Shown: in pieces, positions 1 to 50,181 of the stretch
Layout of the letters: each line of letters opens with the position of its first letter
How positions within the stretch are numbered: the first letter of the stretch is position 1
Source: a virus
Virus record (IMG/VR): IMGVR_UViG_3300031885_000023
Location: 1-50,181 of that record
DNA length: 50,181 bases
Reading direction: 5' to 3' (one strand)
Translations under genes and position numbers: made by a program
The notes under the pieces: model-generated
Seen by the model: the letters and a program-made list of their open reading frames with translations, nothing else
Told to the model about the DNA's origin: nothing
Database searches by the model: none

Positions 1-63
1 CGGCGCTATGGCCCGATTAGGCCCCTCTAATCCGTCAATAGGTGTCTACCCTAACAGCCGGCC

Positions 64-321
64 ATGTTAGTGAGCGCTCACTGACTTAGCAGTCGGGCAG
101 GTCGAGTGCCAGTAATGGGGACAGAGTCGGCGCTCGGCTCGGTCTACTCTATGTTAATGAGCGCTCACTAACATACGAGCTCGGCTCGGACTGCCATGTT
201 AGTACTTACTAACATACGAGCTCGGCTCGGTCTACCATGTTAGTTAGCGCTTACTGGGGCGCTAGCACTATGTAAGTGAGCGCTCACTGGGGCGCTAGCA
301 CTATGTAAGTGAGCGCTCACT
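64..321. repeat. array of palindromes around GAGCGCTC
   Basis: Several related dyads lie head to tail. AGTGAGCGCTCACT is perfect at 69-82. A 24-bp dyad with one mismatched pair spans 151-174. A 20-bp dyad with a two-base centre spans 196-215. A degenerate copy lies at 239-255, and copies with intact core lie at 275-288 and 308-325. Spacers share a GAGCTCGGCTCGG-type segment (176-189, 217-230, with a related copy near 131-142). The dyads look like operators of a dimeric repressor; the core resembles symmetric operators of LacI/GalR or TetR-type regulators. Replication iterons or a packaging site are alternatives. No binding protein is recognised in the window. Confidence 0.8.
256..321. repeat. 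two tandem 33-bp repeat units
   Basis: Units 256-288 and 289-321 are identical over 33 bp. Each starts GGGGCGCTAGCACTATGTAA and ends with the GAGCGCTCACT dyad. This is the most regular part of the palindrome array. Confidence 0.85.
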
Positions 322-520
322 AACATCGCGGGGGCCTTTTCTATGATGCAATGCACCAATTTGGGTCCCGTGGCGGCCTGCCGGTCGGGGGGCCCCACAG
401 ACCCCGAGCTCGTTCCATTCCCCACAAAACTCAACTTCCTAAATTTTTTTTGTAAAATTTGTGTAGTAAATTTCACAATGTGAAATGAAATGCGCTAAGT
501 CCTTGATGTTCGACGGGGAT

Positions 521-631
521 GCGGGGGTAGCGGGGGTTACTTTACTCTTTTTTATATTTTTAAAAAATAAAAAATAAAGATAGAGGGAAACCTGGAATAT
601 ACCCCCGCAAGTGCCGCAACCCCCGCGCTAC
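521..631. repeat. GC-rich inverted repeat flanking an AT-rich stretch
   Basis: The left arm (521-539) has two runs of five G. The right arm (600-631) has the matching C runs: GCGGGGGTA pairs with TACCCCCGC, and a GCGGGGGTT block pairs with AACCCCCGC. The roughly 60 bases between them include a nearly pure A/T tract (540-585). Together with the palindrome array this resembles an origin or another protein-nucleated site. Otherwise 330-660 holds nothing recognisable. Confidence 0.6.
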
Positions 632-662
632 TGCGAGCAAAATTGATAGTTAAAAACTATTG

Positions 663-698
663 GGGCTATAACAATCAAATGTTTGCATTAGTAGATGT
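663..698 (+). promoter_or_regulatory. phage promoter motif, copy 1
   Basis: GGGCT at 663-667 is followed, 22 bp start to start, by GCATTAGTA at 685-693. It sits in front of the first gene, whose ATG (699) is only 5 bases after the core, so the transcript would be leaderless or nearly so. Confidence 0.75.
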
Positions 699-1040
699 AT
701 GAACGAATATGTTTATCAGATCCAGGGTGCCCTAGAAGATTCCAATGGAAGGCTTAGGGGTTTTCGTGTCCTGGTCTGTGATCTAAACTACTTTGACTCT
801 GCCGACGCGCCAATTGAAATATTGGACAAAGAGACGGTTAGGTACATCGAGTTTCGTTTAAAGGTCTGCGAACACCTGGACATTAACCGGCTGCCCGTAG
901 AAATCCAAAACAAAATTAGGGCGCCGTTAGGGCGTTGGTTGGACCTGTGGGTCCTAGATAATTTTTATGGCGATACTAGCAAATCAAAAAGTCCTGACGT
1001 TGGACTATTGGAAACCAGCAAACAAAATCCAGCGAGGTGA
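699..1040 (+). CDS. hypothetical protein, first gene of the rightward arm
   Basis: This 113-residue soluble protein matches no family I recognise. It is the first gene after the non-coding region and follows promoter copy 1 directly. The ATG lies 5 bases after the promoter core and has no ribosome binding site. Its last 74 bases overlap the intein-like gene in another frame. The C-terminal tail, rich in Ser, Lys and Asn, lies within that overlap, so the functional part may end near residue 90. Its place just ahead of terL is where a small terminase subunit often sits, but nothing here looks like a terminase HTH, and a better TerS candidate lies at 45403-45792. Confidence 0.6.
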   Translation: MNEYVYQIQGALEDSNGRLRGFRVLVCDLNYFDSADAPIEILDKETVRYIEFRLKVCEHLDINRLPVEIQNKIRAPLGRWLDLWVLDNFYGDTSKSKSPDVGLLETSKQNPAR

Positions 1041-1959
1041 TTACCTGTTTGACCGGAACGGTAAGCCGGTACAGGTAAAATTAGTACAGGAATACTTTTC
1101 AGACGACTGCTACGAGGTCATGTTAAATGACTACCTAACAATCTCTGGTGACAAGCGCCTAGAATTTTTAGTGGAAAACTTTAAATACAGGGACAGGGTC
1201 ATAGAGTACAAGGGATACCATCCCTTTAGGCGGCCACTAAAGCCGATGAATGTAGAGACGTTGCTAGATGGTGACCTAAAAGACAAAACAAATTGTAAGA
1301 TCTACTCGATTCCTACCACAAAACCGATTGAGTTACCCCACCAGACCCTACCCGTGCCACCGTTTGTCTTTGGTTTTTGGTTTGTAAACCGCAAACCTAG
1401 CAAATTTTTTACAACAACCCCGTCGACACAGGAAGAAGTAGAGCAACAGCTTAAAGATTTTGGGTACAAGGTTAAGATTCGCAAGACAATACACAACGGC
1501 TGGCGGCAGTTTACCATATCGCCGACCATAGAGTCACAGTTGGCCCCTGGTATCCCAACCAAAATACCAGCAAACTACCTGCTGGCGGACAAAGAACAAC
1601 GAATTGAGCTGCTGCGTGGCATAATATTTGCAAAACCGCGCCAGTATCTGCCCAGTAAAGACCGTTTTAGGTTTTCTACCACACACTACGGCACGGCACT
1701 GTCAATTCAAGGCCTTGTTGAGTCGCTAGGTGGCAAGACTAGCCTTACATTTACAGAAAAAAATAGTACCTACACGTTAATTTTTAGAACCCGTTTAAAA
1801 TTGGTACCTAATCAGGTATCTAAACCGATAAAAATACATCAAGCGCGTAGGTATATCGAAAAAATTACAAAGATCCAGCCACAAACCTGTGTTCACATTG
1901 AGACAGACGGGCCGGATAACAGCTATCTCGTAGGAGAGGGTTTTATTTCATGTCGTTAA
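967..1959 (+). CDS. free-standing degenerate Hint/LAGLIDADG (intein-like) protein
   Basis: The 330-residue protein reads like an intein without exteins. Residues 2-80 resemble the Hint N-terminal half (KVLT, then WKPANKI, QRGDYLFD and NGKPV). Residues 128-230 resemble a two-motif LAGLIDADG endonuclease (VFGFWF and a second helix near LLRGIIF). Residues 308-330 resemble the Hint C-terminal block (NSYLVGEGFISCR). Key residues appear lost: Ala or Ile at the nucleophile position, SGDK where TxxH is expected, CR where the terminal His-Asn is expected, and no acidic residue closing either LAGLIDADG helix. Splicing and DNA cutting are therefore unlikely, yet the frame is open. The gene overlaps terL by 10 bases, suggesting coupled translation. 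It may derive from a terminase intein and act as a DNA-binding or regulatory protein. There is no strong ribosome binding site at 967. Confidence 0.65.
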   Translation: MAILANQKVLTLDYWKPANKIQRGDYLFDRNGKPVQVKLVQEYFSDDCYEVMLNDYLTISGDKRLEFLVENFKYRDRVIEYKGYHPFRRPLKPMNVETLLDGDLKDKTNCKIYSIPTTKPIELPHQTLPVPPFVFGFWFVNRKPSKFFTTTPSTQEEVEQQLKDFGYKVKIRKTIHNGWRQFTISPTIESQLAPGIPTKIPANYLLADKEQRIELLRGIIFAKPRQYLPSKDRFRFSTTHYGTALSIQGLVESLGGKTSLTFTEKNSTYTLIFRTRLKLVPNQVSKPIKIHQARRYIEKITKIQPQTCVHIETDGPDNSYLVGEGFISCR

Positions 1960-3395
1960 CAGCAAAACAAGAACTTGAATTAAAGAAGTTCGCACAAGCA
2001 CGCACGCACTGGCCTAAGGATCAGCTTGAAGCCGCCATTTGGCAGGTCAAGTGGCACCTACAGGCGTTACCACACCAACGGGAGCCAGAGGATGGTGAGT
2101 ATGATACGTTTCTTATGCTTGCCGGCCGTGGATCGGGTAAGACGCACACTGCTAGCCACTGGATTGGCATTCGCGCTTGGATATACGACAACACCCGCTG
2201 GCTCGTCACTGCTCCAACATCAAACGATATACGTGCAACTTGTTTCGAGGGGGACTCCGGACTTCTCAATATCATCCCCCCGTCACTTATTCGAGACTAC
2301 AACAAGTCTTTGTTTGAGGTCACCCTTACAAATGGATCTCTTATACAGGGGATCCCCGCTTCAGAACCCGAGCGTTACCGAGGTAAGCAATATCACGGGG
2401 CCTGGTTTGACGAGCTGTGTGCATTTGACTACATTGATGATGCCTACGATGGCGTACAGTTTACCCTCCGCCTTAGGGACCCACGCATCCCTCGAGTGCA
2501 GCAGATTATTACCACCACACCAAAGCCAAAAGAATTAATTGTAGACCTAAACGAAGGGAAAGTAGGTGGAGATGTATACGTATCAAACGCGTCGTCCTAC
2601 GACAACCGAGCAAACCTTTCAGAGACTTTTTTCAAACAGCTTGAAACGTATGACGGAACTGACATTGGAAGACAAGAGATCTATGGTGAGATTCTTGACC
2701 CGGAACAGTCAGGTATCATCAAACGCAAACAGTTTAAGCTCTGGCCAGCCAAAAAACCAACCCCAACCTTAGAGTATGTCATTGCGTCGTATGACCCGGC
2801 GACTTCTGAGAAAACTATGAACGACCCGACCGCCTGCACCATCTGGGGCGTGTTTGAGCAAGAAGACGCCGGGACGGCAATTATACTACTAGACGCTTGG
2901 GATGAGCACCTGTCATACCCTGAGCTACGTAGGAAAGTAATCAACGACTTCAAAGAAGTTGTATACGGGGCAGATAACGACTTTGGCAAAGGCCGAAAGG
3001 CTGACCTGATACTGATGGAAGATAAGTCGGCGGGTATCTCGCTGATCCAAGAACTCCAGGGCGCTGGGGTACCAGTCAGGGGGTACAACCCTGGCAGAGC
3101 GGATAAAGTACAACGATTAAACATTGTCTCTCCCCTAGTAGCTAAAGGCAAGGTCTGGATACCGGAGGAACCCCAACGAAAAGGTGAATATGCAGACTGG
3201 GCAAAACGTTTTCTGCGTCAGGTATGTTCATTTCCAGAGGCTGGCGGACACGATGACTACGTCGACTCCCTCTCCCAAGCGTTGCGCGTTCTACGTGATT
3301 CTGGATGGATCCAACTCGACCCGCTACCAGCTCGAGACTATAGTTACGTGGACGACGACATAAGCAAGCGTTTTGTCAATCCCTACGCCCAGTAG
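1950..3395 (+). CDS. terL: terminase large subunit (packaging ATPase and nuclease)
   Basis: TerL pumps DNA into the prohead through the portal and cuts it. The 481 residues are a usual length. The ATPase half shows Walker A AGRGSGKT (residues 58-65) and Walker B with FDEL (about 154-157). The RNase H-like nuclease half shows the acidic motifs YDPATSE (about 283), MEDKSAG (about 355) and HDDYVDS (about 433). The PGRADKVQR segment is typical of the Terminase_6C family. An AGGAGAG ribosome binding site precedes the ATG at 1950, which overlaps the end of the intein-like gene. The TAG stop merges with the GGGCG box of promoter copy 2. The TerL itself has no intein insertion. Confidence 0.96.
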   Translation: MSLTAKQELELKKFAQARTHWPKDQLEAAIWQVKWHLQALPHQREPEDGEYDTFLMLAGRGSGKTHTASHWIGIRAWIYDNTRWLVTAPTSNDIRATCFEGDSGLLNIIPPSLIRDYNKSLFEVTLTNGSLIQGIPASEPERYRGKQYHGAWFDELCAFDYIDDAYDGVQFTLRLRDPRIPRVQQIITTTPKPKELIVDLNEGKVGGDVYVSNASSYDNRANLSETFFKQLETYDGTDIGRQEIYGEILDPEQSGIIKRKQFKLWPAKKPTPTLEYVIASYDPATSEKTMNDPTACTIWGVFEQEDAGTAIILLDAWDEHLSYPELRRKVINDFKEVVYGADNDFGKGRKADLILMEDKSAGISLIQELQGAGVPVRGYNPGRADKVQRLNIVSPLVAKGKVWIPEEPQRKGEYADWAKRFLRQVCSFPEAGGHDDYVDSLSQALRVLRDSGWIQLDPLPARDYSYVDDDISKRFVNPYAQ

Positions 3396-3431
3396 GGCGG
3401 ATACCCTGGTATTTGTGCATTAGTAGTAATA
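3395..3431 (+). promoter_or_regulatory. phage promoter motif, copy 2
   Basis: GGGCG at 3395-3399 begins at the last base of the terL stop. GCATTAGTA follows at 3417-3425, 22 bp start to start, then AATAG. It drives the portal/head block. Confidence 0.75.
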
Positions 3432-3441
3432 GAAACCTTAT

Positions 3442-3990
3442 ATGAATATTTTAAAGACGCCCCAGCAAAAACTACTGGAAGAAGCCGGCGCAGTGCCAGC
3501 ATCGCCAGGGATGTTAAAAACACCCCAACAGCTTTTGCTGGAGGAGTCTGGCGTCACGCCCAAATTTTCAGACGGCGGCAGCACAAATCAAATGAGCCCG
3601 GAAATGTTACGTGCCTTGATGCAGGCCTATGATTATCAAATGTCTCAACAAAAACCGGAAGTTGAGCCTGGGTTTCAAGCGCAGCCCCAAACCGCAACAA
3701 CCTGGATGCGAGATAAAATTGCCAGTTTGATTGGCGAAAAACCTGCTGACCGATTATTTGGGACTGGCTATGAAGGTCAACAAATGGAATATTTACCACT
3801 TCAAATTTTAAATCCGTTTTCGGCGGCAGGGACTATTATTGACGCAGGACCAGAAATGTACCGTCAGTACGGGCAAGGAGAAACTGGTGGCGCTGCCTTG
3901 ACTGGCGGAATTGCTGCGTTAAGCGCTCTTCCTTTTGCAAAGCCAATTAAAAAAACAGCAAGCGCAATTTCAAAAAAGATTAAAAAATAA
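3442..3990 (+). CDS. hypothetical virion-associated protein with internal duplication
   Basis: The 182 residues match no family I recognise. The N-terminus holds two similar segments, LKTPQQKLLEEAG (residues 4-16) and LKTPQQLLLEESG (25-37), an internal duplication. They are followed by FSDGGST (about 42-48), a copy of the Gly-Gly motif found in the internal virion proteins. Residues 130-175 contain a Gly/Ala-rich hydrophobic segment (TGGAALTGGIAALSALPFA) and the C-terminus is Lys-rich, so membrane association is possible. The stop overlaps the portal start (AATAATGG). Position and motif suggest a minor virion or ejected protein. Confidence 0.6.
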   Translation: MNILKTPQQKLLEEAGAVPASPGMLKTPQQLLLEESGVTPKFSDGGSTNQMSPEMLRALMQAYDYQMSQQKPEVEPGFQAQPQTATTWMRDKIASLIGEKPADRLFGTGYEGQQMEYLPLQILNPFSAAGTIIDAGPEMYRQYGQGETGGAALTGGIAALSALPFAKPIKKTASAISKKIKK

Positions 3991-6737
3991 TGGCAAACCC
4001 AATACTACCAACCCAGTCCGGCGCTAATCTGCCTAGTCTTGATACCGAACAAAACATTGAAGAGGCGATGGCCCAAGATGCAGAGATGGACTACTATGAG
4101 GAAACTCTTGGATTAGAGCCTGGTGATGTAGAAGAAGAAATTATTGAGTTAGAAGATGGATCTGTGGTAGTCAACTACCAAGAAAAACAAAGCCCACGCA
4201 AAAACCCTGAGTTTTATGAAAACTTAGCTGAGTCGTTTGATGATGGTGTGTTAGACAACCTAGCACAAGAATATTTAGATTTTATTGATGTTGATCACGA
4301 GTCAAGAAAACAACGAGACAAACAGTACGAAGAAGGACTACGTAGGACTGGCCTAGGAAAAGACGCACCCGGTGGTGCAACATTTGATGGCGCTTCTAAA
4401 GTAGTGCACCCGGTCATGGCGGAGGCATGCGTTGACTTTGCTGCCTCGACCGCAAGAGAATTACTACCACCAGATGGATTGGTTAGATCCAACGTCAAGG
4501 GCGAAGTTGATCGTGTAAAAGAAGACACAGCAGATCGCAAGGTAACGTTTTTAAACTGGCAGCTTACAGATCAAGTACAAGAGTACCGCGACGAGATGGA
4601 GCAGTTACTCACCCAGCTACCACTAGGCGGTTCACAGTTTTTAAAATGGCGTTGGGAAGAAGAACAAAAGCGACCAACTTGCGAGTGGGTGGCGATTGAT
4701 AATATTTTGTTACCGTATGCGTCCACTAACTTCTACACAGCGCAGCGTGTAACTGAAGTACAAGACATTACCGAAGACACGTTTTTACAGCGCGTTGACA
4801 CTGGAATATATCGTGACATTGACAGCGCGTATACATCTGATGCGCCACTGAATGATCAGACACAATCTGAAAAAGCAAACAACAAGATTGAAGGCAAAGA
4901 CATGCCTTCTAAAAATATTGACGGTCTGCGTCGTATTTATGAAATAACTTGTTTTATGCGTCTTGATGACGACGAAAAAACAGAAGGTAAACGCGCACCA
5001 TACATTTTAATGATTGACGAGACCACAAGCAAAGTCTTGGGTCTGTATCGTAACTGGGAAGCAAATGATGAAAAGTTTGAAAAACTGGACTGGTATGTCG
5101 AGTTTAAATTTATCCCTTGGCGTGGCGCTTATGCTATTGGCCTTCCCCATCTTATTGGTGGTCTTAGCGCTGCTCTCACTGGCGCTCTGCGTGCTCTCTT
5201 GGATGCGGCGCATATTAACAATTCCCAAACGCTACTTAAACTCAAGGGTGGACGAATTGGTGGCCAAAGCGATCGAATCGAGCCTACGCAAGTAGTAGAA
5301 ATTGAGGGGGCACCTGGTGTTGATGATGTTCGCAAGATTGCGATGCCAATGCCGTTTAATCAACCATCTTCGGTACTGTTTAATTTACTAGGCTGGTTAA
5401 CTGACGCAGCCAAAGGCGTTGTCACCACAGCAGAAGAAAAAATTGGCGACGCAAACAACAATATGCCGGTTGGTACGGCCCAGGCTCTCATCGAGCAGGG
5501 CGCTAAAGTATTCTCCAGCATTCACGCACGACTACATCGCAGCCAGACCAAATCATTACAAATTATATCTCGCCTAAACCATTGGTACTTAGATGAGATG
5601 GACAACCAGTCTGGTACAGAAATTCAAGTGCGAGACTTTGCGTACAACAGCGACGTACGCCCAGTATCCGATCCTAATATTTTCTCTGAGACACAGCGAT
5701 TGGCTCAGAATCAGGCTTTGTTGCAAATGGCAACCTCTGCGCCGCCCGGCATGTTTGATGTCCGCGCGGTGTACCGCAGGGTTTTAAAGCAGCTTAAAAT
5801 CCCATCAATTGATGAGATACTGCCAAACCCAATGGGTGCAAAAGAATCTAACCCAGCGCTAGAAAACGTATCCATGACCATGGGTCGACCAGCCGCGGCG
5901 TATCCAGACCAAGATCATATCAGTCACATTAAGATTCACCTTGAGTATGCAATGAACCCTGCATATGGTGCCAATCCAGTAATCGGGCCAACGTTCTCAC
6001 CTAACGCGCTTGAGCACATTAAGCAACACTTAACACTACACTATCTGCAATCCATGCGCTCATACGTAGCGCAGGCATCAGGTGGTCGGGATGAGCTAGA
6101 GTTACACCAAGAGAAACCATTAACCTTGGAATCACAGCAGGCGCTGGCGCTAGCGTCACAAATGGTTGGTGAAGACGCAAACCAAACACTTCAGCCATAC
6201 GTGCAGCAAATTCAGCAATTGGCGCAAAAAGTTCAGGAGTCACAACAGGCTCAGATGGAGCGAATTGCGTCTCAGGATCCAACGGCCCAGGTATTGCTCA
6301 AAACTCAAATGGCTGAAACTCAGCGCAAACAACAAGAGTCACAGCTCAAAATGCAGATGGACCAGCAAAAGAGCCAGCAAGATTATGAGATTAAACTGGC
6401 TGAGTTACAACGTAAAGTGCTGGAATTACAGAGCAAATACGAAGTTCAGACCGAGCTTGATAACCAGAAAAACTCAACAAACGTGGCAGTTGCCAGCATG
6501 AATAACTCTTCGCGCGAACGCGTGGCGGCCTTACAGGCTCAGGCACAACTATCTGCTCAAGAAGTTGCGCTGGCACAAGAGCAGGCGATGTTGGGAATTC
6601 AGGCAGTAAACGAGGCAGAAAAAGACATACGCCAGCACGGCATAGAGATTGAAAGACAGCAACTTGTTAATGATGCAGACGCAACAAAACAAGCAATTCA
6701 GGCAGCACTACAACAAAAACCTACCACAGGAGCATAA
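3990..6737 (+). CDS. portal protein, P22 gp1-like
   Basis: The portal is the dodecameric ring at one capsid vertex through which DNA enters and leaves; it docks TerL and later the tail. The 915-residue length is high but normal for P22-like portals with extended C-termini. Core features are the RIYEITCFMRLD region (about 310), the GLPHLIGGLSAALTGALRAL helix region (about 385-405), and NNMPVGTAQALIEQGAKVFS (about 490), typical of this family. Residues 720-900 are Gln/Lys-rich and predicted coiled coil, like the barrel extension of P22 gp1. It lies between terL and the scaffold/capsid genes, the usual packaging-head order. Confidence 0.9.
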   Translation: MANPILPTQSGANLPSLDTEQNIEEAMAQDAEMDYYEETLGLEPGDVEEEIIELEDGSVVVNYQEKQSPRKNPEFYENLAESFDDGVLDNLAQEYLDFIDVDHESRKQRDKQYEEGLRRTGLGKDAPGGATFDGASKVVHPVMAEACVDFAASTARELLPPDGLVRSNVKGEVDRVKEDTADRKVTFLNWQLTDQVQEYRDEMEQLLTQLPLGGSQFLKWRWEEEQKRPTCEWVAIDNILLPYASTNFYTAQRVTEVQDITEDTFLQRVDTGIYRDIDSAYTSDAPLNDQTQSEKANNKIEGKDMPSKNIDGLRRIYEITCFMRLDDDEKTEGKRAPYILMIDETTSKVLGLYRNWEANDEKFEKLDWYVEFKFIPWRGAYAIGLPHLIGGLSAALTGALRALLDAAHINNSQTLLKLKGGRIGGQSDRIEPTQVVEIEGAPGVDDVRKIAMPMPFNQPSSVLFNLLGWLTDAAKGVVTTAEEKIGDANNNMPVGTAQALIEQGAKVFSSIHARLHRSQTKSLQIISRLNHWYLDEMDNQSGTEIQVRDFAYNSDVRPVSDPNIFSETQRLAQNQALLQMATSAPPGMFDVRAVYRRVLKQLKIPSIDEILPNPMGAKESNPALENVSMTMGRPAAAYPDQDHISHIKIHLEYAMNPAYGANPVIGPTFSPNALEHIKQHLTLHYLQSMRSYVAQASGGRDELELHQEKPLTLESQQALALASQMVGEDANQTLQPYVQQIQQLAQKVQESQQAQMERIASQDPTAQVLLKTQMAETQRKQQESQLKMQMDQQKSQQDYEIKLAELQRKVLELQSKYEVQTELDNQKNSTNVAVASMNNSSRERVAALQAQAQLSAQEVALAQEQAMLGIQAVNEAEKDIRQHGIEIERQQLVNDADATKQAIQAALQQKPTTGA

Positions 6738-6738
6738 C

Positions 6739-6957
6739 ATGGCCGAAAATTTACAAGGCTTTCGTCAAACATACCAGGAGACTGGCAAACTATCTAGCGG
6801 CGGCGGCCCTGGCGAGAAAAACCTCGACAAGGGTGCCTCTGGCAGCCACCGGGATAACAACTGGAAAAAAGGTGCAGCCCAAAACAAAATGGCTAAAGAC
6901 TGCAAAGTCGGGCCAGATAAAAACCTTAAAGACATCAAAGGCGGCAATTTTTATTAA
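6739..6957 (+). CDS. small basic, Gly/Lys-rich hypothetical protein
   Basis: Translation from the ATG at 6739, which has an AGGAG site six bases upstream, gives 72 residues. A longer reading from further upstream would lie inside the portal gene and is not supported. The protein is hydrophilic and apparently disordered, rich in Gly, Lys, Asn and Asp, with SSGGGPGEKN in the middle and KGGNFY at the end. No family is recognised. It directly follows the portal gene and precedes promoter copy 3, so it is probably a minor head protein of the same transcript. Confidence 0.65.
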   Translation: MAENLQGFRQTYQETGKLSSGGGPGEKNLDKGASGSHRDNNWKKGAAQNKMAKDCKVGPDKNLKDIKGGNFY

Positions 6958-6962
6958 TTTTA

Positions 6963-6998
6963 GGGCGGATTCCTTCATATACTTGCATTAGTGAAATT
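6963..6998 (+). promoter_or_regulatory. phage promoter motif, copy 3
   Basis: GGGCG at 6963-6967 and GCATTAGTG at 6985-6993, 22 bp apart start to start. The ATG of the next gene is at 6999, 5 bases after the core. Confidence 0.72.
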
Positions 6999-7193
6999 AT
7001 GAAGGACTTTTTATCTGAAATTATCGGTCGTGTAAAGACTGAGCAAAAATTAATCGCGGAGTCCGTTACCGCGGGGAATAACGTAAATTCATTTGAGGAT
7101 TACCAAAGATTAGTTGGTAGACATGAGGGATTGACGTTAACGTTAAGCATTATTAACGAGATTTTAACGGAAGACGAAGAAGACGAATCGTAA
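6999..7193 (+). CDS. small hypothetical protein
   Basis: A 64-residue protein with a helical N-terminus (MKDFLSEIIGRVKTEQ) and an acidic tail ending EDEEDES. It has no membrane segment and no family I recognise. The ATG is 5 bases after the promoter core, so the mRNA would be leaderless or nearly so. It precedes the GroES-like gene by 21 bases. Confidence 0.6.
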   Translation: MKDFLSEIIGRVKTEQKLIAESVTAGNNVNSFEDYQRLVGRHEGLTLTLSIINEILTEDEEDES

Positions 7194-7214
7194 GATTCAA
7201 GAAAGGACTGCCGC

Positions 7215-7655
7215 ATGGCATTTGATATATCACAAAAAGAAGACCCAGATCTTCGCTCAGAGCAAGAGTGTTTTCCTGAGATAGACCCTGGTGTTGAAGT
7301 AGCTGGAGACCGTGTATTAGTGCAACTAAGACGGGAAAAGGCTAAAAGTAAAGGCGGAATCATCTTAGTTGATGAGACCCGACAGACGTTACGTTTCAAC
7401 GAGACCGTTGCAAAAGTAGTCCAAGTTGGACCTTTGGCATATAAGTCGCCAGATACGCTTGAGCCTTGGATTGAAGGCCCCTGGTGTAAAGTTGGCGATC
7501 TAGTTCGTACGATTAAGTACGGAGGTGATCGGTTCGTTGTTAACCCGGATGATGAAGGCTCTCCAGTGGTGTTTATTACCATCCAGGCACGTGAAATCAT
7601 TTCTCGCATCAAGTCGTTTGAGCATGCGCAGAAAATGAAGGCGTTTGTAGACTAA
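7215..7655 (+). CDS. GroES-like co-chaperonin
   Basis: The 146 residues contain a GroES-type beta-barrel. VAGDRVLVQL opens the fold (residues 29-38). GGIIL (47-51) corresponds to the mobile-loop tripeptide region by which GroES binds GroEL. GDLVRTIKYGGDRF and the closing REIISRIKS match the family end. An acidic N-terminal extension of about 28 residues and an insert (about 75-92) distinguish it from bacterial GroES. Phages such as T4 (gp31) encode co-chaperonins that work with host GroEL to fold the capsid protein. The position between portal and scaffold/capsid genes fits that role. An AAAGGA site precedes the ATG. Confidence 0.85.
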   Translation: MAFDISQKEDPDLRSEQECFPEIDPGVEVAGDRVLVQLRREKAKSKGGIILVDETRQTLRFNETVAKVVQVGPLAYKSPDTLEPWIEGPWCKVGDLVRTIKYGGDRFVVNPDDEGSPVVFITIQAREIISRIKSFEHAQKMKAFVD

Positions 7656-7670
7656 TTTTGAAAGAAAATT

Positions 7671-8663
7671 ATGGCAGAAAATAAAGATATTCCTATAAAA
7701 GAACAGAATGATGGCTCAGCATTAGTATCACTAGAGCAAATTGAAGACCCGTTTGCTGAAACAGAAGACAGCAAAAAAGAATCAGACGAAGACGCAGAAG
7801 ATTTTGCGGAGGGCGGAGAAGTAGAGGCTCAGTCTGATGATCAAGACGAAGACGGGGACGCAGAGACAGAAGAAGACCGTGGACGGATTCGTGAGGCTCG
7901 CAGAGAAGAGCGTAGACTAAAAAAAGAATTAAACAAACAACGAGATACAACGGCACGAAATAAAATTAGTGCGCTTGAGCGACGTAATGCCGAACTAGCA
8001 GAACGTTTACTTAAAGTAGAAAATGCTTCGGCATCGTACCAGTTTGTGCAGATTGATAAGGCAATTGAAGACGAGGCTACTCGTGTTGAATACGCCAAAA
8101 TGAAAATGCTACAGGCAGCGCAAGAAAATGATGCAAGCGCCCAAGTAGAATATTTAGAGCAGTTGACCGACGCCAAACAGCGTCTACAACAGGCCCAATA
8201 TTACAAAAAACAACAACTCGAGCAGGCGAAAGCCCCCAAGCAAAACGTACCAAACGAGATTAGTACTGAAGTGCAAAGAAACGCAACTCAGTGGCTTAAG
8301 AAAAACTCCTGGTATGATCCGCAGGCTCGAGATACAGATAGTAGAATTGCCAAGGTAATTGATCAAGAACTCGCTCAAGACGGATGGGATCCAAGTGATT
8401 CTGAGTATTGGGAAGAGTTAGACAATCGTTTATCGTCACGTCTGCCTCACCGTTACACAAGTAAAGGCGGGCAGCAAACTCGTAGAGCGGGCCCAACAGC
8501 CTCTAGCCGAGTAGCAAATACAGCTGGAACAAAACCCGGAACCATTAGGCTAAGCCCTGAGCGTGTTCAGGCAATTAAAGATTCTGGTTCGTGGGACGAT
8601 GTTGAAAAACGAAATAAAATGATCCGCGCATACGCATCGTATGATCGCGCTAACAAAGGATAA
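7671..8663 (+). CDS. capsid scaffold-like protein
   Basis: The 330 residues start with a very acidic, disordered segment (about 25-75). A long charged coiled coil follows (about 78-195, with RREERRLKKELNKQ and ERRNAELAERL), then a region rich in Trp and Asp (WLKKNSWYDPQARD). The C-terminus is basic. This is the usual composition of podovirus scaffolding proteins, which organise capsid subunits and then leave or are degraded. It lies upstream of the head and capsid genes. The call rests on composition and position rather than a conserved motif. Confidence 0.72.
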   Translation: MAENKDIPIKEQNDGSALVSLEQIEDPFAETEDSKKESDEDAEDFAEGGEVEAQSDDQDEDGDAETEEDRGRIREARREERRLKKELNKQRDTTARNKISALERRNAELAERLLKVENASASYQFVQIDKAIEDEATRVEYAKMKMLQAAQENDASAQVEYLEQLTDAKQRLQQAQYYKKQQLEQAKAPKQNVPNEISTEVQRNATQWLKKNSWYDPQARDTDSRIAKVIDQELAQDGWDPSDSEYWEELDNRLSSRLPHRYTSKGGQQTRRAGPTASSRVANTAGTKPGTIRLSPERVQAIKDSGSWDDVEKRNKMIRAYASYDRANKG

Positions 8664-8668
8664 TTATC

Positions 8669-9223
8669 ATGGCAAATACAAGAATAAAACGCGACTTAGA
8701 AGATCGTTTAATTGATCGAGTCGAGGAAACAAAAGAGCGGATGGCAGCAGAAGATCCGGACTTAAAATCAAAGCGCGAACGTGCAGAGGCGTTCAGAGAC
8801 AAATGGCAAAATAGCGCGTTGCCAGACATTCCAGGGGGAACAATTCCTGGATTCCATTTGTGCTGGTTATCCACCACAAATAATTATGACAGTATCGACA
8901 AACGTATGGCGTTGGGTTATGAGCCAGTGAAAGCCGGAGAATTAGGAAAAGGCTTTGAAGCACTAGGTAAAATGAGCTCGGGCAAGTTTGAAGGCTGTGT
9001 TAGTTGTAACGAGATGGTTCTCTTTAAGTTACCAGAAGAAATCTATCAAGAAGTGATGCGCATGCTGCACCTCGAGGATCCCCTTGAGCACCAGCGAAAT
9101 ATTACCGCAAACGTTCGTAGCACTGCTAAGGACGGCAAAGGTGGCAGATCAATTCTTGAAGGTGGCATTTTGGAAATGGAAAAAGAGGCCGCAAAAGCAA
9201 ATAGTAATATTCGCTTCCAATAA
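8669..9223 (+). CDS. hypothetical head-region protein
   Basis: A 184-residue soluble protein. The N-terminal third is a charged helix (residues 3-48), then a globular part with PGGTIPGFHLCWLSTT and KRMALGYEPV. Two Cys lie in GCVSCNEM (about 110-117). The C-terminus is helical and lysine-rich. I recognise no family by name. It sits between the scaffold-like and head protein genes, so it is probably a structural or head-assembly protein. Confidence 0.65.
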   Translation: MANTRIKRDLEDRLIDRVEETKERMAAEDPDLKSKRERAEAFRDKWQNSALPDIPGGTIPGFHLCWLSTTNNYDSIDKRMALGYEPVKAGELGKGFEALGKMSSGKFEGCVSCNEMVLFKLPEEIYQEVMRMLHLEDPLEHQRNITANVRSTAKDGKGGRSILEGGILEMEKEAAKANSNIRFQ

Positions 9224-9256
9224 CATTCTTCAAAAATTAACAAAGGAAAAACATAA

Positions 9257-9919
9257 ATGTCTACAACATTTAAACCCTTTGGTCTGAAGCCTGTGTATCA
9301 TCCAAGTGGCCTAGATCGTGCTGTTCCATTCGTTGGAACCAACACTTTTGTCACGGGTACTACATTTACAGCTCCCTACTCTTTAGGTTCTGGTGAAAGT
9401 TTTTTCCAGTACCAACCAGTGAGCTTGACCGCTTCGGGTCAATTGACCATTGCAAACCAAACTGCTGCTTCCGGCACAGTATATGGCGTATTTGACGGTG
9501 TAGAATATACAACCGCTGAAGGCCGTCGCACTGTCGGTAAGTCTGCATCTAAAACAACTTTAGACGCAGCTACTCAAATTCTATTCTGGATCTTCGCAGA
9601 CCCAGCATTGGTTTATGAGGCACAAGTAAATGGTTCAGCAACCACCGCTTCTATCGGTCGTCAGTACAACTTTGATACAACCGCTGGTTCAACTGTAACC
9701 TCCGGAACTACCATTGGTACAGGCGGCGCAGGCTTCTCCACCACAGCATTGTTAGCAACAGCCGTTGCCACCACTGTTCAAGGACAAGTTCGCGTAGTAG
9801 GTCTAGGCCGTGAAGTAGCTTACCCAACAGGCGAGTTAAACGCTTGGGGTGACACTTACACGATTGTTCAGGTCCAAATCGCTAACAACACGTTTGTTGC
9901 GCCTAAGGTCTCGATTTAA
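9257..9919 (+). CDS. probable head decoration/structural protein
   Basis: The 220-residue protein is rich in Thr, Gly, Ala and Val with few charges, typical of a beta-rich virion protein. It begins with FKPFGLKPVYHPSG and contains a Thr/Gly/Ser-rich middle (about 140-175). It lies immediately upstream of the major capsid gene with a ribosome binding site (AAAGGAAAAAC), where phages often encode an abundant decoration or minor capsid protein. No catalytic motif is visible. Confidence 0.6.
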   Translation: MSTTFKPFGLKPVYHPSGLDRAVPFVGTNTFVTGTTFTAPYSLGSGESFFQYQPVSLTASGQLTIANQTAASGTVYGVFDGVEYTTAEGRRTVGKSASKTTLDAATQILFWIFADPALVYEAQVNGSATTASIGRQYNFDTTAGSTVTSGTTIGTGGAGFSTTALLATAVATTVQGQVRVVGLGREVAYPTGELNAWGDTYTIVQVQIANNTFVAPKVSI

Positions 9920-9941
9920 TTAACAACGAAAGGAACTAAAC

Positions 9942-10859
9942 ATGGCAACCCCAATGCGTAGTACAGACTTTCGTGCGGTAGTCGAGCCGATTATCAACGA
10001 AGTCTTTGATGGCGTTTATGAACAACGCGCTGACGAGTGGAAAGGATTTGTAGAGCAGATCCAAGGTATTCCACGTAATTATCACGAAGAAGTAATGCTG
10101 TTCGGTATGAATGCCGCACCTGCGATGCCTGACGGAACTCCTGTCAGCTATGACCAGGGTGGTACTCTGTACATCACACGTTTCATCTATCAAATCTATG
10201 GCTTGGCATATGCCTTGACCAAAGTGTTGATGGAAGACGGTGATCACATCCGTATCGGCAGCACTTTCGCCAAGCACTTGGCTCAGTCTATGATTGAGAC
10301 CAAAGAGACATTGTGTGCTAACTTATTAAACTTTGCATTCACAGCCGGCTATGTTGGCGGTGACGGCGTAACTTTGATAAACACAGCTCACCCTGTTGCT
10401 AACGGCTTAACCTACAGCAATCAGTTATCGACCGCTGCTAACTTGTCGCAGACTTCTGTTGAGCAGATCCTCATTCAGATCCGTTCTGCAATCGACAACA
10501 ATGGTAAGCGTATTCGTCTGAAAGCTGAGCAGTTAGTTGTTCCTCCAGCACTCGAGTTCCAGGCAGAGGTAATTCTCAAGTCTGTTCTCCGTTCTGGTAC
10601 AGCTGACAACGATCTCAACCCAATCAAGTCCACTGGTATGCTTCCAAAGGGTACACACGTTGTAACCCGTTTGAGCTCTTCCAAGGCATGGTGGGTGCAG
10701 ACCGATGCTGAGAATGGTCTCATGCTCGTAATGCGTCGTCCAATGGAGAAATCCATGGAAGGTGACTTCGAGACTGATTCTATGCGCTACAAAGCCACCG
10801 AGCGCTATGCGACCGGCTGGCATGATGCCCGCAACCTCTACGGTACCGCTGGCGTTTAA
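9942..10859 (+). CDS. major capsid protein
   Basis: The 305 residues read as a major capsid subunit. An N-terminal helix (STDFRAVVEPIINEVFDGVYEQ) is followed by a region with YQIYGLAYALTKVLMEDGDH and HLAQSMIETKETLCANLLN, then INTAHPVANG, LVVPPALEFQAE and a C-terminal beta segment (MRYKATERYATGWHDARNLYG). The order helix, spine-like helix and late beta strands agrees with an HK97-type fold. The length is usual for podovirus capsid proteins without a cleaved prodomain. A strong AAAGGAA site precedes the ATG and a terminator follows closely, as expected for a highly expressed gene. Confidence 0.88.
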   Translation: MATPMRSTDFRAVVEPIINEVFDGVYEQRADEWKGFVEQIQGIPRNYHEEVMLFGMNAAPAMPDGTPVSYDQGGTLYITRFIYQIYGLAYALTKVLMEDGDHIRIGSTFAKHLAQSMIETKETLCANLLNFAFTAGYVGGDGVTLINTAHPVANGLTYSNQLSTAANLSQTSVEQILIQIRSAIDNNGKRIRLKAEQLVVPPALEFQAEVILKSVLRSGTADNDLNPIKSTGMLPKGTHVVTRLSSSKAWWVQTDAENGLMLVMRRPMEKSMEGDFETDSMRYKATERYATGWHDARNLYGTAGV

Positions 10860-10878
10860 CTAGCACCCTCGTAGTCCT

Positions 10879-10907
10879 AAAAGCCACCCCACAAGGGTGG
10901 CTTTTTT
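10879..10907 (+). terminator. Rho-independent terminator after the capsid gene
   Basis: AAAAGCCACCC (10879-10889), loop CACAA, GGGTGGCTTTT (10895-10905) and a T run to 10907. It is a perfect 11-bp stem ending the capsid transcript. Confidence 0.93.
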
Positions 10908-10915
10908 ACTATTTG

Positions 10916-10951
10916 GGGCGGGTTTTATGTTTAATTTGCATTAGTAGTTAT
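10916..10951 (+). promoter_or_regulatory. phage promoter motif, copy 4
   Basis: GGGCG at 10916-10920 and GCATTAGTA at 10938-10946, 22 bp apart start to start, then GTTATAGG. It follows the capsid terminator and restarts transcription for the ornament and fibre genes. The leader 10952-11040 holds no gene. Confidence 0.78.
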
Positions 10952-11040
10952 AGGAAGATTAATCCCATTCTGACAGCCGATCCTTCCCGGCATGACGACT
11001 CAGAGACAGTTTGGGATACCCACTGAGATAAGGAAACACA

Positions 11041-11502
11041 ATGTCTAGTACATTTACAATACCCCTGCGTTTAAATACGCGTCAAACTACCAGCAACGAC
11101 GGCACAATTTCTGCCGACAACACTGGTGCTTCAATGATTTCACAGCAGCGCGCTATTGTAGCAGGCGCAGCCGCAACCGATGTCATTCCAGCTGGTTCCA
11201 TCATTCATTCAATTGACGGCTACTTAAACGTAGTCGGCGCAGCCTCGCGCGCGGTTAGCTTGACCGTTAACGGCGTAACTACTTCCGTTGGCACGTTAAC
11301 AACCACCGCCCTAGGTAAAGTTGCTGTAGCTTTTACGGCATCTGCTGCCGTGGCTAATTTGTTGGCTAACGTTGGTGCATATGACTGCACAGTAACTTTA
11401 GCCTCCGAGGCAGCTTCTGCTGGCACATTGTCTATTCAGTACACCGGTCGCAATGCTGATGGCACAATTACTGCCTACGGTTCTGGTTATACAAATAACT
11501 AA
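11041..11502 (+). CDS. hypothetical beta-rich structural protein
   Basis: A 153-residue protein rich in Ala, Thr, Ser and Val, almost without charges after residue 15 and with no membrane helix pattern. It looks like a small beta-sandwich virion protein, for example a head or tail ornament. The ATG has AAGGAAAC upstream and the gene is first after promoter copy 4. A short GNRA-type hairpin follows the stop. No family is recognised. Confidence 0.6.
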   Translation: MSSTFTIPLRLNTRQTTSNDGTISADNTGASMISQQRAIVAGAAATDVIPAGSIIHSIDGYLNVVGAASRAVSLTVNGVTTSVGTLTTTALGKVAVAFTASAAVANLLANVGAYDCTVTLASEAASAGTLSIQYTGRNADGTITAYGSGYTNN

Positions 11503-11509
11503 TTAAGAC

Positions 11510-11531
11510 GGCGGGGAAACCCGCCTCTTTT
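11510..11531 (+). terminator. short hairpin, weak terminator
   Basis: GGCGGG (11510-11515), GAAA loop, CCCGCC (11520-11525), then TCTTTT. A six-bp GC stem with a T-rich tail could attenuate between the two ornament genes. Confidence 0.65.
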
Positions 11532-11549
11532 ACCGTACAGGAGAAATTT

Positions 11550-11843
11550 ATGTCATTAATGACAGATGTTAAAGCAAAACACTTAAATGCGTCAGGAGTA
11601 ATTTTTGCAGGACCCGGTCGTTTAGCCGGTTTTAGTTTAGTCGGTGGGGCCACACTAGGAAAAATTGAATTTAGAGATGGTGGATCTAGCGGCACAATAT
11701 TATGCGAAGTTGACGTTCCCGGCAACACAAACGTAAACTCATTTTATATTTTAGTTCCCGGCACAGGTATTCGTTTTTATACAAGCATCTACGCAGCCTT
11801 TGTCGGTGGTTTAGGGCAGTGCACAACATTTTATCAAGCATAA
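11550..11843 (+). CDS. small hypothetical virion protein
   Basis: A 97-residue protein with alternating hydrophobic and small residues (FAGPGRLAGFSLVGGATLGKI, then GTGIRFYTSIYAAFVGG), probably all beta. It has a clear AGGAG ribosome binding site before the ATG. Similar small proteins sit near collagen-like or fibre genes in many phages, but I cannot assign a function. It is followed after 9 bases by the IPT/TIG gene. Confidence 0.6.
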   Translation: MSLMTDVKAKHLNASGVIFAGPGRLAGFSLVGGATLGKIEFRDGGSSGTILCEVDVPGNTNVNSFYILVPGTGIRFYTSIYAAFVGGLGQCTTFYQA

Positions 11844-11852
11844 GGCAGTTAA

Positions 11853-12464
11853 ATGCCTGTCTACTTAGATACGCGAGGTAACTCAGTCCTGTCTGTGGCG
11901 ATCTGTGATCGCTGCAGCAGGAAGTTTGCGTACACCGAGCTAATGCCTGACCCTAACTTTCCAGGAATGCGGGTATGCAAAGATGACTTAGATAACTTTG
12001 ACCCCTGGAGATTACCAGCGCGTCAGACAGAAAACATTGCATTGCGTTTCCCCCGTCCTGATGTATCTGTTGCAACCGGACCAAACTTGTTAAATACTCA
12101 GGGTAACGCCAACGATCCACAGCAATACGATAACTTTACCTTAGAAGGTATTTTACCTGCGGCTGGAGCACAAGGTAATTTAAACACCATGAGCAATACA
12201 TCGCCCCCCGTGCGCGCGTCAATTGGTGAAATTACACCAAACAGCGGATCAAGGGCTGGCGGGTATACTGCAATAATTGGAGGCGATAATTTCAGACATG
12301 TCTCTAATGTATTAATTGGTGGGGTACCTGCCAGTTTTACAGTAATTGATCCCAATAATATTAGTGTTACAATACCAGCGTATGGTGTGTCAAGCAGTGT
12401 AGACGTTATTGTTACGACAAATGTTGATTCGGCGATTGCTTTAAACCTATTTACATATACTTAA
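11853..12464 (+). CDS. virion protein with Cys cluster and C-terminal IPT/TIG domain
   Basis: The 203 residues have two parts. Residues 17-42 contain a CDRCSRKF knuckle followed by a third Cys (VCKDDLDNF), which may bind a metal. Residues 120-203 form an Ig-like IPT/TIG domain (ITPNSGSRAGGYTAIIGGDNF, then VLIGGVPASF and ISVTIPAY), a module phages use on capsids and tails for weak binding to sugars or cell surfaces. The linker is Asn/Gln/Pro-rich. It lies directly upstream of the collagen-like gene, which supports a surface-exposed head or fibre role. Confidence 0.75.
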   Translation: MPVYLDTRGNSVLSVAICDRCSRKFAYTELMPDPNFPGMRVCKDDLDNFDPWRLPARQTENIALRFPRPDVSVATGPNLLNTQGNANDPQQYDNFTLEGILPAAGAQGNLNTMSNTSPPVRASIGEITPNSGSRAGGYTAIIGGDNFRHVSNVLIGGVPASFTVIDPNNISVTIPAYGVSSSVDVIVTTNVDSAIALNLFTYT

Positions 12465-12469
12465 AATAA

Positions 12470-14194
<1,725 letters not shown>

Positions 14195-14207
14195 TTAGGG
14201 GTAGCAC

Positions 14208-15251
14208 ATGAAAATCGCCGTATATGCGATTAGCAAAAATGAAGAGCAGTTTGTAAAGACATTCTGCGAGTCCAGTAAGTTAGCAGATTATATTATGATC
14301 GCCGACACGGGATCAACCGACGGAACGGTCGAGGAGGCAAGAAAGTATGGGGCTGTTGTTCATAGCATTTGCATTTCTCCTTGGCGCTTCGATCATGCTA
14401 GGAACGCCGCTTTGGCGCTACTCCCCGCTGACATCGATGTCTGCATATCGCTAGATTTAGACGAGCGTTTAGAGCCAGGATGGCGAGATGAGATAGAACG
14501 TGTGTGGAAGTCAGACACCACGCGCATGAGTTATAAGTTTGACTGGGGTCACGGCAAAGTGTTTTACAGCACCAAGCTACACAGCCGTAAGGGTTACCAC
14601 TGGCACCACCCGTGCCATGAGTACATTAGGCCAGACCACAGGACAAAAGAGATCTGGGCGTACAGCGAGATGTTACTCATCACGCACCACCCAGACGAGA
14701 CAAAGTCAAGGGGTCAGTACTTAGACCTGCTTGAGATGTCTGTTAAAGAAGACCCAAGCTGCCCACGCAATGCGTTTTATTATGCTAGGGAGTTAACGTA
14801 CTACCAGCGTTGGAATGAGGCGATTGTGGCACTGCAAAAGTATTTAGCGATGCCAGAGGCGACGTGGAACAACGAGCGTGCATACGCCATGAGGTTGATC
14901 GGCAACTGCTACGACAACCTTGGACACGACGGCATCGGTTGGTACCGTCGTGCGGTGTCCGAAGACGCGGGCGTGCGTGAGACTTGGTGTGAGTTAGCAC
15001 AGGCGTGCTACAGAAAAGGATTATGGGAGGAGTGTTACGGCGCGGCATGTAACGCACTCAAGCTGACAGAGTGTACCTATACGTACACGATCGATGCAAA
15101 CAACTGGAAGGCAAGGCCGCACGACTTGGCGGCAATCGCAGCCTACCGTTTAGGATTTAAAGAAGAAGCAATTAAGCACGGCACTAACGCCTTGGAGTTT
15201 GAACCCAATAACAAGAGATTAATAAAAAACCTCGAGTATTATAAGGAATAA
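14208..15251 (+). CDS. family 2-type glycosyltransferase with TPR-like C-terminus
   Basis: The 347 residues start with a GT-A fold: YAISKNEEQFV (residues 5-15), DTGSTDGT (34-41) for nucleotide-sugar binding, and a DLDER acidic motif (about 85-89) standing for DxD. The second half (about 170-345) has helical repeats resembling TPRs (YQRWNEAIVALQKYL, then CELAQACYRKGLWEEC and LGFKEEAIKHGTNAL). It should transfer a sugar to an acceptor. Lying between a Thr-rich collagen-like gene and a fibre gene, it may glycosylate phage fibre proteins, although modification of host glycans cannot be excluded. A weak AGGGGTAG site precedes the ATG. Confidence 0.85.
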   Translation: MKIAVYAISKNEEQFVKTFCESSKLADYIMIADTGSTDGTVEEARKYGAVVHSICISPWRFDHARNAALALLPADIDVCISLDLDERLEPGWRDEIERVWKSDTTRMSYKFDWGHGKVFYSTKLHSRKGYHWHHPCHEYIRPDHRTKEIWAYSEMLLITHHPDETKSRGQYLDLLEMSVKEDPSCPRNAFYYARELTYYQRWNEAIVALQKYLAMPEATWNNERAYAMRLIGNCYDNLGHDGIGWYRRAVSEDAGVRETWCELAQACYRKGLWEECYGAACNALKLTECTYTYTIDANNWKARPHDLAAIAAYRLGFKEEAIKHGTNALEFEPNNKRLIKNLEYYKE

Positions 15252-15253
15252 AT

Positions 15254-16114
15254 ATGGCACAGGCAGGTTTTACACCGATCAGTTTATACTACAGCACTAC
15301 TGCGAGTGCTGTGCCGACCGCTGGCAACCTGGTTCCTGGCGAGTTAGCAATAAACATTAACGACGGCAAGCTGTACTTTGAAAACAGTTCTGGCGTTGTT
15401 ACATTACTGGCGCAGAGCAGCGCGTCGTCCCCCGTTACATCTATCTCGTTTGGATCGACTGGTTTAACACCGTCTACGGCAACGTCAGGCGCGGTAACTG
15501 TCGCTGGCACGTTGGTTGTTGGTAATGGTGGTACTGGGCTAACTTCTCTAACAACTGGTCGCATCCCCTACGGCGCTAATACCGCCGCGTTTGGTAACTC
15601 AGCAAATCTGTTCTTTGATAGCGCAAATACAAGGCTCGGAGTAGGAACAGCATCACCTGCAGTAACTGCCTCTTTAGTTGGTATTGACGCAATGTTGATT
15701 CCCAAAGGCGCAACGGGTGACAGGCCAACAGGTGTCTCGGGGTATTTGCGTTTCAACACCACAACAACTGAGTTTGAAGGGTATAACGGCACGGCGTGGG
15801 CATCGGTTGGTGGTGCAGCGTTAAGCAACGATACCTCAACAGCAACTAATATTTATCCGTTGTCTGCTGCAGCGACAACAGGCACTGCCTCAACACTTTA
15901 TACCTCGAATGCGAAGTTTTTATATAAGCCAAGCACGGGCGAATTACAGGCTAGTGCGCTAGTGGCAAGCAACGGTATCGTAGTAAATAATCAAACAATT
16001 AGCACAAGCTACACCATTGCTGCTGGTAATAATGCAATGTCTACAGGTCCAGTCACCGTGGCGAGCGGTCAGACAGTTACAGTCTCCAGTGGTTGTCGTT
16101 GGGTGGTACTATGA
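15254..16114 (+). CDS. tail fibre-like protein
   Basis: A 286-residue beta-rich protein with the N-terminal segment TAGNLVPGELAININDGKLY (about residues 22-42) and the VVGNGGTGLTSLTTGRIPYG segment (about 90-110), both recurrent in phage tail fibres and head fibres. The C-terminus (about 230-286) is Ser/Thr/Gly-rich. It starts 2 bases after the glycosyltransferase and probably forms an adhesive fibre with the following adhesin modules. Confidence 0.75.
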   Translation: MAQAGFTPISLYYSTTASAVPTAGNLVPGELAININDGKLYFENSSGVVTLLAQSSASSPVTSISFGSTGLTPSTATSGAVTVAGTLVVGNGGTGLTSLTTGRIPYGANTAAFGNSANLFFDSANTRLGVGTASPAVTASLVGIDAMLIPKGATGDRPTGVSGYLRFNTTTTEFEGYNGTAWASVGGAALSNDTSTATNIYPLSAAATTGTASTLYTSNAKFLYKPSTGELQASALVASNGIVVNNQTISTSYTIAAGNNAMSTGPVTVASGQTVTVSSGCRWVVL

Positions 16115-16145
16115 AAACCACTAAAATAAACAAAAGGAGTAAATA

Positions 16146-16724
16146 ATGAGCATTGTTTTAGTAGGTTCAACTTCAGGTAGCGTTACATTACAAGAACCAG
16201 CCGTTGCTGGTACTACTGTATTAACCTTACCAGCCGTATCGGGAACAGTCATTACTACAGGCACTACTGGTCAAGTTATTGATAGTGGTGCTTTACCAAT
16301 AGGTAGTGTGTTGCAAGTGGTTAATGCTACTTATGGAACACAAACAAGCACAACATCAAGCACTTTTAGCGATACAGGTTTAACTGCAACTATTACTCCT
16401 AAGTTTGCAACAAGTAAAATTCTTGTAATTGTTTCTCAAAATGGTTGTTATAAAGCCGCTGGAAATACTTATTTACAATTAAGATTGTTAAGAAATAGCA
16501 CCACTATAATTAACCTTGAATCGTTGGGAAATTACAGTAACACTACTGTTGCTATGGGTGTAAACGCTAGTTCTACTAATTATTTAGATAGTCCAGCAAC
16601 TACTTCTGCAACTATATATAAAACACAATTTTGTAGTGGAGATAATTCAACCATTCTTTATACACAAGTAACTAATGGTTTTACTCCAGTTTCAACAATT
16701 ACTCTTTTGGAAATTGCACAATGA
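16146..16724 (+). CDS. receptor-binding/adhesin module 1
   Basis: A 192-residue protein with an N-terminal fibre segment (residues 1-55, VTLQEPAVAGTTVLTLPAVSGT) and a C-terminal beta-sandwich-like domain (about 65-192) resembling phage adhesin tips. The base composition is clearly more A/T-rich than the flanking genes, suggesting recent acquisition. It overlaps the next small gene by 4 bases. This is the first of three adhesin-plus-partner pairs. Confidence 0.68.
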   Translation: MSIVLVGSTSGSVTLQEPAVAGTTVLTLPAVSGTVITTGTTGQVIDSGALPIGSVLQVVNATYGTQTSTTSSTFSDTGLTATITPKFATSKILVIVSQNGCYKAAGNTYLQLRLLRNSTTIINLESLGNYSNTTVAMGVNASSTNYLDSPATTSATIYKTQFCSGDNSTILYTQVTNGFTPVSTITLLEIAQ

Positions 16725-16999
16725 TTAACATTACAGAAGCAATCTACAAACTTCACCCTAGCGTAGTCCGCACAGTAGGTGATACCGCTTACGATGCAGA
16801 CGGCAACGAAGTCGCATACGATAAAGCCGCAGTACAGGCTTATGTAGATGCTCATGCTTATATTGCTAAAAGAGCATCAGAATTCCCACCCATCACAGAT
16901 TGGCTAGACGGAATGGTAAAGGGTGACCAAGTTCAGATTGATAAATACATTGCTGACTGCTTGGCGGTCAAAGCTAAGTATCCGAAGGGAGTAGCATAA
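16721..16999 (+). CDS. small partner protein of adhesin module 1
   Basis: A 92-residue helical protein with DTAYDADGNEVAYD near residue 20. It overlaps its upstream adhesin by ATGA and ends one base into the next adhesin gene. Such genes behind fibre genes are often fibre-assembly chaperones. No family is recognised with certainty. Confidence 0.6.
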   Translation: MINITEAIYKLHPSVVRTVGDTAYDADGNEVAYDKAAVQAYVDAHAYIAKRASEFPPITDWLDGMVKGDQVQIDKYIADCLAVKAKYPKGVA

Positions 17000-17577
17000 T
17001 GGCATCAATCATCACAGCCACAACTTCATCAGGCTTAACCCAATCTGCCGATAACTCAGGTGTATTACAGTTAGCATCGGGTACTGGTAACTTAGTTACT
17101 GTTCCATCGGTAACAGGCACAGCAATGGTTAGCGGTAATATGCCAACTTTTAGGGCAAGACCAGCAACTGCATCGCAAGCCATATCAAACAATACTTATA
17201 CAAAAGTTACTCTTGGAACTGAAGATTGGGATACTAACAATAATTTTGCATCTTCTACATTTACCCCAACAGTTGCTGGTTATTACCAAGTTAATGGAAG
17301 TATTTATTGCGCAAATTCAAGTGGCAATATGACATTTGTAAGATGCAATATATATAAAAACGGAGCTGCTGATGTTTGGGGTGGATTTGTATTGATTAAT
17401 GTCGCAGGTAACACCAATAGCGATTCTATTGCAACTGCATCAGGAATTGTATCTATGAACGGAACTACGGATTATTTAGAGTTATATGGATATATTGGTG
17501 GTTCATCTGTAGGTCCAGCATTTGCTGGTTCAACTAATTACACTCAATTTTCTGCTTGTTTGATAAGGACTGCATAA
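16999..17577 (+). CDS. receptor-binding/adhesin module 2, C1q/TNF-like
   Basis: A 192-residue protein with a short fibre N-terminus (residues 1-55, ending VPSVTGTAMV) like module 1, and a C-terminal domain with FTPTVAGYYQVNGSIYCANS (about 92-111) that resembles a C1q/TNF-type jelly roll, a common trimeric phage adhesin head. It is A/T-rich like its neighbours and is translationally coupled on both sides. Confidence 0.68.
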   Translation: MASIITATTSSGLTQSADNSGVLQLASGTGNLVTVPSVTGTAMVSGNMPTFRARPATASQAISNNTYTKVTLGTEDWDTNNNFASSTFTPTVAGYYQVNGSIYCANSSGNMTFVRCNIYKNGAADVWGGFVLINVAGNTNSDSIATASGIVSMNGTTDYLELYGYIGGSSVGPAFAGSTNYTQFSACLIRTA

Positions 17578-17735
17578 TGACTTTATACGACAAAATCAAA
17601 CAACTATACCCATCTTTGACTGACAAAGACTTTATGACTGTAATCACACTACAAAACGATTCAGACGGCAAAGGCGATTACATTGCCAAGTGGGAACATC
17701 CTTTGCCACGCCCAACAGATGAGGAATTAGCATGA
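17577..17735 (+). CDS. XkdW-like small partner protein of adhesin module 2
   Basis: The reading frame from the ATG at 17577 (overlapping the previous stop, TAATG) encodes 52 residues with KQLYPSLTDKDFMTVITLQN and a WEHPLPRPTDEEL ending, resembling small XkdW-type proteins found beside tail fibre genes. It overlaps the next mini-gene by ATGA. It is probably an assembly partner. Confidence 0.6.
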   Translation: MTLYDKIKQLYPSLTDKDFMTVITLQNDSDGKGDYIAKWEHPLPRPTDEELA

Positions 17736-17818
17736 CCACAATCATTAACGGCAGTTCGCCATCTTTCTCTGATGGCTCGGCACAAACTACACAAGCCAAG
17801 AAATTAGGAGCAAAATAA
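17732..17818 (+). CDS. mini-ORF resembling a fibre N-terminus
   Basis: A 28-residue frame, MTTIINGSSPSFSDGSAQTT and a short basic end. It resembles the first residues of tail-fibre adhesins, cut before any tip domain. It overlaps both neighbours (ATGA and TAATG), so it may be a translated remnant of a lost adhesin gene that keeps the coupling intact. Confidence 0.45.
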   Translation: MTTIINGSSPSFSDGSAQTTQAKKLGAK

Positions 17819-18909
17819 TGCCAGTAATTATTGATGGTACAAATGGAATTACACAGGCTGGAGAGTTTAACTCCGATAGTAGCTTTGGATTCAAGAATCG
17901 CATTATCAATGGTGCGATGGTGATTGACCAGCGTAATGCTGGTGCTAGTGTTACTGTAAATGGTAATTCCCCATTTATTACAGATAGATTCCGTTGCGAT
18001 GATGCTACCGATGGTGCATACACAGCACAGCAAGTTTCTACTGCACCTGATGGCTTTAACAATTCTGTTCAAGTAACTGTTACTTCAGCAGATAGTTCAT
18101 TGTCTGCATCACAATACGCATTGTTTTATCACTCAATAGAGGGAAATAATGTGGCAGACCTAGGCTGGGGAACTTCTGCTGCTAAGACCATTACATTGTC
18201 ATTTTGGGTTCGTAGTTCTGTAACTGGAACATTTAGCGGTTCGTTAGAAAACAACGCTAACAATCGTTCTTATGTGTTTACCTACACAATCAACTCTGCA
18301 AATACTTGGGAATACGAAACTATTACCATTGTTGGTGATACTAGCGGTACTTGGGAAAAAGGAACTGCTGTAGGTATTCGCATCAACTGGAATCTTGGTG
18401 CTGGTTCTAATTTCTTAGGAACTGCTGGAGCATGGGGTAATCGTTTCTTTGGTGCTACTGGTTCTGTGTCTTTAATCGGTACTAACGGTGCTACCTTCTA
18501 CATTACTGGAGTTCAGCTAGAGGTAGGCTCTACAGCTACTAGCTTTGATTACAGACCTTATGGAACTGAATTATCTTTGTGTCAGAGGTATTATTATGTA
18601 ATGGTTAGCGGTGCTGGTTCTTATTTTTCAAATGCGTTTTATTACAGTTCAAGCCATTTAATTTCAGCTATTAATTACCCAGTAGCAATGAGAACAGACC
18701 CAACTTTGGTTTCAACAACTGGAACTAACTTTTATCAATTTTACAGAAACGGAAGTAACGACACTCTAAATTCTTTAACATTAAGCAGTAATGGTTTAAG
18801 AAGTGGGTCTTTACAAAACACAACAGATGTTTCGGGAACTGCTGGTCAAGCTGGTGCTTTATATGCTGATAATGCTAGTTGTTTAATCGCTTTTCAAGCG
18901 GAGTTATAA
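17818..18909 (+). CDS. receptor-binding/adhesin module 3, carbohydrate-binding-like
   Basis: A 363-residue protein. The N-terminus (DGTNGITQAGEF and KNRIINGAMVIDQRNAGAS, about residues 5-45) is typical of phage fibre tips with a carbohydrate-binding jelly roll. The middle has LSFWVRSSVTGTFSGSLEN (about 124-142), and GVQLEVGSTATSFDYRPYG (about 233-251) closes the jelly roll. The C-terminal 110 residues are a variable Tyr/Ser-rich tip. The fold is probably a galactose-binding-like sandwich. A/T-rich like the other modules. Confidence 0.78.
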   Translation: MPVIIDGTNGITQAGEFNSDSSFGFKNRIINGAMVIDQRNAGASVTVNGNSPFITDRFRCDDATDGAYTAQQVSTAPDGFNNSVQVTVTSADSSLSASQYALFYHSIEGNNVADLGWGTSAAKTITLSFWVRSSVTGTFSGSLENNANNRSYVFTYTINSANTWEYETITIVGDTSGTWEKGTAVGIRINWNLGAGSNFLGTAGAWGNRFFGATGSVSLIGTNGATFYITGVQLEVGSTATSFDYRPYGTELSLCQRYYYVMVSGAGSYFSNAFYYSSSHLISAINYPVAMRTDPTLVSTTGTNFYQFYRNGSNDTLNSLTLSSNGLRSGSLQNTTDVSGTAGQAGALYADNASCLIAFQAEL

Positions 18910-19113
18910 ATGTATAAATTAATTAATAACATGAAAAACGAACCTTGTGGTGTTACAACACAAGTAGGCAATGTTTTATATAGCATCCCATTCGACCCAG
19001 CCAACACAGACTACGCTAACTTCAAAAAAGAAGTCTTAGCTGGTGCAGAACTTCTCGATGCCGATGGGAATGTGATGACACAGGCTAATGCGTACATTGC
19101 GAGCTTGCCATGA
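18910..19113 (+). CDS. small partner protein of adhesin module 3
   Basis: A 67-residue protein with VGNVLYSIPFDPANTDYANF (about 22-41) and a DADGNVMTQANAY end, resembling small proteins that follow phage fibre genes. It starts directly after the stop of module 3 and overlaps the next gene by ATGA. Confidence 0.6.
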   Translation: MYKLINNMKNEPCGVTTQVGNVLYSIPFDPANTDYANFKKEVLAGAELLDADGNVMTQANAYIASLP

Positions 19114-19280
19114 TAGATTTGATTGACAAGAACGAGGCAGCGTTATCTGCTCACGAAGCTGTCTGTGCTGAACGCTATACAGGTATCAACGCCAGACTAA
19201 AACGAATCGAGCAGATCCTAGTCGGGTCGGTGGGATTCATTGTGGCGACCATGATCGCCCTACTCGTAAAACTACAATAA
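19110..19280 (+). CDS. small membrane protein, XhlA/holin-like
   Basis: The frame from the ATG at 19110 gives 56 residues: an amphipathic N-terminal half with RLKRIEQILVG and one C-terminal hydrophobic helix (residues 39-54, VGSVGFIVATMIALLV). This is the layout of XhlA-type haemolysin-like proteins in phage lysis cassettes. It overlaps the adhesin partner gene and precedes the holin-like gene group, supporting a lysis role. Direct evidence for pore formation is absent. Confidence 0.6.
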   Translation: MIDLIDKNEAALSAHEAVCAERYTGINARLKRIEQILVGSVGFIVATMIALLVKLQ

Positions 19281-19286
19281 TGAATA

Positions 19287-19730
19287 ATGTCAGACCAATT
19301 TGGCTTTTTAGAAGGAGCAAAATCTCTTGGTAGCACCCTTGACTCCGCGCGCGGGGTCAGCAAGGAGCTATCTACCAGCATCGCCAACGTACAAAAAGAA
19401 GCAACCGACCTAGCCCAGCAACGCGCCCAAGAGCGCATTAGGGCGCAAAAGGTCCACGTCGACCAGACCATTTTAAAGGCATTCGACGAGTTCAAGATCA
19501 TCGAGGAAGTCAAGCGCCTCGAGCAAAAGATGAAGGCCGAGGTAACACGAAACTACGGCCCCAAGGCGTGGGATGACATACAGGTCATCAAGGCGCGTCT
19601 CTTAAAGGAGAAAAAAGAAAATGAAAAGCTGTTTAACAAAGACCTACACGAAATTAAAAGAGTTCAGCTCTACTGCTTTCTCGTGGCTGCGCTCGTTGCC
19701 TACTACCTTGTATGGGGTCATAAGGGGTAA
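19287..19730 (+). CDS. C-terminally anchored coiled-coil protein of the lysis region
   Basis: A 147-residue protein: a long charged coiled coil (about residues 25-120, many Lys/Glu/Gln) and one hydrophobic helix near the end (about 124-141, QLYCFLVAALVAYYLVW). It sits between the small membrane protein and the holin-like gene. A spanin or an internal virion role is possible; the membrane helix is at the wrong end for a classic i-spanin. No family is recognised. Confidence 0.6.
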   Translation: MSDQFGFLEGAKSLGSTLDSARGVSKELSTSIANVQKEATDLAQQRAQERIRAQKVHVDQTILKAFDEFKIIEEVKRLEQKMKAEVTRNYGPKAWDDIQVIKARLLKEKKENEKLFNKDLHEIKRVQLYCFLVAALVAYYLVWGHKG

Positions 19731-19736
19731 AAAATA

Positions 19737-20150
19737 ATGTTCCCGCTAACCGCGCTAGTTGATGTCGGGATGAAGGTCCTAGACAAGTTTATACCAGACC
19801 CAGAGGCTAAGGCCAAGGCACAGCAAGAACTTCTTAAGATGCAACAAGAGGGCAGGCTGGCCGAGTTAAACGCCGACATGAACGAGCAAAACAACGTCTC
19901 AGAGCGTTGGAAGTCTGACATGTCGTCTGACTCTTGGCTGTCTAAAAATATCCGCCCTATGGCCCTTATAGCGATCCTTGGTGGCTATTTTATATTTGCC
20001 ATGATGTCCGCCTTCGGGCTCAATGCAAACGAGGGATACGTAACTTTGCTTGGAAATTGGGGCATGCTCGTCTTCGGCGCGTATTTTGGATCACGTAGCC
20101 TGGAGAAAATAACCGAGATTCGGAGTAAAAAGAATGAACCTAAGCCCTAA
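19737..20150 (+). CDS. holin-like membrane protein
   Basis: The 137 residues begin with an amphipathic part (FIPDPEAKAKAQQELLKMQQ, residues 18-37) and then two hydrophobic helices (about 72-92 and 103-118, after SKNIRPMAL), resembling the 3TM holin family of gene-transfer-agent type. It should permeabilise the inner membrane or release signal-anchored lysins. It overlaps the peptidase gene by 17 bases and is followed by two lysins. Confidence 0.7.
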   Translation: MFPLTALVDVGMKVLDKFIPDPEAKAKAQQELLKMQQEGRLAELNADMNEQNNVSERWKSDMSSDSWLSKNIRPMALIAILGGYFIFAMMSAFGLNANEGYVTLLGNWGMLVFGAYFGSRSLEKITEIRSKKNEPKP

Positions 20151-20568
20151 CTTTACACTAGAAGAACTAACCGCATCTGAGGTGGCACAGCGCAAGGGGC
20201 TAGACAACACCCCAAACGCCACCGAGACGGCTAACCTAGTACGCACCGCCGAACTGCTAGAACAAATCAGATCGCTACTAAACAAGCCGATCCTTGTAAA
20301 CTCAGCGTTTCGCTCTAAGCCAGTTAACGACTCTGTAGGCAGCAAGGACACTAGCCAGCATAGGCTAGGTTGTGCCGCCGATATCAGAGTCCCCGGAATG
20401 ACCCCCAAACAGGTCGTACAGGCCTGCATCGATGGAGGAATACCATTTGACCAGATTATTGAAGAGTTTGGCTCCTGGACGCATATCAGCGTGCCAAACA
20501 CTAAAGACACCGCGCCTCGTAAGCAGGCGCTTATTATTGACAAAACAGGCACAAGAGCCTTTTCTTAG
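20134..20568 (+). CDS. M15-type peptidoglycan peptidase (endolysin)
   Basis: A 144-residue zinc peptidase of the M15_3 type. NFTLEELTASEVA opens the fold. VNSAFRSKPVN (about residues 55-65) and SQHRLGCAADI supply the metal ligands H76 and D83, and SWTHISV gives H117. It would cleave peptide cross-links in peptidoglycan. There is no signal peptide, so it needs the holin. It is the first of two lysins in the cassette, coupled to the holin-like gene by overlap. Confidence 0.85.
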   Translation: MNLSPNFTLEELTASEVAQRKGLDNTPNATETANLVRTAELLEQIRSLLNKPILVNSAFRSKPVNDSVGSKDTSQHRLGCAADIRVPGMTPKQVVQACIDGGIPFDQIIEEFGSWTHISVPNTKDTAPRKQALIIDKTGTRAFS

Positions 20569-20577
20569 CATAAATTT

Positions 20578-20592
20578 GCATTAGTATATAGC
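20578..20592 (+). promoter_or_regulatory. phage promoter motif, copy 5
   Basis: GCATTAGTATATAG at 20578 onward with no clear GGGCG box 22 bp upstream (AGCCT instead). It lies just after the peptidase stop and in front of the lysozyme gene, giving lysozyme its own start. Confidence 0.65.
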
Positions 20593-20611
20593 AAACTAAC
20601 GAGGAGACTCT

Positions 20612-21145
20612 ATGTTACGACATCACCTGGCGGTGTACGCCTGCGCGATTGCGCTTGTCTGGGGCGCGTGTTTTCACGACCCCCTAGCTAAATGGGCCGT
20701 GGCTCACACCCCATTTCAGTGGGTTGCTGACTCAACCGTTGAGCTAATTGAACACTTTGAAGGAAAGCGCTACCGCGCCTACCAGGACTACGGTGGTTAC
20801 TGGACGACCGGCGTTGGCCACTTAATCAAGCGCAAGGACGCCCATTTGATCCATAGGGAGCTTTCTGAGGCCGAGGTAATGGGTATCCTACACCGAGACC
20901 TAGAAAAGTGCTCTACGGCCCTAGAATCGGCTTTAAACAGCATTCCTAAGAGGCACCAGATTGATGCCTTGATGAGCCTGTGCCATAACATTGGCCCGGA
21001 CAACACTGTTCGCTCGGAAGTCGTCAAGCACTTTAACGACGGCAACGTGCACAAGGCAGGCGACGCGTTCCTTAACTGGAGCACCCCGCCGGTCCTTAAA
21101 AAACGTAGACAAATAGAAAGATCGCTGTTCTTAGCCGGGGCGTAA
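20612..21145 (+). CDS. GH24 lysozyme with N-terminal signal anchor (SAR-type endolysin)
   Basis: A 177-residue muramidase. Residues 5-21 are a weakly hydrophobic helix rich in Ala, Cys and Gly (HLAVYACAIALVWGACF), typical of signal-anchor-release endolysins that are exported by the host Sec system and activated on leaving the membrane. The T4-lysozyme triad is E50 (HFEGK), D59 (YQDYGG) and T65 (YWTTGVGH), spaced 9 and 6 as in T4. It hydrolyses the glycan strands and complements the M15 peptidase. A GAGGAG ribosome binding site precedes the ATG. Confidence 0.9.
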   Translation: MLRHHLAVYACAIALVWGACFHDPLAKWAVAHTPFQWVADSTVELIEHFEGKRYRAYQDYGGYWTTGVGHLIKRKDAHLIHRELSEAEVMGILHRDLEKCSTALESALNSIPKRHQIDALMSLCHNIGPDNTVRSEVVKHFNDGNVHKAGDAFLNWSTPPVLKKRRQIERSLFLAGA

Positions 21146-21172
21146 ACACCCTTAATTTTGCATTAGTAGATA
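21138..21172 (+). promoter_or_regulatory. phage promoter motif, copy 6
   Basis: GGGCG at 21138-21142, inside the lysozyme end, and GCATTAGTA at 21160-21168, 22 bp apart start to start, then GATATAGAAC. It drives the tail genes. Confidence 0.78.
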
Positions 21173-21199
21173 TAGAACCATTAACCTGAAGGAACTAAC

Positions 21200-21940
21200 A
21201 TGGACGGCTTTAAATCATCACCAAAGATGCAGTGCTTCAAAGATGGGGGTTCTGTGAAATATAAGTCACGTCACTCTGAAAAATCAGAGATGAGCGAAGA
21301 CATTGCACAAGACAAAAAAGTCGTGAAGAAGGCATTCTCTATGCACGACAAGCAGTCACACGAGGGTGAGAAGACTAACCTCTCCAAACTTAAGAGTGGC
21401 GGCCGCATGAAAAAAGAAGGCGGCTGCGTTGGTCGCTATAAAGACGGCGGGACAATTAAAACCAAAGTAGCAAAAACCAAAAAAGCCAAGGCGCCATCAA
21501 AGGCCGCGATCAAGCCAGCCATGTCAAACATTGCCGAGCCAGCACCAGCAATGAGCCCAGATATGGGCATGATGCCTCCCCCAATGATGAAGAAGGGTGG
21601 CTACGCAAAAAAGTGTGCTGAGGGTGGCTCATTAAAATCTGTTGACACAGAAGAGAACCCTGGCCTGGCCAAACTCCCAACCAACGTCCGTAACAAGATG
21701 GGCTACGCTAAAAAAGGCGGTGAAGTAAAAAAGTATGCTGACGGCGGCATGGTAGGACAAGGCGCAATCAGCAACGTTGAAAAAATGCGTTTAGCCAACC
21801 GCGCTAAAAACCGAGCCATGCTAAGCCCGATGCAGCAAAAAGAATTAGACGCACAAGAGGCAGCAGCACAAAAAGGTGCTATGGGTGGTGGATTAAGCAG
21901 CATGATGGGTCGTATGAAAAAAGGCGGAAAGACTTGCTAA
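21200..21940 (+). CDS. basic Lys/Gly-rich protein with repeated Gly-Gly motifs
   Basis: A 246-residue, strongly basic, low-complexity protein. At least five copies of an x-x-x-Gly-Gly-x-hydrophobic motif occur (FKDGGSV about 13-19, YKDGGTI, CAEGGSL, AKKGGEV, YADGGMV), plus Met/Pro-rich ([13 protein letters not shown]) and Lys/Ala-rich linkers. The charge suggests binding to packaged DNA or nucleic acid. The same motif marks the internal virion proteins, so it is probably packaged. An AAGGAAC site precedes the ATG. No enzyme domain is visible. Confidence 0.65.
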
Positions 21941-21941
21941 T

Positions 21942-22109
21942 ATGCCAATAGAGTCTAAACAGCAACAGAAGGCGATGTACGCCGCCGCGGCTGGTAAGTC
22001 AACCCTTGGAATCCCCAAGAAGGTTGGCAAAGAGTTTGTCAAGGCCGGCAAGGCAAAACCAAACCTACCACAAAAAGTAACTAAACGCGCATCCGGCAGA
22101 GGACGTTAA
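21942..22109 (+). CDS. small basic DUF3008-like protein
   Basis: The frame from 21942 encodes 55 residues: [18 protein letters not shown], then [12 protein letters not shown] and an Arg/Gly-rich end. The SKxQQ(K/R)AM start resembles the small DUF3008 proteins of phages and bacteria. It is highly basic, probably DNA-binding, and is tightly packed between the Gly-Gly-motif protein and the tail gene. Confidence 0.65.
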
Positions 22110-22112
22110 TCT

Positions 22113-23180
22113 ATGTCATACTCTGGTACAACTAACCAGACCAAGATCAACGTAGATCAGTTGATTTCGTACGCATATCGTGATGCTGGTAAGACGGCAG
22201 AAGAGATCACGCCCGAGTATATTGACGCAGGTAAACAGGCATTGTTCTACATTTTACAGAACCTGTCTAACCGTGGCGTTAACCTGTGGCTGTTAGAAAA
22301 CTATTTAGTTGGGGCTGTAAATGCCCAGCAGCAATTAGTTTTACCCCCTGGCACAATTGATGTGCGCGAGGCTAACTGGGTCTATATTATTAACTCCGAG
22401 GCCGCAGAATATTTACCAGTGGCCAACCCCGACTCACCCGCAGCGTTTGATCAAAACCTTGACATCACGGCGACCTCAACAATTGGCTCAAACTTTTTTG
22501 GTATCGAGTACCAAGAAGCACTACCAGTATTTTATGTTGGGTTTAACGGCTACGCATCTGGAGGTGGTACAACAACTTACAACTTTGCGTATGAGGTCAG
22601 TGAAGACGGTATTACTTGGACAACAGTAGAGCAGCTACCAGAAACCACATTAAAAGATCGTGAGTGGGCCTACTTTAATATTAGCACCACGCCAAACTAT
22701 TATTTTTATCGTCTACGTGAGACCGTGGCTACTACATTCACCGTACGCCAGATTGTATTCTCAACCAGCCAACAAGTTATTCCCTTAGCACGTTTGAACC
22801 GTAATGACTACTGGAATCTACCCAACAAACAATTCCCATCGGTAAGATCACTACAGTACTGGTTTAATCGTGCAATTGATCCTACTATGTACCTATGGCC
22901 AGTACCAAACAATGACTTCCAAATGTTTCAGTTAATCATTGAAAAAGAAATGCCAGATGTTGGCTCGTTAACAAACGAGCTTTATCTACCTAACCGCTGG
23001 GTTGGATCTATCCAGGCCAGTCTCTCACACAAACTGGCGATGCAGTTACCGCAGATTGATTTAAATCGCGTCCAATATTTAGAAACAATTGCAACTAAGC
23101 TAGAATACGACGCGGCACAAGAAGAGCGCGATAAGTCACCAATCTACTTCCAACCTAACTACAGTTACTATACACGATGA
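22113..23180 (+). CDS. tail accessory/head-closure protein, P22 gp4-like
   Basis: The 355 residues start with a helical domain (INVDQLISYAYRDAGKTAEE, about residues 11-30), contain a beta insert (about 140-225), then PLARLNRNDYWNLPNKQFPS and QYWFNRAIDPTMYLWPVPNN (about 230-270), typical of podovirus proteins that extend the portal into the tail. The role is closing the DNA-filled head and docking the tail hub. It overlaps the adaptor gene by 4 bases. Confidence 0.78.
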   Translation: MSYSGTTNQTKINVDQLISYAYRDAGKTAEEITPEYIDAGKQALFYILQNLSNRGVNLWLLENYLVGAVNAQQQLVLPPGTIDVREANWVYIINSEAAEYLPVANPDSPAAFDQNLDITATSTIGSNFFGIEYQEALPVFYVGFNGYASGGGTTTYNFAYEVSEDGITWTTVEQLPETTLKDREWAYFNISTTPNYYFYRLRETVATTFTVRQIVFSTSQQVIPLARLNRNDYWNLPNKQFPSVRSLQYWFNRAIDPTMYLWPVPNNDFQMFQLIIEKEMPDVGSLTNELYLPNRWVGSIQASLSHKLAMQLPQIDLNRVQYLETIATKLEYDAAQEERDKSPIYFQPNYSYYTR

Positions 23181-23797
23181 GCGGCGCATACGTAATGACC
23201 TACAACAATCTGGTGGATGACGTCCAGCGTTACATGGAACGTGATGACGCTGGGTTTGTTGCACAGATTCCTAGTTTGATTGGTTTAGCCGAGGCAGCAA
23301 TTGCCGCAGAGTTAAAGTCGCTACTACAATTAACCGTAGTAGAAACTACTTTGGCAACTAACCAAGACGTACTGGCTAAACCAGCACGCTGGCGTAAGAC
23401 GGTGTCAATGAAAGTTAACGGCGCGCCTGTGTTGTTACGCTCACAGGATTACATTGCGCAGTATCAATCAGAGTCTGCTAATGGTCTGCCAAAGTATTAC
23501 GGAGAATATGACTACAACAACTGGAACTTTGCACCAAAGCCAGACGATGACTACCCTGTAGAAATTATTTACTACAGTCTAATTCAGCCACTTGACGATA
23601 GTAATCAAACCAACCTGTTCACGCGCGAGTGCCCACAGGCGATGTTGTTTGGTACCTTACTACAGGCCCAGGGGTATTTAAAAGCCTTGGACAAATTGCC
23701 TGTATGGAAGGGATACTACACTGAGTCTTTAGCGGCGTTGAAAAAAGAAGACAACTCACGTCGTATTGATCGAAATACTACGGTCCAGGAACCATAA
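23177..23797 (+). CDS. phage adaptor protein, SU10-type
   Basis: A 206-residue protein with an N-terminal helical part (IPSLIGLAEAAIAAELKSLL, about residues 30-49) and a family segment with KPARWRKTVSMKVNG and NGLPKYYGEYDYNNWNFAPK, as in adaptor proteins of SU10-like podoviruses. It should sit between portal and nozzle. The start overlaps the gp4-like gene (ATGA), and it is followed by a fibre gene. Confidence 0.75.
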   Translation: MSGAYVMTYNNLVDDVQRYMERDDAGFVAQIPSLIGLAEAAIAAELKSLLQLTVVETTLATNQDVLAKPARWRKTVSMKVNGAPVLLRSQDYIAQYQSESANGLPKYYGEYDYNNWNFAPKPDDDYPVEIIYYSLIQPLDDSNQTNLFTRECPQAMLFGTLLQAQGYLKALDKLPVWKGYYTESLAALKKEDNSRRIDRNTTVQEP

Positions 23798-23800
23798 TAT

Positions 23801-25063
23801 ATGCCAATCTACACATCACCGTTTACCGGGACAGTCGTACAACCAACCGACGTATCGTACTACGAGCTTACCTTTAGCGCAAACGTACAGCTATACTGGC
23901 CCGCGGTTGTAAACCCACAGCAGGTACCTGCCGCGCGTATTATCGATGCTACACCGTCTACATCTGGACTGGTTATCTCGCTGCCAGAGGGTAACCAAGG
24001 TACCACCGGCACAGACATTTTAATTCGCAACTTTGGCGCAAATACATTTACCGTTGAAGATTTTACTGGCACAGGATCAGTATCAATCGCCGCGGGTGTA
24101 TCTAAATACTTTTACCTATCTGATAACACCACCTCTGCGGGTGTCTGGCAAAACGTTACGTTTGGTGCCGGCACATCATCGGCAGACGCCGCCTCATTAG
24201 CCGGCGCTGGTTTAGTTGCGCTATCTGGTAAATTAAATACCACACAAAACATTGTGGCGGTATCTTCCACTCCAGCAATTACAGACGCAAGCCGCGCCTC
24301 CACATTTGTTTGGACGGGTGGTAACGGCACGTTTACGCTACCAACCGCTGCCAGCTTATCTGGCGGTTGGTATATTGCGTTTAGAAATAATGGCACGGGC
24401 GCGATTACAATTACCCCGCAAGGCACTTCAACAATTGATAGTTTAGCAAATATTACCGTTAACCCAGCAGAGTCTGGCTTTATTTTATTCCAACAATCTA
24501 CCGGTAACTTTTTTACCGTTGGATTGTCTGTACCATCAAACGTAACCTTTACGTCGGCAACGTACGACGTAGACTCTATCGTTGGTAACACATTTAGCTT
24601 AGTATCCTACGCGCCAATTATTCAGACATACGTCGCATTAGCTGGAACACGTGCGGTTGACTTAGATGTTACGCTACCTGCAACAACTCAGTTGTATGTG
24701 TTGGTAAACAATACGGGACAGGCTGGGTATAATGTCACATTCCAAATATCTGGCAGCTTACAAACACCAATTGCGTTAGCTAACGGCGGCGTTATCTTGG
24801 CGTTGAGTGATGGCAACCAGCTATATGTAATTAGCCAGACAACTGTGGGCGTTTACTACGCCGATAATGGATCCGCCGCGGCGCCATCCTTTTCTTTTAC
24901 AAACGATACCAACACGGGTATGTATTTAGTCGGCACAAATAACTTAGGCTTTTCGGCAAACTCAACACTGATGTTAGACATCGATAATACTAACACGTTA
25001 AGCCCACAAATATCTACACCAGCAACATTTAACGCAGGGTTAATCGGTGGCGGGACGTTCTAA
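23801..25063 (+). CDS. tail fibre/appendage protein
   Basis: A 420-residue beta-rich, Thr/Ser/Gly/Asn-rich protein without catalytic motifs. It contains repeated beta segments around ISLPEGNQGTTGTDILIRNF, FTLPTAASLSGGWYIAFRNN and VTLPATTQLYVLVNNTGQAG, similar to one another and possibly repeated domains, and ends GLIGGGTF like the collagen-like protein's GGTF end. It lies between the adaptor and gp10-like genes, so it may attach the fibre to the tail hub. Confidence 0.65.
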   Translation: MPIYTSPFTGTVVQPTDVSYYELTFSANVQLYWPAVVNPQQVPAARIIDATPSTSGLVISLPEGNQGTTGTDILIRNFGANTFTVEDFTGTGSVSIAAGVSKYFYLSDNTTSAGVWQNVTFGAGTSSADAASLAGAGLVALSGKLNTTQNIVAVSSTPAITDASRASTFVWTGGNGTFTLPTAASLSGGWYIAFRNNGTGAITITPQGTSTIDSLANITVNPAESGFILFQQSTGNFFTVGLSVPSNVTFTSATYDVDSIVGNTFSLVSYAPIIQTYVALAGTRAVDLDVTLPATTQLYVLVNNTGQAGYNVTFQISGSLQTPIALANGGVILALSDGNQLYVISQTTVGVYYADNGSAAAPSFSFTNDTNTGMYLVGTNNLGFSANSTLMLDIDNTNTLSPQISTPATFNAGLIGGGTF

Positions 25064-27198
25064 TGGCTGGAGAAAACAAACTACCAGATCAGTATAATCT
25101 GGTCTACACGATTGGCGTACAGCCAGGCATAAAACGAGACGGCACAATATTTGAGTCACGCGAGTTTAGTGACGGAGAATGGTGCCGTTTTCAACGTGGT
25201 ACGCCTAGAAAAATGGGTGGATACCGTGAGCTGTTTGCCACGTTTACCGGCATCCCTCGCGGTATGATCTCCAACTCGTTTAACGGAGTTAACTATGTGT
25301 TCGTTGGTAACCAATATGGCTTAGAAGTATTTACAACAGGCACTACGTTTGGTGTTGGCAGTGGTCCGCTTACTGTAAATATTTTACCTGGCTACTCGCC
25401 ATTTACATTGGTGTCTAATACGGTTAGCACATTTGTTATAGCGACCGATGTCACCGCCGCATTTCCTGCCAGTATGGAAGTCATTTTTGATGATGACCCC
25501 ACCACGTCAACCACGGTTATTAGCTCGTCATATACAGCACCAAACACAACGGTGACTGTAACGACATCTAGCATTACGGGATCACCAACAACCGTGGCGT
25601 TGTATGATGTAACATTTACGCCCGATCCAACTTTGTTGTGGCAGTTTGACTTACAGTACTCCCCCGCCGGTGGATCACTACAAGTATTGGCACACCCCGG
25701 CCGTAATTTGGTAAACATTGACAACGCCATACAGACTCAGGTGCTAACTGGTGGACTGTTACCAGACTCATTGAACGAGTGGAATTTTTATGGACTGGCT
25801 GATACGGGTGGTCAAAACCCAACCTACCGCCCAATTGAAGTAGACGGTGGCGTATGTGTATTGTACCCCTACACGTTTGTATATGGATCAGACGGGTTTA
25901 TTGCAAACAACCACGTCGACACAAACGCAGACTTAACCACATACAATCAGCAAACAATCACCGACTGGAACGGCCCAACGTCTAACCAGGTCAACATGGC
26001 CTCGTCTAAGATTGTTAAAGGTATACCAGTTCGCGGTGGTACTAACTCACCATCCGGATTGTTCTGGGCAACTGATAGCTTGATTCGTGTCTCGTTTACT
26101 GGCGCGTCTCCACTGTACTGGAGATACGATATTATTTCTAGCCAGATCTCAACTATATCATCCTCGTGCTTTGTTGAGATGGATGGTATTTTTTACTGGA
26201 TGGGTGTCGACCGCTTCTACCTATACAACGGTGCGGTCTCTGTACTGCCAAATGATAAGAACGTAAACTGGCTATTTGATAACCTCAACTTTGTACAACG
26301 CCAAAAGGTATGGGCAACCAAAGTACCTAGGTATAATGAGATCTGGTTTTTTTATCCCCGCGGCGATGCAACGGAATGCACCGACGCAATTGTGTACAAT
26401 GTTAAAGATAAGATTTGGTATGACGCCGGAAGCGCGCCAGGAGCTCGTAGATCGTGCGGCTATACCACCGAGGTATTCCCAACACCAATCTGGGCCGGCT
26501 GGGAGGATATAAATACGTTTAGTATCCCATTTGAAGTAATTGACGAGCCACCCAGTGAGTCGCCACCCAATAATAACCAGGTGTATATTAATGGCGACGT
26601 GACGGCTACCTTTGGTGCTGGCGACTATATCTCGCTGACAAACACAGGAAGCCCTGTTGTTTATAAAATCATTACCAGCGTATTTATGTTTACGTCTGCT
26701 ATAACGGCTACTAACCCAGATGGTGTGACGTTAATTACGGTAGAAGAACCATTTGATCCAATACAAGTAGCCGGCGATTATATCTATTACATCGAGGGCG
26801 GATACCCACTTTGGCAGCATGAGTTTGGCACAAACGCCATCACGTTTAACCAGGAGTTTGCCATTACCTCCAGTATTACAACCTGCGACATTAGCTGGGT
26901 GGGTGGTATACCATCCCAAGACAGCGCCACAGGCGTTAATCGACGTATGCACCTAAGACGTATCGAACCAGACTTTGTTCAGTCTGGCACGATGGCGATG
27001 ACCATCTTGGGACGTAAGTTTGCCCGTGGAGAGACAGAGACCTCTGGGCCATTTTACTTTGACCCAGACACCGGCAAGATTGACCTGCGCGTGGAGCACC
27101 GTGAGGTTAGGTTAAAGTTTGAGTCCAACGTGCTCGACGGTAATTTTGAGATGGGCCGCCTGCTGATTACGGCAGAATACGGCGATGAGCGTCCGTGA
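25063..27198 (+). CDS. tail stabilisation protein, P22 gp10-like
   Basis: A 711-residue protein. The start KRDGTIFESREFSDGEWCRF (about residues 24-43) and QRGTPRKMGGYREL are typical of the P22 gp10-type nozzle/stabilisation proteins. The middle (about 320-450) has WRYDIISSQ and an aromatic-rich beta-propeller-like part, and the C-terminus (about 620-711) is beta-rich. Together with the gp4-like and adaptor proteins it builds the short tail nozzle. It overlaps the next gene by 4 bases. Confidence 0.8.
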   Translation: MAGENKLPDQYNLVYTIGVQPGIKRDGTIFESREFSDGEWCRFQRGTPRKMGGYRELFATFTGIPRGMISNSFNGVNYVFVGNQYGLEVFTTGTTFGVGSGPLTVNILPGYSPFTLVSNTVSTFVIATDVTAAFPASMEVIFDDDPTTSTTVISSSYTAPNTTVTVTTSSITGSPTTVALYDVTFTPDPTLLWQFDLQYSPAGGSLQVLAHPGRNLVNIDNAIQTQVLTGGLLPDSLNEWNFYGLADTGGQNPTYRPIEVDGGVCVLYPYTFVYGSDGFIANNHVDTNADLTTYNQQTITDWNGPTSNQVNMASSKIVKGIPVRGGTNSPSGLFWATDSLIRVSFTGASPLYWRYDIISSQISTISSSCFVEMDGIFYWMGVDRFYLYNGAVSVLPNDKNVNWLFDNLNFVQRQKVWATKVPRYNEIWFFYPRGDATECTDAIVYNVKDKIWYDAGSAPGARRSCGYTTEVFPTPIWAGWEDINTFSIPFEVIDEPPSESPPNNNQVYINGDVTATFGAGDYISLTNTGSPVVYKIITSVFMFTSAITATNPDGVTLITVEEPFDPIQVAGDYIYYIEGGYPLWQHEFGTNAITFNQEFAITSSITTCDISWVGGIPSQDSATGVNRRMHLRRIEPDFVQSGTMAMTILGRKFARGETETSGPFYFDPDTGKIDLRVEHREVRLKFESNVLDGNFEMGRLLITAEYGDERP

Positions 27199-27446
27199 GT
27201 ATTCAGAGCTTTTTTCCAATCAACCCAGAGTATATGTCCTGGGAGGATTGGAACGGTAACTTCCTACACTACTTTAGTGAAGAGCCGATTATGTATGACA
27301 TTGAGGATAACTGGAAATTAGTAGCTAAAAACATTGGCCAGTTGACCACGTTTGAAAGCTACCCAGTTCCAGACCCGGAGGCATTTGAGACCTGGCAGGA
27401 GTGGGCATCAGCGCTCAGCTTTATTTTAAACGGCCCAAGCACTTGA
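27195..27446 (+). CDS. small acidic hypothetical tail-region protein
   Basis: An 83-residue, Trp-rich (five Trp), acidic protein coupled to the gp10-like gene by overlap. No family is recognised. It closes the tail accessory operon before promoter copy 7. Confidence 0.6.
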   Translation: MSIQSFFPINPEYMSWEDWNGNFLHYFSEEPIMYDIEDNWKLVAKNIGQLTTFESYPVPDPEAFETWQEWASALSFILNGPST

Positions 27447-27450
27447 TTTA

Positions 27451-27486
27451 GGGCGACAAATTCATTATTCTTGCATTAGTATAAGT
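27451..27486 (+). promoter_or_regulatory. phage promoter motif, copy 7
   Basis: GGGCG at 27451-27455 and GCATTAGTA at 27473-27481, 22 bp apart start to start. It drives the internal virion protein block (27.5-38.9 kb). Confidence 0.78.
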
Positions 27487-27512
27487 AGAAGCATTTAACC
27501 AAAGGAGATAGT

Positions 27513-27668
27513 ATGCACGGCCAACAAACCATGAAATATCTAAACGACAAGGCAGTTGCTGACGTCATTATGACCAACCACAAAGTTGACACCAACGCTA
27601 TCAGCCCAGCCTTCCAAAAGGCTGTAGAAGAGGCACTAGCAGCTAAAGCCAAAGCAGCAGCTAACTAA
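27513..27668 (+). CDS. small hypothetical protein
   Basis: The frame from the ATG at 27513, with a strong AAAGGAGA site, gives 51 residues ending in an Ala/Lys-rich helix (EEALAAKAKAAAN). No family is recognised. It is the first gene of the internal virion block. Confidence 0.6.
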   Translation: MHGQQTMKYLNDKAVADVIMTNHKVDTNAISPAFQKAVEEALAAKAKAAAN

Positions 27669-27676
27669 TTTTTGCC

Positions 27677-28183
27677 GTGACGTCTTTTGTAGACTCCAAA
27701 AAAAAGGAGCTATCGCAAGAAGAGATTATTAAAATTGCTGTCAAAGAAACTGGCAGCAAGCACACTGTCGAGCAGGTCAAGGCCAGTCTAAGCGCAGAGG
27801 CGTATGAGTTGGGTGCTGTAATGATTAGACAGGGTAACACCATATTTGTGGTACACCAAGACAAGTCTAACCCGACTGCTGCATTATTTAGAGCATTAAA
27901 CGCCGACACCATCCCCAATTATATAAATAACTGTTTTGAATTTGTAAAAGCTGTTGGGATGACTGGTTTTCAATATCTAGTTGTTGAGTTTGACGATAAA
28001 TCTTTATTAGCAATTTTTGAACGCGTCTATCGTAAAAAACCATTTGAAAAAATGGGATATGCTGTTCAGCAATCATCAAAAACCGGTCGCTACCGAGTTA
28101 CTATTAATTTAGGACAAACCCCAAAAACAAAACAGTCCGAGTTGCATAAGCAACAGCTTGCCCAGGGGGCTGCTAAACCATGA
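27677..28183 (+). CDS. internal virion protein, possibly T7 gp13-like
   Basis: A 168-residue protein with an acetyltransferase-like look: ELGAVMIRQGNTIFVVHQD (about residues 48-66), a helix with NCFEFVKAVGMTGFQYLVV, and KKPFEKMGYAVQQ near residue 120. T7 gp13, a small virion-assembly protein, has a comparable length and GNAT-like fold. It directly precedes the large internal protein and overlaps it by ATGA. The link to gp13 is inference from order and layout. Confidence 0.5.
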   Translation: MTSFVDSKKKELSQEEIIKIAVKETGSKHTVEQVKASLSAEAYELGAVMIRQGNTIFVVHQDKSNPTAALFRALNADTIPNYINNCFEFVKAVGMTGFQYLVVEFDDKSLLAIFERVYRKKPFEKMGYAVQQSSKTGRYRVTINLGQTPKTKQSELHKQQLAQGAAKP

Positions 28184-31100
28184 GCGCGGCAGTAGACTTC
28201 GTTAGTGATGTTGGTGAATTTGTTGGCGACGCATTTAAAGTTGTTGGTGATATTACCATGGACGCCGTGCAAGCGGTTGGTGCAGGAATTGAAAGTGTAG
28301 GTCAAGCTGTGGGTGGTGTTATTGAAGGTGCTCTTAATGACCCCATAGGTACAATTGCAAAAGTAGCGGCTATAGCAACACAACAGTATTGGATGCTGCC
28401 GTTAATATCTGCTGCAACAGTAGTGGCAAACGGCGGTGATTTAGGGCAAGCCGCATTGGCCGCTGGTATATCATACGCTGGCATGTATATTGCGTCTGGT
28501 GTATCGGACTATTTAGTTTCGGGCGCAGAATCGTCATTGACGGGTGTTGAAAACCTTTCTGATGGATCGTCGCTATTTTCGTACAGTGATGGCAGCACCA
28601 TGCTTCAAACCGCGGATGGTTTGACTAATTTTACCGCACCGACAACAATTACTGGATCGTTAAATACCGCAATATCAAACGCTGCAGGAAACGCGGCGAC
28701 CACGGCCTTACGTGGTGGTGATCTTAGTGAAATATTAACCTCTGGTTTAACTGGAGGCGCGGGCACTTATGTTAATTTAGAATCAACACAAGGTTTAAAA
28801 GATTTAGGACTGGCTGCACCAATTGCAAACGTGCTTGGTACTACGTCTGGCGCTGTAACCCGAGGTGCGTTGTCCGGCCAAGATGCTGGTGAAGTATTTA
28901 ACACAGCACTTATTAACAATATTATTAGTACCAGTTTGTCTCAAGCTGGTAACGAAATTAAAAAGACAGATGTCTTTAAAGGGCTACAAAAATCTGTAAA
29001 CGAAACAGTTAACGAGTTTAAAGATTCGTTTAATAGCTCTAAACAAAAGTTCTTAGATGAGTTAAATAAAAATGATGATCTGACTGCAAAAAGCCAAGAA
29101 CAGATCGCTGGTTTAATAGAACAAAGCAACACATTAAAATCTGAGGCGGACAGCTACAGAGACGGCACACTAACGCCGGCACAAGAAATAGCGCAAAAAG
29201 CGTATGAAAAAGCATCTACCTCATATGATGAGTACAAAACAAAGTCTGCTGAGTTTAGTAATTTAGTATCGCAGTATGATGAGGCAAAAGCTGCGGGGAA
29301 TACCGAGTTAGCAAATAGTCTGGCCGATCAAGCAAACGCATTGATTCCGGCGCTAAACTCCGTAACAGATAAATATAATGCAGATTATAGTGTATACGAT
29401 TCTGCAAAAACTGATTTTGAAACAAAAAATCAAACGTATGTAGGTTACATAGATAAATCTAAAGAGTTAGACTCACAGTACTCTAATATTAATAAACAGT
29501 TACAAGACCAGAATGAAATAACAAAACAAGCTAGTAACGAGTTTAACACTGTCTATAATCAGATCCAAGAAAACGCAAATAATGTAGCAAAACAAGTAGA
29601 CAGTGCATACGAGACTGCATCAAAGTATGGCTCAATTGCTAAAGACACATTTAAGGATGTTTATTTAGGGACTGGCGATTTAAACAAAGCGATAAATCTT
29701 TCACAGCAGGTAAACTCACTGCCAGAAGATAACCAGCGTATGTATGAGTTTGCTACTAGCTTTGGTTTGCGTCCAGAAGACGCGCTTGAGTTTGCGCCGG
29801 ATGTGTCTAAAATGTCAGTTGTTGCACAGCAGACATTCTACGATTCTCTGGCAGAAAACCCAGACACAGCAAATGCTTTTAACACAGCACAACAAATTAA
29901 CAGCCTTGACAAAGCACAACAAGACTCATTCTTTAATGCTAAGATCCAAGGTTTAGATACGGCTCAGGCTCTTGATATATCCAGTAACATTAGCGGCTTA
30001 TCTAAGGAACAGCAAAATACATATATTGACACGGTTAAGTCTGGCCTTGGGTCACCACTGGCATCTATATTTGCCGCGGCACAGGGATTAACTGGCCAGG
30101 GCACACAACTTGGTAGTTCAATTGATCAAGATTTAGCCTCACTAAAAACACCAGAAGCTAAAGCAGCATATCAGTATTATTTAAATGCTCAGTTTGATCC
30201 TAAAGAAGCGCTGTCCATGGCACAAGGTGCAGAGCAATCTATTTTGGCGCAGGGCACTGGTTCGCAATACGCTTCACTTTCAGGCGACATTAAATACGGC
30301 GAGAGTGGTGGAGTTGGTGATGTGCAGTTACCAAAAGTTAATGTACGACCAGCCGCTGATTTATTAGTTCAAGGCACTGGAACAACTGGCGGAATAACAC
30401 CCGAAGAACTTGAGGCATATCGCAAAGAGGGTATACCCGAAGAAGACATTCAAAAATTAGTTAGCCAATATGGTACGGCCCCATCTGCTACATCAACAGA
30501 TCAGCCAGATTATTATCAGAGTCTAATTGACAGAATATTTACATCACCCACAACTAAAGCAAAGACTCTAGCCAAAGCTGCTCCAAGTACGGGTGGGCAA
30601 GAACCAACACCTGGCGGACAAACGCCAACGCAACCAAGCGTGTTGCCAGAGGGGTACAGCTACACAGCACCACCCGCGGGCATATACACCACGGTGCAAC
30701 CAAAAGATGGCTACCGTTACGCGTATGGCCCCAGCGGTGACCGAATTGAAGTGCCCGGCACTGGCGGCGGTGGAGGCACACAACCCGGCACTGGTGTCGG
30801 CGGTGGTACAGAGCCAGGGGCTGGCGGCGGCGGTGGCACACAACCTGGCACCGGGGCTGGCGGTGGCACCGGAGGAACTGGTACAGGTGGAACAGGTAAC
30901 ATTGGATTTGGTATCGGCGGTATTGGTGGCGGTGGATTTGCTATACCGGGCGGGTTTGGTTTATTGTCACAAGACGCTACAGGCGGAATTAAAAATTTAA
31001 CACCAGGATTAACAGAGAGAATGGACTATAATTTAGCTGGTTTGTCGTCTGATAAAGACAATGTAAACCCAATGTACAACGCACCACAAATTATTTCACA

Positions 31101-31587
31101 GATGGCTGCTGGTGGGTCTACGTACGATCCGTTTTCTACTAAAGATACATCTGGAGGCAGTGGAATTGGTAGCGGTATCAGTGCGGCCCTAACACCTGGA
31201 TTAACCAAGGCACAGATTAATTATATCTTAACTGGTATGCCCGACTATCTACAAGGTAGAGCAGAGGGTGGTCATATTGAGAACCACAACCCAGAGTTTT
31301 ATTCAGAGGGTGGTCTAAGCTCGATGGAAAACCGTTATGTAAAAGGTAACGGCGACGGCACTAGCGATGAAGTCCCAGCAATGTTGGCAAATGGTGAATT
31401 TGTTATTCCAGCTGACGTAGTCTCCTCATTAGGTAACGGTAGTAACGATTCAGGCGCTAGCGTACTAGACGAATTTTTAAAGGTAATAAGAGACCACAAA
31501 CGTAAGGCAGATAGTAAAAATCTACCGCCTGACAGCAAGGGACCCTTAGCATATTTAGTAGACGCACAACGTAAAGCAAAGGCATAA
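28180..31587 (+). CDS. large internal virion (ejection) protein
   Basis: A 1135-residue protein. Residues 1-110 are hydrophobic amphipathic helices. Residues 250-450 are a long coiled coil. Helical repeats follow (about 480-700). A Gly-rich linker (about 855-920) precedes a C-terminal part with the Gly-Gly motifs AAGGSTY, RAEGGHI and YSEGGLS. The segment GDGTSDEVPAMLANGEFVIP (about residues 1060-1080) is recurrent in phage internal and tape-measure proteins. It probably forms part of the core that is ejected to build a DNA channel across the envelope. No lytic transglycosylase motif is seen. Confidence 0.72.
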   Translation: MSAAVDFVSDVGEFVGDAFKVVGDITMDAVQAVGAGIESVGQAVGGVIEGALNDPIGTIAKVAAIATQQYWMLPLISAATVVANGGDLGQAALAAGISYAGMYIASGVSDYLVSGAESSLTGVENLSDGSSLFSYSDGSTMLQTADGLTNFTAPTTITGSLNTAISNAAGNAATTALRGGDLSEILTSGLTGGAGTYVNLESTQGLKDLGLAAPIANVLGTTSGAVTRGALSGQDAGEVFNTALINNIISTSLSQAGNEIKKTDVFKGLQKSVNETVNEFKDSFNSSKQKFLDELNKNDDLTAKSQEQIAGLIEQSNTLKSEADSYRDGTLTPAQEIAQKAYEKASTSYDEYKTKSAEFSNLVSQYDEAKAAGNTELANSLADQANALIPALNSVTDKYNADYSVYDSAKTDFETKNQTYVGYIDKSKELDSQYSNINKQLQDQNEITKQASNEFNTVYNQIQENANNVAKQVDSAYETASKYGSIAKDTFKDVYLGTGDLNKAINLSQQVNSLPEDNQRMYEFATSFGLRPEDALEFAPDVSKMSVVAQQTFYDSLAENPDTANAFNTAQQINSLDKAQQDSFFNAKIQGLDTAQALDISSNISGLSKEQQNTYIDTVKSGLGSPLASIFAAAQGLTGQGTQLGSSIDQDLASLKTPEAKAAYQYYLNAQFDPKEALSMAQGAEQSILAQGTGSQYASLSGDIKYGESGGVGDVQLPKVNVRPAADLLVQGTGTTGGITPEELEAYRKEGIPEEDIQKLVSQYGTAPSATSTDQPDYYQSLIDRIFTSPTTKAKTLAKAAPSTGGQEPTPGGQTPTQPSVLPEGYSYTAPPAGIYTTVQPKDGYRYAYGPSGDRIEVPGTGGGGGTQPGTGVGGGTEPGAGGGGGTQPGTGAGGGTGGTGTGGTGNIGFGIGGIGGGGFAIPGGFGLLSQDATGGIKNLTPGLTERMDYNLAGLSSDKDNVNPMYNAPQIISQMAAGGSTYDPFSTKDTSGGSGIGSGISAALTPGLTKAQINYILTGMPDYLQGRAEGGHIENHNPEFYSEGGLSSMENRYVKGNGDGTSDEVPAMLANGEFVIPADVVSSLGNGSNDSGASVLDEFLKVIRDHKRKADSKNLPPDSKGPLAYLVDAQRKAKA

Positions 31588-31588
31588 T

Positions 31589-32545
31589 ATGGCTGGACTA
31601 AATGACATCATAACAAATAAGGCAATGCAGCAGACCACGCTGCCGTCTTGGTTTGATACAGCACAACAGAACGTAGTCAACCAGGCGACAAGTGCGTTTG
31701 GCGCGGCGCCAACGCCGCAGAATACCGTTGCACAAAACGCTGTTAGCCAGTTATCACAGCCTAATAACGCATTTCAACAAGCCGCTGGTACAGCACAAAG
31801 TATTGCCTCCGGCGCTGCCAACCCGTTCATTGTCAACCAAGCAACGGGGCAGGTATCCCCAAATGTAAACACCGCACTCGGTGGTTTATTTCAAGCACAA
31901 AATCAACAGCTTAATCAGCTCATGCCAAACGTCACCGCGCCCGTCACTGGAGCCGCAATTGGCTCAGGTCAGTTTGGTAGTCTTCGTGGCCAGACAGCGG
32001 CTAACAAGGCAATGGCTGACGCACAGGCCCAGTTAGCTGCACAACAAATGCAGGCTGCATTACAAAATCAATCAACCGGTGTAAACGCCGCCTCAACTGT
32101 TGGTAACTTAGCACAGCAAGACATTAAAAATTTACTAGAAGTTGGCCAGTACCAACAAGCCTCACCATTTATGAACGTTGCTAACATGGGTAAAGTTTTG
32201 GGTGGCATTCAGGCACCAACCACTGTTATGAACCAGACCCAACTATCGCCACTCAACCAGATTGGTGGTTTGATTTCATTACTCAGCGGGCCAACTGGTT
32301 CTGGTGGTGGGGTGTTAGGACAACTTGGTGTTAAGGGTGGCCTAGGAGATTTACTTAAAGGAATCAGTGGGATATTTACTGGTGGTGGCGGCGGTACCGG
32401 AGGTGACGCAGAAGCACAAGAGGGTGGATTTTACGGAGGGCAAGCTCCATCTAATCCTTTTGCCAATATGACCGATGATCAAATACAAAACATCATTGAT
32501 TCTAATGCAGGTAATCCATATCCTTCATATAACGTAAACGAGTAA
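31589..32545 (+). CDS. internal virion protein, Gln/Ala-rich
   Basis: A 318-residue protein rich in Ala, Gln, Asn and Gly. A helical part (about residues 40-185, ANKAMADAQAQLAAQQMQAA) is followed by a hydrophobic Gly-rich segment (about 215-270). This composition resembles small ejection proteins (T7 gp14, P22 gp7-type). It starts 1 base after the stop of the large internal protein and shares its transcript. Confidence 0.6.
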   Translation: MAGLNDIITNKAMQQTTLPSWFDTAQQNVVNQATSAFGAAPTPQNTVAQNAVSQLSQPNNAFQQAAGTAQSIASGAANPFIVNQATGQVSPNVNTALGGLFQAQNQQLNQLMPNVTAPVTGAAIGSGQFGSLRGQTAANKAMADAQAQLAAQQMQAALQNQSTGVNAASTVGNLAQQDIKNLLEVGQYQQASPFMNVANMGKVLGGIQAPTTVMNQTQLSPLNQIGGLISLLSGPTGSGGGVLGQLGVKGGLGDLLKGISGIFTGGGGGTGGDAEAQEGGFYGGQAPSNPFANMTDDQIQNIIDSNAGNPYPSYNVNE

Positions 32546-32548
32546 ACT

Positions 32549-34318
32549 ATGTCAGGCTTAGACTACATTAAAGGTTACGAAGAGGGTGGTAGCACAGAAC
32601 CACCTGTTGAGACACCAATTACCGCGGTTGGTAAAGCCGTACAGTCAAAAGGTAAATACGCACTTCCTACGCCAACCGGCGCCGCTGGTGTTGATCAAAG
32701 CATACTAGAGCGTATGCAAAAGTTAATTGACGAGCGTGAGGCACAAAAGGGTGGCTTCATGGAGTCTATGCGAGACGCGCAGGCTTGGTGGTCCGGTGGT
32801 GAAAAGGGTCCATTTCAAGCGCTTTCTCAACGCGCCAAAGAGCGTGAAGAGCAAGAGGCTACCACGTTTGGTATGCGTCGTGATCTAGCACAATACAAGG
32901 TAGGTCAAGAGCAAGCACGTAATTTAGACAAGCAATTATTTGGTGCTCCAGCACCTGCCGCCGCTGCCCAACCTGGCGCAGCCGGTGTAACACAACCCGG
33001 TGCGGCACAACCTGGTGGTGTTGTAGCCCCTGCACAAACCGGTGGACTATTAGGACTTATTAGAGACCCGGGCCTGCGTCAATCTATCGCGGTACAGGCA
33101 CAATCTGGTGATCGCCAAGGTGCCATGAAGTCAATTCAAAGTTATTTAGCTAAAAACGCCGAAGATCCGGTAATGGTTAAAGAATTACGGTTTATGATTG
33201 ACAACAATTTAATTGATCCTAAATTAGTTCCTCCGGCAGTACTAACTAAATTTGTTGGGTCTGGTGCGTTTGTGCCAAACGACGTCCGTGGCCCCGGCGG
33301 CACAATGCAGACAACTCCCCTTAGCTCAGCACAAGCTGTGTCACCATCAACTCCATTACCTGGCGTTCGTACCACGCCAGCTGCCGCTGCTCCTGCCGCT
33401 GCTCCTGCCGCTGCTCCTGCCGCTGCTCCTGCCGCTGCTCCTGCCGCTGCTCCTGCCGCTGCTCCTGCCGCTGCGGCACCAAGCCCAGCAACCGGACCGC
33501 AGCCAATCGCTCAAGTACAACCCCTACCAAAAGTGGGAGCTCCTGCCGCAGCTAAACCAGCCGCTCCAGTGGGTGCCGGTGGATTTGCTCCTGGTAGTAA
33601 AGAAGAGCTTGATATTCGTAAAGAAGGCATCGCCACTGAATTGCAAGAGACTGGTAAAGATATTGCTAAAGACCGTGCCGCTACGGTTGAGGCTGGGTCA
33701 AACGCCGGTGAGCGTCTGGCTTCTGTACAATACCTTAACAACTTAGTGACAACTAATCCAAAAGCGTTTGGTGTCTTACAAAAACCAGGGGTGATTAGTG
33801 CCGTGCTTGGTGCCGCTGAAGACGGTGCCAATATTGGTAACCTTGGAGCCGTGGGTATCGCAGGCATGAGCACTGCCGTACGTAAGGCAATGCCCGGCGC
33901 TACGCAGGCTGATATTGACGCCGCACAAAAAGCGACTCGTGAGTTTTCCTTAATGCAACTTCAAGCCGCCAAAATTTACCTTAAAGGTCAAGGCGCCGTA
34001 TCTGACGCAGAGCGTCAGTTAATCCGTGAACTAGCCGGTAGCGTTAAAAACTCTCCAGAGGCTGTCCGTGACTTCTTAAAATGGAGCGAGATTCGTGCTA
34101 ACTTTGATAAACAAAACGGCGCCGCCTATAAAGAATTTAATAGGCGTACTCCTAACGTATCGTTTGAGCGCTACAAAGAGACACCAGAATACGAGAGACT
34201 TAAGTCTGAGTATGAGGCAAACCTAAAGAATTTTGTGGCATCAAGCACAGGCACAAAAGCAGCACCTACATCAGACATAAATTCAATATTAAATAAATAC
34301 CCCAAAAAGGTTAAGTAA
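32549..34318 (+). CDS. internal virion protein with Gly-Gly motif and Ala/Pro repeat
   Basis: The 589 residues start with YEEGGST (about residues 10-16), a copy of the Gly-Gly motif. A charged helical region (about 50-130, GGFMESMRDAQAWWSGGE) precedes an Ala/Pro linker (about 278-310) coded by a 12-bp tandem repeat, then a helical C-terminal domain (about 345-560) with LRFMIDNN and ATREFSLMQLQAAKIYLKGQ. No enzyme is recognised. It ends one base into the next gene. An ejected core protein is the likeliest role. Confidence 0.62.
   Translation: MSGLDYIKGYEEGGSTEPPVETPITAVGKAVQSKGKYALPTPTGAAGVDQSILERMQKLIDEREAQKGGFMESMRDAQAWWSGGEKGPFQALSQRAKEREEQEATTFGMRRDLAQYKVGQEQARNLDKQLFGAPAPAAAAQPGAAGVTQPGAAQPGGVVAPAQTGGLLGLIRDPGLRQSIAVQAQSGDRQGAMKSIQSYLAKNAEDPVMVKELRFMIDNNLIDPKLVPPAVLTKFVGSGAFVPNDVRGPGGTMQTTPLSSAQAVSPSTPLPGVRTTPAAAAPAAAPAAAPAAAPAAAPAAAPAAAPAAAAPSPATGPQPIAQVQPLPKVGAPAAAKPAAPVGAGGFAPGSKEELDIRKEGIATELQETGKDIAKDRAATVEAGSNAGERLASVQYLNNLVTTNPKAFGVLQKPGVISAVLGAAEDGANIGNLGAVGIAGMSTAVRKAMPGATQADIDAAQKATREFSLMQLQAAKIYLKGQGAVSDAERQLIRELAGSVKNSPEAVRDFLKWSEIRANFDKQNGAAYKEFNRRTPNVSFERYKETPEYERLKSEYEANLKNFVASSTGTKAAPTSDINSILNKYPKKVK
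33383..33466 (+). repeat. seven tandem 12-bp units in an internal virion gene
   Basis: GCCGCTGCTCCT repeats seven times, coding for (Ala-Ala-Ala-Pro)n within the linker of the 32549-34318 gene. It is in frame, so slippage would lengthen or shorten the linker by four residues without a frameshift. Confidence 0.93.
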
Positions 34319-36246
34319 TGAATCCAAAATTACAAGAAGCCTATGACGCATTAAAACAAGCGGACGCCGCGGGTAATGCAGAAGACGCCCAACAGATCGC
34401 GGACTACATCCGTGAGCTGCAGAACCAAGAAATGCTTGGCTCTGGTGACGAGAGCATGATGCGCAATCCAGTAGCCGCCGGTGCTGTTGGCGCTATTGCT
34501 GGCCCTGTTGCTGGTAAGGTATTAGAAACTGCCTACGGTCCTAAGGGCGTCCCAACTGGTGCACCAACTACCGCACCTGGAGCTGGATCGCCTGGACAAA
34601 AATGGGCAGCAAAAACTGGATATGGTGCTGGCACTGGGGCAACGGTTGAAAACGTTGTTGAAGAATTTAAAAAACGTGAGGGCCCGTTAGGTAAGGGTAA
34701 AGTAACCAGTAAAATTACTGGTGGTCCTTTAGGTGGTTCTGCAGCGATGGAGCAGATTGCTGCCAAAGAAGCAGACGCCGCTCGCTTTGCACAGATGCGT
34801 GCCGCTAACCAAATGGCAGCTCAAAAAGCCTCGTCCGTACCTGGTCGTATTGCACAAGCCACGGCAGGTAAAATGCCACTATTACTAAAATCCGCTGCTG
34901 GCGCTGGCGCTGGTATACAGGGCGCCGATGCCTACAATCGATTTGACGAGGGAGACTTCTTAGGTGGTCTAATTGGTGGCATTGGCGCGGCAGGATCTGC
35001 CGCGTCGTTAATCCCACACCCTGTCACACGCATTGGTGGCACCGCTGTTGGTATGGGCGCGGGTGCATTAAACGCATACATTGATTATCTTAAATCTAAG
35101 TCGCAGCCACAGCAGCCAGCGGCTCAGCCACAACCACAGCCTCAGGGTATGGCTACAGGGGGGCTAGTTGGCTATGCAAAAGGCAAAGCAGTAAAAAAGT
35201 TATCTGAGGTTTTGATACCTCGTGAAGGACAAACACTACTCGGCACAATGGCTGATCGCACCAAGGCGACAGAAGGGTTCTCCGGGGGTCCTGGATTTAT
35301 TAATTTACATCCAGAGTACACTTGGGCGATGGATTCACCCGGTGCGGCTAATAGACTATTGAATGCTGTTAACCAAGCTGGTGGTCCAAATCGTTCTGTG
35401 GTTTCTCCCATGTTAATGAGCACTACGGCACATCGCTCTAATCGTCCAGTGTTTGAAAAAATGTATTCTGAACTGTTAGAAGACATTCGTTCTGGCAAAG
35501 TAACGCCGCAACAAATAGAAGCATTAAACGCAAAGATGGCCGGTAAGAAAGAACTATCTGGCGCACCTGATATTACTAGCAAAGAGTTTTTAGAGTTTGC
35601 AAATGCGTTTAAGCGTCGTGGTGCGGTCGCTGACGTCATGAGTCAAAAGCGAATTGGAGCACTTGATTTACAAAGACACTTAGATGAAACAATTGATCCA
35701 GCATTACGTGAGGCTGAGTTAGGGGCCATTGGTCCTCAATTATTTACTGCAGAATCACAAATACTAAAACCAGATGTTCACCCCGGTTACAAGAATTTAA
35801 TCCTTGGACAAAAAGGCGAAGATCAATTTACACCGGTTCCTCGTGAATTTTTATTTCGCGACATAGAAGCCAAAGCCATGAAAGAACTTGGTCGTCCTTT
35901 ATCAGATTACAATTATCGTCAATCAGTTGGCATACCAACACAGGTTATTGATGAAAAATTATTACGTTCATTACAAACGTTAGGCTATAAAAAAGGCGGC
36001 TCAACAACACCAGCATGGCAACGTTCTGCGGGCAAGAGCCCATCGGGTGGCTTGAACGCACTAGGACGTGCGTCGTACAAGCGCGAGACTGGCGGCGAGC
36101 TAAAGGCACCACAGCCAGAGGGTGGCTCACGTAAGAAGTCATTCTGTGCTAGGATGGGGGGTATGAAGAAAAAGTTAACCTCTAGCGAGACAGCAAACGA
36201 TCCAGACTCACGCATCAACAAAGCACTTCGTAAGTGGAAGTGCTAA
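34318..36246 (+). CDS. polyvalent-type protein with DUF6321-like C-terminus
   Basis: A 642-residue mosaic. Residues 1-250 are Gly/Ala-rich with a hydrophobic stretch (about 185-245). MATGGLV (about 277-283) is a Gly-Gly motif marking the start of a globular domain (about 290-560, REGQTLLGTMADRTKA and NLHPEYTWAMDSPGAANRLL) of the kind seen in large phage polyvalent proteins. YKKGGST (about 558) marks another boundary. The last 55 residues (KSFCARMGGMKKKLTSSETA and INKALRKWKC) match the DUF6321-type basic tail that many aquatic phage proteins carry. It probably travels inside the virion. Confidence 0.65.
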   Translation: MNPKLQEAYDALKQADAAGNAEDAQQIADYIRELQNQEMLGSGDESMMRNPVAAGAVGAIAGPVAGKVLETAYGPKGVPTGAPTTAPGAGSPGQKWAAKTGYGAGTGATVENVVEEFKKREGPLGKGKVTSKITGGPLGGSAAMEQIAAKEADAARFAQMRAANQMAAQKASSVPGRIAQATAGKMPLLLKSAAGAGAGIQGADAYNRFDEGDFLGGLIGGIGAAGSAASLIPHPVTRIGGTAVGMGAGALNAYIDYLKSKSQPQQPAAQPQPQPQGMATGGLVGYAKGKAVKKLSEVLIPREGQTLLGTMADRTKATEGFSGGPGFINLHPEYTWAMDSPGAANRLLNAVNQAGGPNRSVVSPMLMSTTAHRSNRPVFEKMYSELLEDIRSGKVTPQQIEALNAKMAGKKELSGAPDITSKEFLEFANAFKRRGAVADVMSQKRIGALDLQRHLDETIDPALREAELGAIGPQLFTAESQILKPDVHPGYKNLILGQKGEDQFTPVPREFLFRDIEAKAMKELGRPLSDYNYRQSVGIPTQVIDEKLLRSLQTLGYKKGGSTTPAWQRSAGKSPSGGLNALGRASYKRETGGELKAPQPEGGSRKKSFCARMGGMKKKLTSSETANDPDSRINKALRKWKC

Positions 36247-38904
36247 ATGCCAAAGCTAACACCTGCACAAATGAAGGCGGCTGTTGAGGAGTTTAAGAAA
36301 AAGTTTACTCCTGGTTTTTATCACGGCAGCCCGTCGCCAAATATCAAATCGTTTGACCCAACCAAGTCAAGTAAACCCGAGGAGTACATAACTCCTGGCG
36401 TGACATTTCTGACAAAAAAACCCAGCTTTGCCCACGACTACATGCCGACAAGAGGTACGGCATCTCAGATGTTTGGTCAACCAGACCAGTACGCTACTGG
36501 GGCAACGATGTACCCAGTAAGCGCAAACCTTGGCAAACAGTTTGATTTTGATACGCCCGAAGGTCGAGCAGTTGCAAAGTCGTTTCTTAAAGAGCGCTTG
36601 ATACCGCAAGAGGGTGAAAAGAAAGCCGCTAACTGGTTAGCAGGCATGCAAGATGAATTAAACACATGGAAGTCACTGGAGCACCCAGACTTTTTAGAAC
36701 ACCTAAAGAACCAAGGATACAATAGCTTTGCGGTCAAAGAGGCAGGCATTAACAACGTTGGTATGTTTGAATCAAAAAACATCCGGGGTAAGTTTGCTAA
36801 ATACAACCCCGAAGAAGCTGAGTCACCAGATTTTATGAAGGCCGAAGGTGGTCCCGTTGGCTACGCGCCTGGTGGTAAGGTTGGTGCCTTGGCTCAGCTT
36901 GGTAAAGCACTAGCCAGAAACCCACACGGCCAAGATCCCAAAGTAGCTCAGGCACTAGAAGAGTACCTCAAGGGCAACATCAGCCAAGAAGAACGCATTC
37001 GTATTATGAATCAATATCTGCCTATGCGTAAATGGTCTGAACTGCCACCTAACTACACTGACGAGCAGATTAGAAACGCCTTAATGGCAAATAAACAATC
37101 CAAAGCATTGGCGTCTGTACCGGCTGGTGCTAAAGTAGGTAACCGTTTAGATATACCAGCATATACCCAACAGGGTGTATATGTTGACACCACGCACGAC
37201 GTTGCTGGTAAACCAATTAGCTACGGCAGGACTGGTCATCTTAAAGACGTTGAGTTTAGTTCTAAGCCCAACCAGGCGGTCCGTGTAGGCCTCGGAACTA
37301 AAGAGCAGGCCCTGACCCCTATGGGAGCTGAGATCGGCTCTGCAAAGTCTCCCTTTGCGCTTATCAAGGGCACTAACGTTGGGACATCGGATGATGAAGT
37401 TCGCCGCATGATGGCGGAGATGTTAAAAGATCCTCGCTATACACAGATCGGTATGGACCCACGCCGGCACTCTCAGTTCTACGACAAGAGCACTGGGTTA
37501 CCGGTGTTTAAAGCAGAAGAAAAACTACAAAGTGGTCCGTTGATTTTAGCACCACGTAAAGATCTAGAGATAACAGACTGGAACGACCCACGCCTAGAGC
37601 TTACAGATTTTCCTGGTAAGAAATATGCTGGCGGTGGTAAAGTAAACGCAGCGGTTGAACTGGCAAAAAAGATTGCGCCTAAGTTTAGCCTAGACGCAAT
37701 TAAAAAAATGCCGGTATCGTCGGCACAAAAACAAGTTCCCGTAGCAAGGGCGTTTCAAATGCTGTCATCGGAAAATGTTGATCCAAAGGTAAAGCAACAA
37801 ATTTTTAAGCAGTACCTGCAGATGAATCCAGATCTTGTTAGAAAGTCAGGAGCTACTAACTATGACGAGCTAACCCAGGCAGCCTATCAACAGATGGCTA
37901 AGGAGACAGCCGGTCAGTTCCAAGCGCTCCAGGGGTCTGGTGTTAAGTTATCGTTTGACCCAACCGGTGAGAAGGCATACAAGAGCTCCAAAGAGATGCT
38001 CGAGGATGCACTGCAAAATAAACAGCTAACAGTATTCCAGGGTGGTGAACCACACCCAGCGCTAGGTAAAGAAGCAAACGAACAGTTCAGGGCCGTGCAC
38101 GATTACTTTGGTCATGGCACCACTGGCGCATCGTTTGGTCCTAAGGGTGAAGAGCTAGCCTACGGCGCGCACTCACAGATGTACTCGCCACTGGCACGCC
38201 TAGCGGCTGCGACTGAGACGCGAGGCCAAAACTCTTTAGTTAGCTATTCTGGTATGAACGAAGAGTTGATCAATGCAATGAACCAATTAAAAGCCCAGCG
38301 TGAGCAGTTAATGAAATCTGGTGGTGACCCATCTACTATTAATGATGAGCTTGTTAAACTAGGTCAACAGTTTAAGTACGCACCACAGAAGCCATTGATT
38401 CTGCCACCAGAGCAGATTGATATTAACTACCAAGGATTTGCGGCTGGTGGCGCCGCTAAGAAAGTACTTGAGCACGCTAGGTCACTGCCGTTTGTACACT
38501 TCTCTAAAGCCCCAGGTATTAACCAACTTGACCCTGCCATGTACGGCACCGGCATCAAGGGCGCGGAGGCATCTCGCCTGGCAGACGCGCCAGACATCAA
38601 GCCACGCTCCTACTTCTACGTAGACAAGCCTGGTGTTCGTCCAGAGCAAGGACTAGGCCCTCACAAATACCAAGGCACTGCAGAAGGTATCTACCCGCTG
38701 CACGAAGATCCGCTGGGGCTGTCTGCAATCGCCAAACAAAAAAGCCTTGACCCACATCTAATGAGCCAAGGCATACAACAAGTTAACGAGGCTCAACACC
38801 TCAACGAATTAGAACGTTTGATTAAGCGAGCCGGGTATCGTGGCTACGCTAATGATGACGTTGGCTTGCTGTTTGAAAAAACACCGGTTAAGAAGGCCGA
38901 TTAA
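36247..38904 (+). CDS. polyvalent-type protein with ADP-ribosyltransferase-like domains
   Basis: An 885-residue multidomain protein. Residues 20-185 look like an ADP-ribosyltransferase-like domain (FYHGSPSPNIKSFDP, GVTFLTKKPSFAHDY, then MFESKNIRGKFAKYNP). Gly-Gly motifs (KAEGGPV, YAPGGKV) separate it from a second domain (about 285-440; ISYGRTGHLKDVEF and QIGMDPRRHSQFYDKS) common in phage polyvalent proteins. YAGGGKV separates a third (about 470-700) with VHDYFGHGTTGASFGPKGEE and ATETRGQNSLVSYS. FAAGGAA introduces a last ART-like domain (about 735-880; FVHFSKAPGINQLDP). Such proteins are thought to be injected and to act on host targets or defences. The gene ends the + strand arm. Confidence 0.72.
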   Translation: MPKLTPAQMKAAVEEFKKKFTPGFYHGSPSPNIKSFDPTKSSKPEEYITPGVTFLTKKPSFAHDYMPTRGTASQMFGQPDQYATGATMYPVSANLGKQFDFDTPEGRAVAKSFLKERLIPQEGEKKAANWLAGMQDELNTWKSLEHPDFLEHLKNQGYNSFAVKEAGINNVGMFESKNIRGKFAKYNPEEAESPDFMKAEGGPVGYAPGGKVGALAQLGKALARNPHGQDPKVAQALEEYLKGNISQEERIRIMNQYLPMRKWSELPPNYTDEQIRNALMANKQSKALASVPAGAKVGNRLDIPAYTQQGVYVDTTHDVAGKPISYGRTGHLKDVEFSSKPNQAVRVGLGTKEQALTPMGAEIGSAKSPFALIKGTNVGTSDDEVRRMMAEMLKDPRYTQIGMDPRRHSQFYDKSTGLPVFKAEEKLQSGPLILAPRKDLEITDWNDPRLELTDFPGKKYAGGGKVNAAVELAKKIAPKFSLDAIKKMPVSSAQKQVPVARAFQMLSSENVDPKVKQQIFKQYLQMNPDLVRKSGATNYDELTQAAYQQMAKETAGQFQALQGSGVKLSFDPTGEKAYKSSKEMLEDALQNKQLTVFQGGEPHPALGKEANEQFRAVHDYFGHGTTGASFGPKGEELAYGAHSQMYSPLARLAAATETRGQNSLVSYSGMNEELINAMNQLKAQREQLMKSGGDPSTINDELVKLGQQFKYAPQKPLILPPEQIDINYQGFAAGGAAKKVLEHARSLPFVHFSKAPGINQLDPAMYGTGIKGAEASRLADAPDIKPRSYFYVDKPGVRPEQGLGPHKYQGTAEGIYPLHEDPLGLSAIAKQKSLDPHLMSQGIQQVNEAQHLNELERLIKRAGYRGYANDDVGLLFEKTPVKKAD

Positions 38905-39015
38905 AGTTTTGCAAGTATTTTAAATATTGGTTTCATTGTTTCGGAATTTAATCGTTTCATATGATACCCCATATTAGTAAATTGATATTAGAGGCGCTAT
39001 TTGTGAATATGGCAC

Positions 39016-39036
39016 AAAAGGGCTGGCCGGCCTTTT
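39016..39036. terminator. hairpin between the convergent arms
   Basis: AAAAGGGCTGGCCGGCCTTTT forms a stem with A and T tails on both sides (one mismatched pair), suited to stop transcription from both the + and - arms. The 178-base gap 38905-39082 also holds promoter copy 8 (minus) and no convincing gene. Confidence 0.6.
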
Positions 39037-39045
39037 CGCACTCCT

Positions 39046-39083
39046 CTAATTATACTAATGCAAATAATGTTGAAAAAACGCCC
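39046..39083 (-). promoter_or_regulatory. phage promoter motif, copy 8 (leftward, after polA)
   Basis: On the - strand GGGCG (39083-39079) begins in the polA stop codon and GCATTAGTA starts at 39061, again 22 bp, followed by TAATTAG. It points left toward the convergent + strand genes, where the only - strand frame is a 23-codon ORF (38972-38901). Confidence 0.7.
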
Positions 39084-41002
39084 TATTTTCGGTATCTTTT
39101 TGAAATCCAACCCTCTCCTGCTAGTGGCATATCAAGAGCCCACTTTGGAGGTTGTGTAATTATTTTTAGCACATCTTCCAAAGTTTGTTCTGCATTTTGC
39201 TCATCAGCTATTAGGAGAAATTCATCGTGGATCAAGTTACACACTTCGTAACCGGCTTTATCAAGATTAACAAGTCCCTCGGCAAGAAAGTCCCGCGCCG
39301 TGCCTTGAACGGCGGACTGGAAGATACTACTGCCAATCAAAACATTTCTAGTCCACTGCCGGCTGTAAGTGTTCTGGCTGTGGACGGTGACACCGAGTTT
39401 CTCGGATCCCCAAGGCGTTGGCACCAACTCGAGCTGTGGCCTCTGCCAACATATCAGCCTACCACTCGGTAGGCGCATCCATAGCGCATTCTTTGCGCAC
39501 TTCAATATAATCTTACTGCCTGCCGCAAACGGCGACCCCAGGTTCTCTACGGCCTGGATCGCCGCGCTCTCGCACGCGCCCCATAGTTCCCTCACTAGAA
39601 CATATGAGGCTCGGTAATTATCTACTGCATTTTTTGCTTGCGGTTCTGTGAGCTTGACTCCAAGCCCTTCCGCATACTTGACAAGCCCTTTTGCACCTTG
39701 TCCAAATAAGCATCCAAGTACAGCGGACTTAGCAATTTGTCTTTGATCTTTTGTAACCTCTTCGTAAGGCACCCGGTAGAGCGACTGCGAGGCGAACATT
39801 TTGTATTCATCTAATCCCTTCCTAAACATTTCTACTTTATCATTTTGGTTTGCAAGCCAGACACCTACTCGGTTCTCAATAGACGAGAAATCAACGTCCA
39901 CAAAGGTTTTTCCATCCGGCGCCTTGATTCCACTTCGAACAAGAGAGGATAGCTCTCCCATGCTACCAGTCGCCTGATCAAAAACTCGAGGTATACATCT
40001 CTCAATTTCTTCATCGGATAGAGTAGGCCTAGCGATGTTCTGTAGGTTAAGTCCACCACGAGAAGCCCAACGCCCAGTGCTAGCCCCATGATAGACAAGC
40101 GTATTTCTGATCCTGCCATTTCTCTGTACCTCCAACATTTTAGCGTACTTAGCCACGCTAGTCTGGCTACCATCTTGTCTTAGCTCCAGCGCTTTTTTTA
40201 CGCGCGTATGAATGCTGCACTGCAGCATTTTTGAGACGGTCTCGGCGGTCAAATCCTCCAACCCGGCGCCCCGGGCGTTGAGCCAATCTAAGAGCTTTTG
40301 ACGCTCGCTTGGCTTACAGCCAGTTAGCTCAAGACATTCCCGGTCTATGGTGTCCTGGGCCTTATCCACAGCCAAGACGGCATTCTGGAGCTCTCTAGGG
40401 TCCACAGGAACGCCTCTCGTATTGATCCGCTGGGTGAGGGTCCAGACTGCCTGTTCGACGTCTTCTAGGGGCCTTAAAACGCTTCCTATGGCCATCTCCG
40501 TGCGTACGTCTTGGGCACAGTAATCAAAGAGCTGCTTTAACAGCTCGGGGTCGTCATTAAAGCCACCCTTGCTATTGGGTTTACAGAGCTTCTGGATTAG
40601 CTTCTTTCCAGTTGCGTCTTTTTTGTAGTTGGCATCAAGAAAGTCGCCAGCGTCCTCTAAGCCTTGTGGTATATTGTTCGAGGCCGCGACCGCCATAGTG
40701 TCAATGCACTGCTCTAGCTTTAGCTCCGGCCAACCGTACTTAGGCACGCAGACACAGTTCCAGATGGCGTACTCGAACATGGCGTTCCATGCCTGTATTT
40801 TGCCGCCCTTGCTGACGTGTTGCATCAAAGGCCACAGCTGGTTGGTGCTAGGGTTTTGCGGGGGTAAGACGTTAACAGTCTCTGGGTTGTTACCAAACGC
40901 AATACACAACACTTCTGTTGTGGGGTCGTTGGCGTAGTTGTCAAGGCCTACGTCTGGCAGGTTGGCCTTACTGCGTGTCTCAAAGTCAATCGAATATATC
41001 AT
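39083..41002 (-). CDS. polA: family A DNA polymerase with 3'-5' exonuclease
   Basis: Replicative polymerase of T7/Pol I type, 639 residues from the ATG at 41002, which has an AAGGAG site; an upstream open stretch is only read-through of the reductase region. The exonuclease domain starts at once (YSIDFETRS, D6 and E8). The polymerase domain has motif A VDFSSIENRV, motif B KDQRQIAKSAVLGCLFGQ (residues 419-436) and motif C IHDEF. In the O-helix the position equal to E. coli Phe762 is Leu429, and Tyr766 is Phe433. Leu at this place is common in uncultured marine virus polymerases. Promoter copy 9 lies upstream; the reductase gene is upstream on the same strand. Confidence 0.93.
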   Translation of the reverse strand: MIYSIDFETRSKANLPDVGLDNYANDPTTEVLCIAFGNNPETVNVLPPQNPSTNQLWPLMQHVSKGGKIQAWNAMFEYAIWNCVCVPKYGWPELKLEQCIDTMAVAASNNIPQGLEDAGDFLDANYKKDATGKKLIQKLCKPNSKGGFNDDPELLKQLFDYCAQDVRTEMAIGSVLRPLEDVEQAVWTLTQRINTRGVPVDPRELQNAVLAVDKAQDTIDRECLELTGCKPSERQKLLDWLNARGAGLEDLTAETVSKMLQCSIHTRVKKALELRQDGSQTSVAKYAKMLEVQRNGRIRNTLVYHGASTGRWASRGGLNLQNIARPTLSDEEIERCIPRVFDQATGSMGELSSLVRSGIKAPDGKTFVDVDFSSIENRVGVWLANQNDKVEMFRKGLDEYKMFASQSLYRVPYEEVTKDQRQIAKSAVLGCLFGQGAKGLVKYAEGLGVKLTEPQAKNAVDNYRASYVLVRELWGACESAAIQAVENLGSPFAAGSKIILKCAKNALWMRLPSGRLICWQRPQLELVPTPWGSEKLGVTVHSQNTYSRQWTRNVLIGSSIFQSAVQGTARDFLAEGLVNLDKAGYEVCNLIHDEFLLIADEQNAEQTLEDVLKIITQPPKWALDMPLAGEGWISKRYRK

Positions 41003-41032
41003 AGTGCTCCTTAGGCTGTCCGACGTATCGGC

Positions 41033-41048
41033 AATTATACTAATGCAA
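41033..41048 (-). promoter_or_regulatory. phage promoter motif, copy 9
   Basis: GCATTAGTATAAT on the - strand starting at 41046, directly after the T-tract of the reductase terminator. No GGGCG box lies 22 bp upstream. It drives polA. Confidence 0.75.
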
Positions 41049-41072
41049 AAAAGAGGGGAGCCGAAGCTCCCC
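41047..41072 (-). terminator. Rho-independent terminator after the reductase gene
   Basis: Minus-strand GGGGAGC, TTCG loop, GCTCCCC, then TCTTTTTT. The T tract runs straight into promoter copy 9. Confidence 0.92.
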
Positions 41073-41094
41073 AAATCACCACCATGTGAAAATA

Positions 41095-42969
41095 TTAGAT
41101 CTCGCAAGACCCTGCCGAACAGGCTAGCTGTTGCGCGCCTTCGACGTTGTCTGTGACTTCTTTGAACTCGTTCCAGTTGATCGTTGGGACCTTGGCTTTG
41201 AGCTCGTTGTACTCTTCTTCGGTGCACTCTTCGTACGGGGCTTGGCGGTAGGTGCCGCCGTCGTACGGGAGGTACGAGACCCCTGAGATTTCGCTGAAGT
41301 TGTCCCAGGTCCACGCGCCGACTGTTGGCCAGTCTTTTTCTTCGACGGAGATCGTGACGCTAGGTTTATGCTCGCACCAGTGCTGTTGATATGTGAGCCA
41401 AAGGGCCAAGTGGCTGATTGGTGTGACGTCGGCTCTGGTGATTCCTGCTGGGGCTTTGATCGGAAAACTGAACACAGTCGTCTGAGTAGGTTTGTAAACA
41501 TCGTCTTCACTTGGCACTCCTTGGCTAATTAAGAACTGAGTAAGAGGATCTTTCTTATCTCCCCTAACTCTGCGTGTATAGAACCTACTATGTCTTGGGT
41601 GTATTCCAGATGCGCTATCAACAAGCTGGCTGACGGTTCCGGATGGTTTAACGCAAGTGATCGCAGCACTCTTAGGTATTCCGAGCAGAGTTGCGTATTC
41701 CTCATTGGCTCTTCGAGCCTCCTCTCGAAGTCGTGATAGTAACCCATTTAATTTATCTCCTTGTGTTGTTAGTAGAGGGTTGTCGTAAATGCCTGTAAGC
41801 GACACTCCCAGCAATCTCTCTTCCTCGGTGTTACGCTGCCACACTTTGCGCAGATACGGAAACTTTGTAAAAGTGGCCTGGATTGTGCCAAGAATCGAAG
41901 CGATTCGTACTTTTCTAAGAAGCGTTTCCTCAGTGTCGTCATGTCTTACCACTGCCTCCGTAAGGTTACAAAATTGGTAGGGCCGAAGAATAATTTCTGA
42001 GCAGGGGTTAGTTCCGAACTCAAAGTTAGGATCACGGTGTCCATACTTAGCAACGGTATTTTTGGCAGCTTCACGGTTAAATATGCCACGCTCTCCGCTG
42101 TGTGAATTGTATAGAGATAGCCACTCTTCCATAAACTTTCCAACGGTAGGAGTCTCACTATACACCGCGCTATTATTGGCGAGCGCACGGTGAGGTGCAG
42201 TCTCCCACCAGGGTCCAGCTTTAGCATGACGGATCCTTTCATCGTCAAGGTCAGACAACGAGATCATTGCCGAGCGACGCACGCCACCCACGACAACCAC
42301 CTCACCAATTTTACACATCAGGTCGTGGCACTCAAGTGAGTGCAGACGACGACCGGCCGCGTGTTTAAATGTAGCTACAGTAAACTTAAACAAGTCAACT
42401 AATGGTTCCGGCCCTGAAGCTCTTCCACCAAATGTTTTGAGTCTTGCTCCGGCAGGTCTAATGGCACTGACGTCCCACTTAGGGATCTCGCCTGCGTAGA
42501 GATTTGCAATAAGCAGGCGGAGTGATTTTGCCCATCCTTCTTTGGAGTCGTGGACGACGATGGTGTGCTCGGAATCAAATAGTTTTTCAGGCACTTCTGG
42601 CAGATTGGATATGTATTTAGCCTCCACCGAAAACCCGACTCCTGTACCGCAGAGCAATATGAACATTGCCTCATCAAACGATTTGGGGTCATCCACTGGG
42701 AGATACGAGCAATTATAGACACAGGTGTTATCACGATCGGCACTCTTTCCTGCCGTCATCATGGCGCGCATGGACGGCATTAAATCTAGGTTATGGATAG
42801 CATCAAAAATTTCATTTCGTAATTCTGTTTTATCTTTTATCGCCGGTGTTCTAGTAAAAATATAGTCTACGTAGCGATCTACTGTCTCGGCCCAGGTCTC
42901 TCGGCGTTGCTTGTCATCTTGAAATCGGGCGTATCTACTGGCGGCAATGTATTCTTGGTACTGATCCAT
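41095..42969 (-). CDS. nrdJ: class II (B12-dependent) ribonucleotide reductase
   Basis: A 624-residue monomeric adenosylcobalamin-type ribonucleotide reductase, making deoxynucleotides for phage DNA. Visible are the Cys pair region NTCVYNC (C83, C87), the active-site N-x-C-x-E in NPCSEI (residues 321-326), VKPSGTVSQLVDSASGIHPR (substrate phosphate loop), and a redox-active C-terminal Cys pair (CSAGSCEI). No small subunit gene is present or needed. It is shorter than the Lactobacillus enzyme (about 740 residues). It depends on host or environmental cobalamin. It lies between the polymerase and the ssDNA-binding protein genes. Confidence 0.93.
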   Translation of the reverse strand: MDQYQEYIAASRYARFQDDKQRRETWAETVDRYVDYIFTRTPAIKDKTELRNEIFDAIHNLDLMPSMRAMMTAGKSADRDNTCVYNCSYLPVDDPKSFDEAMFILLCGTGVGFSVEAKYISNLPEVPEKLFDSEHTIVVHDSKEGWAKSLRLLIANLYAGEIPKWDVSAIRPAGARLKTFGGRASGPEPLVDLFKFTVATFKHAAGRRLHSLECHDLMCKIGEVVVVGGVRRSAMISLSDLDDERIRHAKAGPWWETAPHRALANNSAVYSETPTVGKFMEEWLSLYNSHSGERGIFNREAAKNTVAKYGHRDPNFEFGTNPCSEIILRPYQFCNLTEAVVRHDDTEETLLRKVRIASILGTIQATFTKFPYLRKVWQRNTEEERLLGVSLTGIYDNPLLTTQGDKLNGLLSRLREEARRANEEYATLLGIPKSAAITCVKPSGTVSQLVDSASGIHPRHSRFYTRRVRGDKKDPLTQFLISQGVPSEDDVYKPTQTTVFSFPIKAPAGITRADVTPISHLALWLTYQQHWCEHKPSVTISVEEKDWPTVGAWTWDNFSEISGVSYLPYDGGTYRQAPYEECTEEEYNELKAKVPTINWNEFKEVTDNVEGAQQLACSAGSCEI

Positions 42970-42996
42970 TTATTATTCTCTATGTTATATGGGTTG

Positions 42997-43035
42997 ATAA
43001 AAAAGGGAGGCCGTAGTTTCTACGGACACTCCCTT
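42997..43035 (-). terminator. terminator after the ssDNA-binding protein gene
   Basis: On the - strand AAGGGAG pairs with CTCCCTT and, inside it, CCGTAG pairs with CTACGG, followed by TTTTTT. It is a two-part stem closing the transcript from 43572. Confidence 0.88.
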
Positions 43036-43050
43036 GCACTACTGTACTAC

Positions 43051-43572
43051 TTAAACTGCGAAGTCGGCTGCTGCTGTTGTGCTGCCACCTAACTTCTCGC
43101 CGTCCTCTAACTTCTGGACGTTGTTCAAGCCACATGCGATGCCCTTAGAACCTTGTGCATTGTATGGGTAGAACGTGATTGATGCGCGACCATAACATCC
43201 ACTATAAAACTCACTGCTATCAATGATCGGGTTAAGATCTTGATCTACAACACCCGGCTTTTGTGCCGAGTTTGCATTGATGAAGTAGCTGTTTGCGTAC
43301 GCTGGGTCATCCTTCTCTGCATCACCATCACGCAGGCCACCCTTTAAGTTCTTAGGGATAGCGCCACCGAAATACGCAGACGCCGAGGTCTTGGTGTCTT
43401 CAAATGCTTTTGTGAGGCGTGCGATGGTGTCTTTGTCAGACTTGGGGATGATGATTGATACAGAGTACTTGGGTGTGCCCCCTTCAATTGAAGAGGCGGG
43501 TTGAAATACGTGCGCATATGAAAAACGCACTTTACCGGTTACAACTTTTACTTTAGTAGTGGCTTGAGCCAT
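43051..43572 (-). CDS. ssDNA-binding protein, DUF2815 type
   Basis: A 173-residue protein with an OB-fold-like layout: VTGKVRFSYAHVFQPAS (residues 11-27), YSVSIIIPKSDKDTI (36-50), SYFINANSAQKPGVVD (about 96-111) and YSGCYGRASITFYPYN (about 123-138), matching the DUF2815 family of phage ssDNA-binding proteins. The acidic, flexible C-terminus (KLEDGEKLGG and on) is usual for SSBs that recruit partners. It lies near a DUF2800 nuclease, a frequent pairing in phages. Confidence 0.85.
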   Translation of the reverse strand: MAQATTKVKVVTGKVRFSYAHVFQPASSIEGGTPKYSVSIIIPKSDKDTIARLTKAFEDTKTSASAYFGGAIPKNLKGGLRDGDAEKDDPAYANSYFINANSAQKPGVVDQDLNPIIDSSEFYSGCYGRASITFYPYNAQGSKGIACGLNNVQKLEDGEKLGGSTTAAADFAV

Positions 43573-43634
43573 TTTGATTCCTTTATAACTGTAGAACTGG
43601 ACTTCAATAGGGGCCAGTTCGTCTACCCTTTACT

Positions 43635-43650
43635 ACATTTACTAATGCAA
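43635..43650 (-). promoter_or_regulatory. phage promoter motif, copy 10
   Basis: GCATTAGTAAATGTAG on the - strand starting at 43648; no GGGCG box upstream. It drives the ssDNA-binding protein gene. Confidence 0.7.
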
Positions 43651-43652
43651 AA

Positions 43653-43799
43653 TTATTGGCTTAAATTTTTCACCATACGAAAATCCCAATATTCCAGGCG
43701 TCTTTTATAATAATCTGAAAGTGTCTGCTCTTGGGTCTGTTGCATTTTTGACAGCTCTTCTTGTGATAACTTCTCTTCATGCGTCGTAGAATATTCCAT
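43653..43799 (-). CDS. small hypothetical protein
   Basis: A 48-residue frame from the ATG at 43799: an acidic, Gln/Glu-rich helix (HEEKLSQEELSKMQQTQEQT) and a basic end (YYKRRLEYWDFRMVKN). It overlaps the gene upstream by 23 bases and has GGAGAG ahead of the start. The layout, tightly tiled small genes, supports it. No family is recognised. Confidence 0.5.
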   Translation of the reverse strand: MEYSTTHEEKLSQEELSKMQQTQEQTLSDYYKRRLEYWDFRMVKNLSQ

Positions 43800-44034
43800 G
43801 TCTCTCCATCGCTTTCTTCATTGCCATTGCTTGAATAAAGTCAGATAAATACTCTGGCTCATGTAATATCTCAGGGTCTTGTGCTATTACATCAAAAATA
43901 TTACCGATTGAGTCGCGGAGCATTCTGATCTCTTCGCGTTTTCCACTGCCGGCTAACGTATCAAAGTCTTTAATAAACTTATTAATCATTAGCTCCGGAA
44001 TATCAAACTCCGCACCATAAAATTTTACTTTCAT
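43777..44034 (-). CDS. small hypothetical protein
   Basis: From the ATG at 44034 the protein has 85 residues: MKVKFYGAEFDIPELMINKF, then a helical Arg/Glu-rich region and QDPEILHEPEYLSDFIQAMA. A longer version using a TTG start at 44082 would run inside the membrane-protein gene and is less likely. No family is recognised. Confidence 0.62.
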   Translation of the reverse strand: MKVKFYGAEFDIPELMINKFIKDFDTLAGSGKREEIRMLRDSIGNIFDVIAQDPEILHEPEYLSDFIQAMAMKKAMERHGIFYDA

Positions 44035-44035
44035 G

Positions 44036-44179
44036 CTATTTTGCGACGAGTATGAGCCCCACGTTTCCAATTGCGTAACCAATAAACATGATGCCAGTAC
44101 CTACGCCGCCCTTCATAAATTGATCAATTGCCACGATAAAATACACGAGGCCCATCGCCGCTATTAACCAGGTACTCAT
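44036..44179 (-). CDS. small membrane protein with two hydrophobic helices
   Basis: A 47-residue frame from the ATG at 44179, overlapping the nuclease stop (ATGA). Two hydrophobic helices (residues 4-18 and 28-46) are joined by a DQFMKGG turn. A small inner-membrane protein is likely; role unknown. Confidence 0.6.
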   Translation of the reverse strand: MSTWLIAAMGLVYFIVAIDQFMKGGVGTGIMFIGYAIGNVGLILVAK

Positions 44180-45309
44180 TTAAAGTCTTCTGTCGCGGTC
44201 TCCTGGACGCGGACCAGTTTTGGTGAGCCCTCTGGTCGCTGGACTAGCTCACCTAGCCAGGCCACAACCTGGCCCTTTGGTCTTAGCTTTTCAAGTGTCG
44301 CGATTGACTTGAGCTTTGGTGACTCCCAGATTTGCTCCTCGGGCACGCCTTTATCTTTTAATACCTCGGCCGCTAGCATCTGATCAGTAATCTTGCGGTG
44401 TGTTACCGTGGTCGATAACTTAAATCCATTTGGTAGCTTGTTCTCGTTGACTGCCTTCTCAAGTGCGTACTCTTCAACGTCCGCTACCCAGGTCCGTAGA
44501 TCCTGCGCCTTGGCCAGCACGTTGGCTAGTTCTTCGTCGTCTAAAAGGGGTGGCTCTTTAAACTCCTGCTTAGCGAGCTCTGTATTGAAATCAGAACGCG
44601 CTCTGCATTGCGCTTTTGCGCGACAGAACTGACAATGGTCACCGGGAATAAATTCGCCGGATCCACTCCATGCTTTTTTTGCTTTAGGTTTAACAAAGTA
44701 GTTAGCCCAGTCTATGAGTTTATTAACGGTGGTGCCGTCAGTACTGATACTGTCCAGGCGAGGCTGGTGGATCGTGTAGGATACTTCTTTGATGTCCGGA
44801 TACTCTTCTTTAAACTTGGAATAAGCACCCAGCGCATATAATCGTAGCTGGGTGTTGTCGATCGCGGAGACAGACACACCTTTTCCAAACTTGAGGTCGA
44901 TGACACGAATGGCGTGCTTAGAAAGTATAACCACATCGGCCGTGCCAAATCCGTCAGGAACCCAGTCAGAGAAGTCCACGCGTTGCTCAAATAGCGGGGT
45001 ATCACCTTCACCGATTTGACTACGCACATATAGAACGTAATTATCGACGTTAGCCTCGAAATCGTCGTTGTAGTAGGGTGTGTTTTTAATTGTGTCATAT
45101 TCTGTCTCATATTCCTCGGTTCCAATTTGTTGAAAATGTTGGCGGAGTTTTATCTCAGCCAGTGAGTGAGCAGTAGTGCCCTCTTGGCTAAAATCAAACG
45201 CATCTGAATTTTTCTTTGGTTCGGGGAGTGTTGCCTCTAGTCTAGCGCTTGGCGTACAAGTTAGCCATCGCTTAGAACCGGAGGCGCTTAATAGCGCGTG
45301 TGCGGTCAT
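44176..45309 (-). CDS. Cas4/RecB-like PD-(D/E)XK nuclease, DUF2800 type
   Basis: A 377-residue nuclease of the PD-(D/E)XK class. The N-terminus (SASGSKRWLTCTPSARLEAT) carries C18. GTTAHSLAEIKLRQHF follows (about residues 44-59). The catalytic core is at FGTADVVIL and RVIDLKFGKG (D and K of the motif, about 130-150), with QLRLYALGAY after it. Three Cys near residue 235 (HCQFCRAKAQC) plus C18 could bind a 4Fe-4S cluster as in Cas4 and AddB. It probably processes DNA ends in replication or recombination. It partners the DUF2815 protein, and promoter copy 11 lies upstream. Confidence 0.85.
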   Translation of the reverse strand: MTAHALLSASGSKRWLTCTPSARLEATLPEPKKNSDAFDFSQEGTTAHSLAEIKLRQHFQQIGTEEYETEYDTIKNTPYYNDDFEANVDNYVLYVRSQIGEGDTPLFEQRVDFSDWVPDGFGTADVVILSKHAIRVIDLKFGKGVSVSAIDNTQLRLYALGAYSKFKEEYPDIKEVSYTIHQPRLDSISTDGTTVNKLIDWANYFVKPKAKKAWSGSGEFIPGDHCQFCRAKAQCRARSDFNTELAKQEFKEPPLLDDEELANVLAKAQDLRTWVADVEEYALEKAVNENKLPNGFKLSTTVTHRKITDQMLAAEVLKDKGVPEEQIWESPKLKSIATLEKLRPKGQVVAWLGELVQRPEGSPKLVRVQETATEDFK

Positions 45310-45334
45310 CTTATTCTTTCAATTCTGTTTGGGT

Positions 45335-45350
45335 ATATATACTAATGCAA
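45335..45350 (-). promoter_or_regulatory. phage promoter motif, copy 11
   Basis: GCATTAGTATATAT on the - strand starting at 45348, immediately after the T-rich tail of the terS-cluster terminator. It drives the nuclease gene. Confidence 0.75.
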
Positions 45351-45377
45351 AAATAAAGGCCCCGTAGGGCCTTTTTT
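45350..45377 (-). terminator. terminator after the small terminase cluster
   Basis: On the - strand AAAGGCCC, TACG, GGGCCTTT, then ATTTTT. The A run on the other side (45372-45377) means it could also act on the + strand. Confidence 0.88.
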
Positions 45378-45402
45378 GGTCAAAACTACAACTTTATTTT
45401 TC

Positions 45403-45792
45403 TTAGGACTTTAGGGCGGAAATCAAATCGGCTATCTCTTTTTGGAAATCTACTTTAACCTCTGCCTTGAGATCGATCTTAGTATCCCGTGTCTCTCGGT
45501 AGTCTTGTTGGAACTGGCCACGTAATGCAATCTCAGCTAACCGGCTGTTGTAACCCTTATTGTCGACGTTTGCCAGTAGCTCACGCTCCCAGTATGCCTG
45601 TGCGTGGACCAGGGAAAGGTCCAGGGCCTCGGCAAAATCCGGGTGCTTCTTTTTCCAGGTCTCTGCGGTGCCCTTTGAAATGCTCAGGTCAGACCATATC
45701 ATTTTTTGTGACGAGCCTAGCTTGCCAAGCTCGATCATGCGATCGCACATGGCCGGATCGTACTTGGACGGGTTTGCTTTTTTAGTTGCCAT
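45403..45792 (-). CDS. terS: terminase small subunit
   Basis: A 129-residue DNA-binding protein. An N-terminal HTH (about residues 10-52, YDPAMCDRMIELGKLG then DLSISKGTAETWKKKHPDF) is followed by helices (about 55-95, ALDLSLVHAQAYWERELLAN) and an acidic-basic tail that should oligomerise. This is the layout of small terminase subunits that recognise phage DNA for TerL. It lies on the replication arm, opposite in strand to terL and some 43 kb away unless the genome is circular or permuted. The start overlaps the upstream small gene (TAATG). Confidence 0.8.
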   Translation of the reverse strand: MATKKANPSKYDPAMCDRMIELGKLGSSQKMIWSDLSISKGTAETWKKKHPDFAEALDLSLVHAQAYWERELLANVDNKGYNSRLAEIALRGQFQQDYRETRDTKIDLKAEVKVDFQKEIADLISALKS

Positions 45793-45944
45793 TATTTTTT
45801 AGTTGTTTTGGATGAAAATAACTTTTCAACCATTGATATTCGTTGAGGTTTAGTTGTGACCTTGCTAACGATTTTCTCTCGTTCTGGTTTGGTTTTACCT
45901 TTATCGTAAAACCCAGCTTTTTCTAATGCTTTTTTAGCTGTCAT
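45792..45944 (-). CDS. small basic hypothetical protein
   Basis: A 50-residue Lys-rich frame (MTAKKALEKAGFYDKGKTKP) from the ATG at 45944. It overlaps both neighbours by a few bases. The basic, disordered composition suggests nucleic acid binding. No family is recognised. Confidence 0.55.
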   Translation of the reverse strand: MTAKKALEKAGFYDKGKTKPEREKIVSKVTTKPQRISMVEKLFSSKTTKK

Positions 45945-46096
45945 TTTGGTTTTTTAGCGGTCTTTGCAGACTGAATAAATGCGTCTTTGGTTGGGGCTCC
46001 AGCGGCGCCCGGTTTGCGCATCTTCTCGCCGGATCCCTGCTTGATACGTTCACGCTTTTTTTGGATGTTGGCGTAGAGGCCAGGTTTAGTTGCCAT
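45941..46096 (-). CDS. small basic protein, KPGLYANI type
   Basis: A 51-residue frame from the ATG at 46096: MATKPGLYANIQKKRERIKQ, then GSGEKMRKPGAAGAPT and a Lys-rich end. This start is a pattern I know from many phage small proteins; its role is unknown. It is basic and probably binds nucleic acid. It overlaps the terS-upstream gene by ATGA. Confidence 0.68.
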   Translation of the reverse strand: MATKPGLYANIQKKRERIKQGSGEKMRKPGAAGAPTKDAFIQSAKTAKKPK

Positions 46097-46220
46097 ATAA
46101 TAGTCCATAAGTTATGCACCAAAGCTCTAAACCTAACCGGTAGGTTAAGTATAGAGCGATGGACGCGATGATTAATTGGTGGAGTAGCACGGTACTGCCC
46201 CGTGGTCCGCTGGGTTGCAT
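46086..46220 (-). CDS. small membrane protein
   Basis: A 44-residue frame from the ATG at 46220 (AAGG just upstream): QPSGPRGSTVLLHQ, then a hydrophobic helix (about residues 12-27, LLHQLIIASIALYLTY) and an aromatic tail. It overlaps the next gene by 11 bases. There is no homologue I can name. The rest of the gap to 46313 holds the palindromic terminator and no other frame. Confidence 0.45.
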   Translation of the reverse strand: MQPSGPRGSTVLLHQLIIASIALYLTYRLGLELWCITYGLLYGN

Positions 46221-46262
46221 ATTAGCCTTGGCCCCTCGTCAAAACTTTACCTACCCCATTGT

Positions 46263-46282
46263 AAAAAAGTCGCGACTTTTTT
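46263..46282. terminator. 20-bp perfect palindrome, probable bidirectional terminator
   Basis: AAAAAAGTCGCGACTTTTTT is fully self-complementary with A and T ends. A partial direct copy (AAAAAAGTCGC) lies at 46295-46305. It sits between two - strand genes and could end transcription from either side. Confidence 0.65.
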
Positions 46283-46313
46283 GTAAAGTGGTTCAAAAAA
46301 GTCGCAACCAATA

Positions 46314-46571
46314 CTAAAATACTGCTGTGATGCGGTTAAAGCGCTTAACGCCGTCGACCAATTGTGCCTCGATCGTGGTGCTGATGAACTTGTTCATCTC
46401 GATTGCGTTGTCAATGATCTCGTGCATGCTGGGAAACTGAGGCGCCTTTTCAAGCAATTTTTTACCTGCCTCGTCTGCGATCTCCCAGGCCTTTAGCTGG
46501 GCATTATACTGCTCAGTCAAAAACTCTTTGGAGGTCTTGAGTAAATCATAGCGTAGTTCAAATGGGTTCAT
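46314..46571 (-). CDS. small hypothetical protein
   Basis: An 85-residue helical protein with FLTEQYNAQLKAWEIADEAG and a C-terminal KFISTTIEAQLVDGVKRF. The AGGAGAATT site before the ATG is strong. It is the first gene after promoter copy 12. No family is recognised. Confidence 0.65.
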   Translation of the reverse strand: MNPFELRYDLLKTSKEFLTEQYNAQLKAWEIADEAGKKLLEKAPQFPSMHEIIDNAIEMNKFISTTIEAQLVDGVKRFNRITAVF

Positions 46572-46640
46572 ATAATTCTCCTGTGTGTAAGTGTATGTAA
46601 AATAGGACTTTCATGTATCTCCCGATAGATTACTTGTCCT

Positions 46641-46676
46641 ATATCTACTAATGCAAAATCTACTTCTTTTCCGCCC
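46641..46676 (-). promoter_or_regulatory. phage promoter motif, copy 12
   Basis: Minus-strand GGGCG (46676-46672) and GCATTAGTA starting at 46654, 22 bp apart start to start, then GATATAGGAC. The box lies in the end of the upstream gene. Confidence 0.78.
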
Positions 46677-46872
46677 CATCCGGTTTAATTAAGAGCCTGT
46701 CACGTTCTGCAGCGCGAGCCTTGGCCTCCTTAATTGACTCGTTGATGATTAGGCGGGTCACTGCCCCGGCCATTTCCTGGATCTGCTTCTCCTTGGCCGC
46801 TTCTTTGTCCGCCAGCGCCTTATCGATATCGTTACGGATACCGGCCCTGTCCAACAAATCTTTAAGTTTCAT
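46660..46872 (-). CDS. small charged hypothetical protein
   Basis: A 70-residue, strongly charged helical protein (MKLKDLLDRAGIRNDIDKAL, then Ala/Glu/Arg-rich). The ATG at 46872 overlaps the end of the upstream gene and has AGAAGG ahead of it, so it is preferred over a longer start at 46890. Function unknown. Confidence 0.6.
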   Translation of the reverse strand: MKLKDLLDRAGIRNDIDKALADKEAAKEKQIQEMAGAVTRLIINESIKEAKARAAERDRLLIKPDGAEKK

Positions 46873-47068
46873 CTTTTTGTGCCTTCTCAACGGCCTCTAA
46901 GCTGTTCTTTGCGTGCTCAACCTGCGGGCCCGCCTGTGCCTGGATCGCATTAATAAAGCCAACCACCTGGATAAACGGTGACTGCGCCAATACATTTAAC
47001 AACGCGTTAATTTCCTTTACAGAAAACTCCAGCGTCACGTTAAAATCATCTAATAGTTCCTTGCTCAT
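46862..47068 (-). CDS. small hypothetical protein
   Basis: A 68-residue protein with FSVKEINALLNVLAQSPFIQ (about residues 15-34) and an acidic tail. It overlaps both neighbours and is translated through an AAAGG site in the previous gene's end. No family is recognised. Confidence 0.62.
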   Translation of the reverse strand: MSKELLDDFNVTLEFSVKEINALLNVLAQSPFIQVVGFINAIQAQAGPQVEHAKNSLEAVEKAQKDET

Positions 47069-47358
47069 TTTTTACCTTTCTTTATTTTAAGTTCCACGTC
47101 CACATCCGGCATATATTTAGCTAACTGCGCAAAATGGCCTTTTCCCACCATTTGCTCGAATCCATCCCACAGCCGTTGATTCTGAAGTTTTGATGCGTAT
47201 TTTATCCCGCTGATGTAGTTGTACACGTCGTCCTCTGACATATGCTCGGCCTTGTCTAAGTACTGCCGTAAGAACTCGTCAAGGTAATCCTCTACCTGTG
47301 CGCACTTAAGGATGTCTTGCTCCAGGTCAAACCGATCATACTCGCTCCATAGATTCAT
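47065..47358 (-). CDS. small acidic hypothetical protein ending KKGKK
   Basis: A 97-residue acidic protein (MNLWSEYDRFDLEQDILKCA) ending in a Lys/Gly tail. The DNA coding for that tail, AAAGGTAAAAAATGA, is at the same time the ribosome binding site and start of the next gene. A distant paralogue of the gene just upstream is possible. Confidence 0.62.
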   Translation of the reverse strand: MNLWSEYDRFDLEQDILKCAQVEDYLDEFLRQYLDKAEHMSEDDVYNYISGIKYASKLQNQRLWDGFEQMVGKGHFAQLAKYMPDVDVELKIKKGKK

Positions 47359-47600
47359 TTTTTACCTTTCTTCTTTGGTTCAATCTCGTCATCACGAATG
47401 GTTTCAAACAAATTTTGAAAGTCAGCGGCAATACGTTCTTGTAAATCTGTTAATTGTTTTTCAACATTCCAGTAAGCCATTTCCATTTCTTCTGTGCTAA
47501 GTTGATGTATCCCACAATTAACCGCTTTGAATGTTGCCACTGCGCTTTCTAATTGAATTGACGCATCTTCTAACTGCATTAGCTCTGTCCAATATTTCAT
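47355..47600 (-). CDS. small hypothetical protein ending KKKGKK
   Basis: From the ATG at 47600 it has 81 residues: MKYWTELMQLEDASIQLESA, a helix with EMAYWNVEKQLTDLQERIAA, and the same Lys/Gly end as its neighbour. A longer version from 47669 would lie over the membrane-protein gene. Function unknown. Confidence 0.62.
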   Translation of the reverse strand: MKYWTELMQLEDASIQLESAVATFKAVNCGIHQLSTEEMEMAYWNVEKQLTDLQERIAADFQNLFETIRDDEIEPKKKGKK

Positions 47601-47755
47601 ACTATGTGTCCTGTAACTAATAACATCGCGCCCAGTGCAATGATAAACGCGATTACTTGACGTTTCCATTTAGCGCAGTCTGGTTTAAAATTATCTGCTA
47701 CGACTAAAGCCAAGATCCCTGTAATTAATAAACTTGTTCCTATTCCCACCATCAT
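47597..47755 (-). CDS. small membrane protein with two hydrophobic helices
   Basis: A 52-residue frame (ATG at 47755, or the next codon): helices at about residues 3-20 and 33-51 flank a short DNFKPDCAKWKRQ loop. It overlaps its neighbours by ATGA. It is the third tiny membrane protein of the leftward arm. Role unknown. Confidence 0.58.
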   Translation of the reverse strand: MMVGIGTSLLITGILALVVADNFKPDCAKWKRQVIAFIIALGAMLLVTGHIV

Positions 47756-47955
47756 TTTATTCTCCTCTGAATTTCTCTGTCAAGGTACCACTTTGCTTTA
47801 CGCAGATCTTCGATTGCATCGTTTTTTAAATCGGCGCGCCAAATATATTTTACTGCGTTACCCAAACAAAATCCCATGTGCTCGGTAATCTGTATGCACT
47901 CCACACCGCTAGGGTGATCTGTGTAGTGCTTAGGCTTGTTCACTGCGTCGTGCAT
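47752..47955 (-). CDS. DUF3310 protein
   Basis: A 67-residue protein with the full DUF3310 signature: NKPKHYTDHPSGVECIQITE (residues 6-25), FCLGNAVKYIWRADLK (29-44) and DLRKAKWYLDREI. The family is common in phage replication regions, sometimes called nucleotide kinase-like without proof. Packed between other small genes of the leftward arm. Confidence 0.88.
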   Translation of the reverse strand: MHDAVNKPKHYTDHPSGVECIQITEHMGFCLGNAVKYIWRADLKNDAIEDLRKAKWYLDREIQRRIK

Positions 47956-48130
47956 TTCTCATCTCCCGTATATGTGTTTGCATTGTAGTTACCTCGTCCA
48001 TTGTCTCGCACTGCCAGACACCCATTAACTTCTCAAATCGTTTGTGGCTTATGTCAATGTCTTCGACGCCCATCAAGGTCTCCATCATGTACCGGCCGTC
48101 ATATAAATATTCTACAATAAAATGACTCAC
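47930..48130 (-). CDS. small hypothetical protein
   Basis: A 66-residue protein from a GTG start (48130) overlapping the stop of the sigma-like gene (GTGA). It contains YLYDGRYMMETLMGVEDIDI and an Arg-rich C-terminus. No family is recognised. Confidence 0.58.
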   Translation of the reverse strand: MSHFIVEYLYDGRYMMETLMGVEDIDISHKRFEKLMGVWQCETMDEVTTMQTHIREMRNARRSEQA

Positions 48131-48438
48131 AGCTTTAGCTCCTTCCTAATTAGTTCGATGCCTTTTGTAAAGTGATAGCGCCAATATTTTTCTGTTACGC
48201 ACACGTCTGTATACGTGAGCCCATCCAAGAACGAGTCAATAATAAACTTTTGCTTGGGTGGTAACTTCTCCGCTACTAGCCTACGCACGTCGGTAATATC
48301 CTCCGGGTCCCAGGGTAGCCAGCCCTCGATGATGCTAGACGATACGCCCTCTGTCTCGTCTTGCTCAATAGGGTCCGGGTCCTCATCGCTGAGTCGCGGG
48401 GCTGTTGCGCTAATTTTGTATACTGTTATTTTCTTCAT
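48127..48438 (-). CDS. sigma-70 region 4-like HTH protein
   Basis: A 103-residue protein: an acidic N-terminal half (about residues 18-50, DEDPDPIEQDE), then EKLPPKQKFIIDSFLDGLTY and a helix ending KGIELIRKELKL (about 57-103). The second half resembles the HTH that in sigma factors contacts the -35 element (LPP...FL.GLTY...). No region 2 is present, so it could act as a transcription regulator, perhaps by altering host polymerase at the phage promoters. It is driven by promoter copy 13, whose core lies 9 bases before the ATG. Confidence 0.6.
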   Translation of the reverse strand: MKKITVYKISATAPRLSDEDPDPIEQDETEGVSSSIIEGWLPWDPEDITDVRRLVAEKLPPKQKFIIDSFLDGLTYTDVCVTEKYWRYHFTKGIELIRKELKL

Positions 48439-48443
48439 ACGTG

Positions 48444-48459
48444 ATTATACTAATGCAAA
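48444..48459 (-). promoter_or_regulatory. phage promoter motif, copy 13
   Basis: GCATTAGTATAAT on the - strand starting at 48456, overlapping the 3' end of the helicase gene. The next ATG is at 48438. No GGGCG box lies 22 bp upstream. Confidence 0.72.
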
Positions 48460-49785
48460 ATTTAGGGCGTTTAGCAGGGCATCCTGCAAATTTATTTTTC
48501 CGTCCAATACCTTGATCACCTGCTCGTCGATGCTGTTGGATACGGCTAGGTGGTGGATAATGACGGGTTTCTCTTGACCTTGGCGGTAGATTCGTGCGTT
48601 TGCCTGAATGTAGTTCTCTGAACTCCACGGAAGGTCATACCAAACGGTCTGCGCTGTCTCTCCAACATTACACTGTAAGTTCAAGCCAATCCCGCCGGAC
48701 TGGGGGTGGGCTAATAGCATACGGATTTTGCCATCACGCCATGCTTGGATGTTACTATCGTCTAGCACCACCGCATGGGGGAACTGATCCTGGATCCGTT
48801 TCAGTGAGTGTTTGAAGTGATAGAACACCAGCGTAGGTGCCGAGGACTCTTCCATAATCGACTCAAGGTACTCCAGCTTGGCGCGGTGGACTTCCCGCCA
48901 CGAGCCGTCCTCTGCGTAGACTGCGCCCGACGTGAACTGTAATAGCTTACCGGCCAGTGCTGCGGCCGTTGGCGCGGTGATTGTCTCCGTGCCAATGTTG
49001 GCCACCATATCCTTCTTGAGCGTATCATATTGTTTACGCTCTGCCGGGGTTATGTCTATTTTGTGGTACAACTCGGTTAGTTTTGGCAGCGTCAAATAAT
49101 CTTCGGCCTTTAGGCTAAAGCAGATGTCCACGATCTTGTCTTGGATTACCTTATCCATGCCTTTTTTTATTCTCCAGCTATATACCACGCGTGTATGGCG
49201 ATTAAATTGGTCCGGCTCCATGTACTTATCCCGGAACCGGGTCAGGGACGTCTCTAAACGGCTCCCTAAGTCCAATATACCCACCTGGGACCAGAGATCA
49301 CTCATCCCCTGGGGGGTAGGGGTGCCTGTCAGAATAATACGCCTCTCGAAGCTCTTTAAGTGTTTCTTCAAGCTCTTGAATCTTTTTGTTGAAGGATCTT
49401 TGAAGCGACTCGACTCGTCGATTATCAGATTGTTGAACTGCATCGACGGTTGATCCAACAACCATATCAAGTTCTCGAGATTGACTACGTACACGTTCGA
49501 AAAACTCTTCAACGCTGTCAACCGTTGACTCGGTGTCCCGAGTATCTTTGCTATCTTTAGGTGTTTTAGGTGTTCCCATTTTTTGGCCTCCGTGTCCCAT
49601 ACTGTTTCAGCAACCCTCTTTGGCGCGACGATAAGAGTTTTCCCCTTGAACTGCTCCGCGATAATCGTTAGTGTCGTCGCCGTCTTCCCAAGTCCAGGGG
49701 GTAGAAATAGACCCAAGTTCGGCACCGACTGCGCTTGCGATATGAGTTCCTGTTGGTACTGGTGTAGTTGATTTCTCTTTAGCAT
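48445..49785 (-). CDS. SNF2/DEAD-type helicase
   Basis: A 446-residue superfamily 2 helicase. LHQYQQELISQAQSV opens the fold. Walker A is PPGLGKT (residues 29-35), motif Ia LIVAPKRV, motif II DESS (123-126, in place of DEAD/DEAH), motif III LTGTP (about 147), and motif VI QANARIYRQGQ near residue 395. The ATG at 49785 is preferred over an upstream TTG. Phage SNF2-like helicases are linked to replication, recombination or replication start. It shares 179 bases with the HNH-like gene in another frame. Its 3' end contains promoter copy 13. Confidence 0.88.
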   Translation of the reverse strand: MLKRNQLHQYQQELISQAQSVPNLGLFLPPGLGKTATTLTIIAEQFKGKTLIVAPKRVAETVWDTEAKKWEHLKHLKIAKILGTPSQRLTALKSFSNVYVVNLENLIWLLDQPSMQFNNLIIDESSRFKDPSTKRFKSLKKHLKSFERRIILTGTPTPQGMSDLWSQVGILDLGSRLETSLTRFRDKYMEPDQFNRHTRVVYSWRIKKGMDKVIQDKIVDICFSLKAEDYLTLPKLTELYHKIDITPAERKQYDTLKKDMVANIGTETITAPTAAALAGKLLQFTSGAVYAEDGSWREVHRAKLEYLESIMEESSAPTLVFYHFKHSLKRIQDQFPHAVVLDDSNIQAWRDGKIRMLLAHPQSGGIGLNLQCNVGETAQTVWYDLPWSSENYIQANARIYRQGQEKPVIIHHLAVSNSIDEQVIKVLDGKINLQDALLNALNFALV

Positions 49786-50113
49786 GTGTATGTTCCCATA
49801 TCCAGTCAGCAATTGCGTAATGCTCTTGCATTGTTCCGTTATCTTTCATTTTGTTTGCTTTGCGTGATAAAAACGCGACGTTGCCAATCACATATCCTAG
49901 TTCGGGTATAATTTTATCGAGCTGGGGTGTGCCTAACTGTGTCTTGCCTTTGCCTAGTTTTGATTCACCCCAAGTAAATGGCGTTTTAAATATTGGGCAC
50001 TCATCTGTTGCAATTGATAACAAATACTCATACGTCAATTCAAATGGTAGATTTTCTGCTATGGCCCTTGATCGTGCATTAGACAAATATTTTTTAATGT
50101 GATGTTGTTTCAC
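49607..50113 (-). CDS. HNH-like endonuclease or HNH-derived protein
   Basis: The 168 residues start at GTG 50113 with an AGGAG site 8 bases upstream. The N-terminal 115 residues resemble a small HNH-type nuclease: ARSRAIAENLPFELTYEYLL, DECPIFKTPF with Cys, then TPQLDKIIPELGYVIGNVAF (the PSLDRI..GYV.GN pattern) and KANKMKDNGT. Classical metal-binding His residues are not obvious, so activity is uncertain. The last 59 residues lie over the helicase start in another frame and are low-complexity, so they may be read-through of little importance. Homing or replication roles are both possible. Confidence 0.62.
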   Translation of the reverse strand: MKQHHIKKYLSNARSRAIAENLPFELTYEYLLSIATDECPIFKTPFTWGESKLGKGKTQLGTPQLDKIIPELGYVIGNVAFLSRKANKMKDNGTMQEHYAIADWIWEHTHAKEKSTTPVPTGTHIASAVGAELGSISTPWTWEDGDDTNDYRGAVQGENSYRRAKEGC

Positions 50114-50181
50114 GGATAAACTCCTCTATGTCTTCGTATGATCGTAGTATGTACACCGGAAAGCCGGCCTCGCCGAGCTGG
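50094..50181 (-). CDS. partial gene, C-terminus of a possible VRR-NUC nuclease
   Basis: The window edge cuts this gene; 28 complete codons remain, ending ...GFPVYILRSYEDIEEFI and a short tail. The pattern of hydrophobic strand plus RS-x-E-x-x-E-x-F/I is typical for the end of phage VRR-NUC proteins, but the catalytic part is outside the window. The stop overlaps the HNH-like start by 20 bases. Confidence 0.5.
   Translation of the reverse strand, partial: QLGEAGFPVYILRSYEDIEEFIRETTSH

Follow-up and report, generated by a model that had tools for sequence, protein, structure and literature searches.

The locus examined here raises the question of what an 885-residue protein, without any match in Pfam, NCBIfam or PADLOC, does for the phage that encodes it. 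The stretch of DNA analysed (the window), 50,181 bases long, comes from IMG/VR as a virus record and carries genes for terminase, portal, capsid, tail fibre, DNA polymerase and ribonucleotide reductase. The gene (36247-38904, + strand, as are all its parts and the upstream neighbours described below) starts with ATG, ends the rightward late (virion) cluster and faces the DNA polymerase gene in convergent orientation. It is not a chance open reading frame, since nine IMG/VR relatives cover all or most of its length at 63-95% identity. On balance, our results favour a virion-delivered polyvalent effector of a podovirus-like phage that includes an uncharacterised two-domain unit, D3-D4, and the protein is probably a package of effectors for the start of infection. 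Polyvalent proteins are a known kind; this one contains a member of a widespread, enzyme-like and uncharacterised domain family, D3, and the part of most interest in the protein is D3-D4.

An earlier note on this DNA had described four domains split by Gly-Gly motifs, and this description held. The GG pairs at residues 201, 209, 462 and 734 are the borders of D1 (residues 1-198; 36247-36840), D2 (213-458; 36883-37620), D3 (464-730; 37636-38436) and D4 (738-885; 38458-38901), and the motifs quoted at the time were found in place, RHSQFYDKS within D2 and both VHDYFGH and ETRGQNS within D3. Two more GG pairs (599 and 692) lie inside D3, so GG is not always a border. The full-length AlphaFold model (pLDDT 78, pTM 0.44) has its low-confidence stretches at three linkers (residues 190-228, 454-464 and 732-737), as would be expected of flexible linkers. 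The corresponding joints are joint 1 (KAEGGPVGYAPGGK; 36841-36882), joint 2 (YAGGGKV; 37621-37644) and joint 3 (FAAGGAA; 38437-38457). Related viral proteins hold 239 GG pairs per 11,144 linker residues and 351 per 59,955 domain residues, and this 3.7-fold higher density in linkers is a description rather than a test, as the copies are mutually related. The border consensus in these proteins is [YF]A[AGP]GGK[VI], and GG motifs are frequent elsewhere in the same phage too.

The Gly-Gly linkers act as recombination or exchange joints that allow clean loss or swap of domains, because the DNA identity between relatives jumps there, for example from 45% to 94%. At joint 2, identity between the window and the relative L007 shifts from 49% in D2 to 83% in D3, and around joint 3 identity to the relative L004 is 95% in D3, falls to 62% at the joint itself and reaches 79% in D4. 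The comparison with L004 also gives 45% up to position 35985 and 94% directly after, a jump that falls at YKKGGST of the 642-aa gene immediately upstream (34318-36246; GG at 35995). More generally, the identity of that gene to its relatives goes from about 45% to about 90% at this GG. Its C-terminal module, DUF6321, is common to many phage proteins and, given this jump, is a swappable tail module as well. D3 is absent from the relatives L009, L198 and L206, D2 from L105 and both from L012, and D2 is placed in the upstream gene in L011; the reduced architectures among relatives are D1+D4, D1+D2+D4 and D1+D3+D4. L007 and L010 have an extra canonical ADP-ribosyltransferase (ART) domain together with a tail module of roughly 92 aa, and this module is present without the extra ART domain in L001-L004, L006 and L008. 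In L007 (8001-11501, residues 1075-1166) the C-terminal module, which occurs in several relatives and is not part of the window protein, reads YDYQTALAYGMGPTGTGEDLGHWGSVAP...VMLKGKAHETF. The earlier note had left out this exchange role of the linkers, as well as the fixed pairing of D3 with D4 and the reach of the D3 family beyond polyvalent proteins.

Polyvalent proteins were described by Iyer et al. in 2017 as phage proteins with several disparate domains each, ART domains included (PMC5512222). The protein in the window is like them in that it joins at least two domains of disparate predicted activity in one polypeptide, shares its domains combinatorially, with strong shuffling, with other phage and prophage multidomain proteins, and is encoded in a neighbourhood of virion genes. 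Architecture, domain sharing and gene location thus bear out the polyvalent type proposed earlier. It is different in its near-fixed D3-D4 didomain, in its short Gly-Gly joints, in the lack of a Pfam family for D2, D3 and D4, and in that the Pfam search found neither a zincin-like metallopeptidase, which is common and not obligatory in polyvalent proteins, nor any other peptidase domain.

The position of the gene points to delivery with the virion. It follows a 1135-aa late-cluster gene (28180-31587) with a weak match to a tail tape-measure family and a 589-aa gene (32549-34318) that matches weakly (E 1e-4) phrog_2534, annotated as 'released from the phage upon host infection', and that possibly codes for an ejection protein; this order is kept in close relatives. 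In 22 relatives that are more distant, the D3-D4 gene is flanked by those of the large terminase and the portal, and ARTs close to these two genes have been taken to indicate packaging in the head (PMC9503650). From these two kinds of location, near ejection-protein genes or flanked by terminase and portal, packaging of the protein in the virion seems probable. The deposited name of a D3 protein of Rhodococcus phage E3 (gp205, 'structural protein') and a fold match to a pre-ejectosome chain, both described below, add to this. D2, a mixed alpha/beta domain with the pattern HSQFYDKxTGxPV...GPL and medium to low confidence in the full-length model, has homologues in Roseobacter phage CRP-207 and podovirus ctYwJ313; in both the gene belongs to the head cluster and follows the portal gene at a short distance, separated from it by nothing but very small genes. 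Genes in this position often code for head-associated internal proteins.

ART-like domains had been suggested for both ends of the protein, and this claim stood at the level of the fold, with a catalytic triad that is incomplete by the published H-Y-D definition. D1 itself is below Pfam thresholds, but the ART-PolyVal model (PF18760) matches the D1 homologue of the relative L109 above the cut-off (E 5e-9) and two stretches in L007, and D1 keeps the strand order of canonical ART-PolyVal and can be aligned to it at YHG, at 'FxT' of strand 2 and at the C-terminal 'xxIRG/IKS' element. D4, with H751-x-S, R787-x-YFY791 and DP...GYxGY, is too divergent for the Pfam model; nevertheless, hhalign relates it to the D1/ART profile (prob 93%, E 3e-7) and its strand order in the model is common to D1. 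The structure prediction proposed as a check, in the form of the full-length model searched with Foldseek, also favours an ART fold in the protein. The best match of the whole model was a pre-ejectosome chain of cyanophage A4 (9k3a_B; E 0.016, prob 1.00), and ART matches included MbcT (prob 0.98), tankyrase (up to 0.99), PARP13 and the anti-CRISPR protein 6kyf (prob 0.97, TMt 0.57), with moderate E-values (0.02-0.3), modest TM-scores and an output that does not resolve which domain was matched. Anabaena phage A-4L, which we take to be phage A4, has in its ORF27 an ART-like stretch, 'SLYHGT', and the ART profile finds the ORF27 protein at E 1e-3; ORF27 is likely the gene of 9k3a_B. The structure 6kyf is presumably the ART AcrIF11. 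Anti-CRISPR ADP-ribosyltransferases of that type rank high among the structural matches, but sequence similarity to them is absent, and they are stand-alone, expressed proteins, whereas the ART in the window is a single domain within a larger protein that is presumably carried in the virion. A tblastn search of D1 against isolate phages gave no match, and profiles of D1, D2, D3 and D4 searched against PDB sequences returned no credible relative.

The active site published for the ART-PolyVal clade consists of His, Tyr and Asp (PMC5512222). The His of strand 1 is kept in both domains, nearly invariant in D1 (His26, in YHG) and invariant in D4 (His751). At the Tyr position of strand 2, D1 has Phe54, and D4 has either Tyr791 (93% conserved) or Tyr789. 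The Asp position of strand 5 is variable in D1, with Glu175 here and Lys in some relatives, and no conserved third, acidic residue was found in the D4 alignment. ART catalysis by these predicted folds is therefore not assured, and one or both of the domains may be non-catalytic.

D3 is all-helical and matches phrog_3170, a family with a function-less annotation, over residues 527-670 (E 2.8e-22). Its conserved pattern is N611-x3-R615-x2-H618-D619-x-F-G-H623...G634-E635...E657-x3-Q661, with residue numbers equal to the positions of alignment A2 plus 463. Among 72 diverse D3 sequences Y547, F614, R615, H618, D619, F621, G622, H623, G634, E635, E657 and Q661 are invariant, and N611 and F630 are nearly so. 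This invariance supports the suggestion, made from the motif, that HD-x-x-GH is an active or metal site; the VHDYFGH segment (residues 617-623; 38095-38115) is the presumed site, and our best guess for the metal ligands is H618 and H623 together with one or both of E635 and E657. The D3 AlphaFold model (pLDDT 95.9, pTM 0.91) is helical plus two short strands. Since Foldseek found no PDB entry with E below 0.25 for this model, the D3 fold may be new to structural biology; the search against BFVD returned phage polyvalent proteins and small phage proteins. D3 is a member of phrog_3170, but the family is broader than this phrog, as it includes forms encoded in bacterial chromosomes and is remotely linked to phrog_7806, which belongs to T7-like phages. 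A classical HD phosphohydrolase, an idea raised from the motif alone, was rejected; these enzymes have the pattern H...HD...D, to which the conserved residues of D3 do not fit.

D3 is closely coupled to D4. In a sample collected from the D3 side, D4 begins about 20 residues after D3 in about 75 viral loci; this sample was ranked by similarity to the window, and D4 was hence searched on its own. For this second sample a narrower set of D4 sequences was used as query, as the diverse D4 alignment A3 is without a conserved word, and D3 was found directly upstream in all 79 D4 copies, at a gap of 22 residues in 67 and of 20 in the remaining 12; in both samples the viruses are related to each other. 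D4 without D3 is limited to a few relatives of the window, whereas bacteria and actinophages commonly have D3 on its own, which indicates that D4 depends on D3 and not the reverse. D3-D4 is one unit, a nearly fixed didomain.

The distribution of D3 goes well beyond the relatives of the window. A short D3 word was found in at least 599 IMG/VR stretches, 587 of which were confirmed, and D3 is also encoded at 79 GTDB genome loci, where many of the genes are stand-alone (220-300 aa) and belong to Actinobacteria, Bacteroidota and Proteobacteria. About 200 isolate phages have D3, mostly mycobacteriophages of the Bixzunavirus type (some 190 mycobacteriophages). In Rhodococcus phage E3 it lies within gp205, deposited as 'structural protein'; DUF7178 is fused to or adjoins D3 in E3, I3, Skog and L024, and the gene in Skog is labelled glycosylase. 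Large prophage and phage proteins combine D3 with ART-PolyVal or GNAT domains. A remote homologue is the ORF7 family of Pseudomonas phage LKA1 (phrog_7806; 123 phage records), most members of which carry N-x2-FR-x2-HD-x-GH...E...DT-x-GQ; its profile aligns to D3 over 118 columns (hhalign prob 94.7%, E 6e-8). Its gene is the second of the genome in phi15, where it precedes the RNA polymerase gene, and the first in Issaku. A member of this family, which is the first or second gene of T7-like Pseudomonas phages, lies at L215 (3662-4228). Gene order thus fits an early-infection role for D3, which would be virion-borne, apparently, in one lineage and the product of a first-expressed gene in another. 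By these searches, D3 and its remote relatives comprise roughly a thousand viral and bacterial sequences, yet neither a function nor a Pfam family nor a relative of solved structure came to light for them. The T7-like Pseudomonas phages, which count here through the remote homologue, grow on harmless laboratory hosts.

The bacterial neighbours of D3 are of several kinds. At 27 loci, mostly of Micromonosporaceae, the genes for D3 and for a type I-like methylase (PADLOC MTase_I, 370 bits) form a divergent pair, often adjoining a kinase gene, cas3 and CRISPR-like arrays, the latter called by reading repeats and not by a CRISPR finder; the pair of methylase and D3 is possibly an undescribed defence module. 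The divergent pair at L031 (3452-6585) and about 26 similar loci has NFPF instead of NPPF in motif IV of the methylase, and loci of this type are often beside a UvrD-like helicase as well as the arrays, cas3 and kinase. At 11 loci (Aquimarina, Enterovibrio, Ruegeria and others) the D3 gene probably shares an operon with a gene for an NAD-binding AdoHcyase-like protein, and in many cases also with DUF3293. Conserved small operons of AdoHcyase-like gene, D3 and often DUF3293 were seen at L028 (4736-6675), L029, L058, L059, L064, L066, L071, L072, L073 and L080. Elsewhere in the Actinobacteria, D3 has genes for adenosine deaminase and TldD/PmbA in its vicinity. The operonic forms suggest a place in ordinary metabolism, which counts against the polyvalent-effector reading. 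The neighbouring type I methylase, adenosine deaminase and AdoHcyase-like gene, and the DUF7178 'glycosylase', are the reason for guessing at a nucleic-acid or nucleoside substrate, and the thread common to the bacterial neighbours could be nucleosides, methylated bases or adenine chemistry. A more ambitious reading would make D3 an unrecognised metalloenzyme superfamily with a fold absent from the PDB, acting at the start of infection either virion-borne, usually as D3-D4, or from the first genes of T7-like phages, with a nucleic-acid base or a nucleoside that takes part in host defence as its substrate. Bacteria, for their part, would keep chromosomal copies close to type I methylases and CRISPR loci, or within small operons. 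As a whole, this reading is conceivable but doubtful.

Other explanations have to be weighed against a polyvalent effector. The protein could be a structural or ejection protein in which degenerate ART-like domains and D3 serve as folded ballast or parts of a channel, as the placement of the gene among ejection-type genes, the pre-ejectosome chain at the top of the fold matches and the incomplete ART triads would allow. We consider this distinctly unlikely, since the active-site-like residues of D3 are invariant across phages and bacteria, D3 also occurs in bacterial operon genes and, in related form, in early phage proteins, none of which would plausibly serve in a virion, and the modules are freely lost or swapped, unlike a channel part. 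It is also unlikely, if somewhat less so, that the Gly-Gly linkers are protease sites at which the domains are cut apart before or after ejection. The P1 Dar proteins have been reported as cut and processing of polyvalent proteins has been proposed (PMC5512222), and the border consensus given above would suit such cleavage; but the protein brings no zincin or other peptidase domain of its own by Pfam, GG motifs are common elsewhere in the phage, and the near-constant spacing of D3 and D4 argues against separation of that pair. Cleavage would be compatible with the polyvalent-effector explanation, with a different working form of the protein.

The chemistry of D3 has a rival of its own, in which the domain belongs to, or is closely akin to, the pterin-dependent aromatic amino acid hydroxylases, with a non-haem iron held by the triad H618, H623 and E657 and an aromatic or base substrate to be hydroxylated. 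Both have the HDxFGH motif on a helix and the same helix-helix-helix order to a Glu two helices on, and chains of TPH1, TPH2 and PheH were recurrent in the Foldseek lists for the D3 and full-length models. With PheH sequences taken via PF00351, hhalign gave a prob of 64% (E 7e-5), against 0.1-0.3% for unrelated controls, and a profile score of 40.9, against a maximum of 21.3 among 40 shuffled decoys. However, masking of the six motif residues lowered the score to 16.2, inside the decoy range, so that the similarity is confined to the motif, and the folds are not superposed by Foldseek (TM about 0.12-0.14, rmsd over 16 A). In addition, E657 is out of register with the iron Glu of PheH, the second His and the Glu are 34 residues apart in D3 instead of about 40, and the two His of the T7-like branch are spaced as H-x3-H where D3 has H-x4-H. 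Neither a common fold nor homology outside the motif was found, and D3 has HDxxGH with a Glu at another spacing. We consider this relationship very unlikely; on the strength of the motif masking and the decoy scores we rejected the assignment of D3 to the aromatic amino acid hydroxylases, and convergence on a metal motif is the more likely explanation.

If the protein is a polyvalent effector, it would be synthesised late, enter the virion along with the ejection proteins and reach the host together with the DNA, as independent cargo domains strung on flexible Gly-Gly linkers that double as points of module exchange between phages. D1 and D4, both of ART fold, would bind NAD+ or a ligand of ADP-ribosyl type, and one or both of them probably modify a host target. 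D3 would be an enzyme made up of helices, in which a metal most likely sits at the cluster HD-x-F-G-H / GE / E-x3-Q. It would form one functional unit with D4, which would act on the substrate or product of D3. The protein as a whole may have an anti-defence role. Early-infection effectors decide phage survival against host defences and their chemistry is known for few; the strict pairing of D3 with D4 and the invariant residues lead to directly testable hypotheses, and the Gly-Gly joints reveal how effector modules pass between phages.

Three more genes of the window deserve mention. A lysine-rich protein of 246 aa (21200-21940), without a PHROG match, contains ten Gly-Gly motifs of the KKGG/ADGG type, as in the domain joints. 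A collagen-like tail-fibre protein with numerous PHROG matches is encoded at 12470-14194, and a gene of the beta-1,4-glycosyltransferase family (14208-15251; phrog_13126, E 3e-103) is flanked by tail-fibre genes.
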